A stretch of 64,000 nucleotides of DNA from Halosegnis marinus (GCF_029338355.1 NZ_CP119802.1:124001-188000), one strand, 5' to 3'; shown: positions 1 through 64,000, counted from the stretch's first letter. A program made the numbers and translations. Notes: generated by a model not told the origin, from the letters alone.

Positions 1-1
1 C

Positions 2-514
2 CGCGAGGCCGGCAAGCTGTTCGGCGTCCACGCAGGCGAGCGCGACAGCCACGACGTGGACGGCGCGCTCGACCTCGACCCGGACTTCCTCGTCCACATG
101 GTCCACGTCGAGGACTACCAGCTGGAACGGGTCGCCGACAGGGGGACGCCCGTCGTCTGCTGTCCGCGCTCGAACCTCGTCACGAACGTCGGCCTGCCGG
201 ACTTCGACCGGCTGAACGACGCGACGACGCTCGCGCTCGGGACGGACAACGTGATGCTCAACTCCCCGAGCGTGTTCCGCGAGACGGAGTTCGCGGCGAA
301 ACACTCCGACCTCGACGCCCCGACCGTCCTCCGGATGGCGACGCGCAACGGCGCACGCATCGCGGGGAAGGAGTACGGCCTCGTCGAGGAGGGGCGGCCC
401 GCGAAGCTCCAGGTGCTCGACGGCGGGAACCACAACCTCGGCGGCGCGCGCGACCCCGTCCGGGCCGTCGTACGGCGGGCGGGCGTCGCGGACGTGCGGG
501 AGGTCCTGCTGTGA
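2..514 (+). CDS. Amidohydrolase (ATZ/TRZ, chlorohydrolase-like), C-terminal part
   Basis: The gene enters from outside the window; the frame is open from base 2 and ends in TGA at 512-514. The visible 170 residues match the second half of a metal-dependent amidohydrolase. They include a VHMVHV strand with a putative ligand His, a CPRSN segment and an LGTDN motif whose Asp is the usual catalytic/metal residue of this superfamily. The C-terminus carries the small beta-domain ending (GRPAKLQVLDG) typical of ATZ/TRZ-type deaminases. The substrate (guanine, cytosine, adenosine-type or other) cannot be told without the N-terminus. Confidence 0.8.
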   Translation, partial: REAGKLFGVHAGERDSHDVDGALDLDPDFLVHMVHVEDYQLERVADRGTPVVCCPRSNLVTNVGLPDFDRLNDATTLALGTDNVMLNSPSVFRETEFAAKHSDLDAPTVLRMATRNGARIAGKEYGLVEEGRPAKLQVLDGGNHNLGGARDPVRAVVRRAGVADVREVLL

Positions 515-534
515 GCCGCTGAGCCGGGCGAACC

Positions 535-541
535 GTTATAG
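535..541 (+). promoter_or_regulatory. TATA-like box of the universal stress protein gene
   Basis: GTTATAG centred near 538 lies 27 bases before the ATG at 565. That is the spacing expected if transcription begins at or next to the start codon (leaderless mRNA). This spacing decides the start at 565 over an in-frame GTG at 550. Confidence 0.6.
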
Positions 542-564
542 CGGCTCGCGTGTCACACGGTAAC

Positions 565-990
565 ATGTACGACCGGATACTCGTCCCGACCGACGGGTCG
601 CCCGGGATGGCCCGCGTGCTGGAACACGCGGCCGAACTGGCCCGCGTCCACGGCGCGGCACTGGAGGTGGTGTACGTCGTCAACTCCGGCGCCGTGGCGA
701 ACCTCCCCATGGAGTCGTCGTGGGAGGGGGTCGCGGAGATGCTCCGCGAGGAGGGGCACGGCGCGCTCGACGCCGCCGCCGACGCGGTCGAGGGCACGGT
801 CGAGCGGACGATACTGGAGGGGAACCCCGCCCACGAGATCGTCGAGTACGCGAAGCGGTCGGGGGCGGACGTGGTCTGCATGGGGACGCACGGCCGCGGC
901 GGGCTGAACCGCCTGTTGCTCGGCAGCGTCGCCGAGCGGGTCGTCCGGGCGAGCGAGGTTCCGGTGCTCACGGTGCGCGTCACGGACTGA
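565..990 (+). CDS. Universal stress protein (UspA family)
   Basis: A 141-residue single-domain cytoplasmic USP. It starts MYDRILVPTDGS, whose Asp contacts ATP, and ends with the ATP-binding signature GTHGRGGLNRLLLGS followed by VAERVV and a closing strand PVLTVRV. The presence of the G-2x-G-9x-G(S) motif suggests an ATP-binding (UspFG-like) rather than UspA-like non-binding member. The ATG at 565 is preferred because of the TATA-like element 27 bases upstream. The role is inferred from the family: small stress or nucleotide sensor. Nothing nearby says which stress. Confidence 0.92.
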   Translation: MYDRILVPTDGSPGMARVLEHAAELARVHGAALEVVYVVNSGAVANLPMESSWEGVAEMLREEGHGALDAAADAVEGTVERTILEGNPAHEIVEYAKRSGADVVCMGTHGRGGLNRLLLGSVAERVVRASEVPVLTVRVTD

Positions 991-1034
991 AGCCACCCCC
1001 CGACCTTTATGATCGAAGAGCCGCCGAAGCCGGT

Positions 1035-1175
1035 GTGCTCACGCTCGCCGAGAAGGCGACGGCCCTCGTCGCCATCATCGCGGCCGTCGGCGTGCTGGTG
1101 GTGATGAACGTCTGGCTGGCGCTCGTCGGCACCGTCACCGCCGTCCCGCTCGGCTACGCCGTCACGAGGGCGTAG
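1035..1175 (+). CDS. Small membrane protein, 46 aa
   Basis: GTG start supported by a TTTATGA element at 1006-1012, 26 bases upstream, fitting a leaderless transcript. The product is almost entirely two hydrophobic stretches (about residues 8-25 and 27-43) with a short N-terminal LTLAEKA, ending in VTRA. It resembles the tiny haloarchaeal membrane proteins commonly annotated as hypothetical. Its stop codon abuts the stop of the convergent biotin ligase gene with no base between. No function can be assigned. Confidence 0.65.
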   Translation: MLTLAEKATALVAIIAAVGVLVVMNVWLALVGTVTAVPLGYAVTRA

Positions 1176-2108
1176 TCACCGGGGCCGGAGGTGCTCGCAG
1201 TCGCCCGCCGTCACCCGCACGGGGCCGTCGGCCGTCTCTACGACCAGCGTGCCGGGGAACTCGACGTCCGTCGCGGTCCCCTCGACGGTCCCCCCGGGCG
1301 TCTCGACGCGCACCTCCCGTCCGAGCGTCAGCGCCCGGTCGCGCCACGCCGGCAGGACGGCGTCGAGGTCCGCGGTCAGGTCGGCGAACCGGTCCACCAC
1401 CTCGGCGAGGAGCGCGCGCCGCTCGACGGGACCGGTCTCGGCGAGCACGCTCGTCGCGGTCTCGGGCAGGTCCTCGCGGGCGACGTTCGCGTTGACGCCG
1501 ATACCGACGACGAGCCACGAGACGCGGTCGGCCTCGCCCTCCATCTCGGTGAGGACGCCGCACAGCTTCCGGGCGCCGTCGTCCGTCGGGACGAGCACGT
1601 CGTTGGGCCACTTGATGCCGGCGTCGACGCCGGCCGACCGCGCGGCGTCCGCGACGGCGACGGCCGCCGCCAGAGTGTAGGCGGGGGCGTGGGTCGCCGG
1701 CACGTCCGGTCGGACGAGCAGCGAGGCGTAGATACCACCCTCGGGCGAGGCCCACTCCCGGTCGAGGCGGCCGCGGCCCCCGGTCTGTCGCGCGGCGACG
1801 ACGAGGGTGTCCGTCGCGCCCTCGGCGGCGAGGTCGCGCGCCCGGGCGTTCGTCGAGGGGAGTTCGTCGTGGAACGCCACGTCGTAGTCGGCGCCGAGTG
1901 CGTGGGCGACGGCCGCGCCGCCGTACTCGGGGACGGCGACGAGTTCGTAGCCGTCGCCGGTGTCCTCGACGCCGAACCCCTCCGCGCGCAGCGCCTCGAC
2001 GTGGTTCCAGACGGCCGCGCGCGACACCCCGAGGTCGTCGGCGAGCGCGGGACCCGCGACGGGGCCGTCGGCGAGCGCCGCGAGGACGCGGCGGCGTGTC
2101 TCCTGCAT
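1176..2108 (-). CDS. birA: Biotin--[acetyl-CoA-carboxylase] ligase, with HTH domain
   Basis: 310 residues. A winged-helix N-terminal domain (about 1-60, LGVSRAAVWNHVEAL) is followed by the BirA/LplA catalytic domain. GRGRLDREW at 111-119 is the biotinyl-AMP loop, KWPNDV at 166-171 binds biotin and KLCGVL at 181-186 follows. The enzyme makes biotinyl-5'-AMP and attaches biotin to a carrier lysine. The obvious target is Lys576 of PccA, encoded 1.5 kb away on the same strand. The HTH domain suggests the protein may also repress biotin or carboxylase genes. The start ATG (2106-2108) gives the usual MQETRRRVLAAL beginning. Confidence 0.93.
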   Translation of the reverse strand: MQETRRRVLAALADGPVAGPALADDLGVSRAAVWNHVEALRAEGFGVEDTGDGYELVAVPEYGGAAVAHALGADYDVAFHDELPSTNARARDLAAEGATDTLVVAARQTGGRGRLDREWASPEGGIYASLLVRPDVPATHAPAYTLAAAVAVADAARSAGVDAGIKWPNDVLVPTDDGARKLCGVLTEMEGEADRVSWLVVGIGVNANVAREDLPETATSVLAETGPVERRALLAEVVDRFADLTADLDAVLPAWRDRALTLGREVRVETPGGTVEGTATDVEFPGTLVVETADGPVRVTAGDCEHLRPR

Positions 2109-2134
2109 ACCGTCGGGTCGGGCGGCGGCCGACT

Positions 2135-2998
2135 TCAGCCTTCGCTCGCGGTCGCCGTGGCGTTGGCCGGCCACGGGGGCGTCGCCGCGACGTCGTCCCC
2201 CTCGTAGACGCGGAACGAGTGGCTCCCCTCGACGCGCCCCTCGCCCGACCGGCCGGCGAAGGAGACGGACACGGAGACGACGCGCCCCTCGTCGGTCAGC
2301 TGGACGCGCGCGGTGCGAACCGTCACGTCCGTCACCGGCGCGCCGCCGGGGTCGGCCACGTCGAGCACGGGGACGGAACCGTTCGTCGCCAGCAGCACGT
2401 AGCCGTCGAACCGCTCCCGGACGGTGAACGAGAGGTTCCCGTACAGCGCCGCGAGGACGTCCGAACGCCGCGGGTCGAGAGGACGGACGGCACACGGGTC
2501 GGCCGGCGCGCCGTCGCGGGTCACCGGCTCCGGCCGCGGTTCGACGAGCAGGTCGTCCGGGTCGACCGTCGAGAGGTTCACGTCGAAGGAGCGCGAGAGG
2601 GCGACGCTCCCGTTCGCGTACCACTGGGTCAGCCGGGAGGGCGCCGGTCTGTCGCGGTACGCGCGGTAGGTGTAGCTGCCGCAGTCGGGGCCGGCGGTGA
2701 ACGAGCCGCTGTACCCGGCCACCGTCGTGTTGTTCGCGCGGCGCGCGCCGTCGAACTGGTAGACGTAGCGCTCCCCGATGAGCGCCGTCTCGTGGGCGCG
2801 GACCAGCCGCTCGGCGTCGACTACGCCGTTCAGCGTCAGCCCCGGAACGACCCGCTCGGGGGTCGCGGTCGGGGAGTCGGAGGGGACGGGCGCGGGCGTC
2901 GCGGAGCCCGTCGCCGTCCCCGGCCCGCCGCCGGTCGTGTTGCACCCGGCCGTAACGAGCAGGAGGGCGAGGGCGAGGGCGGCGAGCGGTCGTCGCAC
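2135..2998 (-). CDS. Putative lipoprotein, unknown function
   Basis: 287 residues with an N-terminal hydrophobic signal and a lipobox (LLVTAGC, Cys19), so an exported, lipid-anchored protein. A Thr/Pro/Ser-rich linker follows (about 20-50), typical of haloarchaeal surface lipoproteins. The mature part is acidic and predicted to be beta-rich. No enzyme motif was seen. It lies between birA and a NifU-like gene, all on the minus strand, with intergenic gaps too large for obvious coupling. Confidence 0.75.
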   Translation of the reverse strand: MRRPLAALALALLLVTAGCNTTGGGPGTATGSATPAPVPSDSPTATPERVVPGLTLNGVVDAERLVRAHETALIGERYVYQFDGARRANNTTVAGYSGSFTAGPDCGSYTYRAYRDRPAPSRLTQWYANGSVALSRSFDVNLSTVDPDDLLVEPRPEPVTRDGAPADPCAVRPLDPRRSDVLAALYGNLSFTVRERFDGYVLLATNGSVPVLDVADPGGAPVTDVTVRTARVQLTDEGRVVSVSVSFAGRSGEGRVEGSHSFRVYEGDDVAATPPWPANATATASEG

Positions 2999-3037
2999 GC
3001 CCGGCGCTTGGTATCGACCGATAAAAACCGCGCGGCT

Positions 3038-3328
3038 TCAGAACGGGACGTCGCTCAGGTCCGGCCGGGGCGGCTCCTCGTCGCCCGTTAGCGCGTGGAC
3101 GGTCGGCAGTTCGGGTATCTCGCGGGGGAGGCGCGCCTGCAGCGCCTGCACGGTCATCGGGGAGATACCGCACCCGGTGCACGCGCCGCCGAGCGCGATG
3201 GTCACCTCGCCCGCCTCGGCGTCGAGGTGCTGGACCGCGTGGTTCCCGCCGTGGGCCGCTATCTGTGGGAAGTTCGTGCGCACGAACCGCTCGACGCGGT
3301 CGCGCAGTTCCGCCTCCGTCTCGTCCAT
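3038..3328 (-). CDS. NifU C-terminal (Nfu) domain protein
   Basis: 96 residues matching the Nfu/NifU C-terminal fold. ERFVRTNFPQIAAHGG is followed by strands and the GGACTGCGISPMTV loop, whose CxxC (CTGC) binds a labile Fe-S cluster. The family carries and transfers [4Fe-4S] clusters to apo-proteins. The C-terminal tail (about 70-96) is low complexity and acidic. Start taken at the ATG giving MDETEAELRDRV. The gene stands alone between a lipoprotein and a tiny membrane protein. Confidence 0.88.
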   Translation of the reverse strand: MDETEAELRDRVERFVRTNFPQIAAHGGNHAVQHLDAEAGEVTIALGGACTGCGISPMTVQALQARLPREIPELPTVHALTGDEEPPRPDLSDVPF

Positions 3329-3364
3329 ACCTCCCCTCCGCGCGAGGAGCTATAGCGTTCGCGC

Positions 3365-3538
3365 TCAGGCGGGCCGGACGAACAGGTAGCCGAACGCGGC
3401 CAGCGCGAGGCCGGCGGCGACGCCCGTCGAGACGCCGAGGGCCGGGTCGCCGAGGGCCACGCCGCCCGCCGTCGCGACGAGGAAGCCGGCGAGGAAGAAC
3501 AGGCCGGCGCGGGTCGCGCCGCCGTCGAGCAGGCTCAT
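3365..3538 (-). CDS. Small membrane protein, 57 aa
   Basis: An ATG at 3536-3538 opens a 57-residue frame beginning MSLLDGGATRAGLFF and ending YLFVRPA before TGA at 3365-3367. It has two hydrophobic helices (about 10-30 and 35-54) separated by a GDPALG turn, rich in Ala and Gly. Small two-helix proteins of this kind are common in haloarchaea without known function. Coding is supported by the clean start, the membrane-like pattern and its exact fit between the Nfu and pccA genes. Confidence 0.6.
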   Translation of the reverse strand: MSLLDGGATRAGLFFLAGFLVATAGGVALGDPALGVSTGVAAGLALAAFGYLFVRPA

Positions 3539-3578
3539 GGGTCCGGGTTGGCGGGAACGACGAAAAGCGGGCCGGTCC

Positions 3579-5411
<1,833 letters not shown>

Positions 5412-5501
5412 GCCCGCGACTCCCCGCGCGCGCCACGTTACTCTATCGGTCCCGAACGGCCGAGGGAAACGTTCAAGCCGGGGGACACGCCCCTCGGTAG
5501 C

Positions 5502-7070
5502 ATGACGCTCGATATCGCCGCGTTCGGCGCGGCAGCCGAGGGCGGCAACGTCGCCCGCCTGTACGACACGACCGCCGAAGAGCGCGGGGACGCGCCCGCG
5601 CTCGAATCCCACGGCGAGGTCGTCACCCACGCCGACTTCCGGGCCGCCAGCGCCGCCTTCGCCGGGGGGCTTCACGACCGCGGGGTCGAGGTCGGCGACG
5701 CCCTCCTGCTCTACCTCCCGAACTGTCCCCAGTACCTCGTCGCCTCGGTCGGCTGTTTCCGCGCCGGCGTCGCCGTCTCGCCGGTCAATCCCCAGTACCG
5801 CGCCCGGGAGCTGGCCCACCAGCTGACCGACACGGACGCGAGCGTCGTCGTCACCCACGCCGCCCTGCGCGAACACCTCGCCGGGGCGCTGGCGGAGGTG
5901 GACGCCGACCCCGTCGTCGTCACCGTCGGCGACGAGGTGCCCGAGGGCGACGTGCCGTTCGACGAGGTGCGCGGCGAACCGACCACGGTCGAGGTCGAGG
6001 GCGACCACGTCGCGTCGCTCCCGTACACGTCGGGGACCACGGGGACCCCGAAGGGGGTTCGACTGACCCACGACAACCTCCGGGCACAGCTGTTGACGTC
6101 CATCGCCACCCGGTCGGACGACCTCGGCCCGGACGGGGTGAACAGCCTCGTCTGGCTGCCGCTGTACCACATCACCGGGTTCGTCCACACCGCGCTCCAG
6201 CCGCTCGTCCGCGGGGGAACCCTCTACATCCGGAGCGCGGCGAACTGGGACGCGGAGGCCGCGATGCGGCTGGTGGACGAGGAGTCCATCTCGGAGTTCG
6301 TCGGCGTCACCGCGATGTACGCCGACATGGTCGCCCACGACTCGTTCGGCGACTACGACCTGACGAGCCTGGTCCAGGCCTCGGAAGGCGGGGCGAAGCT
6401 CACCGCCAGCGTGCAGGAGCGGTTCGAGGACACCGCGAACGTGGCCGTCTTCGAGGGGTACGGGCTGACGGAGACGACGGGCGCGACCCACACACAGTTG
6501 GGGTCGACGTTCGGGCCGAGCCACGGCACCGTCGGCCAGCCGTTCCGCCACACCGACTGCCGCATCGTGGACGGGTCGGGCGAGGAGGTCGGCCTCGGCG
6601 AGACGGGCGAACTGCTCGTGCGCGGCCCGCAGGTGATGGCCGGCTACCACGGCCTGCCGGAGGCCACGGAGGAGGCCTTCACCGAGCACGGCTTCTTCCG
6701 CACCGGCGACATCGCGCGGCGCGACGAACGCGGCTACTTCGAAATCGTGGACCGCAAGAAGCACGTCATCGTCACGGCGGGCTACAACGTCTACCCGAGC
6801 GAGGTGGAGGACCTGCTCGCGGAACACGAGGCCGTCCGCGAGGCCGCCGTCGTCGGCGTCCCCGACGAGCGGCGCAACGAGACGGTGAAGGCGTACGTCG
6901 TCCCGGCGAACGGCGACGCCGACGATCCCGGCGTCACCGCGGAGGCCATCAAGGAGTTCTCGCTCGACCGCATCGCGGCGTACAAACACCCCCGCGAGGT
7001 GGAGTTCATCGACGAGCTCCCCCGAACCGCGAGCGGGAAGATACAGAAGTACAAGCTCGAAGGCGAGTAG
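5502..7070 (+). CDS. Long-chain acyl-CoA synthetase (AMP-forming, class I adenylate-forming)
   Basis: 522 residues. The ATP-binding motif [11 protein letters not shown] is at 175-185. GYGLTETTG, the [13 protein letters not shown] hinge region, the [18 protein letters not shown] segment and the C-terminal [13 protein letters not shown], with the catalytic lysine, follow in family order. It activates a carboxylic acid to acyl-AMP and then acyl-CoA. Start chosen at the ATG of MTLDIAAFG. It is divergent from pccA (90 bases between starts), so the two may share a control region, and it could feed CoA thioesters into the same metabolism. The exact acid is unknown. Confidence 0.92.
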
Positions 7071-7189
7071 CCCGCCGCGCTTCGGGGATTGCTGTGTTTT
7101 CCTCCACTTGCTTACGGTTCAAAAGAGTAACCGCATTGAACGGGGAACACGTATATCCAACCGAACGGGGCGTCCCGTTCGTGATACCC

Positions 7190-7555
7190 ATGGACCGAAC
7201 CAACCGTCGCCTGTCGGTCGTCGCGCTCGCCGGCCTCGCCGTGCTCGTCCTCGTCCCCGTGTTGGGGGTGGGGCTGTTCGGCTCCGGCGGCATGATGGCC
7301 GGAGGAACGGGCGGCATGATGGGCGGCTACATGTACGACGGCGGGACCGGGAGCCTGTGGTGGATGGCCGTCCTCGGCGTCCTCTCCCCGCTCGCCTTCT
7401 TCGCCGTCCTCGGGGCGGGCGGCGCGCTCGTGTACCGCGTCGTGACCGACGACGGGGGCGAGGACCCCGCGCTCGCGGAACTGCGCGCGGCGTACGCCCG
7501 CGGCGACCTCTCGGACGAGGAGTTCGAGCGCCGGCGCGAGCGCCTGGAGGAGTAG
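7190..7555 (+). CDS. SHOCT-domain membrane protein
   Basis: 121 residues. MDRTNRRLSV precedes a first membrane helix (about 11-30), a Gly/Met-rich loop (GGMMAGGTGGMMGG), a second helix (about 55-80) and a C-terminal SHOCT motif (LAELRAAYARGDLSDEEFERR). SHOCT is a short C-terminal oligomerisation helix pair found on many small membrane proteins. The ATG at 7190 is preferred over an upstream GTG because an AT-rich element (GTATATC, 7151-7157) sits at promoter distance. The Met/Gly loop could bind copper, but no partner gene supports that. Confidence 0.85.
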   Translation: MDRTNRRLSVVALAGLAVLVLVPVLGVGLFGSGGMMAGGTGGMMGGYMYDGGTGSLWWMAVLGVLSPLAFFAVLGAGGALVYRVVTDDGGEDPALAELRAAYARGDLSDEEFERRRERLEE

Positions 7556-7595
7556 CTCCACAACGGTTTTACCCGCCGGCCGGCCCCGTGGTGAC

Positions 7596-7829
7596 GTGAG
7601 CGACGAGACGACGGAGCCGGCGGAGACTGTCGAGGTGTCGGCGCTCGACGCCGTGCGGGGGCTCCACGAGGTGTCCTGTGACGTGCCGTGGTGCGAGGAG
7701 CGCGTCGGCCGGGTGGTGGAGGGAACGGCGACGTTCACCTCGCCCGAGGGCCGACGGCTGGAGGCGACGAACGCGCGCCTGCTGGTCTGTTTCGGCCACG
7801 CGACGGAGCTCCGCGAGGCCGCCGAGTAG
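7596..7829 (+). CDS. Small conserved-type protein, 77 aa
   Basis: GTG start with a GGTTTTAC element about 28 bases upstream (7564-7571), fitting leaderless expression. The protein is acidic, with three cysteines (VSCDVPWCEE and LLVCFGH), the first two spaced as CxxxxxC, and a predicted compact beta structure. It could be a small metal-binding protein, but the ligands are incomplete and no family is recognised. Its TAG stop directly abuts the stop of the convergent esterase gene. Confidence 0.65.
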   Translation: MSDETTEPAETVEVSALDAVRGLHEVSCDVPWCEERVGRVVEGTATFTSPEGRRLEATNARLLVCFGHATELREAAE

Positions 7830-8768
7830 TCAGTCGAGCGCGGCGCGCAGGTCGGCGGCCACCTTCCCGACGGCGTCGTGTGCCGCGTCCAGTTCGGCCG
7901 GTTCCGCGAGCATCGAGAAGAACGCGTGTATCATGTCCGGGTAGTGGTGGTGCTCGACGGCGACGCCCGCGGCCTCGAGCGCCTCGGCGTAGGCGATACC
8001 CTCGTCGCGGATGGGGTCGAACCCGGCCGTGACGACCGTCGCGGGCGGGAGGTCCGCGTGTGAGTCCGCGACGAGCGGGAACGCGTACGGGTCCTCGTCG
8101 TTCCCCTCGCCGAAGTACGACTCCGCGAACCACGCCATGTCCGTGTCGTTGAGGTAGTACCCCTCGCCGTTCTGTTCGCGCGACTCCCACTCGTCGGAGG
8201 GGCTGACCGACGGATAGACGAGCGCCTGGTAATCGATGGCGGGGCCGTCCTCGTCGCGCGACCGGAGGGTGACGGAGGCGGCGAGGTTACCGCCCGCGCT
8301 GTCGCCCATCACGGCCACCTTTCCCGAAGCGTCGAGCGCGTCGGGGTTGTCGGCGACCCATTCGAGGGCGGCGTAGGCGTCCTCGGCGGCCGCCGGGTAC
8401 GGGTGTTCGGGCGCGCGGCGGTAGTGGACCGAGACGACGACACAGCCGCTCTCGGCGGCGATATGGCGACACAGGAGGTCGTAGCCGTCGAGGTCGCCGA
8501 TGACCCAGCCGCCGCCGTGGTAGAAGACGACCGTCGGGAACGGTCCCTCGCCCTCCGGGCGGTACACCCGGACAGGAACCTCGCCGGCCGGGCCGGGTAT
8601 CGTTCGGTCCTCGACGCCGCCGAGGTCCGGCCCCTCGGCGTCCGACCGCATCTGCGCGGAGACGGCGCGGGCGGTGTCGGCGTCGTACTGCGCGAGCGGG
8701 AGCACGTCGGCGGCCTCGACGCGCGCGAGGAGGGTCTGTACGTCGGCGTGTGGTTCGTCGGCGCGCAT
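7830..8768 (-). CDS. Alpha/beta hydrolase, HSL-type carboxylesterase
   Basis: 312 residues. It has the oxyanion-hole motif HGGGW (84-88), the nucleophile elbow GDSAGG (155-160, Ser157), an Asp in TAGFDPIRDEG and a C-terminal His in DMIHAFFSM. Together these complete the triad of hormone-sensitive-lipase family IV esterases. It should hydrolyse short-chain acyl esters in the cytoplasm. The start at 8768 (MRADEPHADV) is favoured because an AT-rich element (TATTAAT on the plus strand, about 8794-8800) lies at promoter distance. A GTG at 8805-8807 would run through it. Confidence 0.92.
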   Translation of the reverse strand: MRADEPHADVQTLLARVEAADVLPLAQYDADTARAVSAQMRSDAEGPDLGGVEDRTIPGPAGEVPVRVYRPEGEGPFPTVVFYHGGGWVIGDLDGYDLLCRHIAAESGCVVVSVHYRRAPEHPYPAAAEDAYAALEWVADNPDALDASGKVAVMGDSAGGNLAASVTLRSRDEDGPAIDYQALVYPSVSPSDEWESREQNGEGYYLNDTDMAWFAESYFGEGNDEDPYAFPLVADSHADLPPATVVTAGFDPIRDEGIAYAEALEAAGVAVEHHHYPDMIHAFFSMLAEPAELDAAHDAVGKVAADLRAALD

Positions 8769-8943
8769 GCGTGCCGCTATCCGGACCTGCGTGGTATTAA
8801 TCCCCACCCCGGGCGTCGCGGGTGCCCCGGACGACGGGGGTGTGAATGAGGGAACCCCGTCGCCCGCGGTGCACCGGCGGTTCCCCGCGGTGCGTACTGA
8901 GGTGTCATGTAGGCTTACTTAGGTCTTCTGGCCGAGGGAACGA

Positions 8944-8949
8944 CTTATG
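8944..8949 (+). promoter_or_regulatory. TATA-like box of the GMC oxidoreductase gene
   Basis: CTTATG centred near 8947 lies 27 bases before the ATG at 8974. It excludes the in-frame ATG at 8947 as the start and fits a leaderless transcript. Confidence 0.5.
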
Positions 8950-8973
8950 CGTACCCGGTCGTCGGGTGATACC

Positions 8974-10563
8974 ATGCCTACACGAACGGCGACCTACGAC
9001 TACGTCGTGGTCGGCGCGGGGTCGGCCGGCTGTCTGCTCGCGAACCGGCTCTCCGCGGACCCGGACACCACCGTCCTGCTGCTCGAGGCGGGCGGCCCCG
9101 ACGAGAGCCGCAACGTCCGCATCCCGGCGGCGTTCTCGAAGCTGTTCAAGTCGGAGTACGACTGGGACTACTCGACCGCGCCCCAGGAACACATGGGCGG
9201 GCGGGAGCTCTACTGGCCGCGCGGCAAGACGCTCGGCGGGTCGTCGGCCATCAACGCGATGATATACATACGGGGGCACCCGCACGACTACGACACGTGG
9301 GCCGAGCGCGGCAACGAGGGATGGGGGTACGACGACGTGCTCCCGTACTTCAAGCGCGGCGAGCACGCCGACAGCGACCGCCTCGAGGAGGAATACCACG
9401 GGAACACGGGTGAACTCAACGTCACCGACGTGCGCTCGCCGCGGCCGCTCTCGGAGGCGTTCGTCGAGTCGGCCGCCGCCGCGGGCTACCGCCGCAACGA
9501 CGACTTCAACGGCGCGCGACAGGCGGGCGTCGGCCCCTACCACGTCACCCACGAGAAGGGGAAGCGCCACAGCGCGGCCGAGGCGTACCTCAAGCCCGTG
9601 CTCGACCGGCCGAACCTTACCGCCCACACGGGGGCACACGTCACGCGCGTCCGGTTCGACGGGACCGCGGCCACGGGCGTCGAGTACAGCCGCGACGGGA
9701 AGCGCCTCGTCGCGGACGCGGCCGAGGAGGTCGTCCTCTCGGCGGGCGCGGTCGACACCCCCCAACTGCTCATGCTGTCGGGCGTCGGCGACGCGGACCA
9801 CCTCGCCGAGCACGACGTCGAGGTCGTCAACGACCTCCCCGGCGTCGGAAAGAACCTTCAGGACCACCTGTTCTCGTTCGCGCTGTTCGAGGCCGACACG
9901 GAGGACACGCTGGAGAACGCCGAACGGCTCCGCAACCTCGCGAAGTACTTCCTGCTCAAGCGGGGCCCGCTCACCTCGAACGTCGCGGAGGCGGGCGGCT
10001 TCGTCAGGACGGACGAGGACGAGCCGGCCCCGGACGTGCAGTTCCACTTCGCCCCGGGCTACTTCTTCAACCACGGGCTGGACGAGCCCGAGGTCGACAA
10101 CGGCTTCTCCGTCGGCGTCACCCAACTGCGCCCGGAGAGCCGCGGCGAGATACGGCTCTCGTCGGGCGACCCCCTCGCCGACCCCGTCATCGACCCGAAC
10201 TACTTCGACGCCGACCGCGACATGGAGGTCCACATCGAGGGCGTCCGCGCCGTCCGCGACATCGTCGAACACGGCCCGCTCGCGGACCTCAACGCCGGCG
10301 AGATAAAGCCCGGTCCCGACGCGCAGAGCGACGAGGAACTGGCCGAAGCCATCCGCGAGGGCGCCGAAACCGTGTATCACCCGGTCGGCACCTGCATGAT
10401 GGGCGACGGCGACGACGCGGTCGTGGACGACCGCCTGCGCGTCCACGGCGTCGAGAACCTCCGGGTCGTGGACGCGAGCGTGATGCCGACGCTCACGGGC
10501 GGGAACACGAACGCGCCGACGTACGCGATAGCGGAGAAGGCGGCGGCGATGCTGCGCGACTAG
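8974..10563 (+). CDS. GMC-family FAD oxidoreductase (choline/alcohol dehydrogenase-like)
   Basis: 529 residues. The ADP-binding GAGSAG at 14-19, the FAD-contact block [18 protein letters not shown], the second GMC signature region ([16 protein letters not shown]) and the C-terminal catalytic stretch with HPVGTCMMG and [17 protein letters not shown] are all present. It oxidises an alcohol to an aldehyde with FAD. Choline is the best-known family substrate and would fit osmolyte chemistry, but there is no betaine-aldehyde dehydrogenase nearby, so the substrate is left open. Its stop shares CTAG with the stop of convergent pccX. Confidence 0.93.
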
Positions 10564-10799
10564 AGCCGGTCGGCCCGCCCCGCGGCGGTCCACGCGTCGG
10601 TCGGCGTCCCGTCCGTCGGCCGGACGGTCCGCCCGAGGACGGCCTCGGTGCGGCCCGCGAAGGCCCACCGCTTGCCGTCCCACGTCTCGGGTGTCTCCTC
10701 GTCTTCCCCCTCGGCGTCGAGGTGGGCCGACACCGCGGCGACGATGGCCGCGGCCTCCTCGGAGTCCGCGTCGTCGGGGACGTAGTCGGGGAGCGTCAC
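10560..10799 (-). CDS. pccX: PccX-like small subunit of acetyl/propionyl-CoA carboxylase
   Basis: 79 residues starting at a GTG that overlaps the pccB stop (GTGA, 10796-10799), so translation is likely coupled. The acidic helix [18 protein letters not shown] leads to a [15 protein letters not shown] segment, like the small acc-operon proteins fused in function with haloarchaeal and other carboxyltransferases. In Haloferax mediterranei a protein of this type is a needed third subunit of propionyl-CoA carboxylase. That is family knowledge; here the call rests on position and sequence pattern. Confidence 0.85.
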
Positions 10800-12343
10800 A
10801 GCGGGATGTTGCCGTGTTTGCGGTCCGGGCCGTCCGTGCGCTTCGACCCGAGCATTTCGAGGTCCGCGATGAGCCGGCGGCGCGTCTCCTCGGGCTCGAT
10901 GACGTCGTCCACGAAGCCGCGTTCGGCCGCAGTGTAGGGGTTCGCGAACGCGTCGCGGTACTCGTCGATGAGCTGTTGGCGCCGCGCCTCCACGTCGTCG
11001 GCGTCCGCGAGTTCGTCGCGGTAGAGGACGTTCACCGCGCCCTGCGGCCCCATCACCGCGATCTCCGCCGTGGGCCACGCGTAGTTCACGTCCGCCTCCA
11101 GGTGCTTCGAGGCCATCACGTCGTACGCCCCGCCGTACGCCTTCCGTGTGATGACCGTGAGGAGCGGCACTGTCGCCTCGGAGAAGGCGTACAGGAGCTT
11201 CGCGCCGTGTTTGATGATGCCGCCGTGTTCCTGGTCCTTTCCGGGCATGAAGCCGGGCACGTCCACGAGCGTCACGATGGGGATGTTGAACGCGTCACAG
11301 AAGCGGACGAACCGCGCGCCCTTCTGCGAGGAGTCGATGTCGAGCGTGCCGGCGTTGAACCGCGGCTGGTTCGCGACGACGCCCACGGGGCGGCCGTCGA
11401 GGCGCGCGAAGCCGGTGACGAGGTTGCGCGCGAACGCCTCGGCCACCTCGAAGAAGCTCCCCTCGTCCACGGTGCCCTCGATGACGTCCACGATGTCGTA
11501 CGGCTTCTGGGGCTGGTCCGGGACCACGCCCGAGACGTCGGCGTCGCGGTCCGGGTCGTCCCACGGCTCGACGCGCGGCGGGTCCTCGACGTTGTTCTGC
11601 GGGAGGTACGACAGCAGGCGACGGATGTCGTCGAGCGCAGCCTCCTCGTCGATGCTGGCGAAGTCCGCGACCCCCGACTCCGAGGTGTGGACGCCCGCGC
11701 CCCCGAGTTCCTCGAACGTGACCTCCTCGCCCGTGACCGTCTCGATGACGTCCGGGCCGGTGATCATCATGTGGCTCGTCTCCTCCACCATGAAGATGAA
11801 GTCCGTGATGGCGGGCGAGTAGACGGCACCGCCGGCACACGGTCCCATGATGGCGGAAATCTGCGGGACGACGCCCGAGGCCTTCTGGTTCCGGTGGAAG
11901 ATGTCGGCGTAGCCGGCCAGCGAGTCGATGCCCTCCTGGATGCGCGCGCCCGCGGAGTCGTTCAGCCCGATGACGGGCGCGCCCGTCTCCAGCGCGCGGT
12001 CCATCACCTTGCACACCTTCTCTGCGAACACCTCGCCGAGCGAGCCGCCGAAGACGGTGAAGTCGTGCGCGAAGACGAAGACGGTGCGGCCGTCCACGTC
12101 GCCGTACCCCGTCACGACTCCGTCGCCGGGCACCTTCTGCTCGTCCATGTCGAAGTTGGTCGAGCGGTGCTCGCGGAGCATGTCGAACTCGTTGAACGTG
12201 CCGTCGTCGAGGAAGTACTCGACGCGTTCCCGCGCCGTCATCTTCCCCTTCTCGTGTTGGCGCGCGATGCGCTCCTCGCCGCCGCCCTTGCGGGCCTCGG
12301 CCTTGCGCTCGCGGAGCTCCTCTTTCCGCTCGTCCATAGTCAT
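10796..12343 (-). CDS. pccB: Acetyl/propionyl-CoA carboxylase, carboxyltransferase subunit
   Basis: 515 residues, matching PccB from end to end: [29 protein letters not shown], the oxyanion GGs of [12 protein letters not shown] and of [11 protein letters not shown], and the conserved tail KHGNIPL. It transfers carboxyl from biotin on PccA to propionyl- or acetyl-CoA; substrate choice cannot be read from sequence alone. Start at ATG 12343 ([10 protein letters not shown]); 12337 is possible. The partner pccA lies 5 kb away on the same strand with unrelated genes between. Confidence 0.95.
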
Positions 12344-12369
12344 GGTTGGAGGCGAGACACCCCGCGGCG

Positions 12370-12374
12370 AAAAA
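12370..12374 (-). terminator. Oligo-T terminator after the receiver-PAS gene
   Basis: A run of five A on the plus strand gives TTTTT on the minus strand, 22 bases past the stop of the receiver-PAS gene and about 30 bases before pccB. Short T-runs are the normal archaeal termination signal. The same bases could also serve as an AT-rich promoter element for pccB. Confidence 0.4.
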
Positions 12375-12396
12375 GGGTTTCCGGGATTCGCCGTCC

Positions 12397-13248
12397 TTAC
12401 CGGAACGGGCTGGGCGGCCGGGAGACCTTCTGGCGGAGCGTCCGGAACTGCTGTTCGGTTATCTCCAGCTCGGTGCGGAGCTCCTCCAACTCCTCCTCGC
12501 GGTGGACCGTCTCCGTGACGTCCTCGACGAAGACGCTCACCCCGTCGGCGCTGGGGTACGCGTGCAGTTCGACGTGGGCGTGGTGGTCGCCGATGTCGAG
12601 GCGGGTCTCGGTGTGGGTCTCCCGCTGCTCGGCCATCGCCTCGCGGACGGCGTCGGCCGCGGCCGTCCCGTCGCCGCTCGGGAACGCGTCGAACACCGGC
12701 TCGCCGAGCAGCGACTCCGCGTCGTGGCCGAGCAGGCGTTCGGCCGCGGCGTTGAGGTAGGTGAACCGGAACTCCTCGTCGAGCGCGACGAACGCGACGG
12801 TGATGCGCTCGTACACCTGTCGGATGCGGCGGTCCGCGGCCGCGGCGTCGCGCATCGCGCGCTGGCCCGCGACGAGCGTGGCGATGCGGTTGCCGAGGAT
12901 GCGGAACTGGTCGAGCCCGGTGTCCTTGCGGATGTAGTCGGTGACGCCGAGGTTGATGGCCTCGGCGGCGATCTCCTCCGACCCCTTCCCGGTGAAGAAG
13001 ACGACCGGGAGCTCCGGCTCCTCGGCGCGCACGGCCCGAAGCAGGTCGAGGCCGTCCATCCGGCCCATCTTGTAGTCGGTGACGACGCAGTCGTACCCGC
13101 CCTCGCGTATCCGCTCGACCGCCGCGTCGGGGTCCGTCTCCGTCTCGACCGTCATTCCCTCGTGGTCCCGCTCGACGACCGTCCGAGCGAGGTCGACGAG
13201 GTCGGGGTCGTCGTCGAGCAGCAACACCCGGATGTCGTCTGTAGCCAT
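12397..13248 (-). CDS. Response regulator: receiver plus PAS domain, no kinase
   Basis: 283 residues. The receiver domain (about 1-125) has the acidic pocket DDD (12-14) and phospho-acceptor Asp58 (CVVTDYK), then the haloarchaeal [10 protein letters not shown] stretch. A helical linker leads to one PAS domain (about 140-250). A short coiled tail ends the protein with no HisKA or HATPase. It therefore receives phosphate and senses something through PAS but has no DNA-binding or kinase output of its own. The receiver closely resembles the N-terminus of the sensor kinase at 33249-35936. A CTTAAAC element about 27 bases upstream of 13248 supports the start. Confidence 0.9.
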
Positions 13249-13350
13249 ACACTACTCACGCCGGCTACGGGCTTAAACTTTCACTCGGATAACAACAATT
13301 AATCCCGGAACGCCCCGGGCTATTTGCGTCGTGCGAGCGTAGGACTCGGC

Positions 13351-13992
13351 GTGAGCAGTCAGCGACGGCTCCCCCCGATACTGGAGTTCGGCGACGCCCT
13401 GGACCGCGTCGAGGCGCACACCGACGACCCCGAGGCGGAACGCTACGTTCGGGAGATACGCGAGGGGCTCGACGACCTCGCGGCGCGCGACCCCGACAGC
13501 CGCGCCGCGCAGGTCACCTCGCTGGAGAACCTCATCGACTCCCTGCTGACGTACGCCGAGGGTGACGCCGAGCTGTGGGCGAAGACCATCCAGAACCGCT
13601 TCGCGAACTACCGGCACACCCGCCGGGCGTCGTCGGCGAACCTCCACGTCTCGAACGGCCGCATCGAGCGGGAGGGCGAAGCCGTCGGCGCGGGCGCCGA
13701 GGCGGGCGAGGCGCGGCTGCGCGGGGGCCTCGTCAACAACGGCGAGCGCTCGGACGCGATGGTCTCCATCGCCTTCTACGACGACCGCGACCGCGCCGTC
13801 TGGAAGGTGGAGTCGCGCCTGTTCGAGGTCGACCCCGGCGAGCGCCGCGACCTCGACCTCACGGTGTACATCCCCGAGGGCGCGGCCTACTACGCCGTCG
13901 GCGCCTTCGAGCCGGACGACCCCGCGGCCGTCGGCGGCGACGCCCCGACCCCCGGCCGCGAGTCGGACGGCGACGCCTCCTACGTGGACTGA
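13351..13992 (+). CDS. Conserved-type haloarchaeal protein, unknown function
   Basis: 213 residues, cytoplasmic. The N-terminal half (1-95) is helical and acidic with no obvious motif. The C-terminal half (about 100-190) looks like a beta-sandwich (SNGRIEREGEAV, LVNNGERSDAMVSIAFYD, VDPGERRDLDLTVYIP), the FxxL/immunoglobulin-like pattern seen in proteins with a binding role. GTG start with CTATTTG 27 bases upstream. Not recognised beyond this. Confidence 0.7.
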   Translation: MSSQRRLPPILEFGDALDRVEAHTDDPEAERYVREIREGLDDLAARDPDSRAAQVTSLENLIDSLLTYAEGDAELWAKTIQNRFANYRHTRRASSANLHVSNGRIEREGEAVGAGAEAGEARLRGGLVNNGERSDAMVSIAFYDDRDRAVWKVESRLFEVDPGERRDLDLTVYIPEGAAYYAVGAFEPDDPAAVGGDAPTPGRESDGDASYVD

Positions 13993-14033
13993 CGGCGGGA
14001 AGACACTTACCGCGACGGGCAAAAGCCCGCGAC

Positions 14034-14489
14034 ATGGAACCCCGCACCCGCACGGCCCTCGCGGCCCTCGCCGTCTTCCTCGGGGTCGCCGCCCTCGCCG
14101 GGGCCGCCCTCCTCTTCCCGCACGCCGGCCAACAGGCGTACGGCCACGCCGTCGTCCCGGCCGACGAGCGCCCGACGAACGGGGACGCCCCCGTCTACGA
14201 CTACGCGAACCTCTCCACCGACGCCCGTACCGCGTTCGACCGAGCGCGCGACGAGGCCGACGGCTCCGCGCTCGTGTACGGGAGCGCGAACCGCCCGCCG
14301 GAGTTCGAGTACGGCGAGCGGGACGTGTACTACGTCGCGACCGACGACGGCCGGTACCGGCTGGTGACGTGGGACGCCGGCCCGGACGCGCTCACGGCCG
14401 TCAGGCTCGGCGTGAAGGCGGTCCTCGGCCTCGGCGGGCTCCTCGCGCTCGGGGCGGGGGCGCTCGTCCTCGCCCGCCGCCGCGCGTAG
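14034..14489 (+). CDS. Two-helix membrane protein with external acidic domain
   Basis: 151 residues. The N-terminal helix (about 8-30, ALAVFLGVAALAGAALLF), a roughly 90-residue hydrophilic acidic region (VYDYANLSTDARTAFDRA) and a C-terminal helix (about 122-146) before LARRRA suggest both ends are inside and the middle outside the cell. An ACTTACC element 27 bases upstream supports the ATG at 14034. A GGGC-AAAA-GCCC hairpin lies between them. Function unknown. It converges on the MDR gene with one base between stops. Confidence 0.7.
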   Translation: MEPRTRTALAALAVFLGVAALAGAALLFPHAGQQAYGHAVVPADERPTNGDAPVYDYANLSTDARTAFDRARDEADGSALVYGSANRPPEFEYGERDVYYVATDDGRYRLVTWDAGPDALTAVRLGVKAVLGLGGLLALGAGALVLARRRA

Positions 14490-14490
14490 G

Positions 14491-15444
14491 CTACGGCTCG
14501 ACGACCAGTTTTCCGAGGACGGAGTCGTTCAGCACGTCGGCGTGCGCCTCGGCGACGCCGTCGAGGTCGTACGTCCGGGCGACGACGGGGTCGATGTCGC
14601 CGCGCGCGACCAGCCCCGCGAGGTCCGCGAGCACGGCCGAGGTGTCCGGCGTGTTGAACATCGACATCGCCTGGAAGCGGAGGTCCTTGAACTTCCCCGG
14701 CCCCATCGGGACGGCGACGGTCGGCTCCGTGTTGCCGATGGCGACGATACGCGCGCCCGGCGCGGCCGCCTCGGCGTCCGTCTCTATCGTGCGGTTCGCC
14801 ACGGTGCCGAGTATCACGTCCGGCGCGCCCGCCTCGGCGACGGCGTCGGCGAGGTCGTCGCGCCCGTAGTCGAACGCGCGGTCCGCGCCCAGTTCCAGCA
14901 GTCGGTCGTGGTACTCGGGGCGGGCGGTCGCCGTCACGGTCGCGCCCATCGCGCGGGCGAGCTGGACCGCGATGTGGCCGACGCCGCCGTTGCCCCCGTG
15001 GACGAGCACCTCGTCGCCGGGACCGACCTCGCCGTGGTGGACGAACGCCTGCCACGCGGTCGTCCCGACGAGCGCGAGCGCGGCCGCCTCGTCCGCGGCG
15101 ACGGCGTCCGGCAGGGGCGCGGCCAGCCGTTCGGGGACGGCGACGTACTCCGCGCAGGTGCCCGGCTCCTCGCGTCCGAGGCCGGTGGCGTAGACGCGGT
15201 CGCCGGGCTCGAACCCCTCGACCGCGTCGCCGACGGCCTCCACCTCCCCGGCCACGTCGGAGCCGGGCACCCACGGGAGCGACGGGAGCGGGTACGCCCC
15301 CTCCCGGAAGTAGGTGTCCACGGGGTTGACGCCCGCGGCCGCGACGCGGACCAGCAGTTCGTCCGGGCCGGGGTCGGGGCGGTCGGTCTCCTCGACGGTC
15401 AGGACGCTCTCGTCGCCGTGTTCGTGGTAGCGGACTGCTCGCAT
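14491..15444 (-). CDS. NADPH:quinone reductase-like MDR oxidoreductase (zinc-free)
   Basis: 317 residues of the quinone oxidoreductase branch of medium-chain dehydrogenases. An AAGVNPVDTYFREGAY start region, PGSDVAGEVEAVG and the NADPH Rossmann motif HGGNGGVGHIAV (149-160) are present. The zinc-binding cysteines of alcohol dehydrogenases are missing, as expected for this branch. It should reduce quinones or enones with NADPH. It is a single gene, convergent with the upstream membrane protein. Confidence 0.9.
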   Translation of the reverse strand: MRAVRYHEHGDESVLTVEETDRPDPGPDELLVRVAAAGVNPVDTYFREGAYPLPSLPWVPGSDVAGEVEAVGDAVEGFEPGDRVYATGLGREEPGTCAEYVAVPERLAAPLPDAVAADEAAALALVGTTAWQAFVHHGEVGPGDEVLVHGGNGGVGHIAVQLARAMGATVTATARPEYHDRLLELGADRAFDYGRDDLADAVAEAGAPDVILGTVANRTIETDAEAAAPGARIVAIGNTEPTVAVPMGPGKFKDLRFQAMSMFNTPDTSAVLADLAGLVARGDIDPVVARTYDLDGVAEAHADVLNDSVLGKLVVEP

Positions 15445-15539
15445 GGACGGGCCGTGGGGCGCGCGCGGCTTGAATCCGCCCGGTAGCGGTCACCCCGTCC
15501 GACAATCATTTACTTTCCCGGATGTGGTAGTCGGGTAGT

Positions 15540-16211
15540 ATGCGGCTCATCGCGCACCGGGGGTTCGGGGACGTGTATCCCGAGAACACGCTCACGGCGG
15601 TGGAGGCGGCCGCGATGCGCGCCGACGACGTCGCCGTGGACGTCCGCCGATGCGACTCGGGGGAGCTCGTCGTCATCCACGACCCGACGGTCGACCGTAT
15701 CACGGACGGCTCCGGGGCCGTGTGTCGCCACACGCTCGACGAGCTACAGGCGCTCGACGTGCTCGGGACGGGCGAGCGCATCCCGGCGCTGGAGACGGTT
15801 CTGGCCGCGGTCCCGCCCTCCGTCGGCGTCACGCTCGAACTCCACGAGGTGGGGTTGGCGGCCGACGCCCTGCGGCTGGCGCGCCGGTCGGACCCGCAGG
15901 TGACCGTCTCGTCGGGCATCGCCCACGAACTGGAGGGGTGTCGCGGCATCGACCCGACGGTGCCGCGCGCGTACCGCTTCGACGGCGAGCCCGAGGTCGG
16001 CCTCGACTTCGCCGACGAGACGGACTGTTCGTACCTCCACCCCCACGCGAGCGTCTGCGAGGAGTGGGTCGTCGCCGACGCCCACCGCGAGGGGATGTGC
16101 GTCAACGCGTGGGGCGTCGGCGACCGCGAGACGGCGACGACGCTGGCCGAGCGCGGCGTCGACGGCATCGTCGCGGACTGTACCGAGGTGCTGCCCCGCG
16201 TCGAGCAGTAG
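15540..16211 (+). CDS. Glycerophosphodiester phosphodiesterase family protein
   Basis: 223 residues with the GDPD barrel landmarks: AHRGFGDVYPENTL (His6, Arg7, Glu15) and VIHDPTVDR (His47, Asp48), plus LELHEVG. It should cleave glycerophosphodiesters to glycerol phosphate and an alcohol, here perhaps from phospholipid turnover. One oddity is that the usual E-x-D metal pair after the second strand reads A32-V-D34, so one metal ligand appears replaced. Substrate range or activity may differ. An ATTTAC element about 28 bases upstream fits the ATG. The stop abuts the stop of the convergent gene. Confidence 0.87.
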   Translation: MRLIAHRGFGDVYPENTLTAVEAAAMRADDVAVDVRRCDSGELVVIHDPTVDRITDGSGAVCRHTLDELQALDVLGTGERIPALETVLAAVPPSVGVTLELHEVGLAADALRLARRSDPQVTVSSGIAHELEGCRGIDPTVPRAYRFDGEPEVGLDFADETDCSYLHPHASVCEEWVVADAHREGMCVNAWGVGDRETATTLAERGVDGIVADCTEVLPRVEQ

Positions 16212-16580
16212 TCAGGCCCGCCGGTACAGCACCGCCAGCACGACCACGAGCGCGACCTGTATGGCCTTGTCCGCGTAGCCGAGCGTCGAGAAGTCGGGCG
16301 CATTGAGCGCGTACCACGCGACCACCTGCCCGAGCGTGAACGGGATGCCGACCAGGTACATCGCCCGGCGCCGGTAGTCCACGAGCACCGCCGCGACCCC
16401 GGCGAGGTAGCCGACCCCGGCGACGGCGAAGGCGACCCCCAGCCCCGACGCGCCGAAGCTCGCGGCCAGCCCGAGGTGGAGCAGCCCGGTCGCGAGCGAC
16501 AGCAGTATCCCCGCCCAGTGCAGCGCCGTCAGCGAATCGGTGGCGAGCGTCGACCCGCTGCTCGCCGTTTGTGTCGCCAT
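16212..16580 (-). CDS. Four-helix membrane protein, unknown function
   Basis: 122 residues with four predicted membrane helices (about 20-38, 43-62, 72-90 and 100-120) joined by very short loops and containing YRRRAMYLVGIPFTLGQVVAWY. This is a haloarchaeal small-membrane-protein pattern without assigned function. A GGGAGG sequence lies just upstream of the ATG at 16580 and could act as a ribosome site, unlike most genes here. Confidence 0.7.
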   Translation of the reverse strand: MATQTASSGSTLATDSLTALHWAGILLSLATGLLHLGLAASFGASGLGVAFAVAGVGYLAGVAAVLVDYRRRAMYLVGIPFTLGQVVAWYALNAPDFSTLGYADKAIQVALVVVLAVLYRRA

Positions 16581-16605
16581 GCCTCCCGTTGGGACGGCGA
16601 GAGCT

Positions 16606-17724
16606 TCACTCTAAGGCCGCCGCGACGTGGTCGCGCAGGGCGTCCGCGAACCGCTCGGGGCCGAACCGGTCGCGCGGCAGCGTCGGCGTCAGTCCCGACT
16701 CGACGGCCGCGGCCACCCGCTCGGCCGCTCCCTCGACGCCGTCGAACAGCAGTCGTTCGTCGCCGGCGAGCACGTCGCGCTGGCCCCCGCTGTCCGGCGC
16801 GAACGCGACCATCCCCGCCGCGACGTACTCCGCGACGGCCATCCCGAAGTGCTCGTCCGGCTTGGCGTTCAGCCCGTAGCGGTAGCGCCCGAGCAGCGTC
16901 TCGACCCGCTCGCGGTCGGCGTCCGTCTCGACGGCGAGATAGGGGCGCTCGGCCGCGGCCGACCGCACCCGCTCGACGTAGTCGCGGTAGGCGGGCGCGG
17001 CGGTGCCGACGACGTGGAATCGGAGGTCGTGGCCCCGCTCGCGGACGGCGTCCGCGACCCGTATCGCGTCGAGCGTCCGCTTGTCGGGGGCGATGCGGCC
17101 GAGGACGAGCACACCCGGCTCACGGTCGGCCCACGCCCGCCCCGCGACGGGAGCCACGGGCGGGTGGAGCACCGCCGGGCGACGGCCGTAAATCGACGCG
17201 ACCGTGTCGGCGGTCCACGCGGAGTTGGCGAGCAGGTGCGCGTCGTCGCCGACGGCGCCGGGCGTCGGCCCCGCGAGGCGGCTCCACAGCGGGTCGAGCG
17301 TGCCCGGGTCGGCCCGCGGCGTCCGCCGGCCGTGGAACTGCGGGAAGTGGACGTACTGCAGCGAGGGGAGCGAGAGGGCGAACTCGTTCGCGGTGGAGAC
17401 GGCGAGGTCGTACTCGTCCGCGTGCCGCCGGAAGAAGGCCCGCAGGAGGGTGCTCCGGGCCGGCAACTGCGGCCCGATACGGGGTGCGGCCCGCGCGAAC
17501 GCCCCCGCGACGGCGTCGGCGAGGGGCGGCGACGCGACCCGAACGTCGCCCGGCACGTCGAGCGACACGCCGAAGTCCGCCGCGACGGCGGCCGGGTCGG
17601 CCCGCGAGACGGTGAACAGCGTCACGTCGTGGCGCTCGGCGAGGGCGGCACACGCCCGGACGCAGACGGCGTCCGCGCCGCCCCGCAGGTCGAGCGTGTT
17701 GTGCAACACCGCGAGCCGTGCCAT
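16606..17724 (-). CDS. Glycosyltransferase family 4 (GT-B fold)
   Basis: 372 residues. The N-terminal Rossmann half starts MARLAVLHNTLDLRGGADAV, the donor half has VLGRIAPDKRTLDAI, and the family motif EHFGMAVAEYVAAGMVAFAP carries the E-x7-E type nucleotide-sugar contacts. It should transfer a sugar from a nucleotide donor on the cytoplasmic face. The start at 17724 is supported by a CTTCAAC element (17746-17752) about 27 bases upstream. It is divergent, 73 bases apart, from the seven-gene operon at 17798, and may act in the same pathway. Confidence 0.9.
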   Translation of the reverse strand: MARLAVLHNTLDLRGGADAVCVRACAALAERHDVTLFTVSRADPAAVAADFGVSLDVPGDVRVASPPLADAVAGAFARAAPRIGPQLPARSTLLRAFFRRHADEYDLAVSTANEFALSLPSLQYVHFPQFHGRRTPRADPGTLDPLWSRLAGPTPGAVGDDAHLLANSAWTADTVASIYGRRPAVLHPPVAPVAGRAWADREPGVLVLGRIAPDKRTLDAIRVADAVRERGHDLRFHVVGTAAPAYRDYVERVRSAAAERPYLAVETDADRERVETLLGRYRYGLNAKPDEHFGMAVAEYVAAGMVAFAPDSGGQRDVLAGDERLLFDGVEGAAERVAAAVESGLTPTLPRDRFGPERFADALRDHVAAALE

Positions 17725-17767
17725 GGTCCGCCCAGGGACCGGGACCACTTCAACGGCGCGTACCGGG

Positions 17768-17773
17768 TTATAT
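17768..17773 (+). promoter_or_regulatory. TATA box of the seven-gene ArfA-containing operon
   Basis: TTATAT centred near 17771 is 27 bases before the GTG at 17798, the best TATA match of this intergenic region. It fixes the leaderless start of the fusion gene and would drive the whole overlapping operon to 24097. Confidence 0.65.
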
Positions 17774-17797
17774 GGCGCGGGCGTCCCTACGCCGTGT

Positions 17798-19744
17798 GTG
17801 GATTGTCTCTTCGTCGGGGCGGGGGCGGTCGCCGCGAAGTACGCCGAGGGGCTGGCGGCGTCGCCGCTGCGGCTCGCGGCCGTCTGCGACCGGGAGCGCG
17901 ACCGGGCCGAGCGGCTCGCCGGCGACCACGGCGCGGCCGCCTACGCCGACCTCGACGCCATGCTCGCGGCCGAGGACGCCGCGCTCGTCGTCAACCTCAC
18001 GGGCCACGCGGCCCACGCGCCGGTGACCGAGCGGTGTCTCGACGCCGACCGACACGTCTTCTCCGAGAAGCCGGCCGCGCTGTCCCCCGACCGCGCCGCG
18101 GGGCTAATCGAGCGCGCACGGGACCGAGAGCTGGCGTTCGGCTGTGCCCCGCTGGCCCCCGACTGCGACGCCCAGCGCCACGCCGCGACCCTGCTCGGGG
18201 ACGGTCGGCTCGGCCGGGTCCGGTTCGCCGCGGCGACGGCGAACGTCGGCCGGGTGGACCGCTGGCACGACCGCCCCGACTCCTTCCTCGCCGTCGGGCC
18301 GCTGTACGACGGCGCGGTCTATCCCCTGTCGGTGCTCGTCGCGTGGTTCGGCCGCGTCGAGCGGGTCAGGACCGCCGACGCCGTCCCGGCGTGGCCCGAG
18401 GACGCCCCCGAGGCGGACGCGCCGACGCACTGGGAGGCGACGCTCGCGTTCGCCGACGGCCCGACCGTCGCGCTCCGCGCCAGCTACTACGTCGACCACC
18501 GGAGCCGGGAGTTCTACGGGGTCGAACTCCACGGCGACGACGGGACGCTGTACCTCGACGACGCGGGCGCGATGGCCGCCGAGCGCGACGCCGTCACCGT
18601 CCGCGGGGGCGACCGCGAGCCGGTCGTCGCGCCCCACCCGAAACCCCGCCGCGAGCGGCGCTACCTCTACGGCCCGGAGCGGCTGGCCCGTGCCGTTGCC
18701 GCCGGCCGGCAGCCACGCGCCTCGGCCCGCCGGAGCGCCCACGTCGTCGCCGTCTGTGCGGCGGTCGAGCGCGCGGCGGCCGAGGGCGGGCCGGTGGATG
18801 TCGAAGGAGCAGCCCCGCCCCCTGCCGAAACACGCCGGTGGCCGGCACGGCCGGCGCCCGAGGGCCGACCGGACCGGGGCGCGATACGCCTCCCGCCGAT
18901 CGGGTTCGGCTGCTCGCGCTACCGCGACGGCGCGTACGTCGAGCCGGCGCTCGGCGCGGCCGTGGACGCCGGCTACCGGCTGTTCGACACGGCGGAGCTG
19001 TACGGCAACGAACACCGGCTCGGCGACGCGCTCGCCGGCCTCGGCCGCGACGGCGTCTTCCTGTTCGGGAAGGCGTGGAACACGAACCACGGGCCGGGCC
19101 ACCTCCGGGCGGCCTGCGAGGGGTCGCTCGCGGAACTCGGCGTCGAGGCGTTCGACTGCTACGCGCTCCACTGGCCCGACGCGTGGGAACACACCGACGA
19201 CCTCCGCCGGCTCTCCGAGCGGCCGGTCGCCGAACAGGAGGCGCTGACGTTCCCGACCGAGGGGGACGCGCCGGTCCGCGCGGACGTCTCCCTCGCGGAC
19301 ACGTGGCGGCGGCTCGAACGGCTCCGCGAGGAGGGGCTGACCCGCACGCTCGGCGTCTGTAACGTCACGCTCCCGCGGCTCGCGCGGCTGTGCGACGCGG
19401 CCCGCGTCCCGCCGGCCGTCGTGCAGGTGGAGCGCCACCCGTACCGGCCCCGCACGGCGCTCGTCGAGTGGTGTCACCGGCGCGGCATCCGAGTGATGGC
19501 ACACTCGCCGCTGTCGGCCCCCGGACTGCTCGACGAGCCGGCCGTGCGCGACGTGGCCGAGCGCGTCGATGCCGCCCCGGCGGCCGTCCTGCTCGCGTGG
19601 CACCGCGCCCGCGGCGTCGTTCCCATCCCCTCGACGACCGACCCCGGCCGCGCGAGCGAGAACCTCGCGGCCGCGCGCCTCCGGCTGGACGGCGACGCGC
19701 TCGCCCGGCTGGACGCCCTCGCGGACCCTTCCTTCGAGCGATGA
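17798..19744 (+). CDS. Gfo/Idh/MocA oxidoreductase fused to an aldo/keto reductase
   Basis: 648 residues, two enzymes in one chain. Residues 1-335 are a Gfo/Idh/MocA dehydrogenase: nucleotide loop GAGAVA (7-12) and the EKP motif (90-92). A short Pro/Arg-rich linker (about 336-362) joins an aldo/keto reductase (365-648) with the complete tetrad Asp397, Tyr402, Lys425 and His458 and an NADP-contact PSTTDPGRASENL. Both halves use NAD(P) to interconvert hydroxyl and carbonyl groups, usually on sugars or polyols. A two-step redox change on one substrate, or an epimerisation by oxidation and reduction, is plausible. The GTG start is set by the TATA box. It overlaps the next gene by ATGA. Confidence 0.9.
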   Translation: MDCLFVGAGAVAAKYAEGLAASPLRLAAVCDRERDRAERLAGDHGAAAYADLDAMLAAEDAALVVNLTGHAAHAPVTERCLDADRHVFSEKPAALSPDRAAGLIERARDRELAFGCAPLAPDCDAQRHAATLLGDGRLGRVRFAAATANVGRVDRWHDRPDSFLAVGPLYDGAVYPLSVLVAWFGRVERVRTADAVPAWPEDAPEADAPTHWEATLAFADGPTVALRASYYVDHRSREFYGVELHGDDGTLYLDDAGAMAAERDAVTVRGGDREPVVAPHPKPRRERRYLYGPERLARAVAAGRQPRASARRSAHVVAVCAAVERAAAEGGPVDVEGAAPPPAETRRWPARPAPEGRPDRGAIRLPPIGFGCSRYRDGAYVEPALGAAVDAGYRLFDTAELYGNEHRLGDALAGLGRDGVFLFGKAWNTNHGPGHLRAACEGSLAELGVEAFDCYALHWPDAWEHTDDLRRLSERPVAEQEALTFPTEGDAPVRADVSLADTWRRLERLREEGLTRTLGVCNVTLPRLARLCDAARVPPAVVQVERHPYRPRTALVEWCHRRGIRVMAHSPLSAPGLLDEPAVRDVAERVDAAPAAVLLAWHRARGVVPIPSTTDPGRASENLAAARLRLDGDALARLDALADPSFER

Positions 19745-20499
19745 GCCGGCTCCGTCCCGCGATGCGCCGCCGGCTGGTCGCGGTCGCGGTCGTCGGCCTG
19801 CTCGCGGCGACCGTGGTGGCGGCCGCGACCGCGAGCCGCTACGGCACGACCGAGGCGACGGCGTGGCTCGCGGCCGCGGCGCTCCCGCTCGGCTACGTCG
19901 CCGCCGCCCCGGCGTGGTGGCTCGTCAGGGACGGCGCCGAGGCGACGACGCTCGGGGTGGCGAACGGCATCACGCTGGCGCGGGGCGGGATGTACGCGCT
20001 CGTCGCCGGCTTCCTGCTCGTCGTGCCGCCCGCGGGCGACCCGTGGCGCTGGCTCCCCGCCCTCCTCTACGGGGCCGGCGCGGCGCTCGACGCCGTGGAC
20101 GGGGCCGTCGCGCGCCGGGTCGGCACCCCGACCCGGCTCGGCGAACGGCTCGACATGGGGTTCGACACGCTGGGCTTCCTCGTCGCCCCGCTGGTCGCGG
20201 TGGCGTGGGGACGGCTCCCCGTGTGGTACCTCTCGCTGTCGGCGGCGCGCTACTGCTACCGCCTCGGCTGTGCGCTCCACGTCCGGCGGGGCGGGACCCT
20301 CCGCCCGCTCCCCGAGAGCCGCGTCCGCCGCCCGCTCGCGGGGGTCCAGATGGCTTTCATCGCGGTCGCGCTCGCGCCGGTCGTCCCGGTCGCGGTCGTC
20401 GAGGCGGCCGCCGCGGTCGTGCTCGTCCCCTCGCTCGCGGTCTTCTGCCGCGACTTCCTCGTCGTGACCTCCGCCGGAGGACTGAAACAACGTTCATGA
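19741..20499 (+). CDS. CDP-alcohol phosphatidyltransferase family membrane protein
   Basis: 252 residues with about six membrane helices. The complete family signature is present: Asp117-x2-Asp120-Gly-x2-Ala-Arg-x8-Gly134-x3-Asp138-x3-Asp142, where the aspartates bind metals. It should move a phospho-alcohol from a CDP-linked donor to an acceptor alcohol in the membrane, as in lipid head-group synthesis. Being translationally coupled (ATGA) to a sugar/polyol oxidoreductase and to ArfA, it may attach an unusual head group. Acceptor and donor cannot be read from sequence. Confidence 0.9.
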   Translation: MSRLRPAMRRRLVAVAVVGLLAATVVAAATASRYGTTEATAWLAAAALPLGYVAAAPAWWLVRDGAEATTLGVANGITLARGGMYALVAGFLLVVPPAGDPWRWLPALLYGAGAALDAVDGAVARRVGTPTRLGERLDMGFDTLGFLVAPLVAVAWGRLPVWYLSLSAARYCYRLGCALHVRRGGTLRPLPESRVRRPLAGVQMAFIAVALAPVVPVAVVEAAAAVVLVPSLAVFCRDFLVVTSAGGLKQRS

Positions 20500-21311
20500 C
20501 CGTCCGGTCCAAGGGGCGCGCAGTGACACGACACGCAGACGGGGGTGCGCGGATGGTCGCCGTGCAGGTGGACGACTACGGCCCGTGGACGACGACCCCG
20601 CGACCCCGCCGCGAGACGGACCTCCAGGCCCTTCAGGCGCGGCTGTTCGCCGACGTGGCGGACTTCGTCGGCGGCCGTGACGGCTACGCCTTCGCCGGCC
20701 GGTTCGACAACATGGTGGGCACCGCGACCCGCATCGAGACGGACACGTTCGAGCGCCTCCAGGAGCGGGTCCGGAACCGCTACCCGGTGACGGTGAGTAT
20801 CGGGGTGGGGACGGGTGAGACGCCGGCGGCCGCGCTCGACGCCGCGGGGAGCGTCATCAGCGACGCGGGGAGCGCGCAGGGCGACCGCCGCGAGACGCTC
20901 GGCGACCGGGTCGCGGAGGGGTTCGACGGGGCGCCCGACACGGTCACCGTCGCGCACTTCGACGTGGTGGACGCGACGGGCACCTACACGGACGCCGTCT
21001 CGCCCACCCGCGCGGAACTCGACATCCGCGGGGGCGTGCTCTCGCTCGCCGAGTACCTCCACGACGAACACGGCGCGGTGACGCAGTTCGTCGGCGGCGA
21101 CAACGCCATCGCGGTGACGCCCGCGCTCGACCGCGCGGCCGTCGCGGCGGCGACCGACCACGTCCGCGCCGAGGTCGGCGTGGACCTCCAGGTCGGCGTC
21201 GGGCGCGGCCCGACCGCCCACGCGGCGGGCGACGAGGCCAAACACGCGCTGGAGACCTGCCGCGAGACCGGCCGCCGCGCCCACGGCCCGTGGGCCGCCG
21301 CGGACGACTGA
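20496..21311 (+). CDS. arfA: GTP cyclohydrolase III / archaeal ArfA
   Basis: 271 residues. QVDDYGPWTTTPRPRRETDL, the FDNM segment, VSIGVGTGETPAAALDAAG and FVGGDNAIAV match GTP cyclohydrolase III, a diguanylate-cyclase-like fold. The enzyme opens GTP to the formylaminopyrimidine ribotide that starts archaeal riboflavin and F420 synthesis. The start is taken at ATG 20496 because it overlaps the upstream stop (ATGA) like every other junction in the operon. GTG 20523 or ATG 20553 (MVAVQVDD) would give an N-terminus closer to known ArfA. Downstream partners are an MDR enzyme and a PTPS-fold protein. Confidence 0.9.
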   Translation: MTVRSKGRAVTRHADGGARMVAVQVDDYGPWTTTPRPRRETDLQALQARLFADVADFVGGRDGYAFAGRFDNMVGTATRIETDTFERLQERVRNRYPVTVSIGVGTGETPAAALDAAGSVISDAGSAQGDRRETLGDRVAEGFDGAPDTVTVAHFDVVDATGTYTDAVSPTRAELDIRGGVLSLAEYLHDEHGAVTQFVGGDNAIAVTPALDRAAVAAATDHVRAEVGVDLQVGVGRGPTAHAAGDEAKHALETCRETGRRAHGPWAAADD

Positions 21312-22312
21312 TGGAGGCGAGGACGCTCTACTTCGCCGAGCCGGGCCGCGTCGAGCGGCGGACGCGACCGCTCGCGGCCCCCGACCCCGGCGAGGTCGTC
21401 GTCGAGACGACCGCGTCGGGCATCAGCGCCGGCTCGGAACTGCTCGTGTACCGCGGCGAGGTGCCCGACGGGATGGCCGTCGACGCCACCATCGACGTGC
21501 TCGACGGGGAGTTCGCCTACCCGCTCGCGTACGGCTACGCGGCCGTCGGCGAGGTGGTGGCCGCCGGCGACGGGACCTCGGTCGGGGTCGGACGGCGCGT
21601 CTTCGCCTTCCACCCGCACGCCGACCGCTTCCGTACGGGGGAGGACGCGGTCGTCCCGCTCCCGGACGGCGTCGGCACCGAGGCGGCGACGCTCCTCCCG
21701 AGCGTCGAGACGGCGACCAACATCGCGCTGGACGCCGCCCCGAAGGTCGGGGAGCGCGCGGTCGTGTTCGGGGCCGGCGCGGTCGGCCTCTGTACGATAG
21801 CCGTGCTCGCCGACTTCCCGCTGGAACGGCTCGTCGCCGTCGAACCGGTCGCCGCCCGGCGGGAGCGGGCGCTCGCGCTCGGGGCGGACGCCGCCGTCTC
21901 CCCCGAGGAGTTCGACGGCTTTCCCGACGCGACCCCCGCCGGGGCCGACCTCGCCGTGGAGCTGTCGGGCCGGCCCGCGACGCTGGACGACGCCATCGAC
22001 GCCGTCGGCTTCGACGGCCGCGTCGTCGTCGGCTCGTGGTACGGGACGAAGCGGTCGCCGGTCGCGCTCGGCGGCTGTTTCCACCGCGACCGAATCAGCG
22101 TCGAGTCGAGCCAGGTGAGCACCGTCGCGCCCGAACTCCGGGGACGGTGGACCACCGACCGACGGCTCGATGCCGCGCTCGACCGGGTGGCCCGGCTCGA
22201 CGCCGACCGCCTCCTCACCCACCGCGTCCCGTTCGCCGAGGCCGAGGACGCGTACCGACTGCTCGACGAGGGAGCCGACGACGCCCTACAGGTCGTCCTC
22301 ACCTACCCGTGA
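21311..22312 (+). CDS. MDR-superfamily dehydrogenase in the arfA operon
   Basis: 333 residues of the zinc alcohol dehydrogenase superfamily (ETTASGISAGSELLVYRGEVP, then YGYAAVGEVVAAG, then the Rossmann loop FGAGAVGLCTIA). The usual GHE zinc motif reads YGYAAVG and the structural zinc cysteines are absent, so it is probably zinc-free, like the BchC/2-desacetyl-hydroxyethyl-type branch. It overlaps arfA by one base (TGATG) and the PTPS-like gene by four (GTGA), so all three are made together. An NAD(P)-dependent reduction or oxidation of an ArfA-derived or sugar intermediate is an inference. Confidence 0.88.
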   Translation: MEARTLYFAEPGRVERRTRPLAAPDPGEVVVETTASGISAGSELLVYRGEVPDGMAVDATIDVLDGEFAYPLAYGYAAVGEVVAAGDGTSVGVGRRVFAFHPHADRFRTGEDAVVPLPDGVGTEAATLLPSVETATNIALDAAPKVGERAVVFGAGAVGLCTIAVLADFPLERLVAVEPVAARRERALALGADAAVSPEEFDGFPDATPAGADLAVELSGRPATLDDAIDAVGFDGRVVVGSWYGTKRSPVALGGCFHRDRISVESSQVSTVAPELRGRWTTDRRLDAALDRVARLDADRLLTHRVPFAEAEDAYRLLDEGADDALQVVLTYP

Positions 22313-22707
22313 CCACCGACAGCCCGACCGAGCCGTACCGGCTCACCGTCCGCCGCGAGTTCGTCGCACAGCACTTCCTCACCGTCCCCGACCCCGGGCC
22401 CGAGGGGGAGCCACACAGCCACGTCTTCACCGCCGAGGTCGAGTTCGCCGGGCCGGACCTCGGCGCGTACGGCTACCTCGTCGATATCGACGCGGTCGAG
22501 GCGGTGCTCGACGACGTCGTCGGCCGCTACCGCGACGCGCTGCTGAACGACCTCCCGGAGTTCGACGGGAACCCCAGCGTCGAGCGGTTCGCCCGGCTGT
22601 TCGGGGACCGCGTGGTCGACGGGCTGGACGACCCGACCCCCACCCGGCTCGTCGTCCGGCTGTGGGAGGACGACCTCGCGTGGGCGAGCCACGAGCGCCG
22701 GCTGTGA
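22309..22707 (+). CDS. PTPS/QueD-fold protein without the catalytic cysteine
   Basis: 132 residues of the 6-pyruvoyl-tetrahydropterin synthase fold. The three zinc histidines are kept (His22 in VAQHFL, His36 and His38 in EPHSHVF), as are the pterin-anchoring region near WEDD (119-122) and an Asp/Glu-rich middle (LVDIDAVEAVLDD). The catalytic Cys normally just before the HxH pair is replaced by an EGE stretch. It should therefore bind a pterin or formylaminopyrimidine-type ligand and zinc, but is unlikely to run the standard PTPS or QueD reaction. Coupled to the MDR gene upstream and the methyltransferase downstream by GTGA overlaps. Confidence 0.87.
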   Translation: MTTDSPTEPYRLTVRREFVAQHFLTVPDPGPEGEPHSHVFTAEVEFAGPDLGAYGYLVDIDAVEAVLDDVVGRYRDALLNDLPEFDGNPSVERFARLFGDRVVDGLDDPTPTRLVVRLWEDDLAWASHERRL

Positions 22708-23546
22708 GCCACGACCACGGCCGCCGGCGCTACCTGCTCGCCAAGCGGTCCGTCGACGCCCGGGCGCGCGACCGCCGGGTGCGCGACGCGATGCTCGACG
22801 CCCTCGTCCCCGAGCCCCGCGTCTTCGAGGCCGGACCGGGGGCGGGACTGGGCGCGCTCGACCTCCGCGAGTGGGGCGTGACGCCGTCGTCGTACCGGGG
22901 CGTGGACGCCGACCCGGGCGTGGCCGCGTTTGCCGCCCGCCTCCTTCCCCGGGCGTTCGCCCGCGCCGGCTACGACGCCAACCCCGTCGAGGGCGGCTGT
23001 CGCATCGGGGACACGACCTACCGCTTCGAGGCGGGCGACGCGGTGGCCGCGCTCCCCGGCGCCGGCGCGGACCTCGTCGTTGCGCAGTCCTTCCTCGACC
23101 TCGTGGAACGCGACCGCGTTCTGGACGCCGTGGCCGCCGGACTCTCGCCCGGCGGGGTCGCCTACGCCCCGCTCACCTTCGACGGCGTGACGCTGTTCCA
23201 GCCGTCGCACCCCGAGGACGACGCGGTGGCCGAGCGGTACCACGACGCCATCGACGCGGCGCCCGGCCGGGACGCGCGGGCGGGACGGCACGTCCTCGAC
23301 GCGCTCCGCCGACGCGGCGACGAGGTGCTCGCGGTCGGGGCCTCGGACTGGATCGTTCGCCCCGCAAACGGCGGCTACCCCGCCGACGAGCGGCGCTTCC
23401 TCGACCGGATACTCGACTTCGTCGCGGCGGCGGTCGACCGCGACGACTGGGTCGCGACGCGGCGCGAACAGGTCGAGGCGGGCGACCTCCTCTACGTCGC
23501 GCACGGCTACGACCTGCTGTGGCGCCCCGGGGGCGACGGGCCGTGA
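22704..23546 (+). CDS. Class I SAM-dependent methyltransferase-like protein
   Basis: 280 residues. A basic N-terminus (RRRYLLAKRSVDARARDRRVRDAM) is followed by the SAM-binding motif I VFEAGPGAGLGALDL, an acidic motif II with GVDADPG, and VVAQSFLDLVERDRVLDAVAAGLSPGG resembling motifs IV-V. The C-terminal 100 residues form a substrate-binding part. The methyl acceptor is unknown; the operon suggests a small molecule or lipid head group. GTG start overlapping the previous stop; the stop overlaps the next ATG (TGATG). Confidence 0.87.
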   Translation: MSHDHGRRRYLLAKRSVDARARDRRVRDAMLDALVPEPRVFEAGPGAGLGALDLREWGVTPSSYRGVDADPGVAAFAARLLPRAFARAGYDANPVEGGCRIGDTTYRFEAGDAVAALPGAGADLVVAQSFLDLVERDRVLDAVAAGLSPGGVAYAPLTFDGVTLFQPSHPEDDAVAERYHDAIDAAPGRDARAGRHVLDALRRRGDEVLAVGASDWIVRPANGGYPADERRFLDRILDFVAAAVDRDDWVATRREQVEAGDLLYVAHGYDLLWRPGGDGP

Positions 23547-24097
23547 TGGTCATCACCCACGTCGCGGTGGCGCTGCTCGCGGCGTCGGCCGTCGCCGTGG
23601 CCGCCCCGGAGTTCGCGGCGGCCGCGGCCGTCGGCGCGTACGTCGGCGGTACCCTCCCCGACATCGACCTGTTCGTCGGCGTCCACCGGCGCACGCTCCA
23701 CTTCCCCGTGCTCGGGCCGGCGCTCGCCGTGCCCGCGGTGGCCGTCGCGCTGGTCGTCCCCTCGGACGCGACGGTCGCCGTCGCCGTCGCGCTCGTCGGG
23801 GCGGGCGTTCACGCCGCGAGCGACGCGCTCGGAGCCGGCGAGGAACTGCGCCCGTGGGAGCGGACGAACCCGAACGCGGTGTACGACCACGCCTCCGGGC
23901 GGTGGTGGCGCGCGCGCTACCTCGTGCCGTACGACGGCTCGCCGCGCGACCTCGCGGTCGCGGTCCTCGCCGCGGTTCCGACCCTGCTCGTCTACGACGG
24001 CCCCGTCGCGTGGGTGCTCGCGGGGCTGCTGGTCGCGGCGGCCCTCTACACCGCCGTCCGACGCCGGGTGGTTCCGTACTTCGAGGCGATGCTGTAA
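23546..24097 (+). CDS. DUF457 (YdjM-like) membrane metal-dependent hydrolase family
   Basis: 183 residues. ITHVAVALLAA at the start and the GGTLPDIDLF motif with its acidic residues and His are hallmarks of the DUF457/YdjM family, which has phospholipase-C-like metal sites set among membrane helices (here four to five helices). Its place as the last gene of an overlapping operon with a CDP-alcohol transferase suggests action on a membrane lipid. No family member's reaction is firmly known to me. Confidence 0.82.
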   Translation: MVITHVAVALLAASAVAVAAPEFAAAAAVGAYVGGTLPDIDLFVGVHRRTLHFPVLGPALAVPAVAVALVVPSDATVAVAVALVGAGVHAASDALGAGEELRPWERTNPNAVYDHASGRWWRARYLVPYDGSPRDLAVAVLAAVPTLLVYDGPVAWVLAGLLVAAALYTAVRRRVVPYFEAML

Positions 24098-24137
24098 CCG
24101 GCGGCAGGTCTATGCCGATGTGGTCGTATTCGCCGAC

Positions 24138-25091
24138 ATGAACCGCTACAGCGACCCGGACCGGGGCCACCGGCTCGACCCGGACTCGTTCGCCTCCGGC
24201 TACTTCCGCAACGCCGTCTACCGCCACTGGGACCCCTACGAGGACATCCCGGACGACCTGCTCGCGCAGGACCGCGAGCGCCTGACGGAGCGCGACCAGA
24301 CGGAGGCCGAGTTCGACGGCCTGCGCCGCACGCTCGCGCTGTTCGGCGCGGGCGAGGAGGCCGTGACGGAGGACCTCGCCCCCCTCGCCATCCGGCTCGA
24401 CGACGTGGAAAAGGAGATGTTCGTCACCTCACAGCTGTACGAGGAGGCGAAACACACGGCCTTCTTCGACCGGTACTGGCGCGACGTGATAGACCCCGTC
24501 GCGGAGGCGTGCGGCTTCGAGGTCACCGCGCCCACCGACGGGCGCTACTTCAACGAGGGGTACGTCGAGCTGTTCGACCGCACGGAGGCCGCGATGGCCG
24601 ACCTGCTCTCCGACGACTCGCCGGAGGCGCTTGCGAAGGCGTACTGCCACTACCACCTCGCCGTCGAGTCCGTGCTGGCACAGACGGGCTACTACGGGAT
24701 ACAGGGCTCCTTCTCGCCGTCGGGGCCGGACCTGCCGGTCGTCGGCGAGCCGGTCCACCTCGAAGGGCTGGTGGAGGGCATCACCCGCATCCGCTCGGAC
24801 GAGGGCCGCCACGTCGGCTTCGGGATGCACGAGGTCCAGCGGCTCGTCGGCGAGGAGGGGGTGGACCCCTCGCTCGTCCAGGAGACACTGATGGAGCTGC
24901 TCCCGCTCGTGGCGAGCACCGTCGAGGACCCCGAGGGCGCGGAGGCCGGCATCGACTCGAACGCGCTCGTGAACTACGCGAGCGAGAAGCTGGCCCGGCG
25001 TATCGAGGTCATCACCGACCGCGAGGCGGACATCCCGCCGGTGGACGAACTCGTCCGCGTCGAGGGGGGCCGGGAGGGGGCTGCCGACTAG
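24138..25091 (+). CDS. R2-like ligand-binding oxidase (R2lox), ribonucleotide reductase R2 homologue
   Basis: 317 residues, a ferritin-like four-helix metal protein. The six metal ligands can be placed: Glu73 (GEEAV), Glu103 and His106 (EEAKH), Glu177, Glu222 and His225 (DEGRH). The Val76 and Tyr172 positions match the pair that forms a tyrosine-valine ether cross-link in R2lox proteins. R2lox assembles a Mn/Fe site, binds a fatty acid and activates O2; the physiological substrate is unknown. It is not a ribonucleotide reductase subunit, and no NrdA-type gene is nearby. TCTATG 28 bases upstream supports the ATG at 24138. Confidence 0.9.
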
Positions 25092-25147
25092 TCGCTCGCC
25101 CGTTTCGATACTACTAACTCCGGGTCGCCGGAATCGGAGAGTGACAG

Positions 25148-26290
25148 ATGAAACTCCACGAGTATCAGGCGAAGGGCGTCTTCGCCGACGCCGGGCTCCC
25201 GGTCCCGGATTCGACGCTCGCCTCGACCCCCGACGAGGTCGTCGCGGCGGCCGACGATATCGGCTACCCCGTCGCCATCAAGGCACAGGTACAGGTCGGC
25301 GGGCGCGGCAAGGCCGGCGGCATCGAACTCGTCGACGACGCCGAGGAGGCGCGCGCGGCCGCCGAGCGCATCATCGGCATGGACCTCAAGGGGCTCCACG
25401 TCGACCGCGTGCTCGTCGAGGAGGCCGTCGACTTCGTCAACGAGCTGTACGTGGGCGTCACGATGGACCGCAACGAGGGCAAGCCCGTCGCGATGGTCTC
25501 GACGCAGGGCGGCGTCAACATCGAGGAGGTGGCCGCGGAGACGCCGGAGGCCATCGCCCGCGAGCACGTCGACCCCGCGTTCGGCCTCCAGCCGTACCAG
25601 GCCCGCCGGGCCGTCTACGACGCCGGCGTGGACCGCGAGGTGGCCGGCGACGTGGCCTCCGTGCTGACGACGCTGTACGACCTCTGGGCGGAGAAGGACG
25701 CCACGGAGATAGAGGTCAACCCCGTCATGATAACGAGCGACGGCGAGGTCGTCTGTGCGGACGCCGTCATGAACATCGACGACGACGCGCTGTTCCGCCA
25801 CCCGGACCTCGCCGACATGGAGGACGAGGCGGCGGAGGACGACCTCGAAGCCAAGGCGAACGAGTACGGCTTCGACTACGTCCGCCTGTCGGGCAACGTC
25901 GGCATCATCGGCAACGGCGCGGGCCTCGTGATGACGACGCTCGACCTCGTGGACTACTACGGCGGCGCGCCGGCGAACTTCCTCGACATCGGGGGCGGCG
26001 CGAAGGCCGAGCGCGTGGCGAACGCGCTCGACATGGTGTTCGCCGACGAGAACGTCGATTCGGTCGTGTTCAACATCTTCGGCGGCATCACCAGAGGCGA
26101 CGAGGTCGCCAAGGGCATCAACGAGGCGCTGGAGTCGTTCGACGAGATACCGAAGAAGGTCGTCGTCCGGCTGGCCGGTACGAACGCCGCCGAGGGGATG
26201 GAGATACTCAACACCGACCTCGTGACGGTGGAATCGACGCTGGAGGACGCCGTCCAGCGTGCGGTCGAATACTCGGAGGAGGAACAATGA
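25148..26290 (+). CDS. sucC: Succinyl-CoA synthetase, beta subunit
   Basis: 380 residues. The N-terminal [20 protein letters not shown], an ATP-grasp domain with [17 protein letters not shown] and the C-terminal CoA-ligase half with GNGAGLVM and [13 protein letters not shown] are all typical. It makes or uses ATP at the succinyl-CoA/succinate step of the citrate cycle with SucD. A GGAGAGTGA ribosome-binding site lies just upstream of the ATG, unlike most genes here. The stop overlaps the sucD start by ATGA. Confidence 0.97.
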
Positions 26291-27159
26291 GCATCCTAGT
26301 CGACAACGACACGCGCGTCGTGGTACAGGGCATCACCGGCGGTGAGGGACGGTTCCACACCGAGCAGATGATGGAGTACGGAACGAACGTCGTCGCCGGC
26401 GCGGTCCCCGGCAAGGGCGGCCAGGAGGTCGAGGGCGTCCCGGTGTACGACACTGTCCGCTCCGCGGCCCGCGAGGAGGACGCCGACGCGGCCGTCGTCT
26501 TCGTCCCGCCGGCGTTCGCCGCCGACGCGCTGATGGAGGCGCTCGACTCGCCGGTCGACCTCGTCGTCGCCATCACCGAGGGCATCCCCCAGCAGGACAT
26601 GGCGAAGGTGTACAAGCGCCTGAAGGAGACGGACACGGACATGATCGGCCCGAACTGTCCGGGCATCATCACCCCCGGCGAGGCGAAGCTCGGCATCCTG
26701 CCGGGCAACATCTTCGCCGAGGGCGACGTGGGCCTCGTCTCCCGCTCCGGCACCCTGACGTACCAGGTCGTTGACAACCTCACCCAGCGCGGCATCGGCC
26801 AGACGACCGCCGTCGGCATCGGGGGCGACCCCATCATCGGCACGGACTTCGTCGACGCGCTGGAGTACTTCGAGGCGGACCCCGACACGAAGGCCGTCGC
26901 GATGTGCGGCGAGATCGGCGGCGAGGACGAGGAGGAGGCCGCCGCCTACATCGCCGAACACATGGACACGCCGGTCGCCGGCTTCATCGCGGGCCGCACC
27001 GCGCCGCCGGGCAAGCGGATGGGTCACGCCGGCGCCATCGTCTCGGGCGGCGGCGGCACCGGAACCGCCGAGTCGAAGATACAGGCGCTCAACGACGCGG
27101 GCGTCCCGGTCGGCGACACTCCGAACGAGGTCGCCGACCACATCGAGAGCTTCCTGTAA
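26287..27159 (+). CDS. sucD: Succinyl-CoA synthetase, alpha subunit
   Basis: 290 residues. CoA-binding Rossmann half ([19 protein letters not shown]), IGPNCPGII, and the phosphohistidine loop [13 protein letters not shown], whose His carries the phosphate between ATP and succinyl-CoA. Start ATG overlaps the sucC stop, so the two subunits are co-translated in equal amounts. It completes the citrate-cycle enzyme of sucC. Confidence 0.97.
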
Positions 27160-27179
27160 CCGTCGTTTCCGTTCTCGCG

Positions 27180-27185
27180 TTTTTT
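27180..27185 (+). terminator. Oligo-T terminator of sucCD
   Basis: Six T in a row, 21 bases after the sucD stop, in an otherwise GC-rich spacer; the standard archaeal termination signal. Confidence 0.6.
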
Positions 27186-27214
27186 CGTACAGGTCGGGAG
27201 CCTCGCGACCGCGC

Positions 27215-28243
27215 TCACCCGTCGAGGCGGTCGCGCTCGCCGTTGCCGTCGAGGATGAACGGCCCGGCCGAGAGGGTGCGCCGCGAGACGGTGGCGACGC
27301 GGAGGACGTACGCCGTCAGCACGATGAAGGGCGCGAGCGCGACGGTGTAGGCCGCGCCGGCGAACAGCAGGACGTACGAGATGCCGAACACGGCGCCGTC
27401 GATGAACTGGAGGTCGACGGCCAGAACGGCGTACGAGACGACGATGATGGCCGGCAGCGAGACGTACAGCAGGTCCGAAGTGAGGTTCGAGAACTCGCGT
27501 TCGAGGTAGAGCGACTTGAAGTACTCGCGGGCGGCGAGGAAGAACTGAAGCGCCTCCTCCAGTTCGTCCACGGTGTCGCTCGCGGCGTCGGTGAGCTGTG
27601 CGCCGTGTCGGGAGCGGAGCCGGCGGAGCGCGAACAGCTGTTCGGCGTAGTCGTACTCCAGCGCCGCGCGCAGCATCTCGAAGGTACCGTACTCCGCGCT
27701 GTCGAGCGCGCGGTTGACGCGCTCGGTGTTGGCCGCGACGTGGCCGAGGTACGCGTCCACCTCGGCGTCGAGGTCGCCGGGCGTCGCCTCGTCGATACCC
27801 GGATGGGTCCGCATCTCGGCCACCTCGTCGTCGAGTTCCTGCGCGCGCTGGAGGACGGCCCGCGTGATGGCGCGCAGGAAGGCCGCCGGCTCCGCGGGCG
27901 ACACCTGCCGGTCGATGATGTCCTCCGTCTGTCTGCGGAACTCGCGGGTGGAATCGACGCGCTCCTGCTGGCGACCCACGGGCGACAGCTCCTGGGAGAC
28001 GAACAGCGAGGCGACGGAGACGACGACGGAGACGAGGAGGATGACCCCCGACAACAGCGTGTTGAGCAGCGCCGCCACGGAGGAGCGGTCGGTGAGGAGG
28101 GCGTTCACGCCGTCGGGCGCGATGATACCGAGCGGGAACATCGCGACGTACACGGCGAGGACGAGCGCGAGGATGACGTGCCGGCGGCTCCCGGTGACGA
28201 GCAGCCATCGACCGACCCTACCGCCGGGCACGTCGGTGTTCAC
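27215..28243 (-). CDS. Membrane protein with central helical domain, unknown function
   Basis: 342 residues starting at a GTG (NTDVPGGRVGRW follows). Two N-terminal membrane helices (about 20-38 and 60-82) and two C-terminal ones (about 253-275 and 280-305) flank a long helical cytoplasmic region rich in Glu, Arg and Ala (about 90-245). The layout resembles haloarchaeal ion-channel-like or DUF-type membrane proteins but no pore or catalytic motif was seen. Start 28243 preferred over an upstream GTG at 28330 because a TTAAT element lies in between (28269-28273). Confidence 0.75.
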   Translation of the reverse strand: MNTDVPGGRVGRWLLVTGSRRHVILALVLAVYVAMFPLGIIAPDGVNALLTDRSSVAALLNTLLSGVILLVSVVVSVASLFVSQELSPVGRQQERVDSTREFRRQTEDIIDRQVSPAEPAAFLRAITRAVLQRAQELDDEVAEMRTHPGIDEATPGDLDAEVDAYLGHVAANTERVNRALDSAEYGTFEMLRAALEYDYAEQLFALRRLRSRHGAQLTDAASDTVDELEEALQFFLAAREYFKSLYLEREFSNLTSDLLYVSLPAIIVVSYAVLAVDLQFIDGAVFGISYVLLFAGAAYTVALAPFIVLTAYVLRVATVSRRTLSAGPFILDGNGERDRLDG

Positions 28244-28338
28244 GCGCCGGGCTACCGGCGGCTGTGACTTAATCGGGCCGGGTCGCCGCCGGTCGCCGCG
28301 GGCTGAACCCTCAAGCGTCTGGAACCCCAAACACGGGT

Positions 28339-29670
28339 ATGCAGGCCCAGCCGCCGGGACCGAAGGGGGAGCCGGTCGTCGGGAGCACGCGCCGGTACGC
28401 CCGCGACCCGTTCACGTTCATGCAGCAGGTCGGCCGCGCGTACGGCGACATCGCGCGGTTCCGCCTCGCCGACCGCGACACGTACATGTTGGCGAACCCG
28501 CGCGATATCGAGGAAGTGCTCGTCGCGGGCGAACGCGCCTACTCGAAGCCCGTCTTCGGCGACGACGCCGTCCAGGAGCTGCTCGGCAACGGCCTCCTCC
28601 TCTCCGAGGGGGAGTTCTGGCGCGAGCAGCGCCGGCGTGCCCAGCCGGCCTTCCACCCCGGCCGCATCGCGGACATGGCCGACATGATGGTCGAACACAC
28701 GGAGCGCCACATCGCCGACTGGGAGGCCGGCGACGTGGTCGATATCCGCGAGGAGATGGCGACGCTCACCGTCGGCATCATCGCGGACGCGATGTTCGAC
28801 GCCGACCTCGACTCCGACACCGTCGAGCGCGTCCAGACCGCGCTCGAACCGCTCGGCACCCGCTTCGAGCCGGACGCCGTTCGCTTCCTCACGCCGAGTT
28901 GGGTGCCGACGCCGGAGAACCGCCGCTTCCAGGGCGCCATCGACACGCTGGAGGAGGTGCTCGCGGACATCGTCTCGCAGCGGCGCGCCGACGGCGTGAA
29001 CGAGGACGACGACGACCTGCTCGCCATCATGCTCCGGGCGACGGAGGCCGGCGAGATAGACGACTCCGTCCTGCGGGACGAACTGATGACGATGCTGCTG
29101 GCGGGCCACGACACGACGGCGCTGACGCTGACGTACATGTTCTACCTGCTGGACGAGAACCCCGGGGCGCGCGACCGCCTCCACGCCGAGTTCGACGACG
29201 CGCTCGGCGGCGGGGCCCCCACCGCCGAGGACGCGATGGGCTTCGCGTACGCCGACCGCGTGCTCAACGAGACGATGCGGCTCTACCCGCCCGTGTACGT
29301 GATGTTCCGCCAGCCGCGGACGGACGTGCGGCTGGCCGGCTACCGCGTCCCCGAGGACGCGCTCGTGATGCTCCCGCAGTGGGTCGTCCACCGCGACCCG
29401 CGCTGGTGGGACGCCCCCGACACGTTCGACCCCGACCGCTTCCTCCCGGAGCGCTCCGACGGCCGGCCGAACTACGCCTTCTTCCCGTTCGGCGGCGGCC
29501 CGCGAATCTGCATCGGCAAGCGGTTCTCACTCTTGGAGGCGAAACTCATCGCCGGAACGGTGTGTCAGGAGTTCGCGCTGGAGCGGGTCGACGACGGCCC
29601 GCTCGACCTGCGGCCGTCGCTCACGATGCATCCGGCGGAGCCGGTCGAAACGGAACTCCGGTCGCGCTAG
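28339..29670 (+). CDS. Cytochrome P450
   Basis: 443 residues, soluble (no membrane anchor). The I-helix oxygen-activation motif AGHDTT, the K-helix ExxR (ETMRLYP), PERF-like DPDRFLPERS and the heme-binding loop FPFGGGPRICIGKRF with the proximal Cys are all intact. It resembles the CYP102/CYP4-type sequence group used by haloarchaea. It should monooxygenate a hydrophobic substrate with electrons from ferredoxin; no reductase gene is adjacent. Its stop shares the bases CTAG with the stop of the convergent gene. Confidence 0.95.
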   Translation: MQAQPPGPKGEPVVGSTRRYARDPFTFMQQVGRAYGDIARFRLADRDTYMLANPRDIEEVLVAGERAYSKPVFGDDAVQELLGNGLLLSEGEFWREQRRRAQPAFHPGRIADMADMMVEHTERHIADWEAGDVVDIREEMATLTVGIIADAMFDADLDSDTVERVQTALEPLGTRFEPDAVRFLTPSWVPTPENRRFQGAIDTLEEVLADIVSQRRADGVNEDDDDLLAIMLRATEAGEIDDSVLRDELMTMLLAGHDTTALTLTYMFYLLDENPGARDRLHAEFDDALGGGAPTAEDAMGFAYADRVLNETMRLYPPVYVMFRQPRTDVRLAGYRVPEDALVMLPQWVVHRDPRWWDAPDTFDPDRFLPERSDGRPNYAFFPFGGGPRICIGKRFSLLEAKLIAGTVCQEFALERVDDGPLDLRPSLTMHPAEPVETELRSR

Positions 29671-30299
29671 GCCTCGACCCACTCGCCGTCGGGACCGACC
29701 TCCAGCACCGTGTCGAACAGCCCGCGGAGCGTGGCGAGCGTCTGGTCGTCGTGCGCGCCGGGGTCGACGTGGAAGTAGCCGACGGCGTCCGCGCTGTCGA
29801 GACGCCCGGTGAGGACGTGGACGAACCGGAACACGCGCTTGAGGTCGGCGAACTGGAGCAGGGTGGTGAGCGAGTCGAACCGGACCGTCGTCGCGCCGCC
29901 CTCCCACGAGGAGAGGCACTGGCTCAGCTTGATACCCAGCCCGGTGAGGTCCCCCGGCGAGGAGACGGAGGCCGTGGAGACGCCGTCGGGGAGGCCGGTC
30001 GCGCCGCCGGACGCGGCGGCCGCGGCCCCGCGGGCTGACTCGCCGACGGTGACGACGGCGAGCCGGTCGGGGAGGCGCCCGGCGTCGCGGAGCCACGCGT
30101 CGGCCACGTCGTCGACGGACCCGTCGAGCGCGACGGCGAGGACGTTCGTGCTCGCGGGCGCGGCGGCGTCCGTCGTCGTGACGGCATCGACCGGCGGGCG
30201 GTCCATCGGCGACGAACACAGCAGCACGCTCTCGCCGGGAGCGGCGGCGTACGCGCTGTCCGCGTCGTCCGTCCCCGATGCGCGTCGTGCCGACTCCAT
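29667..30299 (-). CDS. RecA/KaiC-like haloarchaeal domain protein
   Basis: 210 residues. ESVLLCSSPMD near the start, NVLAVALDGSVDDVADAWL and then the stretch LTGLGIKLSQCLSSWEGG and VRFDSLTTLLQFADLKRVFRFVHVLTGRL resemble the haloarchaeal proteins with a degenerate RecA/KaiC ATPase fold found next to signalling genes. The Walker A loop is not recognisable, so ATP binding is doubtful. An ACATAAACA element about 30 bases before the ATG looks like its promoter. Function unknown; a signalling scaffold is an inference. Confidence 0.7.
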   Translation of the reverse strand: MESARRASGTDDADSAYAAAPGESVLLCSSPMDRPPVDAVTTTDAAAPASTNVLAVALDGSVDDVADAWLRDAGRLPDRLAVVTVGESARGAAAAASGGATGLPDGVSTASVSSPGDLTGLGIKLSQCLSSWEGGATTVRFDSLTTLLQFADLKRVFRFVHVLTGRLDSADAVGYFHVDPGAHDDQTLATLRGLFDTVLEVGPDGEWVEA

Positions 30300-30366
30300 C
30301 AGTTACTATTCCTACTCCTCGTACGGACATAAACACCCGACGGGGTTTTCATCGCGTGAGAACGCG

Positions 30367-31752
30367 TCAGGTCCGGGGGTAGCCGTAGTCGAGGACCGTC
30401 CCGCCGTCGGCGTCCGTGACGCTCACGACGCCCTCGGCCGGCCAGACGTGCGAGTCGAGGTCCCAGTAGAGGTCGTCGGGACCGTACTCGCCGTTGCCCG
30501 TGTGGAGCCTGACGCTCGCGTCCGGGTCGAGGGTGAACCCGTCGGGGAGGTGGAACGCCCACCCCTCCGGGGTCGAGACGGTGTAGCCCGTCAGGTCCAG
30601 CGGCTCGGAGCCGCCGTTGGTGAACTCGACCCACTCGTCGTTGAGCGGGGCGTCCTCGGGCACGCCGACACTGAGCGCCGACACGGCGAGGCCGGCGGCC
30701 GCGCCCTCGGTGTTGTCGTAGCCGCCCGGCCGGACCACGTCGCGGCCGCGGAACCACGTCCGCTCGCCGGCCTTCCCGACGAGGTAGCCGTACGCCGAGT
30801 CGAGCGAGAAGTTCGCGGCGCCCACCTTGTACTGGAGGTAGAGCGCGTCGCCCCGGCGCATGTACTGCTGGGGCTGGGCGGCGTTGCCGCCCGCGAGGTA
30901 CGACTTCGAGCCGAAGTTCACGCTGTAGTTGCCGGGGTCGATGTCGTCGGGGCCGACCCACTCGCCCTCGGCGTCCTCGGGCGGGGCGCGGACGGCGACG
31001 GTGATGCGCTCCTCGTTCGCGTAGGGGTCGAACTCGTTCTCCTCGCTGTCGGGCATGACGTCGACGTTCGCCCGGGCGACGGAGCGGTCGCGCAGCGGCT
31101 TCAGGTAGGCCGCCTTCTCCGTCGAGAGGTCGATGCGGTCGGGGCCGTCGCCGGAGAGGAACCGCCAGCTACCGACGCCGTGGAGCGTCTTCGGCGTCAT
31201 CGAGACGGTGAAGTCCTGCCGGTCCAGCCCGCCGTAGAAGACGCCGCCGTCGGTGTCGCCCGGGCCCCACGACCAGTTCACGCGCTGGTTCCCGTTCGCC
31301 CACGCCTCGAAGTCGTCGTCGGTCCCGAGCGGGTCGTCCCGGAGCGCCCACTCGCCGGCGTCGCGCGACAGCCCCGAGAAGGCGAACTCCGCCGTGCCGC
31401 CGTGGTCGGCGTCGGGCGAGCCGTGGAGGAAGACGAGGCTCGCGGCCACCGGCCCGTCGTAGACGAACACGCGGGCCGCCTCGTCGCTCGCCGTGAGGTC
31501 CGTGTCGGGGCGGCCCCTGCCGGTCCCCCCGTCGTAGCCGTACCAGTCGCCGGCGGTCGTCTCCGAGGAGACCGCCGGCTCCACCGCCCACCGGAGCTTC
31601 CCCTGCCGGAGCAGGAAGCCGTTCCCGTCGTCGCGGGTCGTGTTCAGGTACGCGCCGCCGAGACCGAGGGCCGCGAGCCCGCCCGCACCCGCGAGAAACC
31701 GGCGTCGTGTCGGGGACGGCAGCCGCTCGCCGAGTCGTTTGTCCGGGGACAT
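30367..31752 (-). CDS. Tat-exported protein with C-terminal lamin-tail domain
   Basis: 461 residues. The twin-arginine signal TRRRFLAGAGGLAALGLGG (about 15-34) directs folded export. A large beta-rich central region follows. The last 100 residues match a lamin-tail domain (NDEWVEFTNGG, LDLTGYTVSTPEGW, FTLDPDASVRLHTG), as found on many haloarchaeal secreted nucleases and surface proteins. The central part has no catalytic motif I recognise. It lies upstream of, and on the same strand as, the KaiC-like gene, and follows a membrane glycosyltransferase. Confidence 0.82.
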   Translation of the reverse strand: MSPDKRLGERLPSPTRRRFLAGAGGLAALGLGGAYLNTTRDDGNGFLLRQGKLRWAVEPAVSSETTAGDWYGYDGGTGRGRPDTDLTASDEAARVFVYDGPVAASLVFLHGSPDADHGGTAEFAFSGLSRDAGEWALRDDPLGTDDDFEAWANGNQRVNWSWGPGDTDGGVFYGGLDRQDFTVSMTPKTLHGVGSWRFLSGDGPDRIDLSTEKAAYLKPLRDRSVARANVDVMPDSEENEFDPYANEERITVAVRAPPEDAEGEWVGPDDIDPGNYSVNFGSKSYLAGGNAAQPQQYMRRGDALYLQYKVGAANFSLDSAYGYLVGKAGERTWFRGRDVVRPGGYDNTEGAAAGLAVSALSVGVPEDAPLNDEWVEFTNGGSEPLDLTGYTVSTPEGWAFHLPDGFTLDPDASVRLHTGNGEYGPDDLYWDLDSHVWPAEGVVSVTDADGGTVLDYGYPRT

Positions 31753-31804
31753 ACGCGACGGTACGACAGTATCGGTTGAAAAGGTCGGGGGCGGGGGCGA
31801 CGCC

Positions 31805-33184
31805 TCAGTCCTTCTCGGTCGGCTCGAACTCCTCGGCGGGGCTGACGAGCCCGTAGGCCGCCCCGAGCGAGTGGACGGCGACGACGAACGGGACGAGCAG
31901 GAGGCCCGGGAGCAGGCGGAGCGTCGGCCCGTCGTAGTAGCGCCAGCCGCGCCACACCCAGACGAACGTGAACGCGAACAGCACGAGGCTGAGGGCGTAA
32001 AAGAGGTCCCACCCCGGCACCGTCGCGGGGAGGACGGCCGCGAACGCGACGAGGAACGGCGACAGCGGCGAGAACGCCCACGCGACGTTGCGGAGGACGT
32101 ACAGCGCGCGGTACCACCGCGGCAGTTCCGCCTCGTCCGCGAGCGACCCGCTTATCCAGCGTCGGCGCTGTGAGACCATCTCCCGGACCGAGGGCGGCGC
32201 CTGATTGCGGAACTTCGTGTCGAGCACCTCGTACTCGTAGCCGGCCTTCGCGGCCTTCCACGCGAACACGGTGTCCTCGATGAGCGTCTCGTAGTCCCAC
32301 GTCACGGCCTCCTCGACCTCCCGCCTGACGGCGATGCCGCCGCCCCACGCGTACAGCGGGACGGGGAGGCGGGCGAACGCCGACAGCTCCGTCTGGTAGC
32401 CGAGCCGGAGCACCTCGGCCCAGTAGGCCCAGTACGAGCCCGTGAACATCGGCCACTCGCGGAACTGCGCGACGCCCACGTCCGGCAGGCCCGCGAAGTC
32501 GCGCACGAGCGTGTCCTCGTCGAGGAAGAGCACGAACTCCGTGTCGCAGCGGACGTTCCGTCGCGCCCACTCCAGCGCGCGCCCCTTGTCCGTCGCCGCA
32601 CAGTCGAACGAGTCCGGGACGACGTGGACCGTCGCACCGGCGACGTCGATGGGCGTCTCCGCGACGACGTGGCGGTCGTCCGGGGCGAGGCCGTCGGGGA
32701 GCGCGTCCACGGTCCCCTGGACGACCGACTCGGCGCCGACGGTGAGGACGCGGACCTGGATGTCGTCGTAGCCGAACGCCGGCTCCACGGGCTCGTGGTC
32801 CCACGCCAGCAGCGCCTCGACGACCCACACGGTCGTGGCGAGCAGGTAGATGCCGACGAACAGCCACAGCGCGCCGTAGACGGCCGTGAGCGTCATCCCC
32901 GCGAGCGGACCGTCGGGAAGCCACGACCGGTAGCCGAGCGCGAGGACGAGCCCGGCCGCGATGGCGAGGACGAACACGGACGCGAGCAGTCGGTCCGGTT
33001 TGACCGCGCCACGTCGCTGGATATCGACCCCCGGGAAGGCGTCCGAGCGGGCGGGGGTGGGGAGCCACTCGCGGAGGCGCTCGACCGGCGTCGATGGCGG
33101 GGCCTCCGCGATGCGCTTCGCGAGGTCGCGGTAGCGCGGGAGCAGGTCGTCGTCCCCCTCGGTGTCGTCGCTGTCGCCGCCCAT
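31805..33184 (-). CDS. Membrane-bound family 2 glycosyltransferase
   Basis: 459 residues. Two N-terminal helices (about 65-85 and 95-118) precede the GT2 catalytic domain with the DxD-like FLDEDT, the acceptor-side ETLIEDTVFAWK and the QRRRW motif of processive (cellulose/hyaluronan/chitin-like) synthases. Three or more C-terminal helices complete the channel-like layout. It should build or add sugars at the membrane, perhaps an exopolysaccharide. A TTTTATC element about 38 bases before the ATG at 33184 is the likely promoter. No operon partners. Confidence 0.87.
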   Translation of the reverse strand: MGGDSDDTEGDDDLLPRYRDLAKRIAEAPPSTPVERLREWLPTPARSDAFPGVDIQRRGAVKPDRLLASVFVLAIAAGLVLALGYRSWLPDGPLAGMTLTAVYGALWLFVGIYLLATTVWVVEALLAWDHEPVEPAFGYDDIQVRVLTVGAESVVQGTVDALPDGLAPDDRHVVAETPIDVAGATVHVVPDSFDCAATDKGRALEWARRNVRCDTEFVLFLDEDTLVRDFAGLPDVGVAQFREWPMFTGSYWAYWAEVLRLGYQTELSAFARLPVPLYAWGGGIAVRREVEEAVTWDYETLIEDTVFAWKAAKAGYEYEVLDTKFRNQAPPSVREMVSQRRRWISGSLADEAELPRWYRALYVLRNVAWAFSPLSPFLVAFAAVLPATVPGWDLFYALSLVLFAFTFVWVWRGWRYYDGPTLRLLPGLLLVPFVVAVHSLGAAYGLVSPAEEFEPTEKD

Positions 33185-33248
33185 TCGGTGTCCTGTCGCG
33201 GGAGGATGAAGCCGCGGCGGATAAAAGCGGGTGGGGCCGCTCCCCGGC

Positions 33249-35936
33249 TCAGGCGAACTCGACGCCGGCGAACTCGAAGCGCGCGCCGCCCGACTCCGAG
33301 TCCGTCACCGAGACGTCCCACCCGTGTGCGGTGGCGACCCCCTTCACGATGGCGAGGCCGAAGCCGGTGCCGCTGTGGCTCGTGGAGGTGCCGGCCTCGA
33401 AGACCTGCTCGCGGCGCTCCGGCTCGATGCCCGGGCCGTCGTCGGCGACGTAGAAGCCGTTCGGGGTGTCGCCGACGGTGACGGTCACGCCGTCGCCGCC
33501 GTGCTCGACAGCGTTTCGCACGAGGTTCTCGATGGCCTGTCGGAGCCGCCCCCGGTCGGCGACGACGGTCGCCTCCGTCTCCACGTCGAGGGTCGCGTCG
33601 CCCGTCTCGACGCCGCGCCAGCAGTCGACCGCGAGCGTCGCGAGGTCCACCTCGCCGAGTTCGACCGCCTCGTCGCCCTGGCGGGCGATGGTGAGCAGGT
33701 CCTCGATGAGCGCGCTCATCCGGTCGTGGGCCGAGGCCACGGTGTCGAGCCGCTCGTGGTCGACCGACTCGCGGACGAGTTCGAGGTTCCCCTTCGCCAC
33801 GGAGAGGGGGTTGCGGAGGTCGTGACTCACGACGCTGGCGAACTGGTCGAGCCGCTCGTTGCGCCGCCGGAGCTCGTCGCGCTGGTCGCGGAGCTCGGCC
33901 TCCCGCTCCACGCGGTCGAGCGCGGTCCGGAGCGACGCCGCGAGCAGCTCCACGAGCGCCTCCTCGGTGTCGTCGATGGCGTCGGGCTCGTCCGAGGAGA
34001 CGATGAACATCCCGTGGCGGCCGAGCGGGTGGAGGACGACGCTGCGGGCGGGCCGTCGCTCGTCGAGCCCCGTGAGTTCCCACGAGTCGTCGATGCGGAG
34101 CGGCTCGCCCGACTCGAACGTCTCCCAGACGAGCGCCGCCGCCGTCCCCGGCTCCGCGTCGCGGGGGTAGCGCGGTATCTCGTCGAACGAGTCGGTGACG
34201 GTCTCGACCGTCGCCGCCGGTTCGAGCGCGTCGGCCTCCTCGTCGAACAGGTGGACCGCGGACAGCGGCGCGCCGATGAGGTCGTCGGCCGCCCGGATGG
34301 CGACCTCGGCCGTCTCCGTCACGGTGTCGGTGTACATCAGCTTCCGCGTGCGGTCGCGAAGCCGGTCGATGCGCTCCTCGCGTTCGACGCGCTCCGCGAT
34401 GTTCCGGACGACGCCGACCGTCCCGCGGAACTCCTCGTCGAACGGGAGCACGGAGATGTGGAGCTCACAGGGGATGAGTTCGTCCGCCTTCGTGTAGAGG
34501 TCCATCTCGAGCGTACACCGGTGGCCTCCCTCGGAGAGCATGGCCCGGATGTCGGCCTTCGCGCGCTCGATATCCCCGTCGTCCATCACCACGGAGACGT
34601 GTTCGCCGAGGAGTTCGTCCGTCCCGTACCCCGTCGTCTCCAGCAGGGTGTCGTTGACGTAGGTGAACCGCCCCTCCGCGTCGAGGGTGTACACGGGGTC
34701 GCCGGTCGTCTCCAGTATCGTCTCGAACCGCTGGAGGTCGCGCCGGTACTCGCGGCTGTCGGTCACGTCCTGGTACACCCACAGGTGGCCGTCCCCGTCG
34801 GCGAACTCGATGGGGCGGTGGATACGCCGGACCACCCGGCCGTCGGCGAGCGTCAGCTCGTCGTCGGCCGGTTCGCGCGCCGCGGCCAACTCCTCGACGC
34901 CGGCGACGAACCCCTCGGGGTCGGCGGCGCGGTCGGCCAGCATCTCGGCCAGCGCCGGCCAGTCGCGTCCCGCCGCGTCGGCCGGCTCGCCGGGCAGGTC
35001 GAACAGCTCGAACAGGCGGCTGTTGGCCGTGATGACGTCCCGGTCGCTGTTCTCCGCGACGACGCCGACCGGGAGCGCGTCGAACAGCGTCGACAGCAGG
35101 GTGTTGGTCCGTTCGAGTTCGGCCTCCCGCTGGCGCCGTGCCGTGATGTCGGTGATGAACCCCTCCAGCGCGGCCGGGTCGCCCTCGGTGCCCGCGACGC
35201 CGCGACCGCGCTCCCACATCCACCGCACCTCGCCGTCGGCCGTCCGCACGCGGTAGGTCACCTCGAACGACTCGTCGGCTTCCAGCGCCGACTGGACCGC
35301 CTCCCACGTCCGTTCGCGGTCGTCCGGGTGGATGACCTCCTCGCCCCATACCACGTCGCCCGACTCGACCGCTCGGGCGGGGTAGCCCGTCAGCTCCTCG
35401 CACTCCCCCTCGACCACCTCCATCGGCCAGCCCGGCTCGTTCAGGCACCGATAGACGATTCCGGGGAGGTTGCTGATGAGCGTCTCCAGGCGCCGCTTGC
35501 GCTCCTCCAGCGCGTACCGCGAGCGGAGCCCCTCGACGACGTTGTCGATGCGGTTCGCGAGGATGGCGTACTGTTCGGTGCCGGCCTCCTTCTGGAGGTA
35601 GTCGGTGACGCCCGCCGAGATGGCCTCGCTGGCTATCTCCTCCGACCCTTTCCCCGTGAACAGCACGAACGGGAGGTCCGGGTGGGACTCGCGAACGGCC
35701 GCGAGGAAGTCGATGCCGTCCCGCTCGGGCATCTCGTAGTCCGAGACCACGCAGTCGTAGCTCCCGGCGTCGAGCGCCGCGAGCCCGTCGGCCACGGCCG
35801 TCGCCGTCTCCACGTCGAACCGGTCGTCGTGGCGTTCGAGGAACCGCGCGGTCGTCTCCGCGAAGCCGGGCTCGTCGTCCACGTGGAGAACCCGAACCGT
35901 CGCACTCCCGGCCCCGTCGCGGTCATCGGGGCTCAT
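33249..35936 (-). CDS. Hybrid sensor histidine kinase: receiver, PAS repeats, GAF, HisKA, HATPase
   Basis: 895 residues. The N-terminal receiver (about 10-130) has VVSDYEM with the phospho-Asp. Three PAS domains follow (about 140-270, 275-395 and 400-525), then a GAF-type domain (about 540-690). The dimerisation box is VVSHDLRNPLSVAKG, with the phospho-His, and the ATP-binding domain has NLVRNAVEHGG, DDGPGI and GTGFGLAIVKG. There are no membrane helices, so it senses cytoplasmic or membrane-permeable signals such as redox, light or oxygen. The receiver at the front is a haloarchaeal style. The 283-residue receiver-PAS protein at 12397-13248 has a near-copy of its first 140 residues. Confidence 0.93.
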   Translation of the reverse strand: MSPDDRDGAGSATVRVLHVDDEPGFAETTARFLERHDDRFDVETATAVADGLAALDAGSYDCVVSDYEMPERDGIDFLAAVRESHPDLPFVLFTGKGSEEIASEAISAGVTDYLQKEAGTEQYAILANRIDNVVEGLRSRYALEERKRRLETLISNLPGIVYRCLNEPGWPMEVVEGECEELTGYPARAVESGDVVWGEEVIHPDDRERTWEAVQSALEADESFEVTYRVRTADGEVRWMWERGRGVAGTEGDPAALEGFITDITARRQREAELERTNTLLSTLFDALPVGVVAENSDRDVITANSRLFELFDLPGEPADAAGRDWPALAEMLADRAADPEGFVAGVEELAAAREPADDELTLADGRVVRRIHRPIEFADGDGHLWVYQDVTDSREYRRDLQRFETILETTGDPVYTLDAEGRFTYVNDTLLETTGYGTDELLGEHVSVVMDDGDIERAKADIRAMLSEGGHRCTLEMDLYTKADELIPCELHISVLPFDEEFRGTVGVVRNIAERVEREERIDRLRDRTRKLMYTDTVTETAEVAIRAADDLIGAPLSAVHLFDEEADALEPAATVETVTDSFDEIPRYPRDAEPGTAAALVWETFESGEPLRIDDSWELTGLDERRPARSVVLHPLGRHGMFIVSSDEPDAIDDTEEALVELLAASLRTALDRVEREAELRDQRDELRRRNERLDQFASVVSHDLRNPLSVAKGNLELVRESVDHERLDTVASAHDRMSALIEDLLTIARQGDEAVELGEVDLATLAVDCWRGVETGDATLDVETEATVVADRGRLRQAIENLVRNAVEHGGDGVTVTVGDTPNGFYVADDGPGIEPERREQVFEAGTSTSHSGTGFGLAIVKGVATAHGWDVSVTDSESGGARFEFAGVEFA

Positions 35937-36024
35937 ACTGTGTCACCCCCATCGATTGCCCGAACCTCGGGCGACGGAACCATAGTCGTATCGCCGGTGT
36001 GACGGGAGCCGTCGCGAGAACGAG

Positions 36025-36099
36025 TGGGTCGGGGCGGATTTGAACCGCCGGCTTCCTCCGTGTGAAGGAGGTGTCATAACCGAACTAGACCACCGACCC
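36025..36099 (-). tRNA. tRNA-Val (anticodon CAC)
   Basis: 75 bases read on the minus strand as a full cloverleaf. The acceptor stem GGGTCGG/CCGACCC, the D arm with GGTCTAGTTCGGT, the anticodon stem CCTCC/GGAGG with loop TTCACAC (anticodon CAC, codon GUG) and the T arm GGCGGTTCAAATCCGCC are present. No intron and no encoded CCA. The discriminator base is A. Confidence 0.96.
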
Positions 36100-36124
36100 G
36101 ATAGAACTGGGTACCGGGGGGCTA

Positions 36125-36132
36125 CTCTTAAG
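36125..36132 (-). promoter_or_regulatory. Promoter element of tRNA-Val
   Basis: CTTAAGAG on the minus strand, centred 30 bases before the tRNA 5' end, in the only AT-rich spot of the spacer; normal position for an archaeal TATA element. Confidence 0.5.
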
Positions 36133-36134
36133 AA

Positions 36135-36398
36135 CTACGCTTCCTGCTTGCGGTAGCTGTCGAGGCGCTCGCGGGCGTCGGCGATGGCCTCGCGCGCCTC
36201 GCCCTCGGCGCGCTCCTGTATCTCCGAGAGGTCCGCCCGTATCTCGTCGAGGCGCCCCGCTTCGGGTTCCGACTCGCGACCGGTGACCTCGCGCAGTCGC
36301 GACTCCACCTTGCCGACCTCCTCGGAGACGCCTTCCTTCGCCGTCTCGCCCGCTCGCTTCAGGTAGTACCGCGCGTCCTCGAAGTGTTTGTTGACCAT
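36135..36398 (-). CDS. Small helical protein behind iron-box-like operators
   Basis: 87 residues, highly charged and almost wholly helical: MVNKHFEDARYYLKRAGETA, then repeated Glu/Arg/Ala heptads to the end (ARERLDSYRKQEA). It matches the haloarchaeal short coiled-coil proteins usually left as hypothetical. Two TTAGG-N4-CCTAA palindromes lie 68-117 bases upstream on its promoter side, which suggests control by a DtxR/IdeR-type metal regulator. A metal-dependent regulator's target need not be a metal enzyme. A coating or DNA/membrane-associated role is possible, but the function is unknown. Confidence 0.75.
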   Translation of the reverse strand: MVNKHFEDARYYLKRAGETAKEGVSEEVGKVESRLREVTGRESEPEAGRLDEIRADLSEIQERAEGEAREAIADARERLDSYRKQEA

Positions 36399-36465
36399 GT
36401 ATAACGAGACGCTGTCATGCGGGAAAACGTTTGTGGCGAGCCACGGAGGTCGGGAATCCAGCGTA

Positions 36466-36479
36466 TTAGGCCTGCCTAA
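36466..36479. promoter_or_regulatory. Palindromic operator 1, TTAGG-N4-CCTAA (DtxR/IdeR-like iron box)
   Basis: TTAGGCCTGCCTAA, perfect 5-bp arms. The arms match the outer half-sites of the DtxR/IdeR/SirR iron-box consensus. A second copy with the same arms starts 36 bases away; together they flank an AT-rich stretch that could be the core promoter for the gene at 36135-36398. Confidence 0.55.
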
Positions 36480-36501
36480 AAACCGGAAGGCTTTTGAATT
36501 G

Positions 36502-36515
36502 TTAGGCCAACCTAA
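36502..36515. promoter_or_regulatory. Palindromic operator 2, TTAGG-N4-CCTAA (DtxR/IdeR-like iron box)
   Basis: TTAGGCCAACCTAA, identical arms to operator 1 and a different centre. Exact repetition of both arms at 36-base distance in a GC-rich spacer argues against chance. Confidence 0.55.
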
Positions 36516-36648
36516 AACCGTGGTCGTCAAGCGGGCGTGACCGCGACGCTGCCGCCGCGGCGTCGGGGTCGCGGACGCGCGCTGCGCGACCGCGTTTCCG
36601 TGGCATCCCGCCGGCTCCGGCCGGCACCCTGTCCCTTCGCCCGGCGAG

Positions 36649-37185
36649 TCAGTACTCCGGCGACTCCTCGGCGACGCCCTCGCGGGCGTTGACGACCCGC
36701 GCGAGCGTGAACAGCGCGTCCGACAGGCGATTGAGATACGCGACCACCTCGGCGTTGATGGGCTCGTCGCCGGCGAGGTCGACACAGCGGCGCTCGGCGC
36801 GCCGGCAGACCGCGCGGGCCTGATGGAGGCGCGCGCCGACCGGGCTTCCCCCCGGAAGGACGAACGACTGCAGCGGCTCCAGTTCCTCGTCGTGGTCGTC
36901 CATCACGTTCTCCAGCCAGTCCGTGTGGTCGTCGGTGACGTGCGGGGCGTCCTCGTCGTCGGTGTCCGGGTTGGCGAGGTCGGCCTGCACGACGTGGAGG
37001 TGGTTCTGTATCTCGCGGAGCTGCTCGTCGATGTCGTCGTACCCCGAGGGGCGCAGGACGCCGATGGCGGAGTTCACCTCGTCGACGGTGCCGTACGCCT
37101 CGATGCGGAGGCTCGTCTTCGATACGCGCGACATGTCCCGGAGGTCGGTCATCCCCTCGTCGCCGCGACCCGTGTATATCTTCAT
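36649..37185 (-). CDS. Cob(I)alamin adenosyltransferase (PduO type)
   Basis: 178 residues. The N-terminal ATP loop MKIYTGRGDEGMTDL, RVSKTSLRIEAYGTVDEVNSAIG, the FVLPGGSP turn, then ARAVCRRAERR and LNRLSDALFTLAR are the standard PduO landmarks, with the catalytic-pocket Arg and Asp residues kept. It adds the adenosyl group of ATP to cob(I)alamin, giving the cofactor of methylmalonyl-CoA mutase. That enzyme is the step after the propionyl-CoA carboxylase encoded earlier in this window. It faces the plus-strand membrane gene across a 51-base shared promoter region. Confidence 0.95.
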   Translation of the reverse strand: MKIYTGRGDEGMTDLRDMSRVSKTSLRIEAYGTVDEVNSAIGVLRPSGYDDIDEQLREIQNHLHVVQADLANPDTDDEDAPHVTDDHTDWLENVMDDHDEELEPLQSFVLPGGSPVGARLHQARAVCRRAERRCVDLAGDEPINAEVVAYLNRLSDALFTLARVVNAREGVAEESPEY

Positions 37186-37236
37186 GTTCGGGCACACGCG
37201 CGGCCGGGCCTTATAGCCGTCCGCCGCGGCACGCTT

Positions 37237-37809
37237 ATGCCCTCGCGTGACCTGTCGGTTCGCGTGAGTGAGTCCCCGTTCGTGGCCGTCGGCTTCGGGG
37301 CGTATCTCGTCGCCGTCGGCGCGACGGGCCCGCTGGTGCTCCTCGCCTTCGCCCTCCGACACCTGCTCGGGACCCGCCCGTTCGCCCGTGCGCTCGCCGC
37401 CGTCGCGGCGCTCCCGCTCGCCGGCCTGCTCGTCCTGTCGGCGTGGGTCGGCGTCGAGGTCGCCCCGCTCGCGTCCGTTGACGTGGCCCTGCGCGCGCTC
37501 CCGGTGTGGGTCGCCTGTTGGGGCGTCCCCCTCGTCCTCGCGTACGCCGCGGGGAGGCGGGTGGGACTCGACCCCGAGCGCGCGCTCCGGCGCGCGGCCG
37601 GCGCGCTTCCCGTCGGGCTCGCCGCCAGTCTGGTCGTCTTCGTCTCCCCCGGCGGGTTCTCCCGCTACAACATCACCTTCCTCACGGGAACCGAGGCGCT
37701 CGTCTGGTGGACGGCGTTCGCGCTCGTGCTCTTTCTGCTGCCGGGCGCGCTCTCCGTCGGCGTTGCGGCGCTCGACGGTCGGCTCCGCTCGCGGGGCGAC
37801 ATCGATTGA
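37237..37809 (+). CDS. Multi-helix membrane protein, unknown function
   Basis: 190 residues with five to six membrane helices: about 17-40, 48-66, 78-98, 118-138 and 150-172. They are joined by short loops, with VSPGGFSRYNITFLTG outside. The ATG at 37237 lies about 24 bases after a TTATAG element (37211-37216); an internal GTG at 37264 (MSESPFVAVG) is an alternative. No transport or catalytic motif was seen. Pattern typical of haloarchaeal DUF membrane proteins. Confidence 0.68.
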   Translation: MPSRDLSVRVSESPFVAVGFGAYLVAVGATGPLVLLAFALRHLLGTRPFARALAAVAALPLAGLLVLSAWVGVEVAPLASVDVALRALPVWVACWGVPLVLAYAAGRRVGLDPERALRRAAGALPVGLAASLVVFVSPGGFSRYNITFLTGTEALVWWTAFALVLFLLPGALSVGVAALDGRLRSRGDID

Positions 37810-37822
37810 GTATCCCGCTATA

Positions 37823-37835
37823 CGGTTTACAACCG
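37823..37835. promoter_or_regulatory. Small palindrome next to a TATA-like element
   Basis: CGGTT-TAC-AACCG, directly after CTATAC (37818-37822 region). It lies about 175 bases before the zinc-ribbon gene, which has its own nearer promoter element (CAGTATCC, 37983-37990). It may be an operator of an unmarked transcript or simply chance. Confidence 0.3.
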
Positions 37836-38009
37836 CGGGAACCGTCTCGAGAGGGCCGCGAAAGAACGAATACACGCGTTCCGGAGGAGTGGTCCGCCGG
37901 GTACGACCTCGACTCGTCTCCCGTGCGCGGGCCGGGACGGCACCGGTCCCTACGCGCGCTCCGCGCGCCGAGTCGGTACGTTCAGTATCCCGGAGCGACA
38001 GACGCGAAC

Positions 38010-38192
38010 ATGAGCCTCGAACTCGATCACGACTGCCCGGGGTGCGGCGAGACGAAGACGTTCTACCGCGCCGCCTCGACGCTGATGCACCTCGGCGAGA
38101 AGGTGAAGTGGCACTGCCCGGACTGCGACTACGGCTTCGTCCGCATCGACGGCAACGTGGACACGGGCGCGGCCGTCGACACCAGCGCGTAA
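38010..38192 (+). CDS. Small zinc-ribbon protein, 60 aa
   Basis: 60 residues with two CPxC knuckles: CPGCGET near residue 9 and CPDCDYGF near residue 36, about 25 residues apart, the spacing of a compact zinc ribbon. The rest is short and acidic. Many haloarchaeal proteins of this size bind one zinc and act as adaptors or regulators. The ATG follows a CAGTATCC element at leaderless distance. Confidence 0.78.
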   Translation: MSLELDHDCPGCGETKTFYRAASTLMHLGEKVKWHCPDCDYGFVRIDGNVDTGAAVDTSA

Positions 38193-38398
38193 CGGCTCCC
38201 TTCTCGTCGGGCGTTCGACTCCCGTAGCGGCGCGACTCACGCGCGAGCCGAACCCCTTTGTCCCGCAAACACCCCCGGAGTCGAGGCCGGAAAACGGGTC
38301 GGCGTTCGTTCACGACTCGGTAGCGACACGGTAATCCCATCGGCCGAGCGGTGCGACCGCGTTCGACCCCGGAGCCCCGCGATTCGCGCAGCTGAGAC

Positions 38399-38420
38399 AC
38401 TTATAAACTATATATCGCCA
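38399..38420. promoter_or_regulatory. AT-rich island with TATA-like cores on both strands, between convergent genes
   Basis: ACTTATAAACTATATATCG, almost free of G and C, in the 278-base gap between the zinc-ribbon gene and the end of the MFS gene. It reads as TTTATAAG on the minus strand and CTTATAAAC on the plus strand. No open frame of useful length starts downstream on either strand. The rest of the gap (38193-38398) shows no feature. It could start a small or antisense RNA. Confidence 0.4.
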
Positions 38421-38470
38421 TACGAAATCGTCGTTCGACCCGAAATCCCGGGAAACCGGGGAAAGCCCCG

Positions 38471-39748
38471 CTACTCCCCGTCCGGCACGGAGACGCCGAA
38501 CGCGGCCGGGGTCGCGTCGGCGACGGCCGGCAGCCGCCGCAGCGTCGGGTGACACAGGAAGCAGAGGCCCGAGAACCCGAAGCCGGCCGCAGCCAGCGCC
38601 ACCGTCGTCCGCGGGCCGAGCGCCGAGGCGACGAGCCCGCCGAGAAGCGACCCGAGCGGGAGCGTCGCCCCCGAAGCAGTCCCTTTGACGCTGGTGACGC
38701 GGCCGAGCAGCGCGTCGGGGAACGCCTTCTGGTTCAGCGTCGAGACGAAGACGCCCCCCACACCGCCCGAGACCCACGAGAGGCCGAACAGGCCGACGGT
38801 GAGCGCCGTCGTCGGGGCGTAGACCGAGGCGGCCCACAGGCACGCCGAGCCGAGATACAGGGCGGCCATCGTCCGGCCGTACGGGAGGCCCGTGAGTCGG
38901 GGGGCGACGGCCGACCCGACGAGGCGACCGATGCCGAGTGCGCCGAGCAGGAACCCGTAGGCAGCCGGTCCGCCGAGCGACGCCCCGAACGCCGGAAGGG
39001 TCGCGAGCGTCACGCCGACGGCGAGGTTGAACACCGCGGCGGTGGCCGTCATGTGGACGAACGCGGAGCCGCGGACCGCCGCGACGCCCTCGCGGAGGTC
39101 GGAGGCGTAGTCGGCGAGGGCGGAGCCACCGATGTCGCCCTCGCGGCTGTCGTCCCGGGCCGCGGGAACGGCCATCCCGGCGAACAGCACGGCGGCGACG
39201 GCGAACGTCGCCGCGTCGAGGGCGAACAGGGCCGTCGCGCCGGCGACGGCGATGAACACGCCGCCGAGCGCGTCGAACACCATATCGAGCCCGAGCGTCA
39301 CGGTCGCGAGCGCGGAGTTCCCCCGCGATAGCTGCCGGTCCGGAACGATTCGGGGCACCAGCGCCGACTGTGCCGGGTCCACCACCAGCGTGGCGAGCGA
39401 GAGCACGGGAACGGTGACGAGCAGCAGGGTCGTCGTGAGCCGACCCGTCGCCGCCGCGAGCGGGAGGACGAGGACGACGACGCCCTGCACGACCTGCGAG
39501 CCGACGAGCAGGGGCTTGAGCGGGAGGCGGTCGACGACCGGCCCGGCGAGCGCCTGCAACACCCACGGCAACAGCAGGAGGGCGTTGGCGACGCCGACGA
39601 GGGCCGACGAGCCGCTCAGCTCGAAGACGAGCCAGAGGGCGGCGACGCTGTAGAGGCTGTCGCCGGCGTTCGAGACGAACCGGCCGACGAGAAAGCGGAC
39701 GAAGTCGCGGTTGCGCCGGAGCGGAACGCCGTCGCTCACGGCCGCCAC
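38471..39748 (-). CDS. MFS transporter (drug/siderophore exporter-like)
   Basis: 425 residues, 12 predicted helices. FVRFLVGRFVSNAGDSLYSVAALWLV opens helix 1 and FALDAATFAVAAVLF lies mid-protein. The VVDPAQSALVPRIVPDRQLSRGN loop between helices is a mark of the MFS_3/EntS-like subgroup, which exports enterobactin and drugs by proton antiport. No siderophore genes are near, so the substrate is open. A perfect 8-bp hairpin sits 38-57 bases upstream of the start. Confidence 0.9.
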   Translation of the reverse strand: MAAVSDGVPLRRNRDFVRFLVGRFVSNAGDSLYSVAALWLVFELSGSSALVGVANALLLLPWVLQALAGPVVDRLPLKPLLVGSQVVQGVVVLVLPLAAATGRLTTTLLLVTVPVLSLATLVVDPAQSALVPRIVPDRQLSRGNSALATVTLGLDMVFDALGGVFIAVAGATALFALDAATFAVAAVLFAGMAVPAARDDSREGDIGGSALADYASDLREGVAAVRGSAFVHMTATAAVFNLAVGVTLATLPAFGASLGGPAAYGFLLGALGIGRLVGSAVAPRLTGLPYGRTMAALYLGSACLWAASVYAPTTALTVGLFGLSWVSGGVGGVFVSTLNQKAFPDALLGRVTSVKGTASGATLPLGSLLGGLVASALGPRTTVALAAAGFGFSGLCFLCHPTLRRLPAVADATPAAFGVSVPDGE

Positions 39749-40052
39749 CTCGTGGCGGGGGTGCGGTTTCGGGGCTGTACGCGGTGTCGGTCCGTGGGGA
39801 CCGACGCGGTCCGGCCGCCGCGGGCCGGGGGTGTGACTGACATTCCTATCGGGAAGGCGAGAAGCTGCGGCTACGCGGGAGCGTAGGAAGCGACCCGGGT
39901 GCTGCTGCTGTCCGGCCTACCGAGCGGCGGGGCGCTGCCGGGGCTTGTACACCGGGCGGCAGTGACAGCGACGGGTCATGCGGCGATGGTCGAAGGGGAA
40001 GGCGAGACGGACTTAGTTCCGGCGGTACCCCGTGAGAGGCTCACACGGACCC
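39749..40052. other. Gene-free spacer upstream of the MFS gene and downstream of gcvPB
   Basis: No convincing frame was found on either strand. It holds the upstream region of the MFS gene, with the hairpin noted at 39786-39805, and a weak imperfect inverted repeat (CCGTGAG...CTCACACGG, 40030-40048) just past the gcvPB stop that may be part of its transcript end. Nothing else is seen. Confidence 0.5.
39786..39805. promoter_or_regulatory. Perfect inverted repeat upstream of the MFS gene
   Basis: GTCGGTCC-GTGG-GGACCGAC, 8-bp arms with a 4-base loop, 38-57 bases upstream of the MFS start. It could be a repressor operator or a hairpin in the mRNA leader. No regulator gene is adjacent. Confidence 0.4.
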
Positions 40053-41483
40053 TTACTCGTCGTCGAGCGCCTGCCACGAGAGGCGGGGGTTGCGGGCCGC
40101 GCTCGTCTGGTCGATGCGCCCGGCGGCCGTCCGCGACGGCGCGGCGTCGAGGTCGCCGTCGTCGCTGTCGCGAGCGGCGTTGAACGCCGCGGCCAGTTGG
40201 TCGAGCGTGCGCTTCGACTCCACCTCGGTCGGTTCGGTCATCAGCGCCTCGGGCACGATCTCGGGCCACTTCGTCGTCGGCGGGTGGACACCGAAGTCGA
40301 GCATCCGCTTCGCGGCGTCCGCCGCGTCCTGCTCGCCCGCGCTCGCGACGAACTCGTGGTGGAACGGGCCGAAGGGCACCTCGTACTCCACCCGCTCCGC
40401 GAGGTAGTTCGCGTTGAGGACGGCCTTCGCGCTCGCGTCGGCCAGCCCCTCGTCGCCGAGGCGCGTGATGTACGCGTGCGCCTTCAGCAGGACGAGCCAG
40501 TTGCCCGCGTAGCCGTGGACCTTCCCGACGGACGACTCCGGCGTGTAGCGCTCGTACCGGCCGTCGCGCTCGCGGACGTGGGGGTCGGGGAGGAACTCGG
40601 CGAGTTCCTCGACGACGCCGACCGGACCCGCGCCCGGTCCGCCGCCCCCGTGGGGCGTGGCGAACGTCTTGTGGACGTTGTAGTGCATCACGTCGAACCC
40701 CATGTCGCCGGGGCGCGCGCGCCCGAGCAGGGCGTTGAGGTTCGCGCCGTCGTAGTAGAGCAGGCCGCCGGCGTCGTGGACGCGCTCGGCGACCGTCTCG
40801 ATGTCGCGCTCGAACAGGCCGAGCGTGTTCGGGTTCGTCAACATCAGCGCCGCGGTGTCCTCGGAGAGGGCGGCGTCGAGCGCGTCGAGGTCGACCCGGC
40901 CCTCGTCGTTCGAGGGGAGCGAGACGACGTCGTAGCCGGCCATCGCCGCGGAGGCGAAGTTCGTCCCGTGCGCGGAGTCGGGGATGACCACCTCGCCGCG
41001 GTCCTCGCCGTTGGCCTCGTGGTACGCGTCGATGACGAGCAGGCCGGCGAACTCGCCGGCCGCGCCCGCGGGGGGCTGGAGCGTCACGGCGTCCATCCCG
41101 CCGATGGCCGCGAGGTAGTCCTGCAGTTCGTGCATGACCTGGAGGGTTCCCTGCGTCGAGCGCGTCGAGCGGTCGGGGTGGACGGAGGCGTTCGGGTCCG
41201 CCGCGAGGTCCTCCGTGAACTTCGGGTTGTACTTCATCGTACAGGAGCCGAGCGGGAACGGGCCGGACTCGACGCCGTAGTTCATCTCCGAGAGCCGCGT
41301 GTAGTGGCGCGCGAGTTCGGGTTCGGCCACGTCGGGCAGTTCCACCGTGTCGCGCGTCAGGTCGTCGGGTAGCTCGGACTCGACCGCGACCTCGCGGTTC
41401 CCCTTCTCCGAGAGCAGCGGCTCGTACCGCTCGCCGTCGGGGTCGTGCCACGCCGCCTGGTCGAAGCGGAGCGGGTCGGTCAT
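40053..41483 (-). CDS. gcvPB: Glycine dehydrogenase (decarboxylating), subunit 2
   Basis: 476 residues. The PLP-binding lysine lies in [18 protein letters not shown], followed by [10 protein letters not shown]; the substrate region [11 protein letters not shown] and [11 protein letters not shown] are also typical. With GcvPA it decarboxylates glycine and passes the aminomethyl group to the lipoyl arm of GcvH. The ATG overlaps the gcvPA stop (ATGA), so both halves of the split P-protein are co-translated. Confidence 0.96.
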
Positions 41484-42802
41484 CGGACCGCCCCCGCGAA
41501 GGCCTCGACGAAGCCGTCGAGCGCCGGCGCGTTCGTCTCCGTGACGCACACCTGCACCTCGTGTTCGCCGACGGCGTGGACCGCGTACCCCTCGGCTTCG
41601 AGGTCCTCGGCCACGGCGCGGGCGGGCTGGTCGGTGTGGGCGACGAACTCCCGGAAGTGGTGGCGGTCGTGCAGCGGCGCCTTCACCCCCGTCAGTTCGT
41701 CCAGCCGCGCGGCCGTCTCGCGGGCCCGGCGCACGCAGTCGTTCGCCAGGTCGACGAGGCCGTCCGGCCCGAGGTAGGCGGCGTGCATCGCGGTCCGGAG
41801 CGCCACCCACGCCTGATTGGAGCAGATGTTCGAGGTGGCGCGCTCCCGCCGGATGTGCTGTTCGCGCGTCTGGAGCGTGAGCGTGTAGGCGCGCTTCCCG
41901 TTCGCGTCCTCGCTCGCCCCGACCAGCCGGCCGGGAACCTGCCGGAGGAACTCCTCGCGGCAGGCGAACAGCCCGAGGCCGAAGCCGTAGGCGGCGGGCA
42001 GTCCGAGCGCGCTCCCGTCGCCGACCACGACGTCCGCGCCGACGCTCGCCGGCACCTCTAAGAGGGCGAGCGCGACCACGTCCGTGCCGAGCGTGAACAG
42101 CGCGTCGTTGTCGTCCGCGAGCGCGCCGATCTCGGACAGTCCTTCCTCGACGGCCCCGCGGAGCGTCGGGTTCTCGGCGTACACCATCGCGACGTCGTCG
42201 TCCATCGCGTCGGCGAGCGCGTCCACGTCGGCGGCGCCGTCGTCGCTCGGATACGTCTCGACCGAGAGCTCCGAGCCGACGAGGTAGTTGTCGAGGACGC
42301 CGCGCCGTCCCTCGTGGAGCAGGTCGGGAACGAGCACGCGCGTGCCCGAGACGGAACGGACGCGCTCGGCCAGCGTCGCGGCCTCGCCCAGCGCGGTCGC
42401 GGCGTCGTACATCGAGCAGTTGGCGACGCCGAGGCCGGTGAGTTCGACCAGCATCGACTGGAACTCGAACAGCGCCTGCAGGAACCCCTGTGCCACCTCC
42501 GGCTGGTACTGGGTGTAGGAGGTGAGGAACTCCGAGCGGTCGGCGAGGTGGTCCACGGCCGACGGGACGTAGTGGTCGTAGTGGCCCCGGCCGAGGAACT
42601 CGACGAGGTCGTCGTTTCGCCCGAGCGTCGTCCCGACCTCGGCCATCGCGGCCTGCTCGGAGCGCGCGGGGATGTCGAACGCGCCGTCGAACCGGACGGA
42701 CTCGGGGATGTCGAACAGCGCCTCCTCGTCGGCGGCCCCGACGGCGTCGAGCATCGCCGCCGTCTCCGCCTCCGAATGTGGTGCGTACGGGCTTCCCGTC
42801 AC
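41480..42802 (-). CDS. gcvPA: Glycine dehydrogenase (decarboxylating), subunit 1
   Basis: 440 residues. [58 protein letters not shown] and the RREKATSN-like segment [14 protein letters not shown] match the N-terminal half of P-protein, which in archaea is a separate subunit. GTG start with a GGAGGG site about 14 bases upstream. A likely promoter (GGTATCAATAG on the minus strand, near 42865) is 60 bases away. A perfect 15-base palindrome covers the start codon. Confidence 0.95.
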
Positions 42803-42807
42803 GGGAA
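42793..42807. promoter_or_regulatory. Perfect palindrome over the gcvPA start codon
   Basis: TTCCCGT-C-ACGGGAA, 7-bp arms around one base, with the GTG start codon of gcvPA at its centre. It fits a dimeric DNA-binding protein site or occlusion of the start. It includes the first codons, so chance from coding constraints is possible. Confidence 0.4.
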
Positions 42808-42999
42808 TCGGCCCTCCTCGCAGTGAGACATGTGGGTGCGCGACCCTAGCGGCCGGCGGCTATTGATACCCGCGGTTCCGGAGGCACGTGGACGGATACA
42901 CGAACGGCGTCGCGGGCGAGAAGTATGCACGGGCGTGCCCCGTTGGGGCGATACTCGCGGACACACGGCGGCGGGCAGGACGACGGAAGCGGGAGCGCC

Positions 43000-43380
43000 C
43001 TACTCCGTCTGCTCGCGGTACTCCTCGGGCGACAGCAGGTCGTCGAGGTCGCCCTCGTCACCGGGCTCGATTTCCAGCATCCAGCCCCCGTCGAACGGCT
43101 CCTCGTTGACGAGTTCGGGCGCGTCGAAGAGTTCCTCGTTCACGGCCGTCACCTCGCCGCCCACGGGGGCGTAGAGGTCGGAGACGGCCTTGATGGACTC
43201 GATGACGCCGAACTGCGCGCCGGCGTCGAGGTCGTCGCCGACCTCCGGGAGTTCGACGAACACCACGTCGCCGAGTTCGTCCTGCGCGAAGTCCGTGATT
43301 CCGACGCGGACCGCGCCGTTCGGGCGGGCCCACTCGTGCGTTTCCAGGTACCGGCAGTCGTCGCGGATGTCGAAGCTCAT
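43000..43380 (-). CDS. gcvH: Glycine cleavage system H protein
   Basis: 126 residues. The lipoyl-domain core [32 protein letters not shown] carries the lipoylated Lys64. [10 protein letters not shown] and the C-terminal [12 protein letters not shown] are family-typical. It shuttles the aminomethyl group from GcvP to GcvT. The ATG overlaps the gcvT stop by four bases, giving a gcvT-gcvH operon. The 197 bases between its stop and the gcvPA start hold the gcvP promoter. Confidence 0.97.
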
Positions 43381-44474
43381 GGTTCGTAGAAGGGTAAGCT
43401 GTGGACGCGGGCGTTCTTCGCGCTCCCCCGGACGACCACCCGCACGTCCGTCCCGGGGTCGGCGTACTCGGTCGGGAGGTAGCCCATCCCGACCGGCTCG
43501 TCGAGCGTCGGGCTCATCGTGCCCGACGTGACCTCGCCGATGATGCGGTTCTCCGTGTCGACGACGTCGTAGCCGTGGCGCGGCACGCCGCGCTCGGTCA
43601 GCTTGAAGCCGACGAACGTCTCCTCGGGGTCGGTCGCGGCCGCGAGCGCGTCGCGGCCCACGAACTCGGTGTCGAGGTCGACGGCGAAGCCGATGCCGGC
43701 CTCGTACGGCGTCCGGGGGTTCGACTCGATGTCGAAGTCCTGCCCGGCGAGCAGGAAGCCCGCCTCGATGCGGAGCGTGTCGCGCGCGCCGAGGCCGCAG
43801 GGCTGGACGCCCGTGCCGTCCGTGTCGGCGAGCGCGTGCCACACCGCCTCGGCGCCGTCGGTCGGCAGGAGGAACTCCACGCCGTCCTCGCCGGTGTACC
43901 CGGTCCGCGCGACGAAACACGCCGTGTCGGCGACCGTCGCGTCGCGCCCGGTGAACCGCCGGATGTCGTCGAGGTCGGTCCCCGCGGCCTCGCTCGCCGT
44001 CGCGACGGCGTCGGGCCCCTGCAGGGCGAACATCGCGTACTCCTCGGTGGCGTTCGCGACCACGGCGTCGAGTCCCCACTCGTCGCGACGGCTCGTCCAC
44101 CGTTCGTGCATCTCCCCGTCGCCGCCCGCGTTGGGAACGAACAGGTACGTCTCGCCGTCGGGGAGCAGATAGACGACCGTGTCGTCGATGATGTTGCCGT
44201 CCTCGTCCGTGATGGCGGCGTACTGGGCGTCGCCCGCGTCGAGCGCCGCGACGTCGTTGGTCGTCAGGCGGTTCGTCAGCTCGGTCGCGTCCGGTCCCGA
44301 GACCTCGATCTGTCCCATGTGGGAGACGTCGAAGAGCCCGGCCGCGGACCGCACGGCCTCGTGTTCGACCCGGATACCGTCGAACTCGACGGGCATGTCC
44401 CAGCCGCCGAACTCGGTGAACTTCGCCCCGCGCTCGGCGTGGGCCTCGCGCAACGGCGGCGTCCGAAGGGCCAT
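43377..44474 (-). CDS. gcvT: Glycine cleavage system T protein (aminomethyltransferase)
   Basis: 365 residues. [38 protein letters not shown] and the folate-binding [13 protein letters not shown] with Asp/Glu are standard; the C-terminal barrel includes PRHGYDV. It transfers the C1 unit to tetrahydrofolate and releases ammonia. GCTATTAAC about 27 bases before the ATG (44497-44505) gives a leaderless start. First gene of the gcvT-gcvH operon, which faces the same way as gcvPA-gcvPB. Confidence 0.96.
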
Positions 44475-44520
44475 ATCCGACAGTCCGACGGCGGGCGTTA
44501 ATAGCTTCCCTTCCCGGGCG

Positions 44521-45243
44521 CTACTGCTCGGCCCGCTCGACCGCACCGCGTAGCGCGAGCACGATCTCGTCCACCCGCTCGGGGTCGTAGGTCCAGAAGC
44601 CGCGGTAGCTCCCGGGGTCGCGCTCGACGGCGAGCAGCGCACAGCTGTCGCGGCGCGTGTCCGCGTCGTACACGACGAACCACGTGTCGGCTATCTCCGG
44701 GTCGTCGGCGACGCGGACGGTCGCCCCCTCGACCGCCGGCGGGTCGCCGTTCGGCGTCGCGAACACCTCGACCCGGAGGTCCGGCTTCGTCGCCAGTCGG
44801 CGGTACACGTCCGCCTCCGCGTGCATGACGGGGAGCGACTGGAACCCCGCGTAGAGCCGGCCGTGCCCGAGCCGCCACGCGCGGTCCTCTATCTCCCTGG
44901 AGGTCGCCAGCATCCGGTCGCGCTCCAGCGAGGTGAACACGGTGTCATCGAGCAGGCCGAGCAGGGCCCGGAACTGCTCGTCGGCCTCGCCGTCGCGGCT
45001 GCCGGGGACGCCGGCCGGCGGGTGGACGAGCGTGTCGAACGCGCGCACCGGGACGGAGCCGACGAACTCGCCGTCGCGCCGGACGACGACGAACCCCTCG
45101 TCCGCCCCCGGGAGCGTCGTGTGCTCGACGACGACGTTGCGCGAGCCGAACCGGTCGCTCAGGTCGGGGGAGTCGTCCGGCGAACAGACGCGGAGCCGCG
45201 TGGGGTTCGCGGCGGCCGCGTCGATGATGTCGCCGAGGGTCAT
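44521..45243 (-). CDS. DICT-domain sensory protein
   Basis: 240 residues matching the DICT sensory domain found in archaeal and bacterial signalling proteins: TLGDIIDAAAANPTRLRV at the start, then LGHGRLYAGFQSLPVM and DTWFVVYDADTRRDSCALLAVER. The domain alone has no DNA-binding or enzyme motif. The gene starts one base after the stop of the winged-helix gene, so the two form an operon and perhaps one sensor-regulator unit. Confidence 0.82.
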   Translation of the reverse strand: MTLGDIIDAAAANPTRLRVCSPDDSPDLSDRFGSRNVVVEHTTLPGADEGFVVVRRDGEFVGSVPVRAFDTLVHPPAGVPGSRDGEADEQFRALLGLLDDTVFTSLERDRMLATSREIEDRAWRLGHGRLYAGFQSLPVMHAEADVYRRLATKPDLRVEVFATPNGDPPAVEGATVRVADDPEIADTWFVVYDADTRRDSCALLAVERDPGSYRGFWTYDPERVDEIVLALRGAVERAEQ

Positions 45244-45244
45244 C

Positions 45245-45640
45245 TCACTGCTCCGGCTCCGGTACGGCCGTTTCCCCCGCCTCGGTCTCGATGGCCAGCG
45301 CGGCGTCGAGCAGCCGGTCGAACGCCTCCGAGGGGGACGCGAAGGCGACGACGCCCGTCTCGTCGTCGTAGGTGACGACCCCCGCCGCGCGGAGCTTCGG
45401 GACGTGTGTGTGGTGGAGCGAGACGAGCCGCTCGCGGCGGTCGTCGGCCGTGGCGCGCCCGTCGCCGCGGCGGACCGCGGACCACCCGGTCACCACGTCC
45501 GCGAGGTCGGCGAGCGACATCCCGCCGTGTTCGCGGAGGACGTACAGCGACAGCCGGCGTGTCTCGTCCGCGAGCAGGCCGAACGCCGTGTCGAGCGACG
45601 GCCCGGCGGACGGGATACCCCCGTCTGGCGAGGAGGACAT
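45245..45640 (-). CDS. Winged-helix transcription regulator
   Basis: 131 residues. TAFGLLADETRRLSLYVLREHGG is the start of the haloarchaeal winged helix (ArsR/DUF7344-type), and LHHTHVPKLRAAGVVTYDDETGVV is its recognition helix and wing. An acidic tail ends it. It starts at ATG 45640, 28 bases after an AT-rich element (about 45664-45673), so its transcript is leaderless. A 17-base imperfect palindrome lies between, a likely autoregulatory site. The following gene encodes a DICT sensor. Confidence 0.85.
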   Translation of the reverse strand: MSSSPDGGIPSAGPSLDTAFGLLADETRRLSLYVLREHGGMSLADLADVVTGWSAVRRGDGRATADDRRERLVSLHHTHVPKLRAAGVVTYDDETGVVAFASPSEAFDRLLDAALAIETEAGETAVPEPEQ

Positions 45641-45644
45641 TGTT

Positions 45645-45661
45645 GGACTAGACACTTGTCC
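45645..45661. promoter_or_regulatory. Imperfect palindromic operator in the winged-helix gene promoter
   Basis: GGACTAGACACTTGTCC, symmetric as GGAC-n-AG-nnn-CT-n-GTCC, directly before the ATG at 45640 and after the AT-rich element. Binding here would block the transcription start, so autorepression by the winged-helix protein is likely. Confidence 0.5.
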
Positions 45662-45760
45662 AGCACAATACTTAGCGTTACCTCCCAAGCATTTCGAAAT
45701 CCGAAACCGGGAGTTTCGGCTCCGTTCCGGCGGAACGCCGGACTGCGCCCGGACGCTCCG

Positions 45761-45955
45761 TCAGCTCTCGTGGGGGTGCTCGTCGCGGTGGTCGTCCGGG
45801 TTCTCCTGCTCGCGGGCCTCGCGGTTGCGCTCGGCCTCGGCCTCCGGCTCCGGTCGGTCGTCGTCGAGCGACTCCTCGCGCGCCCGCTCGGCCTCGGTCG
45901 TGTCCTGTTCGTCGTCGGCGGTGTCGAGGTCGGCGTCGGTGTCGTGGTCGCTCAT
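45761..45955 (-). CDS. Small highly charged disordered protein, 64 aa
   Basis: 64 residues made almost only of Asp, Glu, Arg, Ala and His (MSDHDTDADLDTADDEQDTT at the start, DDHRDEHPHES at the end). No hydrophobic core, so it must be disordered or bind a partner. Coding is supported by a clean ATG and by the amino acid bias typical of haloarchaeal small acidic proteins. Function unknown. Confidence 0.5.
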   Translation of the reverse strand: MSDHDTDADLDTADDEQDTTEAERAREESLDDDRPEPEAEAERNREAREQENPDDHRDEHPHES

Positions 45956-46102
45956 CGCGTCGTATCTGTTCCCGGCGAGGTCGGAAAAGAATGGGGGGAC
46001 CCGGGACGGGGTCGGGCTACTCGGTCTCGTCGCCGTCGCCGCCGGAGAGCCTCTCGCCGTCGGGACCGACACCGGTATTCCGGGCCGTCCCGAGGCGGGG
46101 GT

Positions 46103-46543
46103 ATGAGCGACGACGAGCGCGCGCCCGCCCGGGTGGGGCTGTTCGTGGACGGCCCGAACGTGTTCCGCGAGGAGTTCGACGTGGACCTCGACGACGTGCG
46201 CGACGCGGCCCGGACGGAGGGGCGGCTGGCCGTGACGCGGCTGTATCTCGACGAGGGCGCCCCGCCGGAGCTGATACGCGCGGCGGAGGCCCGCGGCTTC
46301 GAGACGACGGTGACGAGCGGCGACGTGGACGTGAAGCTCGCCGTGGACGCGACGGAGTTCGTCGTCGCCGGCGAACTCGACACGCTGGTCGTCGTCTCCC
46401 GCGACACCGACTTCAAGCCCGCGCTGGAGGTGGCGAACCGCCACGGTCTGCGGACCGTCGCCGTCGCGCCGGGCGAACACGGCCGCTCGGACGCGCTCCG
46501 CAACGCCGCCCACGGCGAACTCACGCTCGGCCCGGACGAGTAG
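46103..46543 (+). CDS. NYN-domain (PIN-like) putative RNase
   Basis: 146 residues. VGLFVDGPNVFREEF is the first NYN acidic motif (Asp), DVDVKLAVDATEFV and VVVSRDTDFKPALEVA carry the others, making the four-Asp metal centre of the LabA/NYN family of PIN-like nucleases. It may cleave RNA in the cytoplasm. CGGTATTCC 27 bases upstream of the ATG supports the start. No antitoxin-like gene is adjacent, so a toxin role is not favoured. Confidence 0.88.
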   Translation: MSDDERAPARVGLFVDGPNVFREEFDVDLDDVRDAARTEGRLAVTRLYLDEGAPPELIRAAEARGFETTVTSGDVDVKLAVDATEFVVAGELDTLVVVSRDTDFKPALEVANRHGLRTVAVAPGEHGRSDALRNAAHGELTLGPDE

Positions 46544-46594
46544 CCGTCGCGGCGTGACAGGAGATTCAAGGCCCCGTGCCGAGAACCGACGCCA

Positions 46595-47632
46595 GTGGTC
46601 CTTCCCGATGTCCTCCCCGACTCGCCCCCCGTCGCGGCGCTCGCGATAGTCGTCACGACGGCCGTTATCTGGGTCGGCAGCGGCTGGCTGGAGGACTCGG
46701 CCGAGGAGCTGTCGGCCCACTACGGCCTCCCGGCCGTCGTGCAGGGCTCGGTCGTGGTGGCCGTGGGGTCGAGCTTCCCGGAACTCGCGAGCGTCGTCTT
46801 CGCCGCGCTGGCCGGGTCGTTCAGCATGGGTATCGGCGCCGTCGTCGGCTCCGCGATATTCAACGTGCTCGTCATCCCGGCCGCCTCCAGCATCGTCGCG
46901 GACGGCGACCTCGACGCCGACCGCGCGCTCGTGTACAAGGAGGCGCAGTTCTACATGATCGCCGTCTCCGCGCTCGTCATCACCTTCGCGCTCGCGGTCA
47001 TCTACTTCCCCGTCGGGGGACCGGACGAACTCGGCGGCGAACTGACCCGCTCGCTCGCCGCGATTCCGCTCGCGCTGTACGGCCTCTACCTCTTCATCCA
47101 GTGGCAGGACGTGAGCGACTACGGCGGCGGGGACGGCGTGGGCGACGTGGACGTGCTCCGGAGCTGGGGCCTGCTCGCGCTCGGCCTCGTCACCATCCTC
47201 GTCAGCGTCGAACAGCTCGTCGGGGCGCTCGAAGTCCTCAACCGGGCGTACGGCGTCCCGGACTTCTTCGCGGGCGTCACCGTCCTCGCCGCCGCGACGA
47301 GCCTCCCCGACGCGCTCGTGAGCATCCGGACGGCCCGGGCGGGCAACCCCCTGACGAGCCTCGGCAACGTCCTCGGGTCGAACACCTTCGACCTCCTCGT
47401 CGCGATTCCGGTCGGGGTGCTCATCGTGGGGACCTCGACGGTCTCGTTCGCCGTCGCGGCCCCCATGTTCGGCGTGTTGACGCTGGCGACCATCCTGCTG
47501 TTCACCGTCCTCCGGACGGACCTGACGCTCACCGCGCCGGAGTCGTACCTCCTGCTCGTCGCCTACGCCGCGTTCGTCGGCTGGGTCGTCGCCGAGACGC
47601 TCGGGGTCACGAGCTTCCTCATCGGCCCCTGA
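46595..47632 (+). CDS. Sodium/calcium exchanger family membrane protein
   Basis: 345 residues with about ten helices and the two inverted alpha-repeats of the CaCA family: VVAVGSSFPELASVVFAA and VLAAATSLPDALVSIRTA, each followed by GSAIFNVL or GSNTFDLL. The acidic residues in both repeats (Glu and Asp) bind cations. It should exchange Ca2+ (or another divalent cation) for Na+ or H+, plausible in a salt-rich niche. A GTG start is used. Confidence 0.92.
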   Translation: MVLPDVLPDSPPVAALAIVVTTAVIWVGSGWLEDSAEELSAHYGLPAVVQGSVVVAVGSSFPELASVVFAALAGSFSMGIGAVVGSAIFNVLVIPAASSIVADGDLDADRALVYKEAQFYMIAVSALVITFALAVIYFPVGGPDELGGELTRSLAAIPLALYGLYLFIQWQDVSDYGGGDGVGDVDVLRSWGLLALGLVTILVSVEQLVGALEVLNRAYGVPDFFAGVTVLAAATSLPDALVSIRTARAGNPLTSLGNVLGSNTFDLLVAIPVGVLIVGTSTVSFAVAAPMFGVLTLATILLFTVLRTDLTLTAPESYLLLVAYAAFVGWVVAETLGVTSFLIGP

Positions 47633-47680
47633 CCCGACCCGGAGGGGCAGGGTTTTCGGCGTCGGCCACGCACGCCCGGT

Positions 47681-48511
47681 ATGCATCCGGTTCTCGACGA
47701 CCACCTCCACCTCGACCCGGTGAACGGCCGGGGTGCCGAGGCCGCCGCCGAGTTCGCCCGTTCCGGCGGCACCCACCTGCTCGTGCTCAACAAGCCCTCG
47801 TGGTCGCTCGTCGGCGACGTCTCCGACGCGTCCGGCTTCCGCGAGGCGTTCGACCTCACCGTCGAGGTCACCGCCGAGGCCGACGACGAACTCCCGGGCC
47901 GGGCGTGGCCCGTCCTCGGCGTCCACCCCGCGCTGATTTCGAAGCTCACCGAGCGCGGCTACGACCCCGACGGGGCGGCCGACCTGATGAAGGCCGGCCT
48001 CGACGCGGCCGCCGAGTACGTCGCCGACGGCCCGGCGCTGGCGGTCAAGTCCGGGCGCCCCCACTACGACGTGGACGACGACGTGTGGGCCGCCTCGAAC
48101 GAGGTGATGCGCCACGCGTTCGCGCTCGGCGCGGAGGTCGGCTGTCCGGTCCAGCTCCACACCGAGGGGGGCGAGGACTTCTCCGAGGTCGCGACGTGGG
48201 CCGAGGCCGAGGGGCTGCCGGCCGGCCAGGTCGTGAAACACTACTCCGAGGGACCCGTCGAGGGGCCGGTGCCGAGCGTCATCGCGCGCAAGGAGCCGCT
48301 GCGCGCGGCCGCCGAGTCGGGCGAGCCGTTCCTGATGGAGACGGACTTCATCGACGACCCCGACCGCCCCGGCGCGGTGTTGGGCCCGAAGACCGTCCCG
48401 CGGCGCGTCGAGTGGCTCCGCGAGGAGGGGTACGACGAGGCCGTCCGGCGCGCGCACGTCGAGACCCCCGCGGCGGTGTACGGCATCGACACCGAAGCGA
48501 CCCTCGACTGA
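47681..48511 (+). CDS. TatD-like metal-dependent hydrolase
   Basis: 276 residues. The N-terminal LDDHLHLDP is the metal-binding DxHxHL-type motif. LGVHPALI, VQLHTEGGEDF, VVKHYS and ETDFIDDP carry the remaining metal His/Glu/Asp of the TatD fold. Archaeal TatD-like enzymes hydrolyse DNA or other phosphoesters; substrate unknown here. GGTTTTCGG about 28 bases before the ATG supports the start. Confidence 0.87.
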   Translation: MHPVLDDHLHLDPVNGRGAEAAAEFARSGGTHLLVLNKPSWSLVGDVSDASGFREAFDLTVEVTAEADDELPGRAWPVLGVHPALISKLTERGYDPDGAADLMKAGLDAAAEYVADGPALAVKSGRPHYDVDDDVWAASNEVMRHAFALGAEVGCPVQLHTEGGEDFSEVATWAEAEGLPAGQVVKHYSEGPVEGPVPSVIARKEPLRAAAESGEPFLMETDFIDDPDRPGAVLGPKTVPRRVEWLREEGYDEAVRRAHVETPAAVYGIDTEATLD

Positions 48512-48604
48512 GGGGGCGTGGCCCCGCGCCACGTCGCCGAAATCGCCCGCACCGCCGTCACACACCCCAGAAGGCCTTTACCGGGATAGTCGCAATCGGG
48601 TTTC

Positions 48605-48922
48605 ATGTCACGCTCCCCGACCGAAACCGTCGGCATCGGCTCCGACGCCGTCGCCATCCCGGGCGAACACGTCCTCTTCCGCAACGACGGGACGCGCTCC
48701 GCGGAGTTCCGCGTCGTCCGCCGCCGCGACGGGCGCGTGGAGGCCGACCGCGTCGGCCTCGCGCCGGGCGACACGGCCACGCTCCCGGTGCCGCGCGGCG
48801 CGGGCGCGGTCACCGTGGAGGTCCACGGCCCGGACACGACCGCGACGACGGCCTTCACCCCCGGCGAGGAGCCGCCGCTGTTCGCCTGCCGCGACGGCGC
48901 GACCGTGGTCGTCCGCGACTGA
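48605..48922 (+). CDS. Small beta-rich protein, 105 aa
   Basis: 105 residues with alternating short strands (AIPGEHVLFRNDGTRSAEFRVV, GDTATLPVPRG, AVTVEVHG) and no cysteine pair; it resembles a cupredoxin/immunoglobulin-type sandwich without copper ligands. CCTTTACC about 28 bases upstream fits a leaderless ATG. Function unknown. The five T just after the stop (48923-48927) may end its transcript or serve as the TATA element of moeA. Confidence 0.68.
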   Translation: MSRSPTETVGIGSDAVAIPGEHVLFRNDGTRSAEFRVVRRRDGRVEADRVGLAPGDTATLPVPRGAGAVTVEVHGPDTTATTAFTPGEEPPLFACRDGATVVVRD

Positions 48923-48952
48923 TTTTTCTCCCCCCGGCCGCACAGTCGGGGT

Positions 48953-50164
48953 ATGAAGGAATCGGGGTTCAAGGAGGTCACCCGCGTCGACGCGGCGCGC
49001 GAGCGACTGCTCGGGGCCGTCACGCCCGTCGAGGGGACGACGACCCGGCCGCTCGCGGCCGCCGACGGGCGTGTCCTCGCGGAGCCGGTGACGGCGGAAC
49101 GCGCCGTGCCGCACTACGCCCGCGCCGCGATGGACGGGTTCGCCGTGCGCGCCGAGGACACGTTCGGCGCCTCGGGCCGCTCGCCCGCGGTCCTGCGCGA
49201 GCGCGAGCGGGGCGAATCGGTCGGCCCGAACGAGGCGACCCCGGTCCACACCGGGAGCGAACTGCCCGACGGCGCGGACGCCGTGGTGATGGTCGAGGAG
49301 ACGGACCGCTTCGCGGGCGAGGTGGAGGTGTCGGCCGCCGTCGGCGAGGGGGAGAACGTCGCCCCCGTCGGCGAGGACGTGGCCGACGGCCAGCCGCTGT
49401 ACGAGGCGGGCCACCGGCTCCGCCCCTCGGACCTCGGTCTGCTGAAGTCCGTCGGCGTCCACGAGGCGGAGTGCTACGACCGGCCGAGCGTCGGCGTGAT
49501 ACCGACCGGCGAGGAACTCGTGCAGGGCGACCCGGACCCGGGCGAGGTGGTCGAGACGAACGGGCTCACCGTCTCGGCGCTGGTCGAGCGGTGGGGCGGC
49601 CGCGCCGAGTACCGCGACGTGGTGACCGACGACGAGGCGGCGCTGCGCGCGGCCATCCAGCGCGACCTCACGAAGGACCTCGTCGTGACGACGGGCGGGT
49701 CGTCGGTGGGCGAGCGCGACCTCATCCCCGAGGTGGTCGACGACCTCGGCGAACTGCTCGTCCACGGCGTCGCGCTGAAGCCGGGCCACCCCTGCGCGCT
49801 CGGCGTCGTCGAGGACACGCCCGTCCTGATGTTGCCGGGCTACCCGGTCGCGTGTATCGTCAACGCCGCACAGTTCCTGCGCCCGGCGCTGAAGGCCGCC
49901 GGCCGGATGCCGGACGAGCCGTTCCCGACGACGGCGGCGCGGTTAACCCGGAAAATCGCCTCCGCGCCCGGCGAGCGGACGTTCGCGCGGGTGCGGCTTT
50001 CGGAGGCGGACGGCGAGACGGTCGCCACGCCGACCCGCGCGTCGGGGTCGGGCGTCCTCTCCTCGGTGGCGCTGGCCGACGGTTGGGTCGTCGTGGCCGA
50101 CGACGCGGAGGGTATCGCCGAGGGAGAAACGGTCGCGGTACAGAACTGGGAGTACGATGCCTGA
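48953..50164 (+). CDS. moeA: Molybdopterin molybdotransferase MoeA, paralogue 1
   Basis: 403 residues in the four-domain MoeA layout. ARAAMDGFAVRAED opens domain III, HTGSELPDGADAVVMVEETD the metal-proximal region, GVIPTGEELV and TTGGSSVGERDL the MPT-binding MogA-like domain. VKPGHP-type ALKPGHPCALGV follows, then the C-terminal beta-domain. It inserts molybdate (or tungstate) into adenylated molybdopterin. A second, longer copy follows 84 bases downstream. Confidence 0.93.
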   Translation: MKESGFKEVTRVDAARERLLGAVTPVEGTTTRPLAAADGRVLAEPVTAERAVPHYARAAMDGFAVRAEDTFGASGRSPAVLRERERGESVGPNEATPVHTGSELPDGADAVVMVEETDRFAGEVEVSAAVGEGENVAPVGEDVADGQPLYEAGHRLRPSDLGLLKSVGVHEAECYDRPSVGVIPTGEELVQGDPDPGEVVETNGLTVSALVERWGGRAEYRDVVTDDEAALRAAIQRDLTKDLVVTTGGSSVGERDLIPEVVDDLGELLVHGVALKPGHPCALGVVEDTPVLMLPGYPVACIVNAAQFLRPALKAAGRMPDEPFPTTAARLTRKIASAPGERTFARVRLSEADGETVATPTRASGSGVLSSVALADGWVVVADDAEGIAEGETVAVQNWEYDA

Positions 50165-50248
50165 ATACGTGGAGACGTTCCCGCTCGCTCGCATCGCTCG
50201 CCGCGCGGGACTGCGACTCCCCTCGTCCGTAACGCGAGGTGAACTCGC

Positions 50249-52141
50249 GTGACGGACCGGAAGGAGTTCAGGGACCTCGCCTCCCCCGAGGCGGCCCACG
50301 AGGCAATCGCGTCGCTCGACCTCGCGCCGGGGACGGAGACGGTGTCGCTGGCCGAGGCGCGCGGGCGCGTGCTCGCCGAGCGGCTGGACGCGGCGCTCGA
50401 CGTGCCGGGGTTCGACCGCGCGAGCGTGGACGGCTACGCGGTTCGCGCGCACGACACCTTCGGCGCGGACGAGGCCGACCCCGCGCGCCTCGACCTCGTC
50501 GGCGAGGTCCACGCCGGCGTCGAACCCGACGTGACCGTCGGGGACGGCGAGGCCGCGGAGATATCGACCGGCGCGGTGGTTCCCGACGGCGCCGACGCCG
50601 TGGTGATGGTCGAACGAACCGACACCGAGGGCGACGAAGTTCTCGTCCGCACCTCGCTCGCGCCGGGCGACCGCATCATGTTCGCGGGCGCCGACGTGGC
50701 CGCCGGCGAGCGGGCGCTCGGGCCGGGCACGGAGATAACGGCGCGGGAGATCGGCCTGCTCTCGGCGCTCGGCGTCGCGGAGGTGCCCGTCCGCGGGCGG
50801 CCGACGGTCGGCATCGTCTCGACGGGCGACGAACTCGTCCGGCCCGGGGAGACGCTCGACTCCGACGCCGGGCAGATATACGACGTGAACAGCTACACCG
50901 TCGCGGCGGGCGTGGAGGCGGCGGGCGGCGAGGCACGGCTGTACCCCCATGCGGGCGACGACCGTGCGGAGATGGAGCGCGTCCTCCGGGAGGCGGCCGA
51001 CGAGTGCGACCTCGTGCTCTCCTCGGGGTCGACCTCCGCGAGCGCCGTCGACGTCATCTACCGCGTCATCGAGGAGCGGGGCGACCTCCTGCTCCACGGC
51101 GTCGCGGTGAAGCCGGGCAAGCCGATGCTGGTCGGCACGCTCGGAGGAAGCGCCTACGTCGGCCTCCCCGGCTACCCGGTGAGCGCGCTCACCATCTTCC
51201 GAACCTTCGTCGCGCCGGCGATACGCCGCGCCGCGGGCGTCCCCGAGCCCGAGGGTGCGACCGTGACGGGCGCGATGGCGGTCGAGGAGCGGTACGCCGA
51301 GGGACGGCTCCGATACATGCCCGCCGGCCTCGTGGAGGACGGCGACGGGAACACGCTCGTCTACCCCGTGGACAAGGGGTCGGGCGCGACCACGTCGCTC
51401 GTGGAGGCCGACGGCGTCGTCGCCGTCCCGCCGGACACCGAGTACCTCGCGAAGGGCGAGACGGTCGAGGTCCAGCTGTTCGCGCCGGACGTGCGCGCGC
51501 CGACGGTGTTCGGCGTGGGCGAGGACGACCCCGCGCTGGCGCGCCTGCTCGACCGGGTGGAGCGGCCGCGCTACCTCGGACAGGGGTCGCGGCCCGGCCT
51601 GCGCCGGGTGCGCGACGGCGTGGCGGACGTGGCCGTCACGAGCGCGCCGGACGACGGCCGCGTCGAGACGGTCGAACTCGGCGCGTGGACGCGCGAGTGG
51701 GGGCTGGTCGTCCCGTCCGGAAACCCCGACGGCGTCGAGGGACTGGGCTCGCTCGTCGACGACGACCTGCGGTTCGTCAACCGCACGACCGACTCGGGGC
51801 TCCGGACCTCGCTGTCGAACACGCTGGCCGACCTCGCCGACGAGCGCGGGGTCGAGCGACGCGACCTCGTGGAGGCGATAGACGGGTTCGACCGCGCGGT
51901 TCGCGCCCACGAGTCGCCCGCGCGGCGCGTCCTGGCCGGGAAGGCCGACGCCGGCCTCGGCCTGCGCGCGACGGCCGACGCGCTCGACGCCGGCTTCGTC
52001 CCGGTCGGGACGGAGACGGTCCGCGTGCTCGCCGCGCCCGACCGCGCGGACAAGCCCGGCGTGCGGCGGTTGGCGGCGGCGGTCGCGGACGGCGGGGACG
52101 TGTTCGACGCGCTCGCCGGCTACGGGACGGACAAGGCGTAA
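50249..52141 (+). CDS. moeA: MoeA paralogue 2 with C-terminal periplasmic-binding-like domain
   Basis: 630 residues. Residues 1-400 are a complete MoeA (RASVDGYAVRAHD, STGAVVPDGADAVVMVERTD, GIVSTGDELV, SSGSTSASAVD, AVKPGKPMLVG). About 230 further residues (400-630) match the PBP/LysR-substrate-like domain of the MoeA-fusion proteins: YLGQGSRPGLRRVRDGVADVA, LVVPSGNPDGVEGLGSL, GLRATADALDAGFVPVG. The extra domain probably binds the oxyanion or a cofactor precursor. GTG start with a GAGGTGA site eight bases upstream. Two MoeA copies could split molybdenum and tungsten insertion. Confidence 0.92.
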   Translation: MTDRKEFRDLASPEAAHEAIASLDLAPGTETVSLAEARGRVLAERLDAALDVPGFDRASVDGYAVRAHDTFGADEADPARLDLVGEVHAGVEPDVTVGDGEAAEISTGAVVPDGADAVVMVERTDTEGDEVLVRTSLAPGDRIMFAGADVAAGERALGPGTEITAREIGLLSALGVAEVPVRGRPTVGIVSTGDELVRPGETLDSDAGQIYDVNSYTVAAGVEAAGGEARLYPHAGDDRAEMERVLREAADECDLVLSSGSTSASAVDVIYRVIEERGDLLLHGVAVKPGKPMLVGTLGGSAYVGLPGYPVSALTIFRTFVAPAIRRAAGVPEPEGATVTGAMAVEERYAEGRLRYMPAGLVEDGDGNTLVYPVDKGSGATTSLVEADGVVAVPPDTEYLAKGETVEVQLFAPDVRAPTVFGVGEDDPALARLLDRVERPRYLGQGSRPGLRRVRDGVADVAVTSAPDDGRVETVELGAWTREWGLVVPSGNPDGVEGLGSLVDDDLRFVNRTTDSGLRTSLSNTLADLADERGVERRDLVEAIDGFDRAVRAHESPARRVLAGKADAGLGLRATADALDAGFVPVGTETVRVLAAPDRADKPGVRRLAAAVADGGDVFDALAGYGTDKA

Positions 52142-52165
52142 GGGCCAGTCCGTCGAAGCCCCGAT

Positions 52166-52378
52166 ATGGCCTGTGACCACGACATCGACCCGGAGTACCT
52201 GTTCCCCGCCGACATCGACGTGCTGGACTTCGTGAGCGGGCCGAACGGGCCCGCGATACGGTTCGCCCTCCCGTGTCCCGACTGCGGGCAGGCGCTCGAA
52301 CTGGAGGCCGACGTGCGCGGCATGAAGGAGTCCGACGTCGATCTGCCGCTCGACGACGCCGAGGACCAGTACGACTAG
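52166..52378 (+). CDS. Small zinc-binding-type protein, 70 aa
   Basis: 70 residues with MACDHDID at the start and one CPDCG knuckle (residue 37 region) in the middle, so Cys/His ligands for one metal are present but widely spaced. Strongly acidic tail (DLPLDDAEDQYD). Haloarchaeal small zinc proteins of this kind are common and unassigned. Its stop shares CTAG with the stop of the convergent HAD gene. Confidence 0.72.
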   Translation: MACDHDIDPEYLFPADIDVLDFVSGPNGPAIRFALPCPDCGQALELEADVRGMKESDVDLPLDDAEDQYD

Positions 52379-53010
52379 GCGAACAGCTCGTCGAAGTCGC
52401 GGACGCGGTGGTCGCCGAGGACGCACATCCCGCGGCGGTCGTGACCGTGGCGCTCGACGTGGACGCCGTCGAGGCCGGCGTTCCACGCCGCGCCCACGTC
52501 GTGCGGGCCGTCTCCCGCGAGGACGCCGTGCTCGTCGTCGCGGACGCCGAGGTCGGCCATCACCGAGCGCACCGGCGCGGGGTCCGGCTTCCACCCTGTG
52601 TCGTCCGTACAGCAGAGCACCGTGTCGAACCAGTCGCGGATGTCCAGCGCCTCCAGCACCGGCTCCGCGAGGTACGACTGCGAGTGGGTGACGACGCCGA
52701 CGGGCGCGTCCACGGCGGCGAACCGCTCGGCGTCGGGGTAGACGAACGAGTGGGCGGCGTGCGCCTCGCCGTCCTCGACCTCGTGGAAGGCCTCCCAGAA
52801 CGCCTCGGGGTCGATGTTCCACCGCTCCAGTTGGTTGTTGCGGAAGCCGCCCAGCCCGTGCCACAGTATCTCGGCCTGCTCCGTCGTGAAGCCGTAGCCG
52901 ATGCGGTCGCCCACGGCGGCGAAGACGTCCTGCACGTAGCCGGGCTCGACGTCCACGACCGTGCCGTCGAGGTCGAGGAGCCAGTAGTCGTAGTCCGGGC
53001 CGGAGGGCAT
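52375..53010 (-). CDS. HAD-family hydrolase (phosphoglycolate-phosphatase-like)
   Basis: 211 residues. Motif I DLDGTV (nucleophile Asp13, acid Asp15), the Thr-containing motif II VVTHSQ, the motif III lysine in GWKPDPAP and motif IV GDGPHDV with the metal aspartates are complete. It should dephosphorylate a small metabolite; a capping helical domain lies between motifs I and II. Convergent with a small zinc-type gene, sharing the stop-codon bases. Confidence 0.92.
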   Translation of the reverse strand: MPSGPDYDYWLLDLDGTVVDVEPGYVQDVFAAVGDRIGYGFTTEQAEILWHGLGGFRNNQLERWNIDPEAFWEAFHEVEDGEAHAAHSFVYPDAERFAAVDAPVGVVTHSQSYLAEPVLEALDIRDWFDTVLCCTDDTGWKPDPAPVRSVMADLGVRDDEHGVLAGDGPHDVGAAWNAGLDGVHVERHGHDRRGMCVLGDHRVRDFDELFA

Positions 53011-53229
53011 GAGGGTAGTCGGTAGCCGGCGTGTCGGTAAGTGCCTTTCGCGGGCGTGAGAGTGTGCGGCTCGGGAGTGGTCGTCGTCACACGGGGCTCG
53101 GAGCGGGGGTAGGCTGTGTCGTCATCGCCGCACAGGCGGGCTACCGGGCGCGCCCACAAGGCGGTTTCGAGCCGTTCCTCACGGTCCTTCAGACGCACGT
53201 GCGGTCCCCGCGGGCGAGCGGGAAAGCGG

Positions 53230-53235
53230 CTATAC
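53230..53235 (+). promoter_or_regulatory. TATA box of the thiol peroxidase-like gene
   Basis: CTATAC centred near 53232, 26 bases before the ATG at 53258; supports a leaderless start. The preceding 220 bases show no other feature. Confidence 0.6.
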
Positions 53236-53257
53236 GGGGACGGCCCTCGCCCCGAGC

Positions 53258-53737
53258 ATGTCACTCGAAGGCGAGCAAGCGCCCGACTTCACGCTCGAAC
53301 GGACCGGCGGCGACGAGGTCACCCTCTCGGAGACGCTCTCGGACGGGCCGACCGTGGTCCTCGTCAACCGCGGCTCGTGGTGCAGTTTCTGTGCCGAGCA
53401 ACTTCAGACGTTCAGCGCGGTGTCCTACGACCTGTGGTTCAACGACGGCGTGGACGTGCTCCCGGTCGTCACGGACCCGGTCGGCGACCTCGTGGAGATG
53501 CGCGACCGCTTCGACCTGGACTTCCAGCTGCTCGCCGACCCCGAGGGAACGGTCGCCGAGCGGTACAGCGGGACGGAGGAGACGAGCCACGGCGTCACCG
53601 GCATCGCCGCCACGTACGTCGTCGACGAGGAGGGCGTCGTCCGGTACGAGCAGGTCGCCGACCACCCGGCCGACCGCACCTACGGTAACTGGGTGCGCTA
53701 CTTCGTCCGGAACGACTACGAGGACGTCTTCGCGTAA
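53258..53737 (+). CDS. Peroxiredoxin/thioredoxin-fold protein with CxxC
   Basis: 159 residues in the AhpC/TSA superfamily. QAPDFTLERTGG opens the fold and VVLVNRGSWCSFCAEQL carries Cys42 and Cys45 as a CxxC pair, where peroxiredoxins have a single PxxxTxxC. GIAATYVVDEEGVV is the cis-Pro-type region, here with an Ala/Ala. It probably reduces disulfides or hydroperoxides, more in the style of the thioredoxin-like redoxins (DUF899/Bcp-like). Exact electron donor unknown. Confidence 0.85.
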   Translation: MSLEGEQAPDFTLERTGGDEVTLSETLSDGPTVVLVNRGSWCSFCAEQLQTFSAVSYDLWFNDGVDVLPVVTDPVGDLVEMRDRFDLDFQLLADPEGTVAERYSGTEETSHGVTGIAATYVVDEEGVVRYEQVADHPADRTYGNWVRYFVRNDYEDVFA

Positions 53738-53769
53738 CCCCGGACGCGGCCGCGAGCGCGCCGACGGCT

Positions 53770-54144
53770 TCAGTCCCCGACGACCCGGATACTGCTCCCG
53801 AGGTACTTCGTCAGCACCTCCGGCACGTCGTCGGCGCGGAACGGCGTGAGGTCCGCGGCGATGGCCTCCCGGAGGGCGTCGTAGTACTCGCGGTCGCAGG
53901 CGAGTTCCCGGAACGCGACCGACTCGGCGGGGACGCCGAGCGCCTCCTCGGCCAGCCGGCGGGCGTGCGCGTCGTCGTTCGTCTCGCCGCGCCAGCAGTT
54001 GTCGCGGAAGAACAGCCACCCCTCGGCGCCCGGCTCCGGCGCGCGCCGCCGCAGCACGGTTTCGAAGGTGTCCGGGTCGAGGGTCACGTCGGGGTCGGAG
54101 GGCTCGACGCGGAGGCGGACCCGGAACACGTAGTCGCCCCTCAC
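53770..54144 (-). CDS. LWR-salt-type haloarchaeal protein
   Basis: 124 residues matching the haloarchaeal LWR-salt family in layout: YVFRVRLRVEPSDPDVTLDPDTFET at the start, GWLFFRDNCWRGE in the middle (the family's LWR here reads CWR), the FRELACDREYYDALREAIAADL stretch and the ending VLTKYLGSSI. It has no known function; the family is limited to halophiles as far as I know. GTG start overlapping the stop of the pterin dehydratase gene by four bases, so both are made together. Confidence 0.83.
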   Translation of the reverse strand: MRGDYVFRVRLRVEPSDPDVTLDPDTFETVLRRRAPEPGAEGWLFFRDNCWRGETNDDAHARRLAEEALGVPAESVAFRELACDREYYDALREAIAADLTPFRADDVPEVLTKYLGSSIRVVGD

Positions 54145-54419
54145 TCCGCGAGCTCGTTCAGCCGCTCGGCGAGGTCGATGTCCTTCCCCGTGATGCCGCC
54201 GGCGTCGTGGGTGGTCAGCTCGACGGTCACCTCGCGCCACTCGACGGTCAGCGTCGGGTGGTGGAACGCCTCCTCCGCGAGCCCGCCGGCGCCCGCGGCG
54301 AAGCCGACCCCTTCGAGGTACGAGTCGAACTCGAAGGTTCGCGCTATCTCGTCGCCGTCGCGGCTCCAGCCGTCGGGGAGTCGGGCGCTGATCTCGTCGT
54401 CGGTAAGGGTCTCGGCCAT
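54141..54419 (-). CDS. Pterin-4a-carbinolamine dehydratase
   Basis: 92 residues with the full signature Glu49-x3-His53-His54-Pro55, Trp61, His71 and Asp80. It dehydrates 4a-hydroxytetrahydropterin, or acts as a pterin-binding regulator. TTTATC on the minus strand (54442-54447) is 27 bases before the ATG, giving a leaderless start. It overlaps the LWR-salt-type gene. A pterin role in this genome is also hinted at by the PTPS-fold gene at 22309-22707. Confidence 0.95.
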   Translation of the reverse strand: MAETLTDDEISARLPDGWSRDGDEIARTFEFDSYLEGVGFAAGAGGLAEEAFHHPTLTVEWREVTVELTTHDAGGITGKDIDLAERLNELAE

Positions 54420-54490
54420 GCCCACGGTTACGTCGCGCGGGTGATAAACGCGGCGTCGGTCTAGACACTGAGAGTCGCCGCTAAAGTTCG

Positions 54491-54623
54491 CCAAGCCGTT
54501 ACGGTGGAACGCCACCAAACGGCCTTCGCCGTCCGACACCCGTTGCTGGGGGGTGATGGGTGTCACGGTGGCTTGGGGACGCACCCTAAGTCCCTCGGTC
54601 GGGCGGTTTCGCCTACCCGAGGG
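54491..54623 (+). ncRNA. Candidate structured RNA with four stems
   Basis: Between ctaA and the pterin dehydratase gene, with no frame. P2 (54495-54523) is an 11-bp nested hairpin, GCCGTT/AACGGC around GGTGG-AACG-CCACC. P3 (54535-54564) has GACACCC/GGGTGTC. P1 can close both with CCAAGCC/GGCTTGG (54491-54497, 54570-54576), sharing three bases with P2. P4 (54592-54623) has CCCTCGG/CCGAGGG around GGCG-GTTT-CGCC and is followed by TTCCTATT. The plus strand is preferred because of a GATAAAC element (54442-54448) upstream. A relic of mobile DNA ends is another possibility. Confidence 0.45.
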
Positions 54624-54630
54624 TTCCTAT

Positions 54631-55446
54631 TCAGTCGTCCGAGAAGATACCGCTACTCGTCGTGACCGCTATCTCCCGACCGGCCAGCCGCCCGGCCGCG
54701 AGCCCGCAGGCCGCGACGACCCCGAGCGCGACGACGGTGGCGACGGCGACCGTCTCGCCGTAGTTCTGTCTCCCGAGCACGAGCAGCCCCGCGAGGACCG
54801 CGGCCCCGACGCTCGCCACGAAACTGGTCCGCTCGGCGCGGAGCCAGACCGCCGCCGCGAGGAAGGCCGCGAACGCCGCGAGCAGCAGCGCGTAGTAGCC
54901 CACCTGCACCGCGGAGCCGAACGAGAACAGCAGCCGGGGCGAGACGACGGCGGCGGGCACCGCGAGCGCCGCCCCGAGGAACGCGGCGTTGCGGGCGCGG
55001 GTCGCCGTCTCGGCCATCGGGCCCTCGTAGCTCCACGCCGCGGCGAGCACGAGCAGGCCGAGGATGGCCGTCGCCGTCGCGAAGTGCGCGACGAGTATCA
55101 GCCACTGGTAGGTCGTCACGGTGAGCATCCCGAGTATCACCTGCGCCGGGAGTATCAGCAGCGCCGCGGTCGTCGCGTAGCGGACGCGCGCCGAAAGCCC
55201 GGCGCGCCACGCCTGCACCGTCGTCCCGAGGACGACGAGGCCCGTCACGCCCGCGACGACGCGGTGGAACCACTCGACGAAGCTGAGGTAGTTCGCGGGG
55301 AGCAGCCCCCCGAGCGGGCCGTCACACAGCGGCCACCGCTGGGCGCAGGTGAGCCCCGCGCCCTCCGCGGCCGTGAACACCCCGAGCAGCATCGTGACCG
55401 CGGCGAGCACCGCCGTCCCCGCCGCCAGCCTGCGGAACCGGGTCAT
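54631..55446 (-). CDS. ctaA: Heme A synthase-like protein (CtaA/COX15)
   Basis: 271 residues with seven to eight helices. CAQRWPLCDG gives a conserved loop cysteine pair. EWFHRVVAG (His near 62) and ILVAHFATA carry two of the heme-ligating histidines; the later half keeps fewer. It oxidises heme O to heme A for a terminal oxidase. Monocistronic here, with no cox genes nearby. Confidence 0.92.
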   Translation of the reverse strand: MTRFRRLAAGTAVLAAVTMLLGVFTAAEGAGLTCAQRWPLCDGPLGGLLPANYLSFVEWFHRVVAGVTGLVVLGTTVQAWRAGLSARVRYATTAALLILPAQVILGMLTVTTYQWLILVAHFATATAILGLLVLAAAWSYEGPMAETATRARNAAFLGAALAVPAAVVSPRLLFSFGSAVQVGYYALLLAAFAAFLAAAVWLRAERTSFVASVGAAVLAGLLVLGRQNYGETVAVATVVALGVVAACGLAAGRLAGREIAVTTSSGIFSDD

Positions 55447-55587
55447 TGTCGGCGCTCGGGCCTACGCGGACTTAACGCCCGCGTTCGGTTCCGGGTCGGC
55501 GCGGCCCGGCGCGGCCCGGCACGGAGTTCGACGCCTGACGTACCGGCCTTCGCATAGGTTTTTGGGGCCGGCGAGTCCCCTCCCGGC

Positions 55588-57831
<2,244 letters not shown>

Positions 57832-57968
57832 CCGCACGACTCCCGGGCCGAACGGCCCTTTCGTTTCCCGTAGCTATCACGCGAGTGACGCGACGAACGT
57901 GGGGCGAGCGCCGGAACGTATCCCCGGACGCAGTACGTGACCCGTGCGAAACGTTGAAACCCGGTACG

Positions 57969-57975
57969 CTATATC
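57969..57975 (+). promoter_or_regulatory. TATA box that decides the start of the ABC substrate-binding gene
   Basis: CTATATC centred at 57972. Transcription would begin near 57998, so the ATG at 57985 lies upstream of the mRNA start and the ATG at 58003 is the usable one. Confidence 0.6.
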
Positions 57976-58002
57976 TGTGTGCGTATGTCACGCGAATTCA
58001 GT

Positions 58003-58767
58003 ATGGACCGTCGCGCGTACCTCGCGACCCTCGGTACGGGCGCGGCAGCATCGCTCGCCGGCTGTTCCGGCTTCCTCGGCGGCTCGGACGCGATCGTTCC
58101 CGGCACCGCGCCGGGGTTCCAGCCGTTCGAGTTCCGGGAGGGCGGCGAACTCGTCGGCTTCGACATCGACCTGACGGAGGCGGTGTTCGCCGAGACGGAC
58201 TACGAACTGGCCGAGTGGGAGACGTTCGAGTTCGACTCGCTCATCCAGGCGCTCACGAACGACCGCATCGACTTCATCGCGGCCGCGATGACCATCAACG
58301 ACGACCGCGACGAGACCATCGACTTCTCGGACCCGTACTACTCCGCGAACCAGTCGGTCGTCGTCCGCGACGACGGGAGCTTCTCGCCGAGCGAACTGGG
58401 CGACCTCTCCGGCCACCCCATCGGCGCGCAGTCGGGGACCACGGGCGAGGGCGTCATCCAGACCGAACTCATCGAGACGGGCGAACTGGAGGAGTCGAAC
58501 TACAACAGCTACGACAACTACGTGCTGGCCGTCGAGGACCTCCAGAACGGCAACATCGACGCCGTCGTCATCGACGAGCCGGTCGGCGAGACGTTCGCGA
58601 GCCAGCGCCCGGTCGAGGTCGCGTTCGTCTACGAGACGGGCGAGCAGTACGGCTTCGGGATGCGGACGGAGGACGACGACCTCACGACGGCCGTCAACGA
58701 GGGCCTCGCCGCCGTCCGGCAGGGCGGCACCTACGGCGAACTGACGAGCGAGTGGTTCGGTAACTGA
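58003..58767 (+). CDS. Polar amino acid ABC transporter, substrate-binding lipoprotein
   Basis: 254 residues. A short twin-arginine-type signal (MDRRAYLATLGTG) leads to a lipobox LAGC, so it is a lipid-anchored surface protein. PGFQPFEFREGGELVGFDIDL, IQALTNDRIDFIAAAMTI, DPYYSANQSVVVRDD and AQSGTTGEGVI are classical family 3 solute-binding motifs, binding a polar amino acid. The start is set by the TATA box. It is followed at once by its permease gene. Confidence 0.92.
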   Translation: MDRRAYLATLGTGAAASLAGCSGFLGGSDAIVPGTAPGFQPFEFREGGELVGFDIDLTEAVFAETDYELAEWETFEFDSLIQALTNDRIDFIAAAMTINDDRDETIDFSDPYYSANQSVVVRDDGSFSPSELGDLSGHPIGAQSGTTGEGVIQTELIETGELEESNYNSYDNYVLAVEDLQNGNIDAVVIDEPVGETFASQRPVEVAFVYETGEQYGFGMRTEDDDLTTAVNEGLAAVRQGGTYGELTSEWFGN

Positions 58768-58768
58768 G

Positions 58769-59452
58769 ATGCTGGCCCAGACCGGCCCCGACCCGTGGGA
58801 GTTCATCTACGCGAACTCGGGGTTCCTCTTCGAGGGGCTCGTCTTCACCCTCGCGCTGACGGCGACGAGCATCGTGCTCGGCTTCGTCGTCGGTCTCCCC
58901 GCGGCCGTCGTCGAGACGTACGGCGACGGCCTCGGCCGGCGGCTGGTCGAACGGGTCGGCGTCCTCTTCCGCGGGACACCCATCGTCATCCTGCTCGCGG
59001 TGTTCTACTTCGTCTTCCCGCTCAACATCACGACGTTCGTCGCCGCGACGCTCGGACTGGGACTCCGGTCGGCGGCCTACCAGTCGCAGATATTCCGCGG
59101 CTCGCTCCAGTCGGTGAGCGGCGGGCAGATGGAGGCGGCCCGCGCCGTCGGGCTGACGAAGCGGGAGGCCATCCGCCGTGTCACGGTGCCGCAGGCGCTC
59201 CGCCGGGCGATTCCCGGCTTCCAGAACGAGTTCACCATCGTGTTGAAGGACACCTCCGTCGCCTACGCCATCGGGCTGGGCGAACTGCTGACGAACGGGA
59301 CGCAGTTGTACCTCACCGAGGACGGCAACACCGCGGTGCTGGAGATATTCCTCGTCATCTCGGCGGTGTACTTCGTGCTCACGATGGTCGCAAACCGCTC
59401 CCTCGACTTCGTCGGGCGCGTCTTCGCGATTCCGGGGGGTGACGCCCGGTGA
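58769..59452 (+). CDS. Amino acid ABC transporter permease 1
   Basis: 227 residues with about five helices of the HisMQ type: FLFEGLVFTLALTATSIVLGFVVG, FRGTPIVILLAVFYFVF, and the EAA-loop GGQMEAARAVGLTKREAIRRVTVPQAL that docks on the ATPase. One base after the binding-protein stop; overlaps the ATPase GTG by four bases. Forms a heterodimeric channel with permease 2 at 60192-61121. Confidence 0.93.
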   Translation: MLAQTGPDPWEFIYANSGFLFEGLVFTLALTATSIVLGFVVGLPAAVVETYGDGLGRRLVERVGVLFRGTPIVILLAVFYFVFPLNITTFVAATLGLGLRSAAYQSQIFRGSLQSVSGGQMEAARAVGLTKREAIRRVTVPQALRRAIPGFQNEFTIVLKDTSVAYAIGLGELLTNGTQLYLTEDGNTAVLEIFLVISAVYFVLTMVANRSLDFVGRVFAIPGGDAR

Positions 59453-60195
59453 GCCTGCTGGAGTTCGACGACGTGTACCAGTCGTACGGCGACGAGGAGG
59501 TGCTGAAGGGCATCACCGCGTCGATGGACCGCGGCGACGTGGAGGTCGTCATCGGCCCGTCCGGGTCGGGAAAATCGACGCTGTTGCGGTGTGTGAACCG
59601 CCTCACCGACATCGACAGCGGCGACATCCGGCTGGACGGCACCTCCATCTACGACCGCGACGAGAACGACCTCCGCCGGCAGGTCGGGATGGTGTTCCAG
59701 GACTTCAACCTCTTCGCGCACCTCACGGCGCTGGAGAACGTCACGCTGGGGCTGCGGCGCGTGCGCGGCTTCACGAAGGAGGAGGCCCGCGCCGACGCGC
59801 ACGACCACCTCGAGCGGGTCGGCCTCGCGGACCAGGCCGACTCCTACCCGGCGGAGCTGTCGGGCGGGCAGAAACAGCGCGTCGGCATCGCCCGGGCGCT
59901 GGCGATGGACCCCGAACTGATGCTGTTCGACGAGCCGACGAGCGCGCTCGACCCCGAACTGGTCGGCGAGGTGGTCTCCGTGATGCGGGACCTCGCCGAC
60001 GAGGGGATGACGATGCTCGTCGTCACCCACGAGATGGGGTTCGCCCGCTCGACCGCCTCCCGGCTCACGTTCATGGACGACGGTAAACTGGTCGAACAGG
60101 GGCCGCCCGACAGGCTGTTCGAGGCCCCCGAACACGAGCGGACGGCGCGGTTCCTCCGTCGGCTCACCGACATGCACGCCGGCACGGGCCCATGA
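59449..60195 (+). CDS. Amino acid ABC transporter ATP-binding protein (GlnQ-like)
   Basis: 248 residues. Walker A GPSGSGKST (36-44), the Q-loop near FQDFNLFAHLTALENV, the signature LSGGQKQRVGIARALAM, Walker B LMLFDEPTSALD and the H-loop VVTHEMGFARS are all intact, so it is an active ATPase of the polar amino acid group. GTG start overlapping permease 1; it overlaps permease 2 by four bases. Confidence 0.96.
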   Translation: MSLLEFDDVYQSYGDEEVLKGITASMDRGDVEVVIGPSGSGKSTLLRCVNRLTDIDSGDIRLDGTSIYDRDENDLRRQVGMVFQDFNLFAHLTALENVTLGLRRVRGFTKEEARADAHDHLERVGLADQADSYPAELSGGQKQRVGIARALAMDPELMLFDEPTSALDPELVGEVVSVMRDLADEGMTMLVVTHEMGFARSTASRLTFMDDGKLVEQGPPDRLFEAPEHERTARFLRRLTDMHAGTGP

Positions 60196-61121
60196 GCGGC
60201 GCGACGGCCACCGAAACGCGGCGGCTCGGCGGCGGCGCGGCCCTCCGGTACGCCGCGTTCGGCGTCTTCTGGGGCTACCTCCTCCTCCGGTGGGCGTACG
60301 AGTGGGTGCTCGCGGACGCGCTCGGCATGGCCCGCGGCGCGCCGTTCCTCCCGGTCGGGACGTTCGAGTCGCTCGCCGCGTCGTGGACCGGCACGCCCGT
60401 CGGCGGCTTCTTCTCGTTTCTCGCGCTCGTCGGCGAGTCGCTCCCGGCCGCGGTGAGCGGCGCGTGGCTCACCGTCGTCCTCACCGTCGTTTCGATGCTG
60501 CTGGGGCTGGTCATCGCCGTCCCCCTCTCGGTCGCGCGGGTGTACGGCGGTCGCCTCACGCGCGGCGTCGCGCTCGCGTACACGGAACTCATCCGCGGAA
60601 CGCCGCTGCTCGCCCAGCTGTTCGTCCTCTACTTCGGCCTCTCGCTGTCGGCGACCATCCGGGAGCTCCCCTTCGTCGGGGAGGGGTTCGTCCCCGGGCA
60701 GGCGGTGTTCGTCGCCGTCATCGGCTTCACCATCAACAGCGCGGCCTACCAGTCCGAGTACATCCGGTCGGCCCTGCTGTCGGTCGAGGACGGCCAGCTA
60801 CGGGCCGGCCGCGCCGTCGGCCTCTCGCGGCTCGACACCATCCGGTACGTCGTGCTCCCGCAGGGGCTCCGCTACGCGATTCCGGGCTGGACGAACGAAC
60901 TCGTCTACCTCATCAAGTACTCGTCGCTGGCGGCGTTCATCACCGTCCCCGAACTGTACAAGCGGACGAGCGACATCGCCGCGGGGAACTTCCGCTACTT
61001 CGAACTGCTCGTGCTGGCGGGCGTCATCTACCTCGGCCTCGTCCTCTCGGCGTCGGCGCTGATGGGGCGCGTCGAGGACCGCGTCTCGATTCCGGGGCTC
61101 GGCTCCGAGAGACGGCGCTGA
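60192..61121 (+). CDS. Amino acid ABC transporter permease 2
   Basis: 309 residues, longer than permease 1 through an extra N-terminal helix pair and loop (about 1-85). The core matches HisMQ: SGAWLTVVLTVVSMLLGLVIAVPL, LIRGTPLLAQLFVLYFG, and the EAA loop EDGQLRAGRAVGLSRLDTIRYV. With permease 1 it likely forms the channel. The last gene of the four-gene operon, ATG overlapping the ATPase stop. Confidence 0.93.
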   Translation: MSGATATETRRLGGGAALRYAAFGVFWGYLLLRWAYEWVLADALGMARGAPFLPVGTFESLAASWTGTPVGGFFSFLALVGESLPAAVSGAWLTVVLTVVSMLLGLVIAVPLSVARVYGGRLTRGVALAYTELIRGTPLLAQLFVLYFGLSLSATIRELPFVGEGFVPGQAVFVAVIGFTINSAAYQSEYIRSALLSVEDGQLRAGRAVGLSRLDTIRYVVLPQGLRYAIPGWTNELVYLIKYSSLAAFITVPELYKRTSDIAAGNFRYFELLVLAGVIYLGLVLSASALMGRVEDRVSIPGLGSERRR

Positions 61122-61127
61122 GCCGGG

Positions 61128-62576
61128 TCACATGAAGTCCGAGAGGCCGGACTGCCCGTCGTCGCTCTCCGCGTCGGCCGCCGTCTCCTCCTCGCCGTCG
61201 TCCTCGGCCAGCGACTCTACGTCGCCGCTCTCCGCCTGTGCGGCCTCGCTCTCCCCCGCGTCCTCCTCGACCCGTTCGAGGAAGGCGTCGCCGCCGTGTT
61301 CGGCCGCCTCCTCGGCCTTCAGTTCCTCGGCGTCGGCCACCACGTCCTGCACCTTGTTCGTGGACTCGCCCGACCCGGTGACGAACGCGACGCCCGCGGC
61401 GTCGAGGTCGTAGCGCGCGGCCATCCGCACCGTGAGGTCGCGGTTCTTGCAGTGGTGGGTCATCACGGCGAGGAAGGGGATGACGTCGCGGCGCGCGGTG
61501 GCCGTCGAGACGCCCGCCGTCTCCGCGATACGCGCCGCGATGTCGTCGCGCGTCTTGTTCTTCGTCGAGCGGTACGGCGCGCCGCCGTAGCGGGTCCACC
61601 CGCCGCGCGTCTCGTCGCGTGCCGCCGCGACGCCGGCGGCGATGTTGTCCGTCGCGTAGCGCCAGTACGAGTAGTTCTGGGTGGCGCGCACGCGGCCGAG
61701 CCACCGGTCGGCCCGCGAGAGGTGGTCGTACGCGCGGGCGAGTTCGCCGGCGTCGAACACCTTCGGCGCCTTGTCCTCCAGCCACAGGAGGAGGTCGTCG
61801 GGCGTCTCGTCCACGTCGTAGGTGAGGTGGAGCGCGTCCTCGGCGTCCTCCTCCTTCAACACGGCGTCGAGGAAGTCGAAGATGCCCTTCGTCGTGTCGC
61901 GGTCCCCGTTCGTGATGTCGTCGACGGTGACCTCGTCCTTCCCGTCGGCGACGGCCTGGAGGTCCTTCACCGCGCCGCGCAGGTCGCCGTCGTTGCCGTC
62001 CGCGATGCGCTTCAGCGCCTTCTCGTCGAACGCGATACCCTCCTTCCGGCAGAGGTCCCGCAGGACGGGGACGATGGAGCGGGAGGACACGTCGCGGAAC
62101 TCGATGGTGCGACAGGCGTCGCGGAGGCCGCGCGACATGTCGTAGAACTCGTTCGCGATGAGGACCATCGGCTGGCTGGCCTCCTTCACGATGCGGGTGA
62201 CGGCGCGCGCGCCGCCCCGGTCGTAGGTGCCGTGGATGTTGTCCGCCTCGTCCATGATCACGAGGCGACGCCCCGGCTCCCCCTCCGCCGACTGCGTGAG
62301 CGTGCTCGACTTGGCCGCCTCGCCCGCCACCCGGTCGATGACGTCGCCCGTGCGCTGGTCCGAGGCGTTGAGTTCGATGACGGGCCACCCCATGTCGTTG
62401 GCGAGCGCGTGGGCCGCGCTCGTCTTCCCGACGCCCGGCGACCCGTGGAGGATGACGGCCTCGCGGTGGTCGTCCCACGTCTCGGCCCACTCGCGGAGCG
62501 CGTCGCGCGCCTTGTCGTTGCCGCGCACCTCCGAGAGCGTCGAGGGGCGGTACTTCTCCGTCCAGTCCATTACCAT
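61128..62576 (-). CDS. rfcL: Replication factor C, large subunit
   Basis: 482 residues, the archaeal RFC-L clamp loader subunit. DWTEKYRPSTLSEVRGN, the Walker A GSPGVGKTSAAHALAND, Walker B IMDEADNIHGTYDRGG and the sensor region are present. An acidic low-complexity tail (about 400-472) ends in QSGLSDFM, a PCNA-binding PIP box at the last residues. It opens PCNA with RFC-S to load it on primed DNA. The start could be the ATG at 62576 (MVMDW) or at 62570 (MDW); both fit the promoter. Confidence 0.97.
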   Translation of the reverse strand: MVMDWTEKYRPSTLSEVRGNDKARDALREWAETWDDHREAVILHGSPGVGKTSAAHALANDMGWPVIELNASDQRTGDVIDRVAGEAAKSSTLTQSAEGEPGRRLVIMDEADNIHGTYDRGGARAVTRIVKEASQPMVLIANEFYDMSRGLRDACRTIEFRDVSSRSIVPVLRDLCRKEGIAFDEKALKRIADGNDGDLRGAVKDLQAVADGKDEVTVDDITNGDRDTTKGIFDFLDAVLKEEDAEDALHLTYDVDETPDDLLLWLEDKAPKVFDAGELARAYDHLSRADRWLGRVRATQNYSYWRYATDNIAAGVAAARDETRGGWTRYGGAPYRSTKNKTRDDIAARIAETAGVSTATARRDVIPFLAVMTHHCKNRDLTVRMAARYDLDAAGVAFVTGSGESTNKVQDVVADAEELKAEEAAEHGGDAFLERVEEDAGESEAAQAESGDVESLAEDDGEEETAADAESDDGQSGLSDFM

Positions 62577-62675
62577 GGGGTCGGCGCGTCCGGGGTGTGA
62601 AGGTTTCGGACGCGCCCCCGGCACGGCCACCCACGCCGGGGAACCGCTTTAGTCCGGACCCGGCGACCCGCCGGT

Positions 62676-63278
62676 ATGTCGCTGTTCCCCGCGACGATGG
62701 AGACGGACCGCCTCCGCTTCGAGGCGATACGGCCCGGGAGCCTCGACCCCGTCGAGATGTACGAACACGTCCGGCCGGACGCGCCGGCCATCGACGAGGT
62801 CACGCGGTACCTCAGGTGGGGACCGCACCCGACGCCGAAGGCGACCGCGGAGTTCGTGGCCCGGGCCGGCGAGGCGTACGAGGCGAGCGAGGACGTCCAC
62901 TACACCGTCCGACCGACGGAGGGCGACCTCGCGGGCGAGTTCCTCGGCACCGCCGGCTTCCACCCCGACTGGGACCGCGAGGTCGCCACCCTCGGCGTCT
63001 GGTTCCGGGAGGTCGCGTGGGGCAACGGCTACTCGGGCGAGCGGGCGGCCCGGATGCTCGAACTCGCCTTCGAGCGGCTGGACCTCGCGTACGTGAAGAT
63101 CGACCACGACGCGCGAAACGAGCGGTCGCGCCGCGCCATCGAGAAGTACGTGGAGCGGTTCGGCGGCCGGAAGGAGGGAACCCTGCGCAACGGCGCGGTC
63201 ACGGAGGACGGCGAGCCGTACGACGCGGTCCGCTACTCGATAGCCCGCGAGGAGTGGGCCGCCGCGACCGAGCCATAA
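62676..63278 (+). CDS. GNAT acetyltransferase (RimJ/RimL-like)
   Basis: 200 residues. METDRLRFEAIRPGSL, GTAGFHPDWDREVATLGVWFREVAWGNGYSGERAARML (acetyl-CoA-binding loop with the G-N-G-Y-x-G type) and DHDARNERSRRAIEKYVERFGG match the RimJ/RimL-type acetyltransferases of protein N-termini or of small amines. GCTTTAGTC about 28 bases upstream of the ATG supports the start. Target unknown. Confidence 0.9.
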   Translation: MSLFPATMETDRLRFEAIRPGSLDPVEMYEHVRPDAPAIDEVTRYLRWGPHPTPKATAEFVARAGEAYEASEDVHYTVRPTEGDLAGEFLGTAGFHPDWDREVATLGVWFREVAWGNGYSGERAARMLELAFERLDLAYVKIDHDARNERSRRAIEKYVERFGGRKEGTLRNGAVTEDGEPYDAVRYSIAREEWAAATEP

Positions 63279-63310
63279 TTTACTTCAGCCGCGCTCGCGA
63301 AAAAGGACCG

Positions 63311-63868
63311 ATGGCTGACAACGGAATAGCGGAGCGTGTACCGTTCGGCGTCGGCGCGGCCGCCGGCGCGGGTGCGTGGGTCCTCGGCTACCTCGTGACG
63401 TATCTCGTCGCGTCGAGCGACATCCAGAACTCCCTGTTCGGACAGGTGCTGGAGGCCGCGGAGATCGGGACCTGGCAGGTCGTCGGCTGGGTGTTCTACA
63501 ACGCGCACTTCGTGAACACGAACGTCGACCTCGGCTTCTTCGGCTCCGGCGCGACGAACGCTATCGGGGGCGACGGCGGCTTCACCGTCCTCCTGTACGT
63601 CGTGCCGCCGCTCCTGCTGCTCGGCGCGGGCCTCGCCGTCGGACGGGCGGCCGGCGCGGGGTCGCTGGACGCAGCGAACGCGGCCGTCGCCGGCGCGTCG
63701 ACCGTCATCGGCTACGGCCTGCTCTCGGTCGTCGGCGTCTTCCTGTTCGCGACGGAGAGCGTGACGCCCGACCTCGTGACGGGCATCCTGCTCGGGGGCC
63801 TGCTGTACCCGGTCGTGTTCGGCGCGGTCGGCGGCTTCGTCGCCAAGGCGACCGAGGGCGGCGCGTAG
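63311..63868 (+). CDS. Haloarchaeal membrane protein, unknown function
   Basis: 185 residues with four helices: about 13-30, 90-110, 128-150 and 155-178. The loop after the first helix is long and extracellular (SSDIQNSLFGQVLEAAEIG, NTNVDLGFFGSGATN). Matches the DUF-type haloarchaeal four-helix pattern. AATTTACTTC about 28 bases upstream of the ATG supports the start. No function can be given. Confidence 0.7.
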   Translation: MADNGIAERVPFGVGAAAGAGAWVLGYLVTYLVASSDIQNSLFGQVLEAAEIGTWQVVGWVFYNAHFVNTNVDLGFFGSGATNAIGGDGGFTVLLYVVPPLLLLGAGLAVGRAAGAGSLDAANAAVAGASTVIGYGLLSVVGVFLFATESVTPDLVTGILLGGLLYPVVFGAVGGFVAKATEGGA

Positions 63869-63869
63869 C

Positions 63870-64000
63870 TCACAGCTCCCGGGCGACCATCTCCCCCCAG
63901 TGGGAGAAGCCGTGTCGCTCGTAGAAGGCGCGGGCCCGCTCGTTCTCCCGGTCCACGTCCAGTACCACCCGGTCGAGCGGCAGGTCCTGGGAGCGCGCGT
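63870..64000 (-). CDS. GNAT acetyltransferase, C-terminal part
   Basis: Only the last 43 residues lie in the window; the gene continues beyond base 64000. LDVDRENERARAFYERHGF is the acetyl-CoA-binding helix and the strand that ends the GNAT fold, and the protein ends with WGEMVAREL before TGA at 63870-63872. A stop-to-stop gap of one base separates it from the preceding membrane gene. Confidence 0.75.
   Translation of the reverse strand, partial: ARSQDLPLDRVVLDVDRENERARAFYERHGFSHWGEMVAREL

Follow-up and report, generated by a model that had tools for sequence, protein, structure and literature searches.

A candidate branch off GTP in the haloarchaeon Halosegnis marinus and its relation to the SCO6650 gene cluster of Streptomyces

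The operon around a divergent copy of the GTP cyclohydrolase III ArfA in Halosegnis marinus is read here, at a probability of about 0.6, as encoding a dedicated branch off GTP and as a homologue of the bacterial gene cluster that contains SCO6650 of Streptomyces. That both kinds of cluster serve a shared pathway fed by 2-amino-5-formylamino-6-ribosylamino-pyrimidinone 5'-phosphate (FAPy) is considered highly probable, and a product other than a flavin is considered likely. A preliminary description of this DNA had proposed that the ArfA product enters a pathway not yet described, beyond the needs of riboflavin and F420; this idea is upheld by the occurrence of the bacterial set with another cyclohydrolase and by a second ArfA in the genome, and the proposal overall is partly supported.

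Layout of the gene set

The window, the whole stretch of 64,000 nucleotides analysed (GCF_029338355.1, NZ_CP119802.1:124001-188000), carries seven open reading frames at 17798-24097, in agreement with the seven-gene operon described earlier. The whole unit spans 16212-24097 once a family 4 glycosyltransferase (GT4) gene and a DUF7475 gene at its left are counted, both of which recur with the cluster elsewhere.

16212..16580, minus strand: DUF7475 small membrane protein (PF24287, 46 bits, cut-off 31.3), outside the interval of the preliminary description
16606..17724, minus strand: family 4 glycosyltransferase (type a), divergent (Pfam Glycos_transf_1)
17798..19744, plus strand: Gfo/Idh/MocA oxidoreductase and aldo-keto reductase fusion (PF01408, PF00248)
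19741..20499, plus strand: CDP-alcohol phosphotransferase (PF01066, 1.4e-16)
20496..21311, plus strand: GTP cyclohydrolase III (ArfA), divergent second copy (PF05165, 303.5 bits; NF002587)
21311..22312, plus strand: zinc-free MDR dehydrogenase, distantly BchC-like (PF00107/PF08240)
22309..22707, plus strand: PTPS-fold protein, counterpart of Streptomyces SCO6650 (PDB 3d7j) (PF01242, 82.5 bits)
22704..23546, plus strand: class I SAM methyltransferase (profile match to methyltransferases of the bacterial clusters; predicted fold)
23546..24097, plus strand: DUF457/YdjM-like membrane protein (PF04307 below cut-off; hydrophobic segments)

The GT4 gene, on the minus strand, has its start at 17724 and lies, as had been noted, 73 bases from the GTG of the first operon gene at 17798. 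The junctions of the seven genes read ATGA (19741-19744), ATGA (20496-20499), TGATG (21309-21313), GTGA (22309-22312), GTGA (22704-22707) and TGATG (23544-23548). The claimed overlap is firm at five of these six junctions, as overlap at the second presupposes an ArfA start at 20496. An alternative ATG at 20553 (MVAVQVDDYGPW) is the better match to the family start and would leave a gap of 53 bases before the gene; the GTP cyclohydrolase III domain begins at residue 20 when read from 20496, and 20553 is likely the true start. The grouping of the genes is beyond chance, because the same genes co-occur in other haloarchaea and in bacteria.

Pfam matches confirmed the domains assigned beforehand to the Gfo/AKR fusion, the CDP-alcohol transferase, ArfA, the zinc-free MDR and the PTPS-fold protein, with DUF457 remaining below its cut-off. 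The methyltransferase has no Pfam match of its own; its identity is supported by the Pfam match of a 52%-identical relative and by a predicted model (pLDDT 82.5) resembling class I SAM methyltransferases, and a fold search with this model returned generic small-molecule methyltransferases only and no substrate hint. A profile match over 262 columns (probability 99.6) to the methyltransferases of the bacterial clusters indicates homology between the archaeal and bacterial proteins along their length. The motif DxxDGxxAR(x8)GxxxDxxxD of CDP-alcohol transferases is present in the operon copy (DAVDGAVARRVGTPTRLGERLDMGFD); among the cluster enzymes, it was seen in 35 of 40 from haloarchaea and in all 16 from bacteria. 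The operon MDR is 37-41% identical to the MDRs of the bacterial clusters; the nearest named MDR model is BchC, from which it is set apart by a score far below cut-off (77.9 bits, cut-off 291) and by the lack of a bacteriochlorophyll context in this region.

Distribution in haloarchaea

The cluster is patchy, with the MDR present in 64 of 106 haloarchaeal genomes and not found in 42. Near 60 haloarchaeal MDR genes, PTPS was encountered 56 times, GT4 of two kinds 47 times, the methyltransferase 43 times, the CDP-alcohol transferase 40 times and DUF7475 37 times, so that a conserved core of MDR-PTPS-(GT4)-methyltransferase with CDP-alcohol transferase and DUF7475 is evident. The expectation that all seven genes stay together did not hold: ArfA (24/60), the Gfo/AKR fusion (17-18/60) and DUF457 (13/60) are optional, and PAP2 was seen in 6/60. 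Since 36 of the 60 loci have no nearby ArfA, the enzyme either acts from elsewhere in those genomes or is dispensable. The order MDR-PTPS-GT4-methyltransferase was found in 24 haloarchaeal loci and MDR-PTPS-methyltransferase in 13, and GT4 was of type a in 8/60 loci and of type b in 39/60, never both together (Fisher p 8e-5, kinship ignored). ArfA, MDR, PTPS, methyltransferase, CDP-alcohol transferase and Gfo-AKR occur together in five other loci (L014, L021, L030, L237 and L254), four of which also have DUF457.

The fullest haloarchaeal clusters, L254 (genome G102) and L237 (G058), comprise ArfA, MDR, PTPS, GT4, methyltransferase, Gfo-AKR, DUF7475, CDP-alcohol transferase and DUF457, and that of L254 has in addition a creatininase, like Streptomyces. 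This is the only linked creatininase in the haloarchaeal clusters, among which no linked RibD_C was found. In four genomes (G088, G092, G004 and G034) the MDR match is split into two adjacent halves, which suggests a frameshift, a pseudogene or an assembly error.

Bacterial counterparts

When plasmids were searched with MDR and PTPS as queries, clusters came to light in Streptomyces, Arthrobacter, Rhizobiaceae, Methylosinus, Thiodictyon and Rhodobacterales, and a genome scan yielded at least 593 confirmed relatives. The bacterial clusters consist of MDR-PTPS-(GT4)-methyltransferase with a varying complement of CDP-alcohol transferase, RibD-type reductase, GTP cyclohydrolase II (GCH II) and creatininase; the proteobacterial ones mostly include RibD_C and often the CDP-alcohol transferase and/or GCH II. 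The Gfo/AKR fusion was not seen in annotated bacterial clusters. For actinobacteria, the sample consists of the best 80 of at least 593 relatives; being matches to one Streptomyces MDR, these are closely related and not independent. The 64 loci of at least 20 kb among them were counted: all 64 have MDR, PTPS, methyltransferase, CDP-alcohol transferase and LPG_synthase_TM, while GT4 was found in 63, creatininase in 62 and GCH II in 62. The haloarchaeal MDRs form one clade in the MDR tree (support 100), so that one ancient exchange between the domains would suffice.

SCO6650 (PDB 3d7j) is the PTPS encoded in the Streptomyces cluster; the cluster PTPS of S. fungicidicus is nearly identical to it, and 3d7j is also the top match of a profile pooled from both domains. 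An invariant glutamate, at the position that binds a 2-amino-4-oxo ring in this fold, is common to the aligned PTPS proteins. Identity between haloarchaeal and bacterial copies is only 23-32%, and the FGPAQ signature of all 21 bacterial copies is missing from the haloarchaeal ones, 50 of 56 of which have AQH instead; the haloarchaeal protein is therefore filed as a counterpart of PTPS-IV and not as a member. The link to the SCO6650 cluster is drawn by the common presence of MDR, PTPS, methyltransferase, CDP-alcohol transferase and GT4 together with a GTP ring-opening enzyme. The SCO6650 region and its actinobacterial relatives thus share with the archaeon homologous MDR, PTPS, methyltransferase and CDP-alcohol transferase, a GT4 and an enzyme predicted to stop at FAPy; they differ in having a GCH II variant, creatininase, LPG_synthase_TM and sometimes RibD_C where the archaeon has ArfA, Gfo-AKR, DUF7475 and DUF457.

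The bacterial PTPS-IV neighbourhoods have been partly noted before, as GCH II and RibD_C neighbours of PTPS-IV were seen by gene-neighbourhood analysis (PMC5445326). A review of haloarchaeal gaps lists arfA and does not mention MDR or PTPS neighbours in its main text (PMC8305020). A description of the whole cluster was not found in the literature searched, which lay mostly outside subscription papers, and earlier reports may exist.

Two cyclohydrolases and a probable common intermediate

The operon ArfA belongs to the GTP cyclohydrolase III family (NF002587, 324 bits, cut-off 306) and is 52% identical to the second ArfA of the same genome (G000:C1:2502200-2502913). Among 124 haloarchaeal ArfA proteins, it falls into a divergent clade of 13 from five families (SH-aLRT 100), of which 12 adjoin an MDR; in the quick version of the tree used, it sits on a long branch beside L040 and its exact placement is unsure. 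The operon copy departs at 16 of 95 columns that are near-invariant in canonical ArfA; D52, N53, H135, D137 and GGDN181-184 are invariant in the divergent clade. Because all 13 members keep 54 of the 95 residues, including GGDN, the divergent group is likely an active cyclohydrolase. Canonical ArfA genes are also MDR-linked in other lineages, and the MDR stands directly downstream in 32 of 120 ArfA neighbourhoods. Cluster linkage requires eight changes on the ArfA tree, at least three of them forced by supported branches, from which ArfA seems to have been recruited to the cluster repeatedly.

Two further observations concern the ArfA inventory. A divergent-group ArfA without a nearby MDR occurs in L017 (G117). 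In G079, G089, G140, G145 and G044, ArfA was not found at E 1e-10 or better; their close relatives have it, and the organisms might be auxotrophic for riboflavin or employ a different cyclohydrolase. Genus g6 accounts for four of these genomes; in G050, the remaining sampled member of that genus, the cluster ArfA is the sole copy.

In bacteria, the place of ArfA appears to be taken by GCH II. Tyrosine stands at the position of E. coli Tyr105, which goes with deformylation, in three ordinary solved enzymes (E. coli, Mycobacterium and Helicobacter). Among 75 actinobacterial cluster GCH II proteins, the equivalent residue is methionine in 68, histidine in 6 and tyrosine in 1. With SCO6655, which has methionine at this place, the reaction reportedly stops at FAPy, according to work of the Bandarian laboratory. 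As the tyrosine is replaced, the actinobacterial cluster GCH II should halt at the same FAPy that ArfA makes. Three proteobacterial cluster GCH II proteins retain the tyrosine, and their loci are without creatininase. Ordinary GCH II performs both GTP ring opening and formyl removal, and BrbF, of the creatininase family, deformylates FAPy (PMC9478397). The cluster creatininase shares this family with the formamidases BrbF and ArfB and scores below the ArfB and MftE cut-offs; as a putative formamidase, it would fit an arrangement in which actinobacteria seem to split opening and deformylation in the manner of archaeal ArfA and ArfB. Two unrelated cyclohydrolases thus seem to supply a single pathway with one and the same intermediate, and this common beginning at FAPy argues more strongly than anything else for treating the pyrimidine and the decorating halves of the cluster as one pathway.

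Proposed pathway and alternatives

In the proposed sequence of reactions, ArfA would, on strong grounds, open GTP to FAPy. Deformylation by a creatininase-type formamidase and reduction of the ribose by a RibD-type reductase would follow, both enzymes being often encoded within the cluster in bacteria and presumably supplied from elsewhere in the genome in this archaeon. The bacterial cluster reductases examined match RibD_C only and have no deaminase domain, so that the 2-amino group, unlike in riboflavin, would probably be retained. Remodelling of the diaminopyrimidine, or of a pterin derived from it, may then fall to the PTPS-fold enzyme and the MDR, and its decoration to GT4 and the methyltransferase, joined in some archaea by the sugar-type oxidoreductases. 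In the least certain step, suggested because of the CDP-alcohol transferase and the recurring membrane-protein families, the compound might be linked by a phosphodiester to an archaeol lipid. Judging from the gene families present, which argue for glycosylation and methylation, the product would be a 2-aminopyrimidine or pterin that carries sugar and methyl groups and is probably attached to a lipid of the membrane; membrane attachment is plausible, and attachment to a lipid is given slightly less than an even chance. The broadest form of the proposal, a pathway common to haloarchaea, actinobacteria and proteobacteria that leads to GTP-derived glycosylated, methylated 2-aminopyrimidine or pterin phospholipids with two unrelated cyclohydrolases meeting at FAPy, is offered tentatively.

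CDP-alcohol transferases can also use soluble alcohols, as in di-myo-inositol phosphate synthesis, and the enzyme could accordingly join two soluble parts into a glycosylated, methylated FAPy-derived product that never reaches a lipid. The recurrence of LPG_synthase_TM, DUF7475, DUF457 and PAP2 membrane proteins beside the clusters speaks against such a soluble compound, which is considered unlikely.

Two pathways might be encoded side by side, a pyrimidine half of ArfA, MDR and PTPS and a lipid or glycan half of CDP-alcohol transferase, GT4, methyltransferase, DUF457 and Gfo-AKR, as ArfA-MDR-PTPS-GT4 stands alone in many haloarchaeal loci and the CDP-alcohol transferase lies on differing sides across genomes. 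However, the CDP-alcohol transferase and the methyltransferase are linked to MDR-PTPS in each of the 64 actinobacterial loci (from the best 80 of at least 593) and also in proteobacteria, at a distance where chance linkage should have broken, and such a division is rather improbable.

An operon for riboflavin or F420, in which the MDR and PTPS would be missing or accessory steps and the other genes passengers, was rejected as the main reading and is given a somewhat smaller chance still. It draws on the many genomes of family f4 in which the ArfA directly before MDR-PTPS-GT4 is canonical and often the only copy, on the riboflavin auxotrophy of a Haloferax volcanii arfA deletion (PMC8305020) and on the unpublished assignment of PTPS-IV to F420 synthesis (PMC5041015). 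Against this, the second ArfA means that the operon copy is not the sole source of riboflavin precursor in this genome, the MDR does not accompany ArfA throughout (64 of 106 haloarchaeal genomes against 189 of 194), each of 13 actinobacterial genomes checked has two to four GCH II genes, and glycosyltransferase, methyltransferase and CDP-alcohol transferase accompany the set in both domains. The earlier suggestion that neighbours of ArfA may be missing riboflavin steps is disfavoured by the same second ArfA and the same patchy MDR. Compared with the archaeal ArfA-ArfB-ArfC route to riboflavin and F420, the operon draws its first enzyme from the same family and would presumably make the same initial product; it differs by its divergent second ArfA, by the lack of deaminase, RibH and RibE and by its additional glycosyl-, methyl- and CDP-alcohol transferases.

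A QueD of archaeosine synthesis or a folate-type PTPS-III in an incidental position, both of the same Pfam family as the operon protein, is suggested by the absence of any other PTPS-family protein found in the genome and by public annotation of relatives; it was rejected as highly improbable, because the QueD model TIGR03367 scores 37.6 bits (cut-off 89), the motifs CxxxHGH and ExxHGH are absent (the operon protein has EGEPHSH), QueC-like matches in the genome are weak and partial and no queuosine genes are among the annotated neighbours examined. Halosegnis marinus itself may be without archaeosine synthesis. The cluster PTPS of L069, L070, L074 and L075 is annotated as 6-carboxytetrahydropterin synthase of queuosine biosynthesis, with no queuosine genes nearby.

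Significance

Should the reading of the operon as a branch off GTP be true, the ring-opened GTP made by ArfA would serve a third purpose in addition to flavins and F420, and a widespread pathway would be common to a salt-loving archaeon and the bacteria in which hundreds of relatives occur. The common Streptomyces cluster with the solved SCO6650 structure would gain an archaeal counterpart that narrows its chemistry, with the exchange of cyclohydrolases as a direct handle on the starting compound. Equally, the labels of ArfA, PTPS and zinc-binding dehydrogenase proteins, which point to queuosine and riboflavin in many genomes, would need correction.
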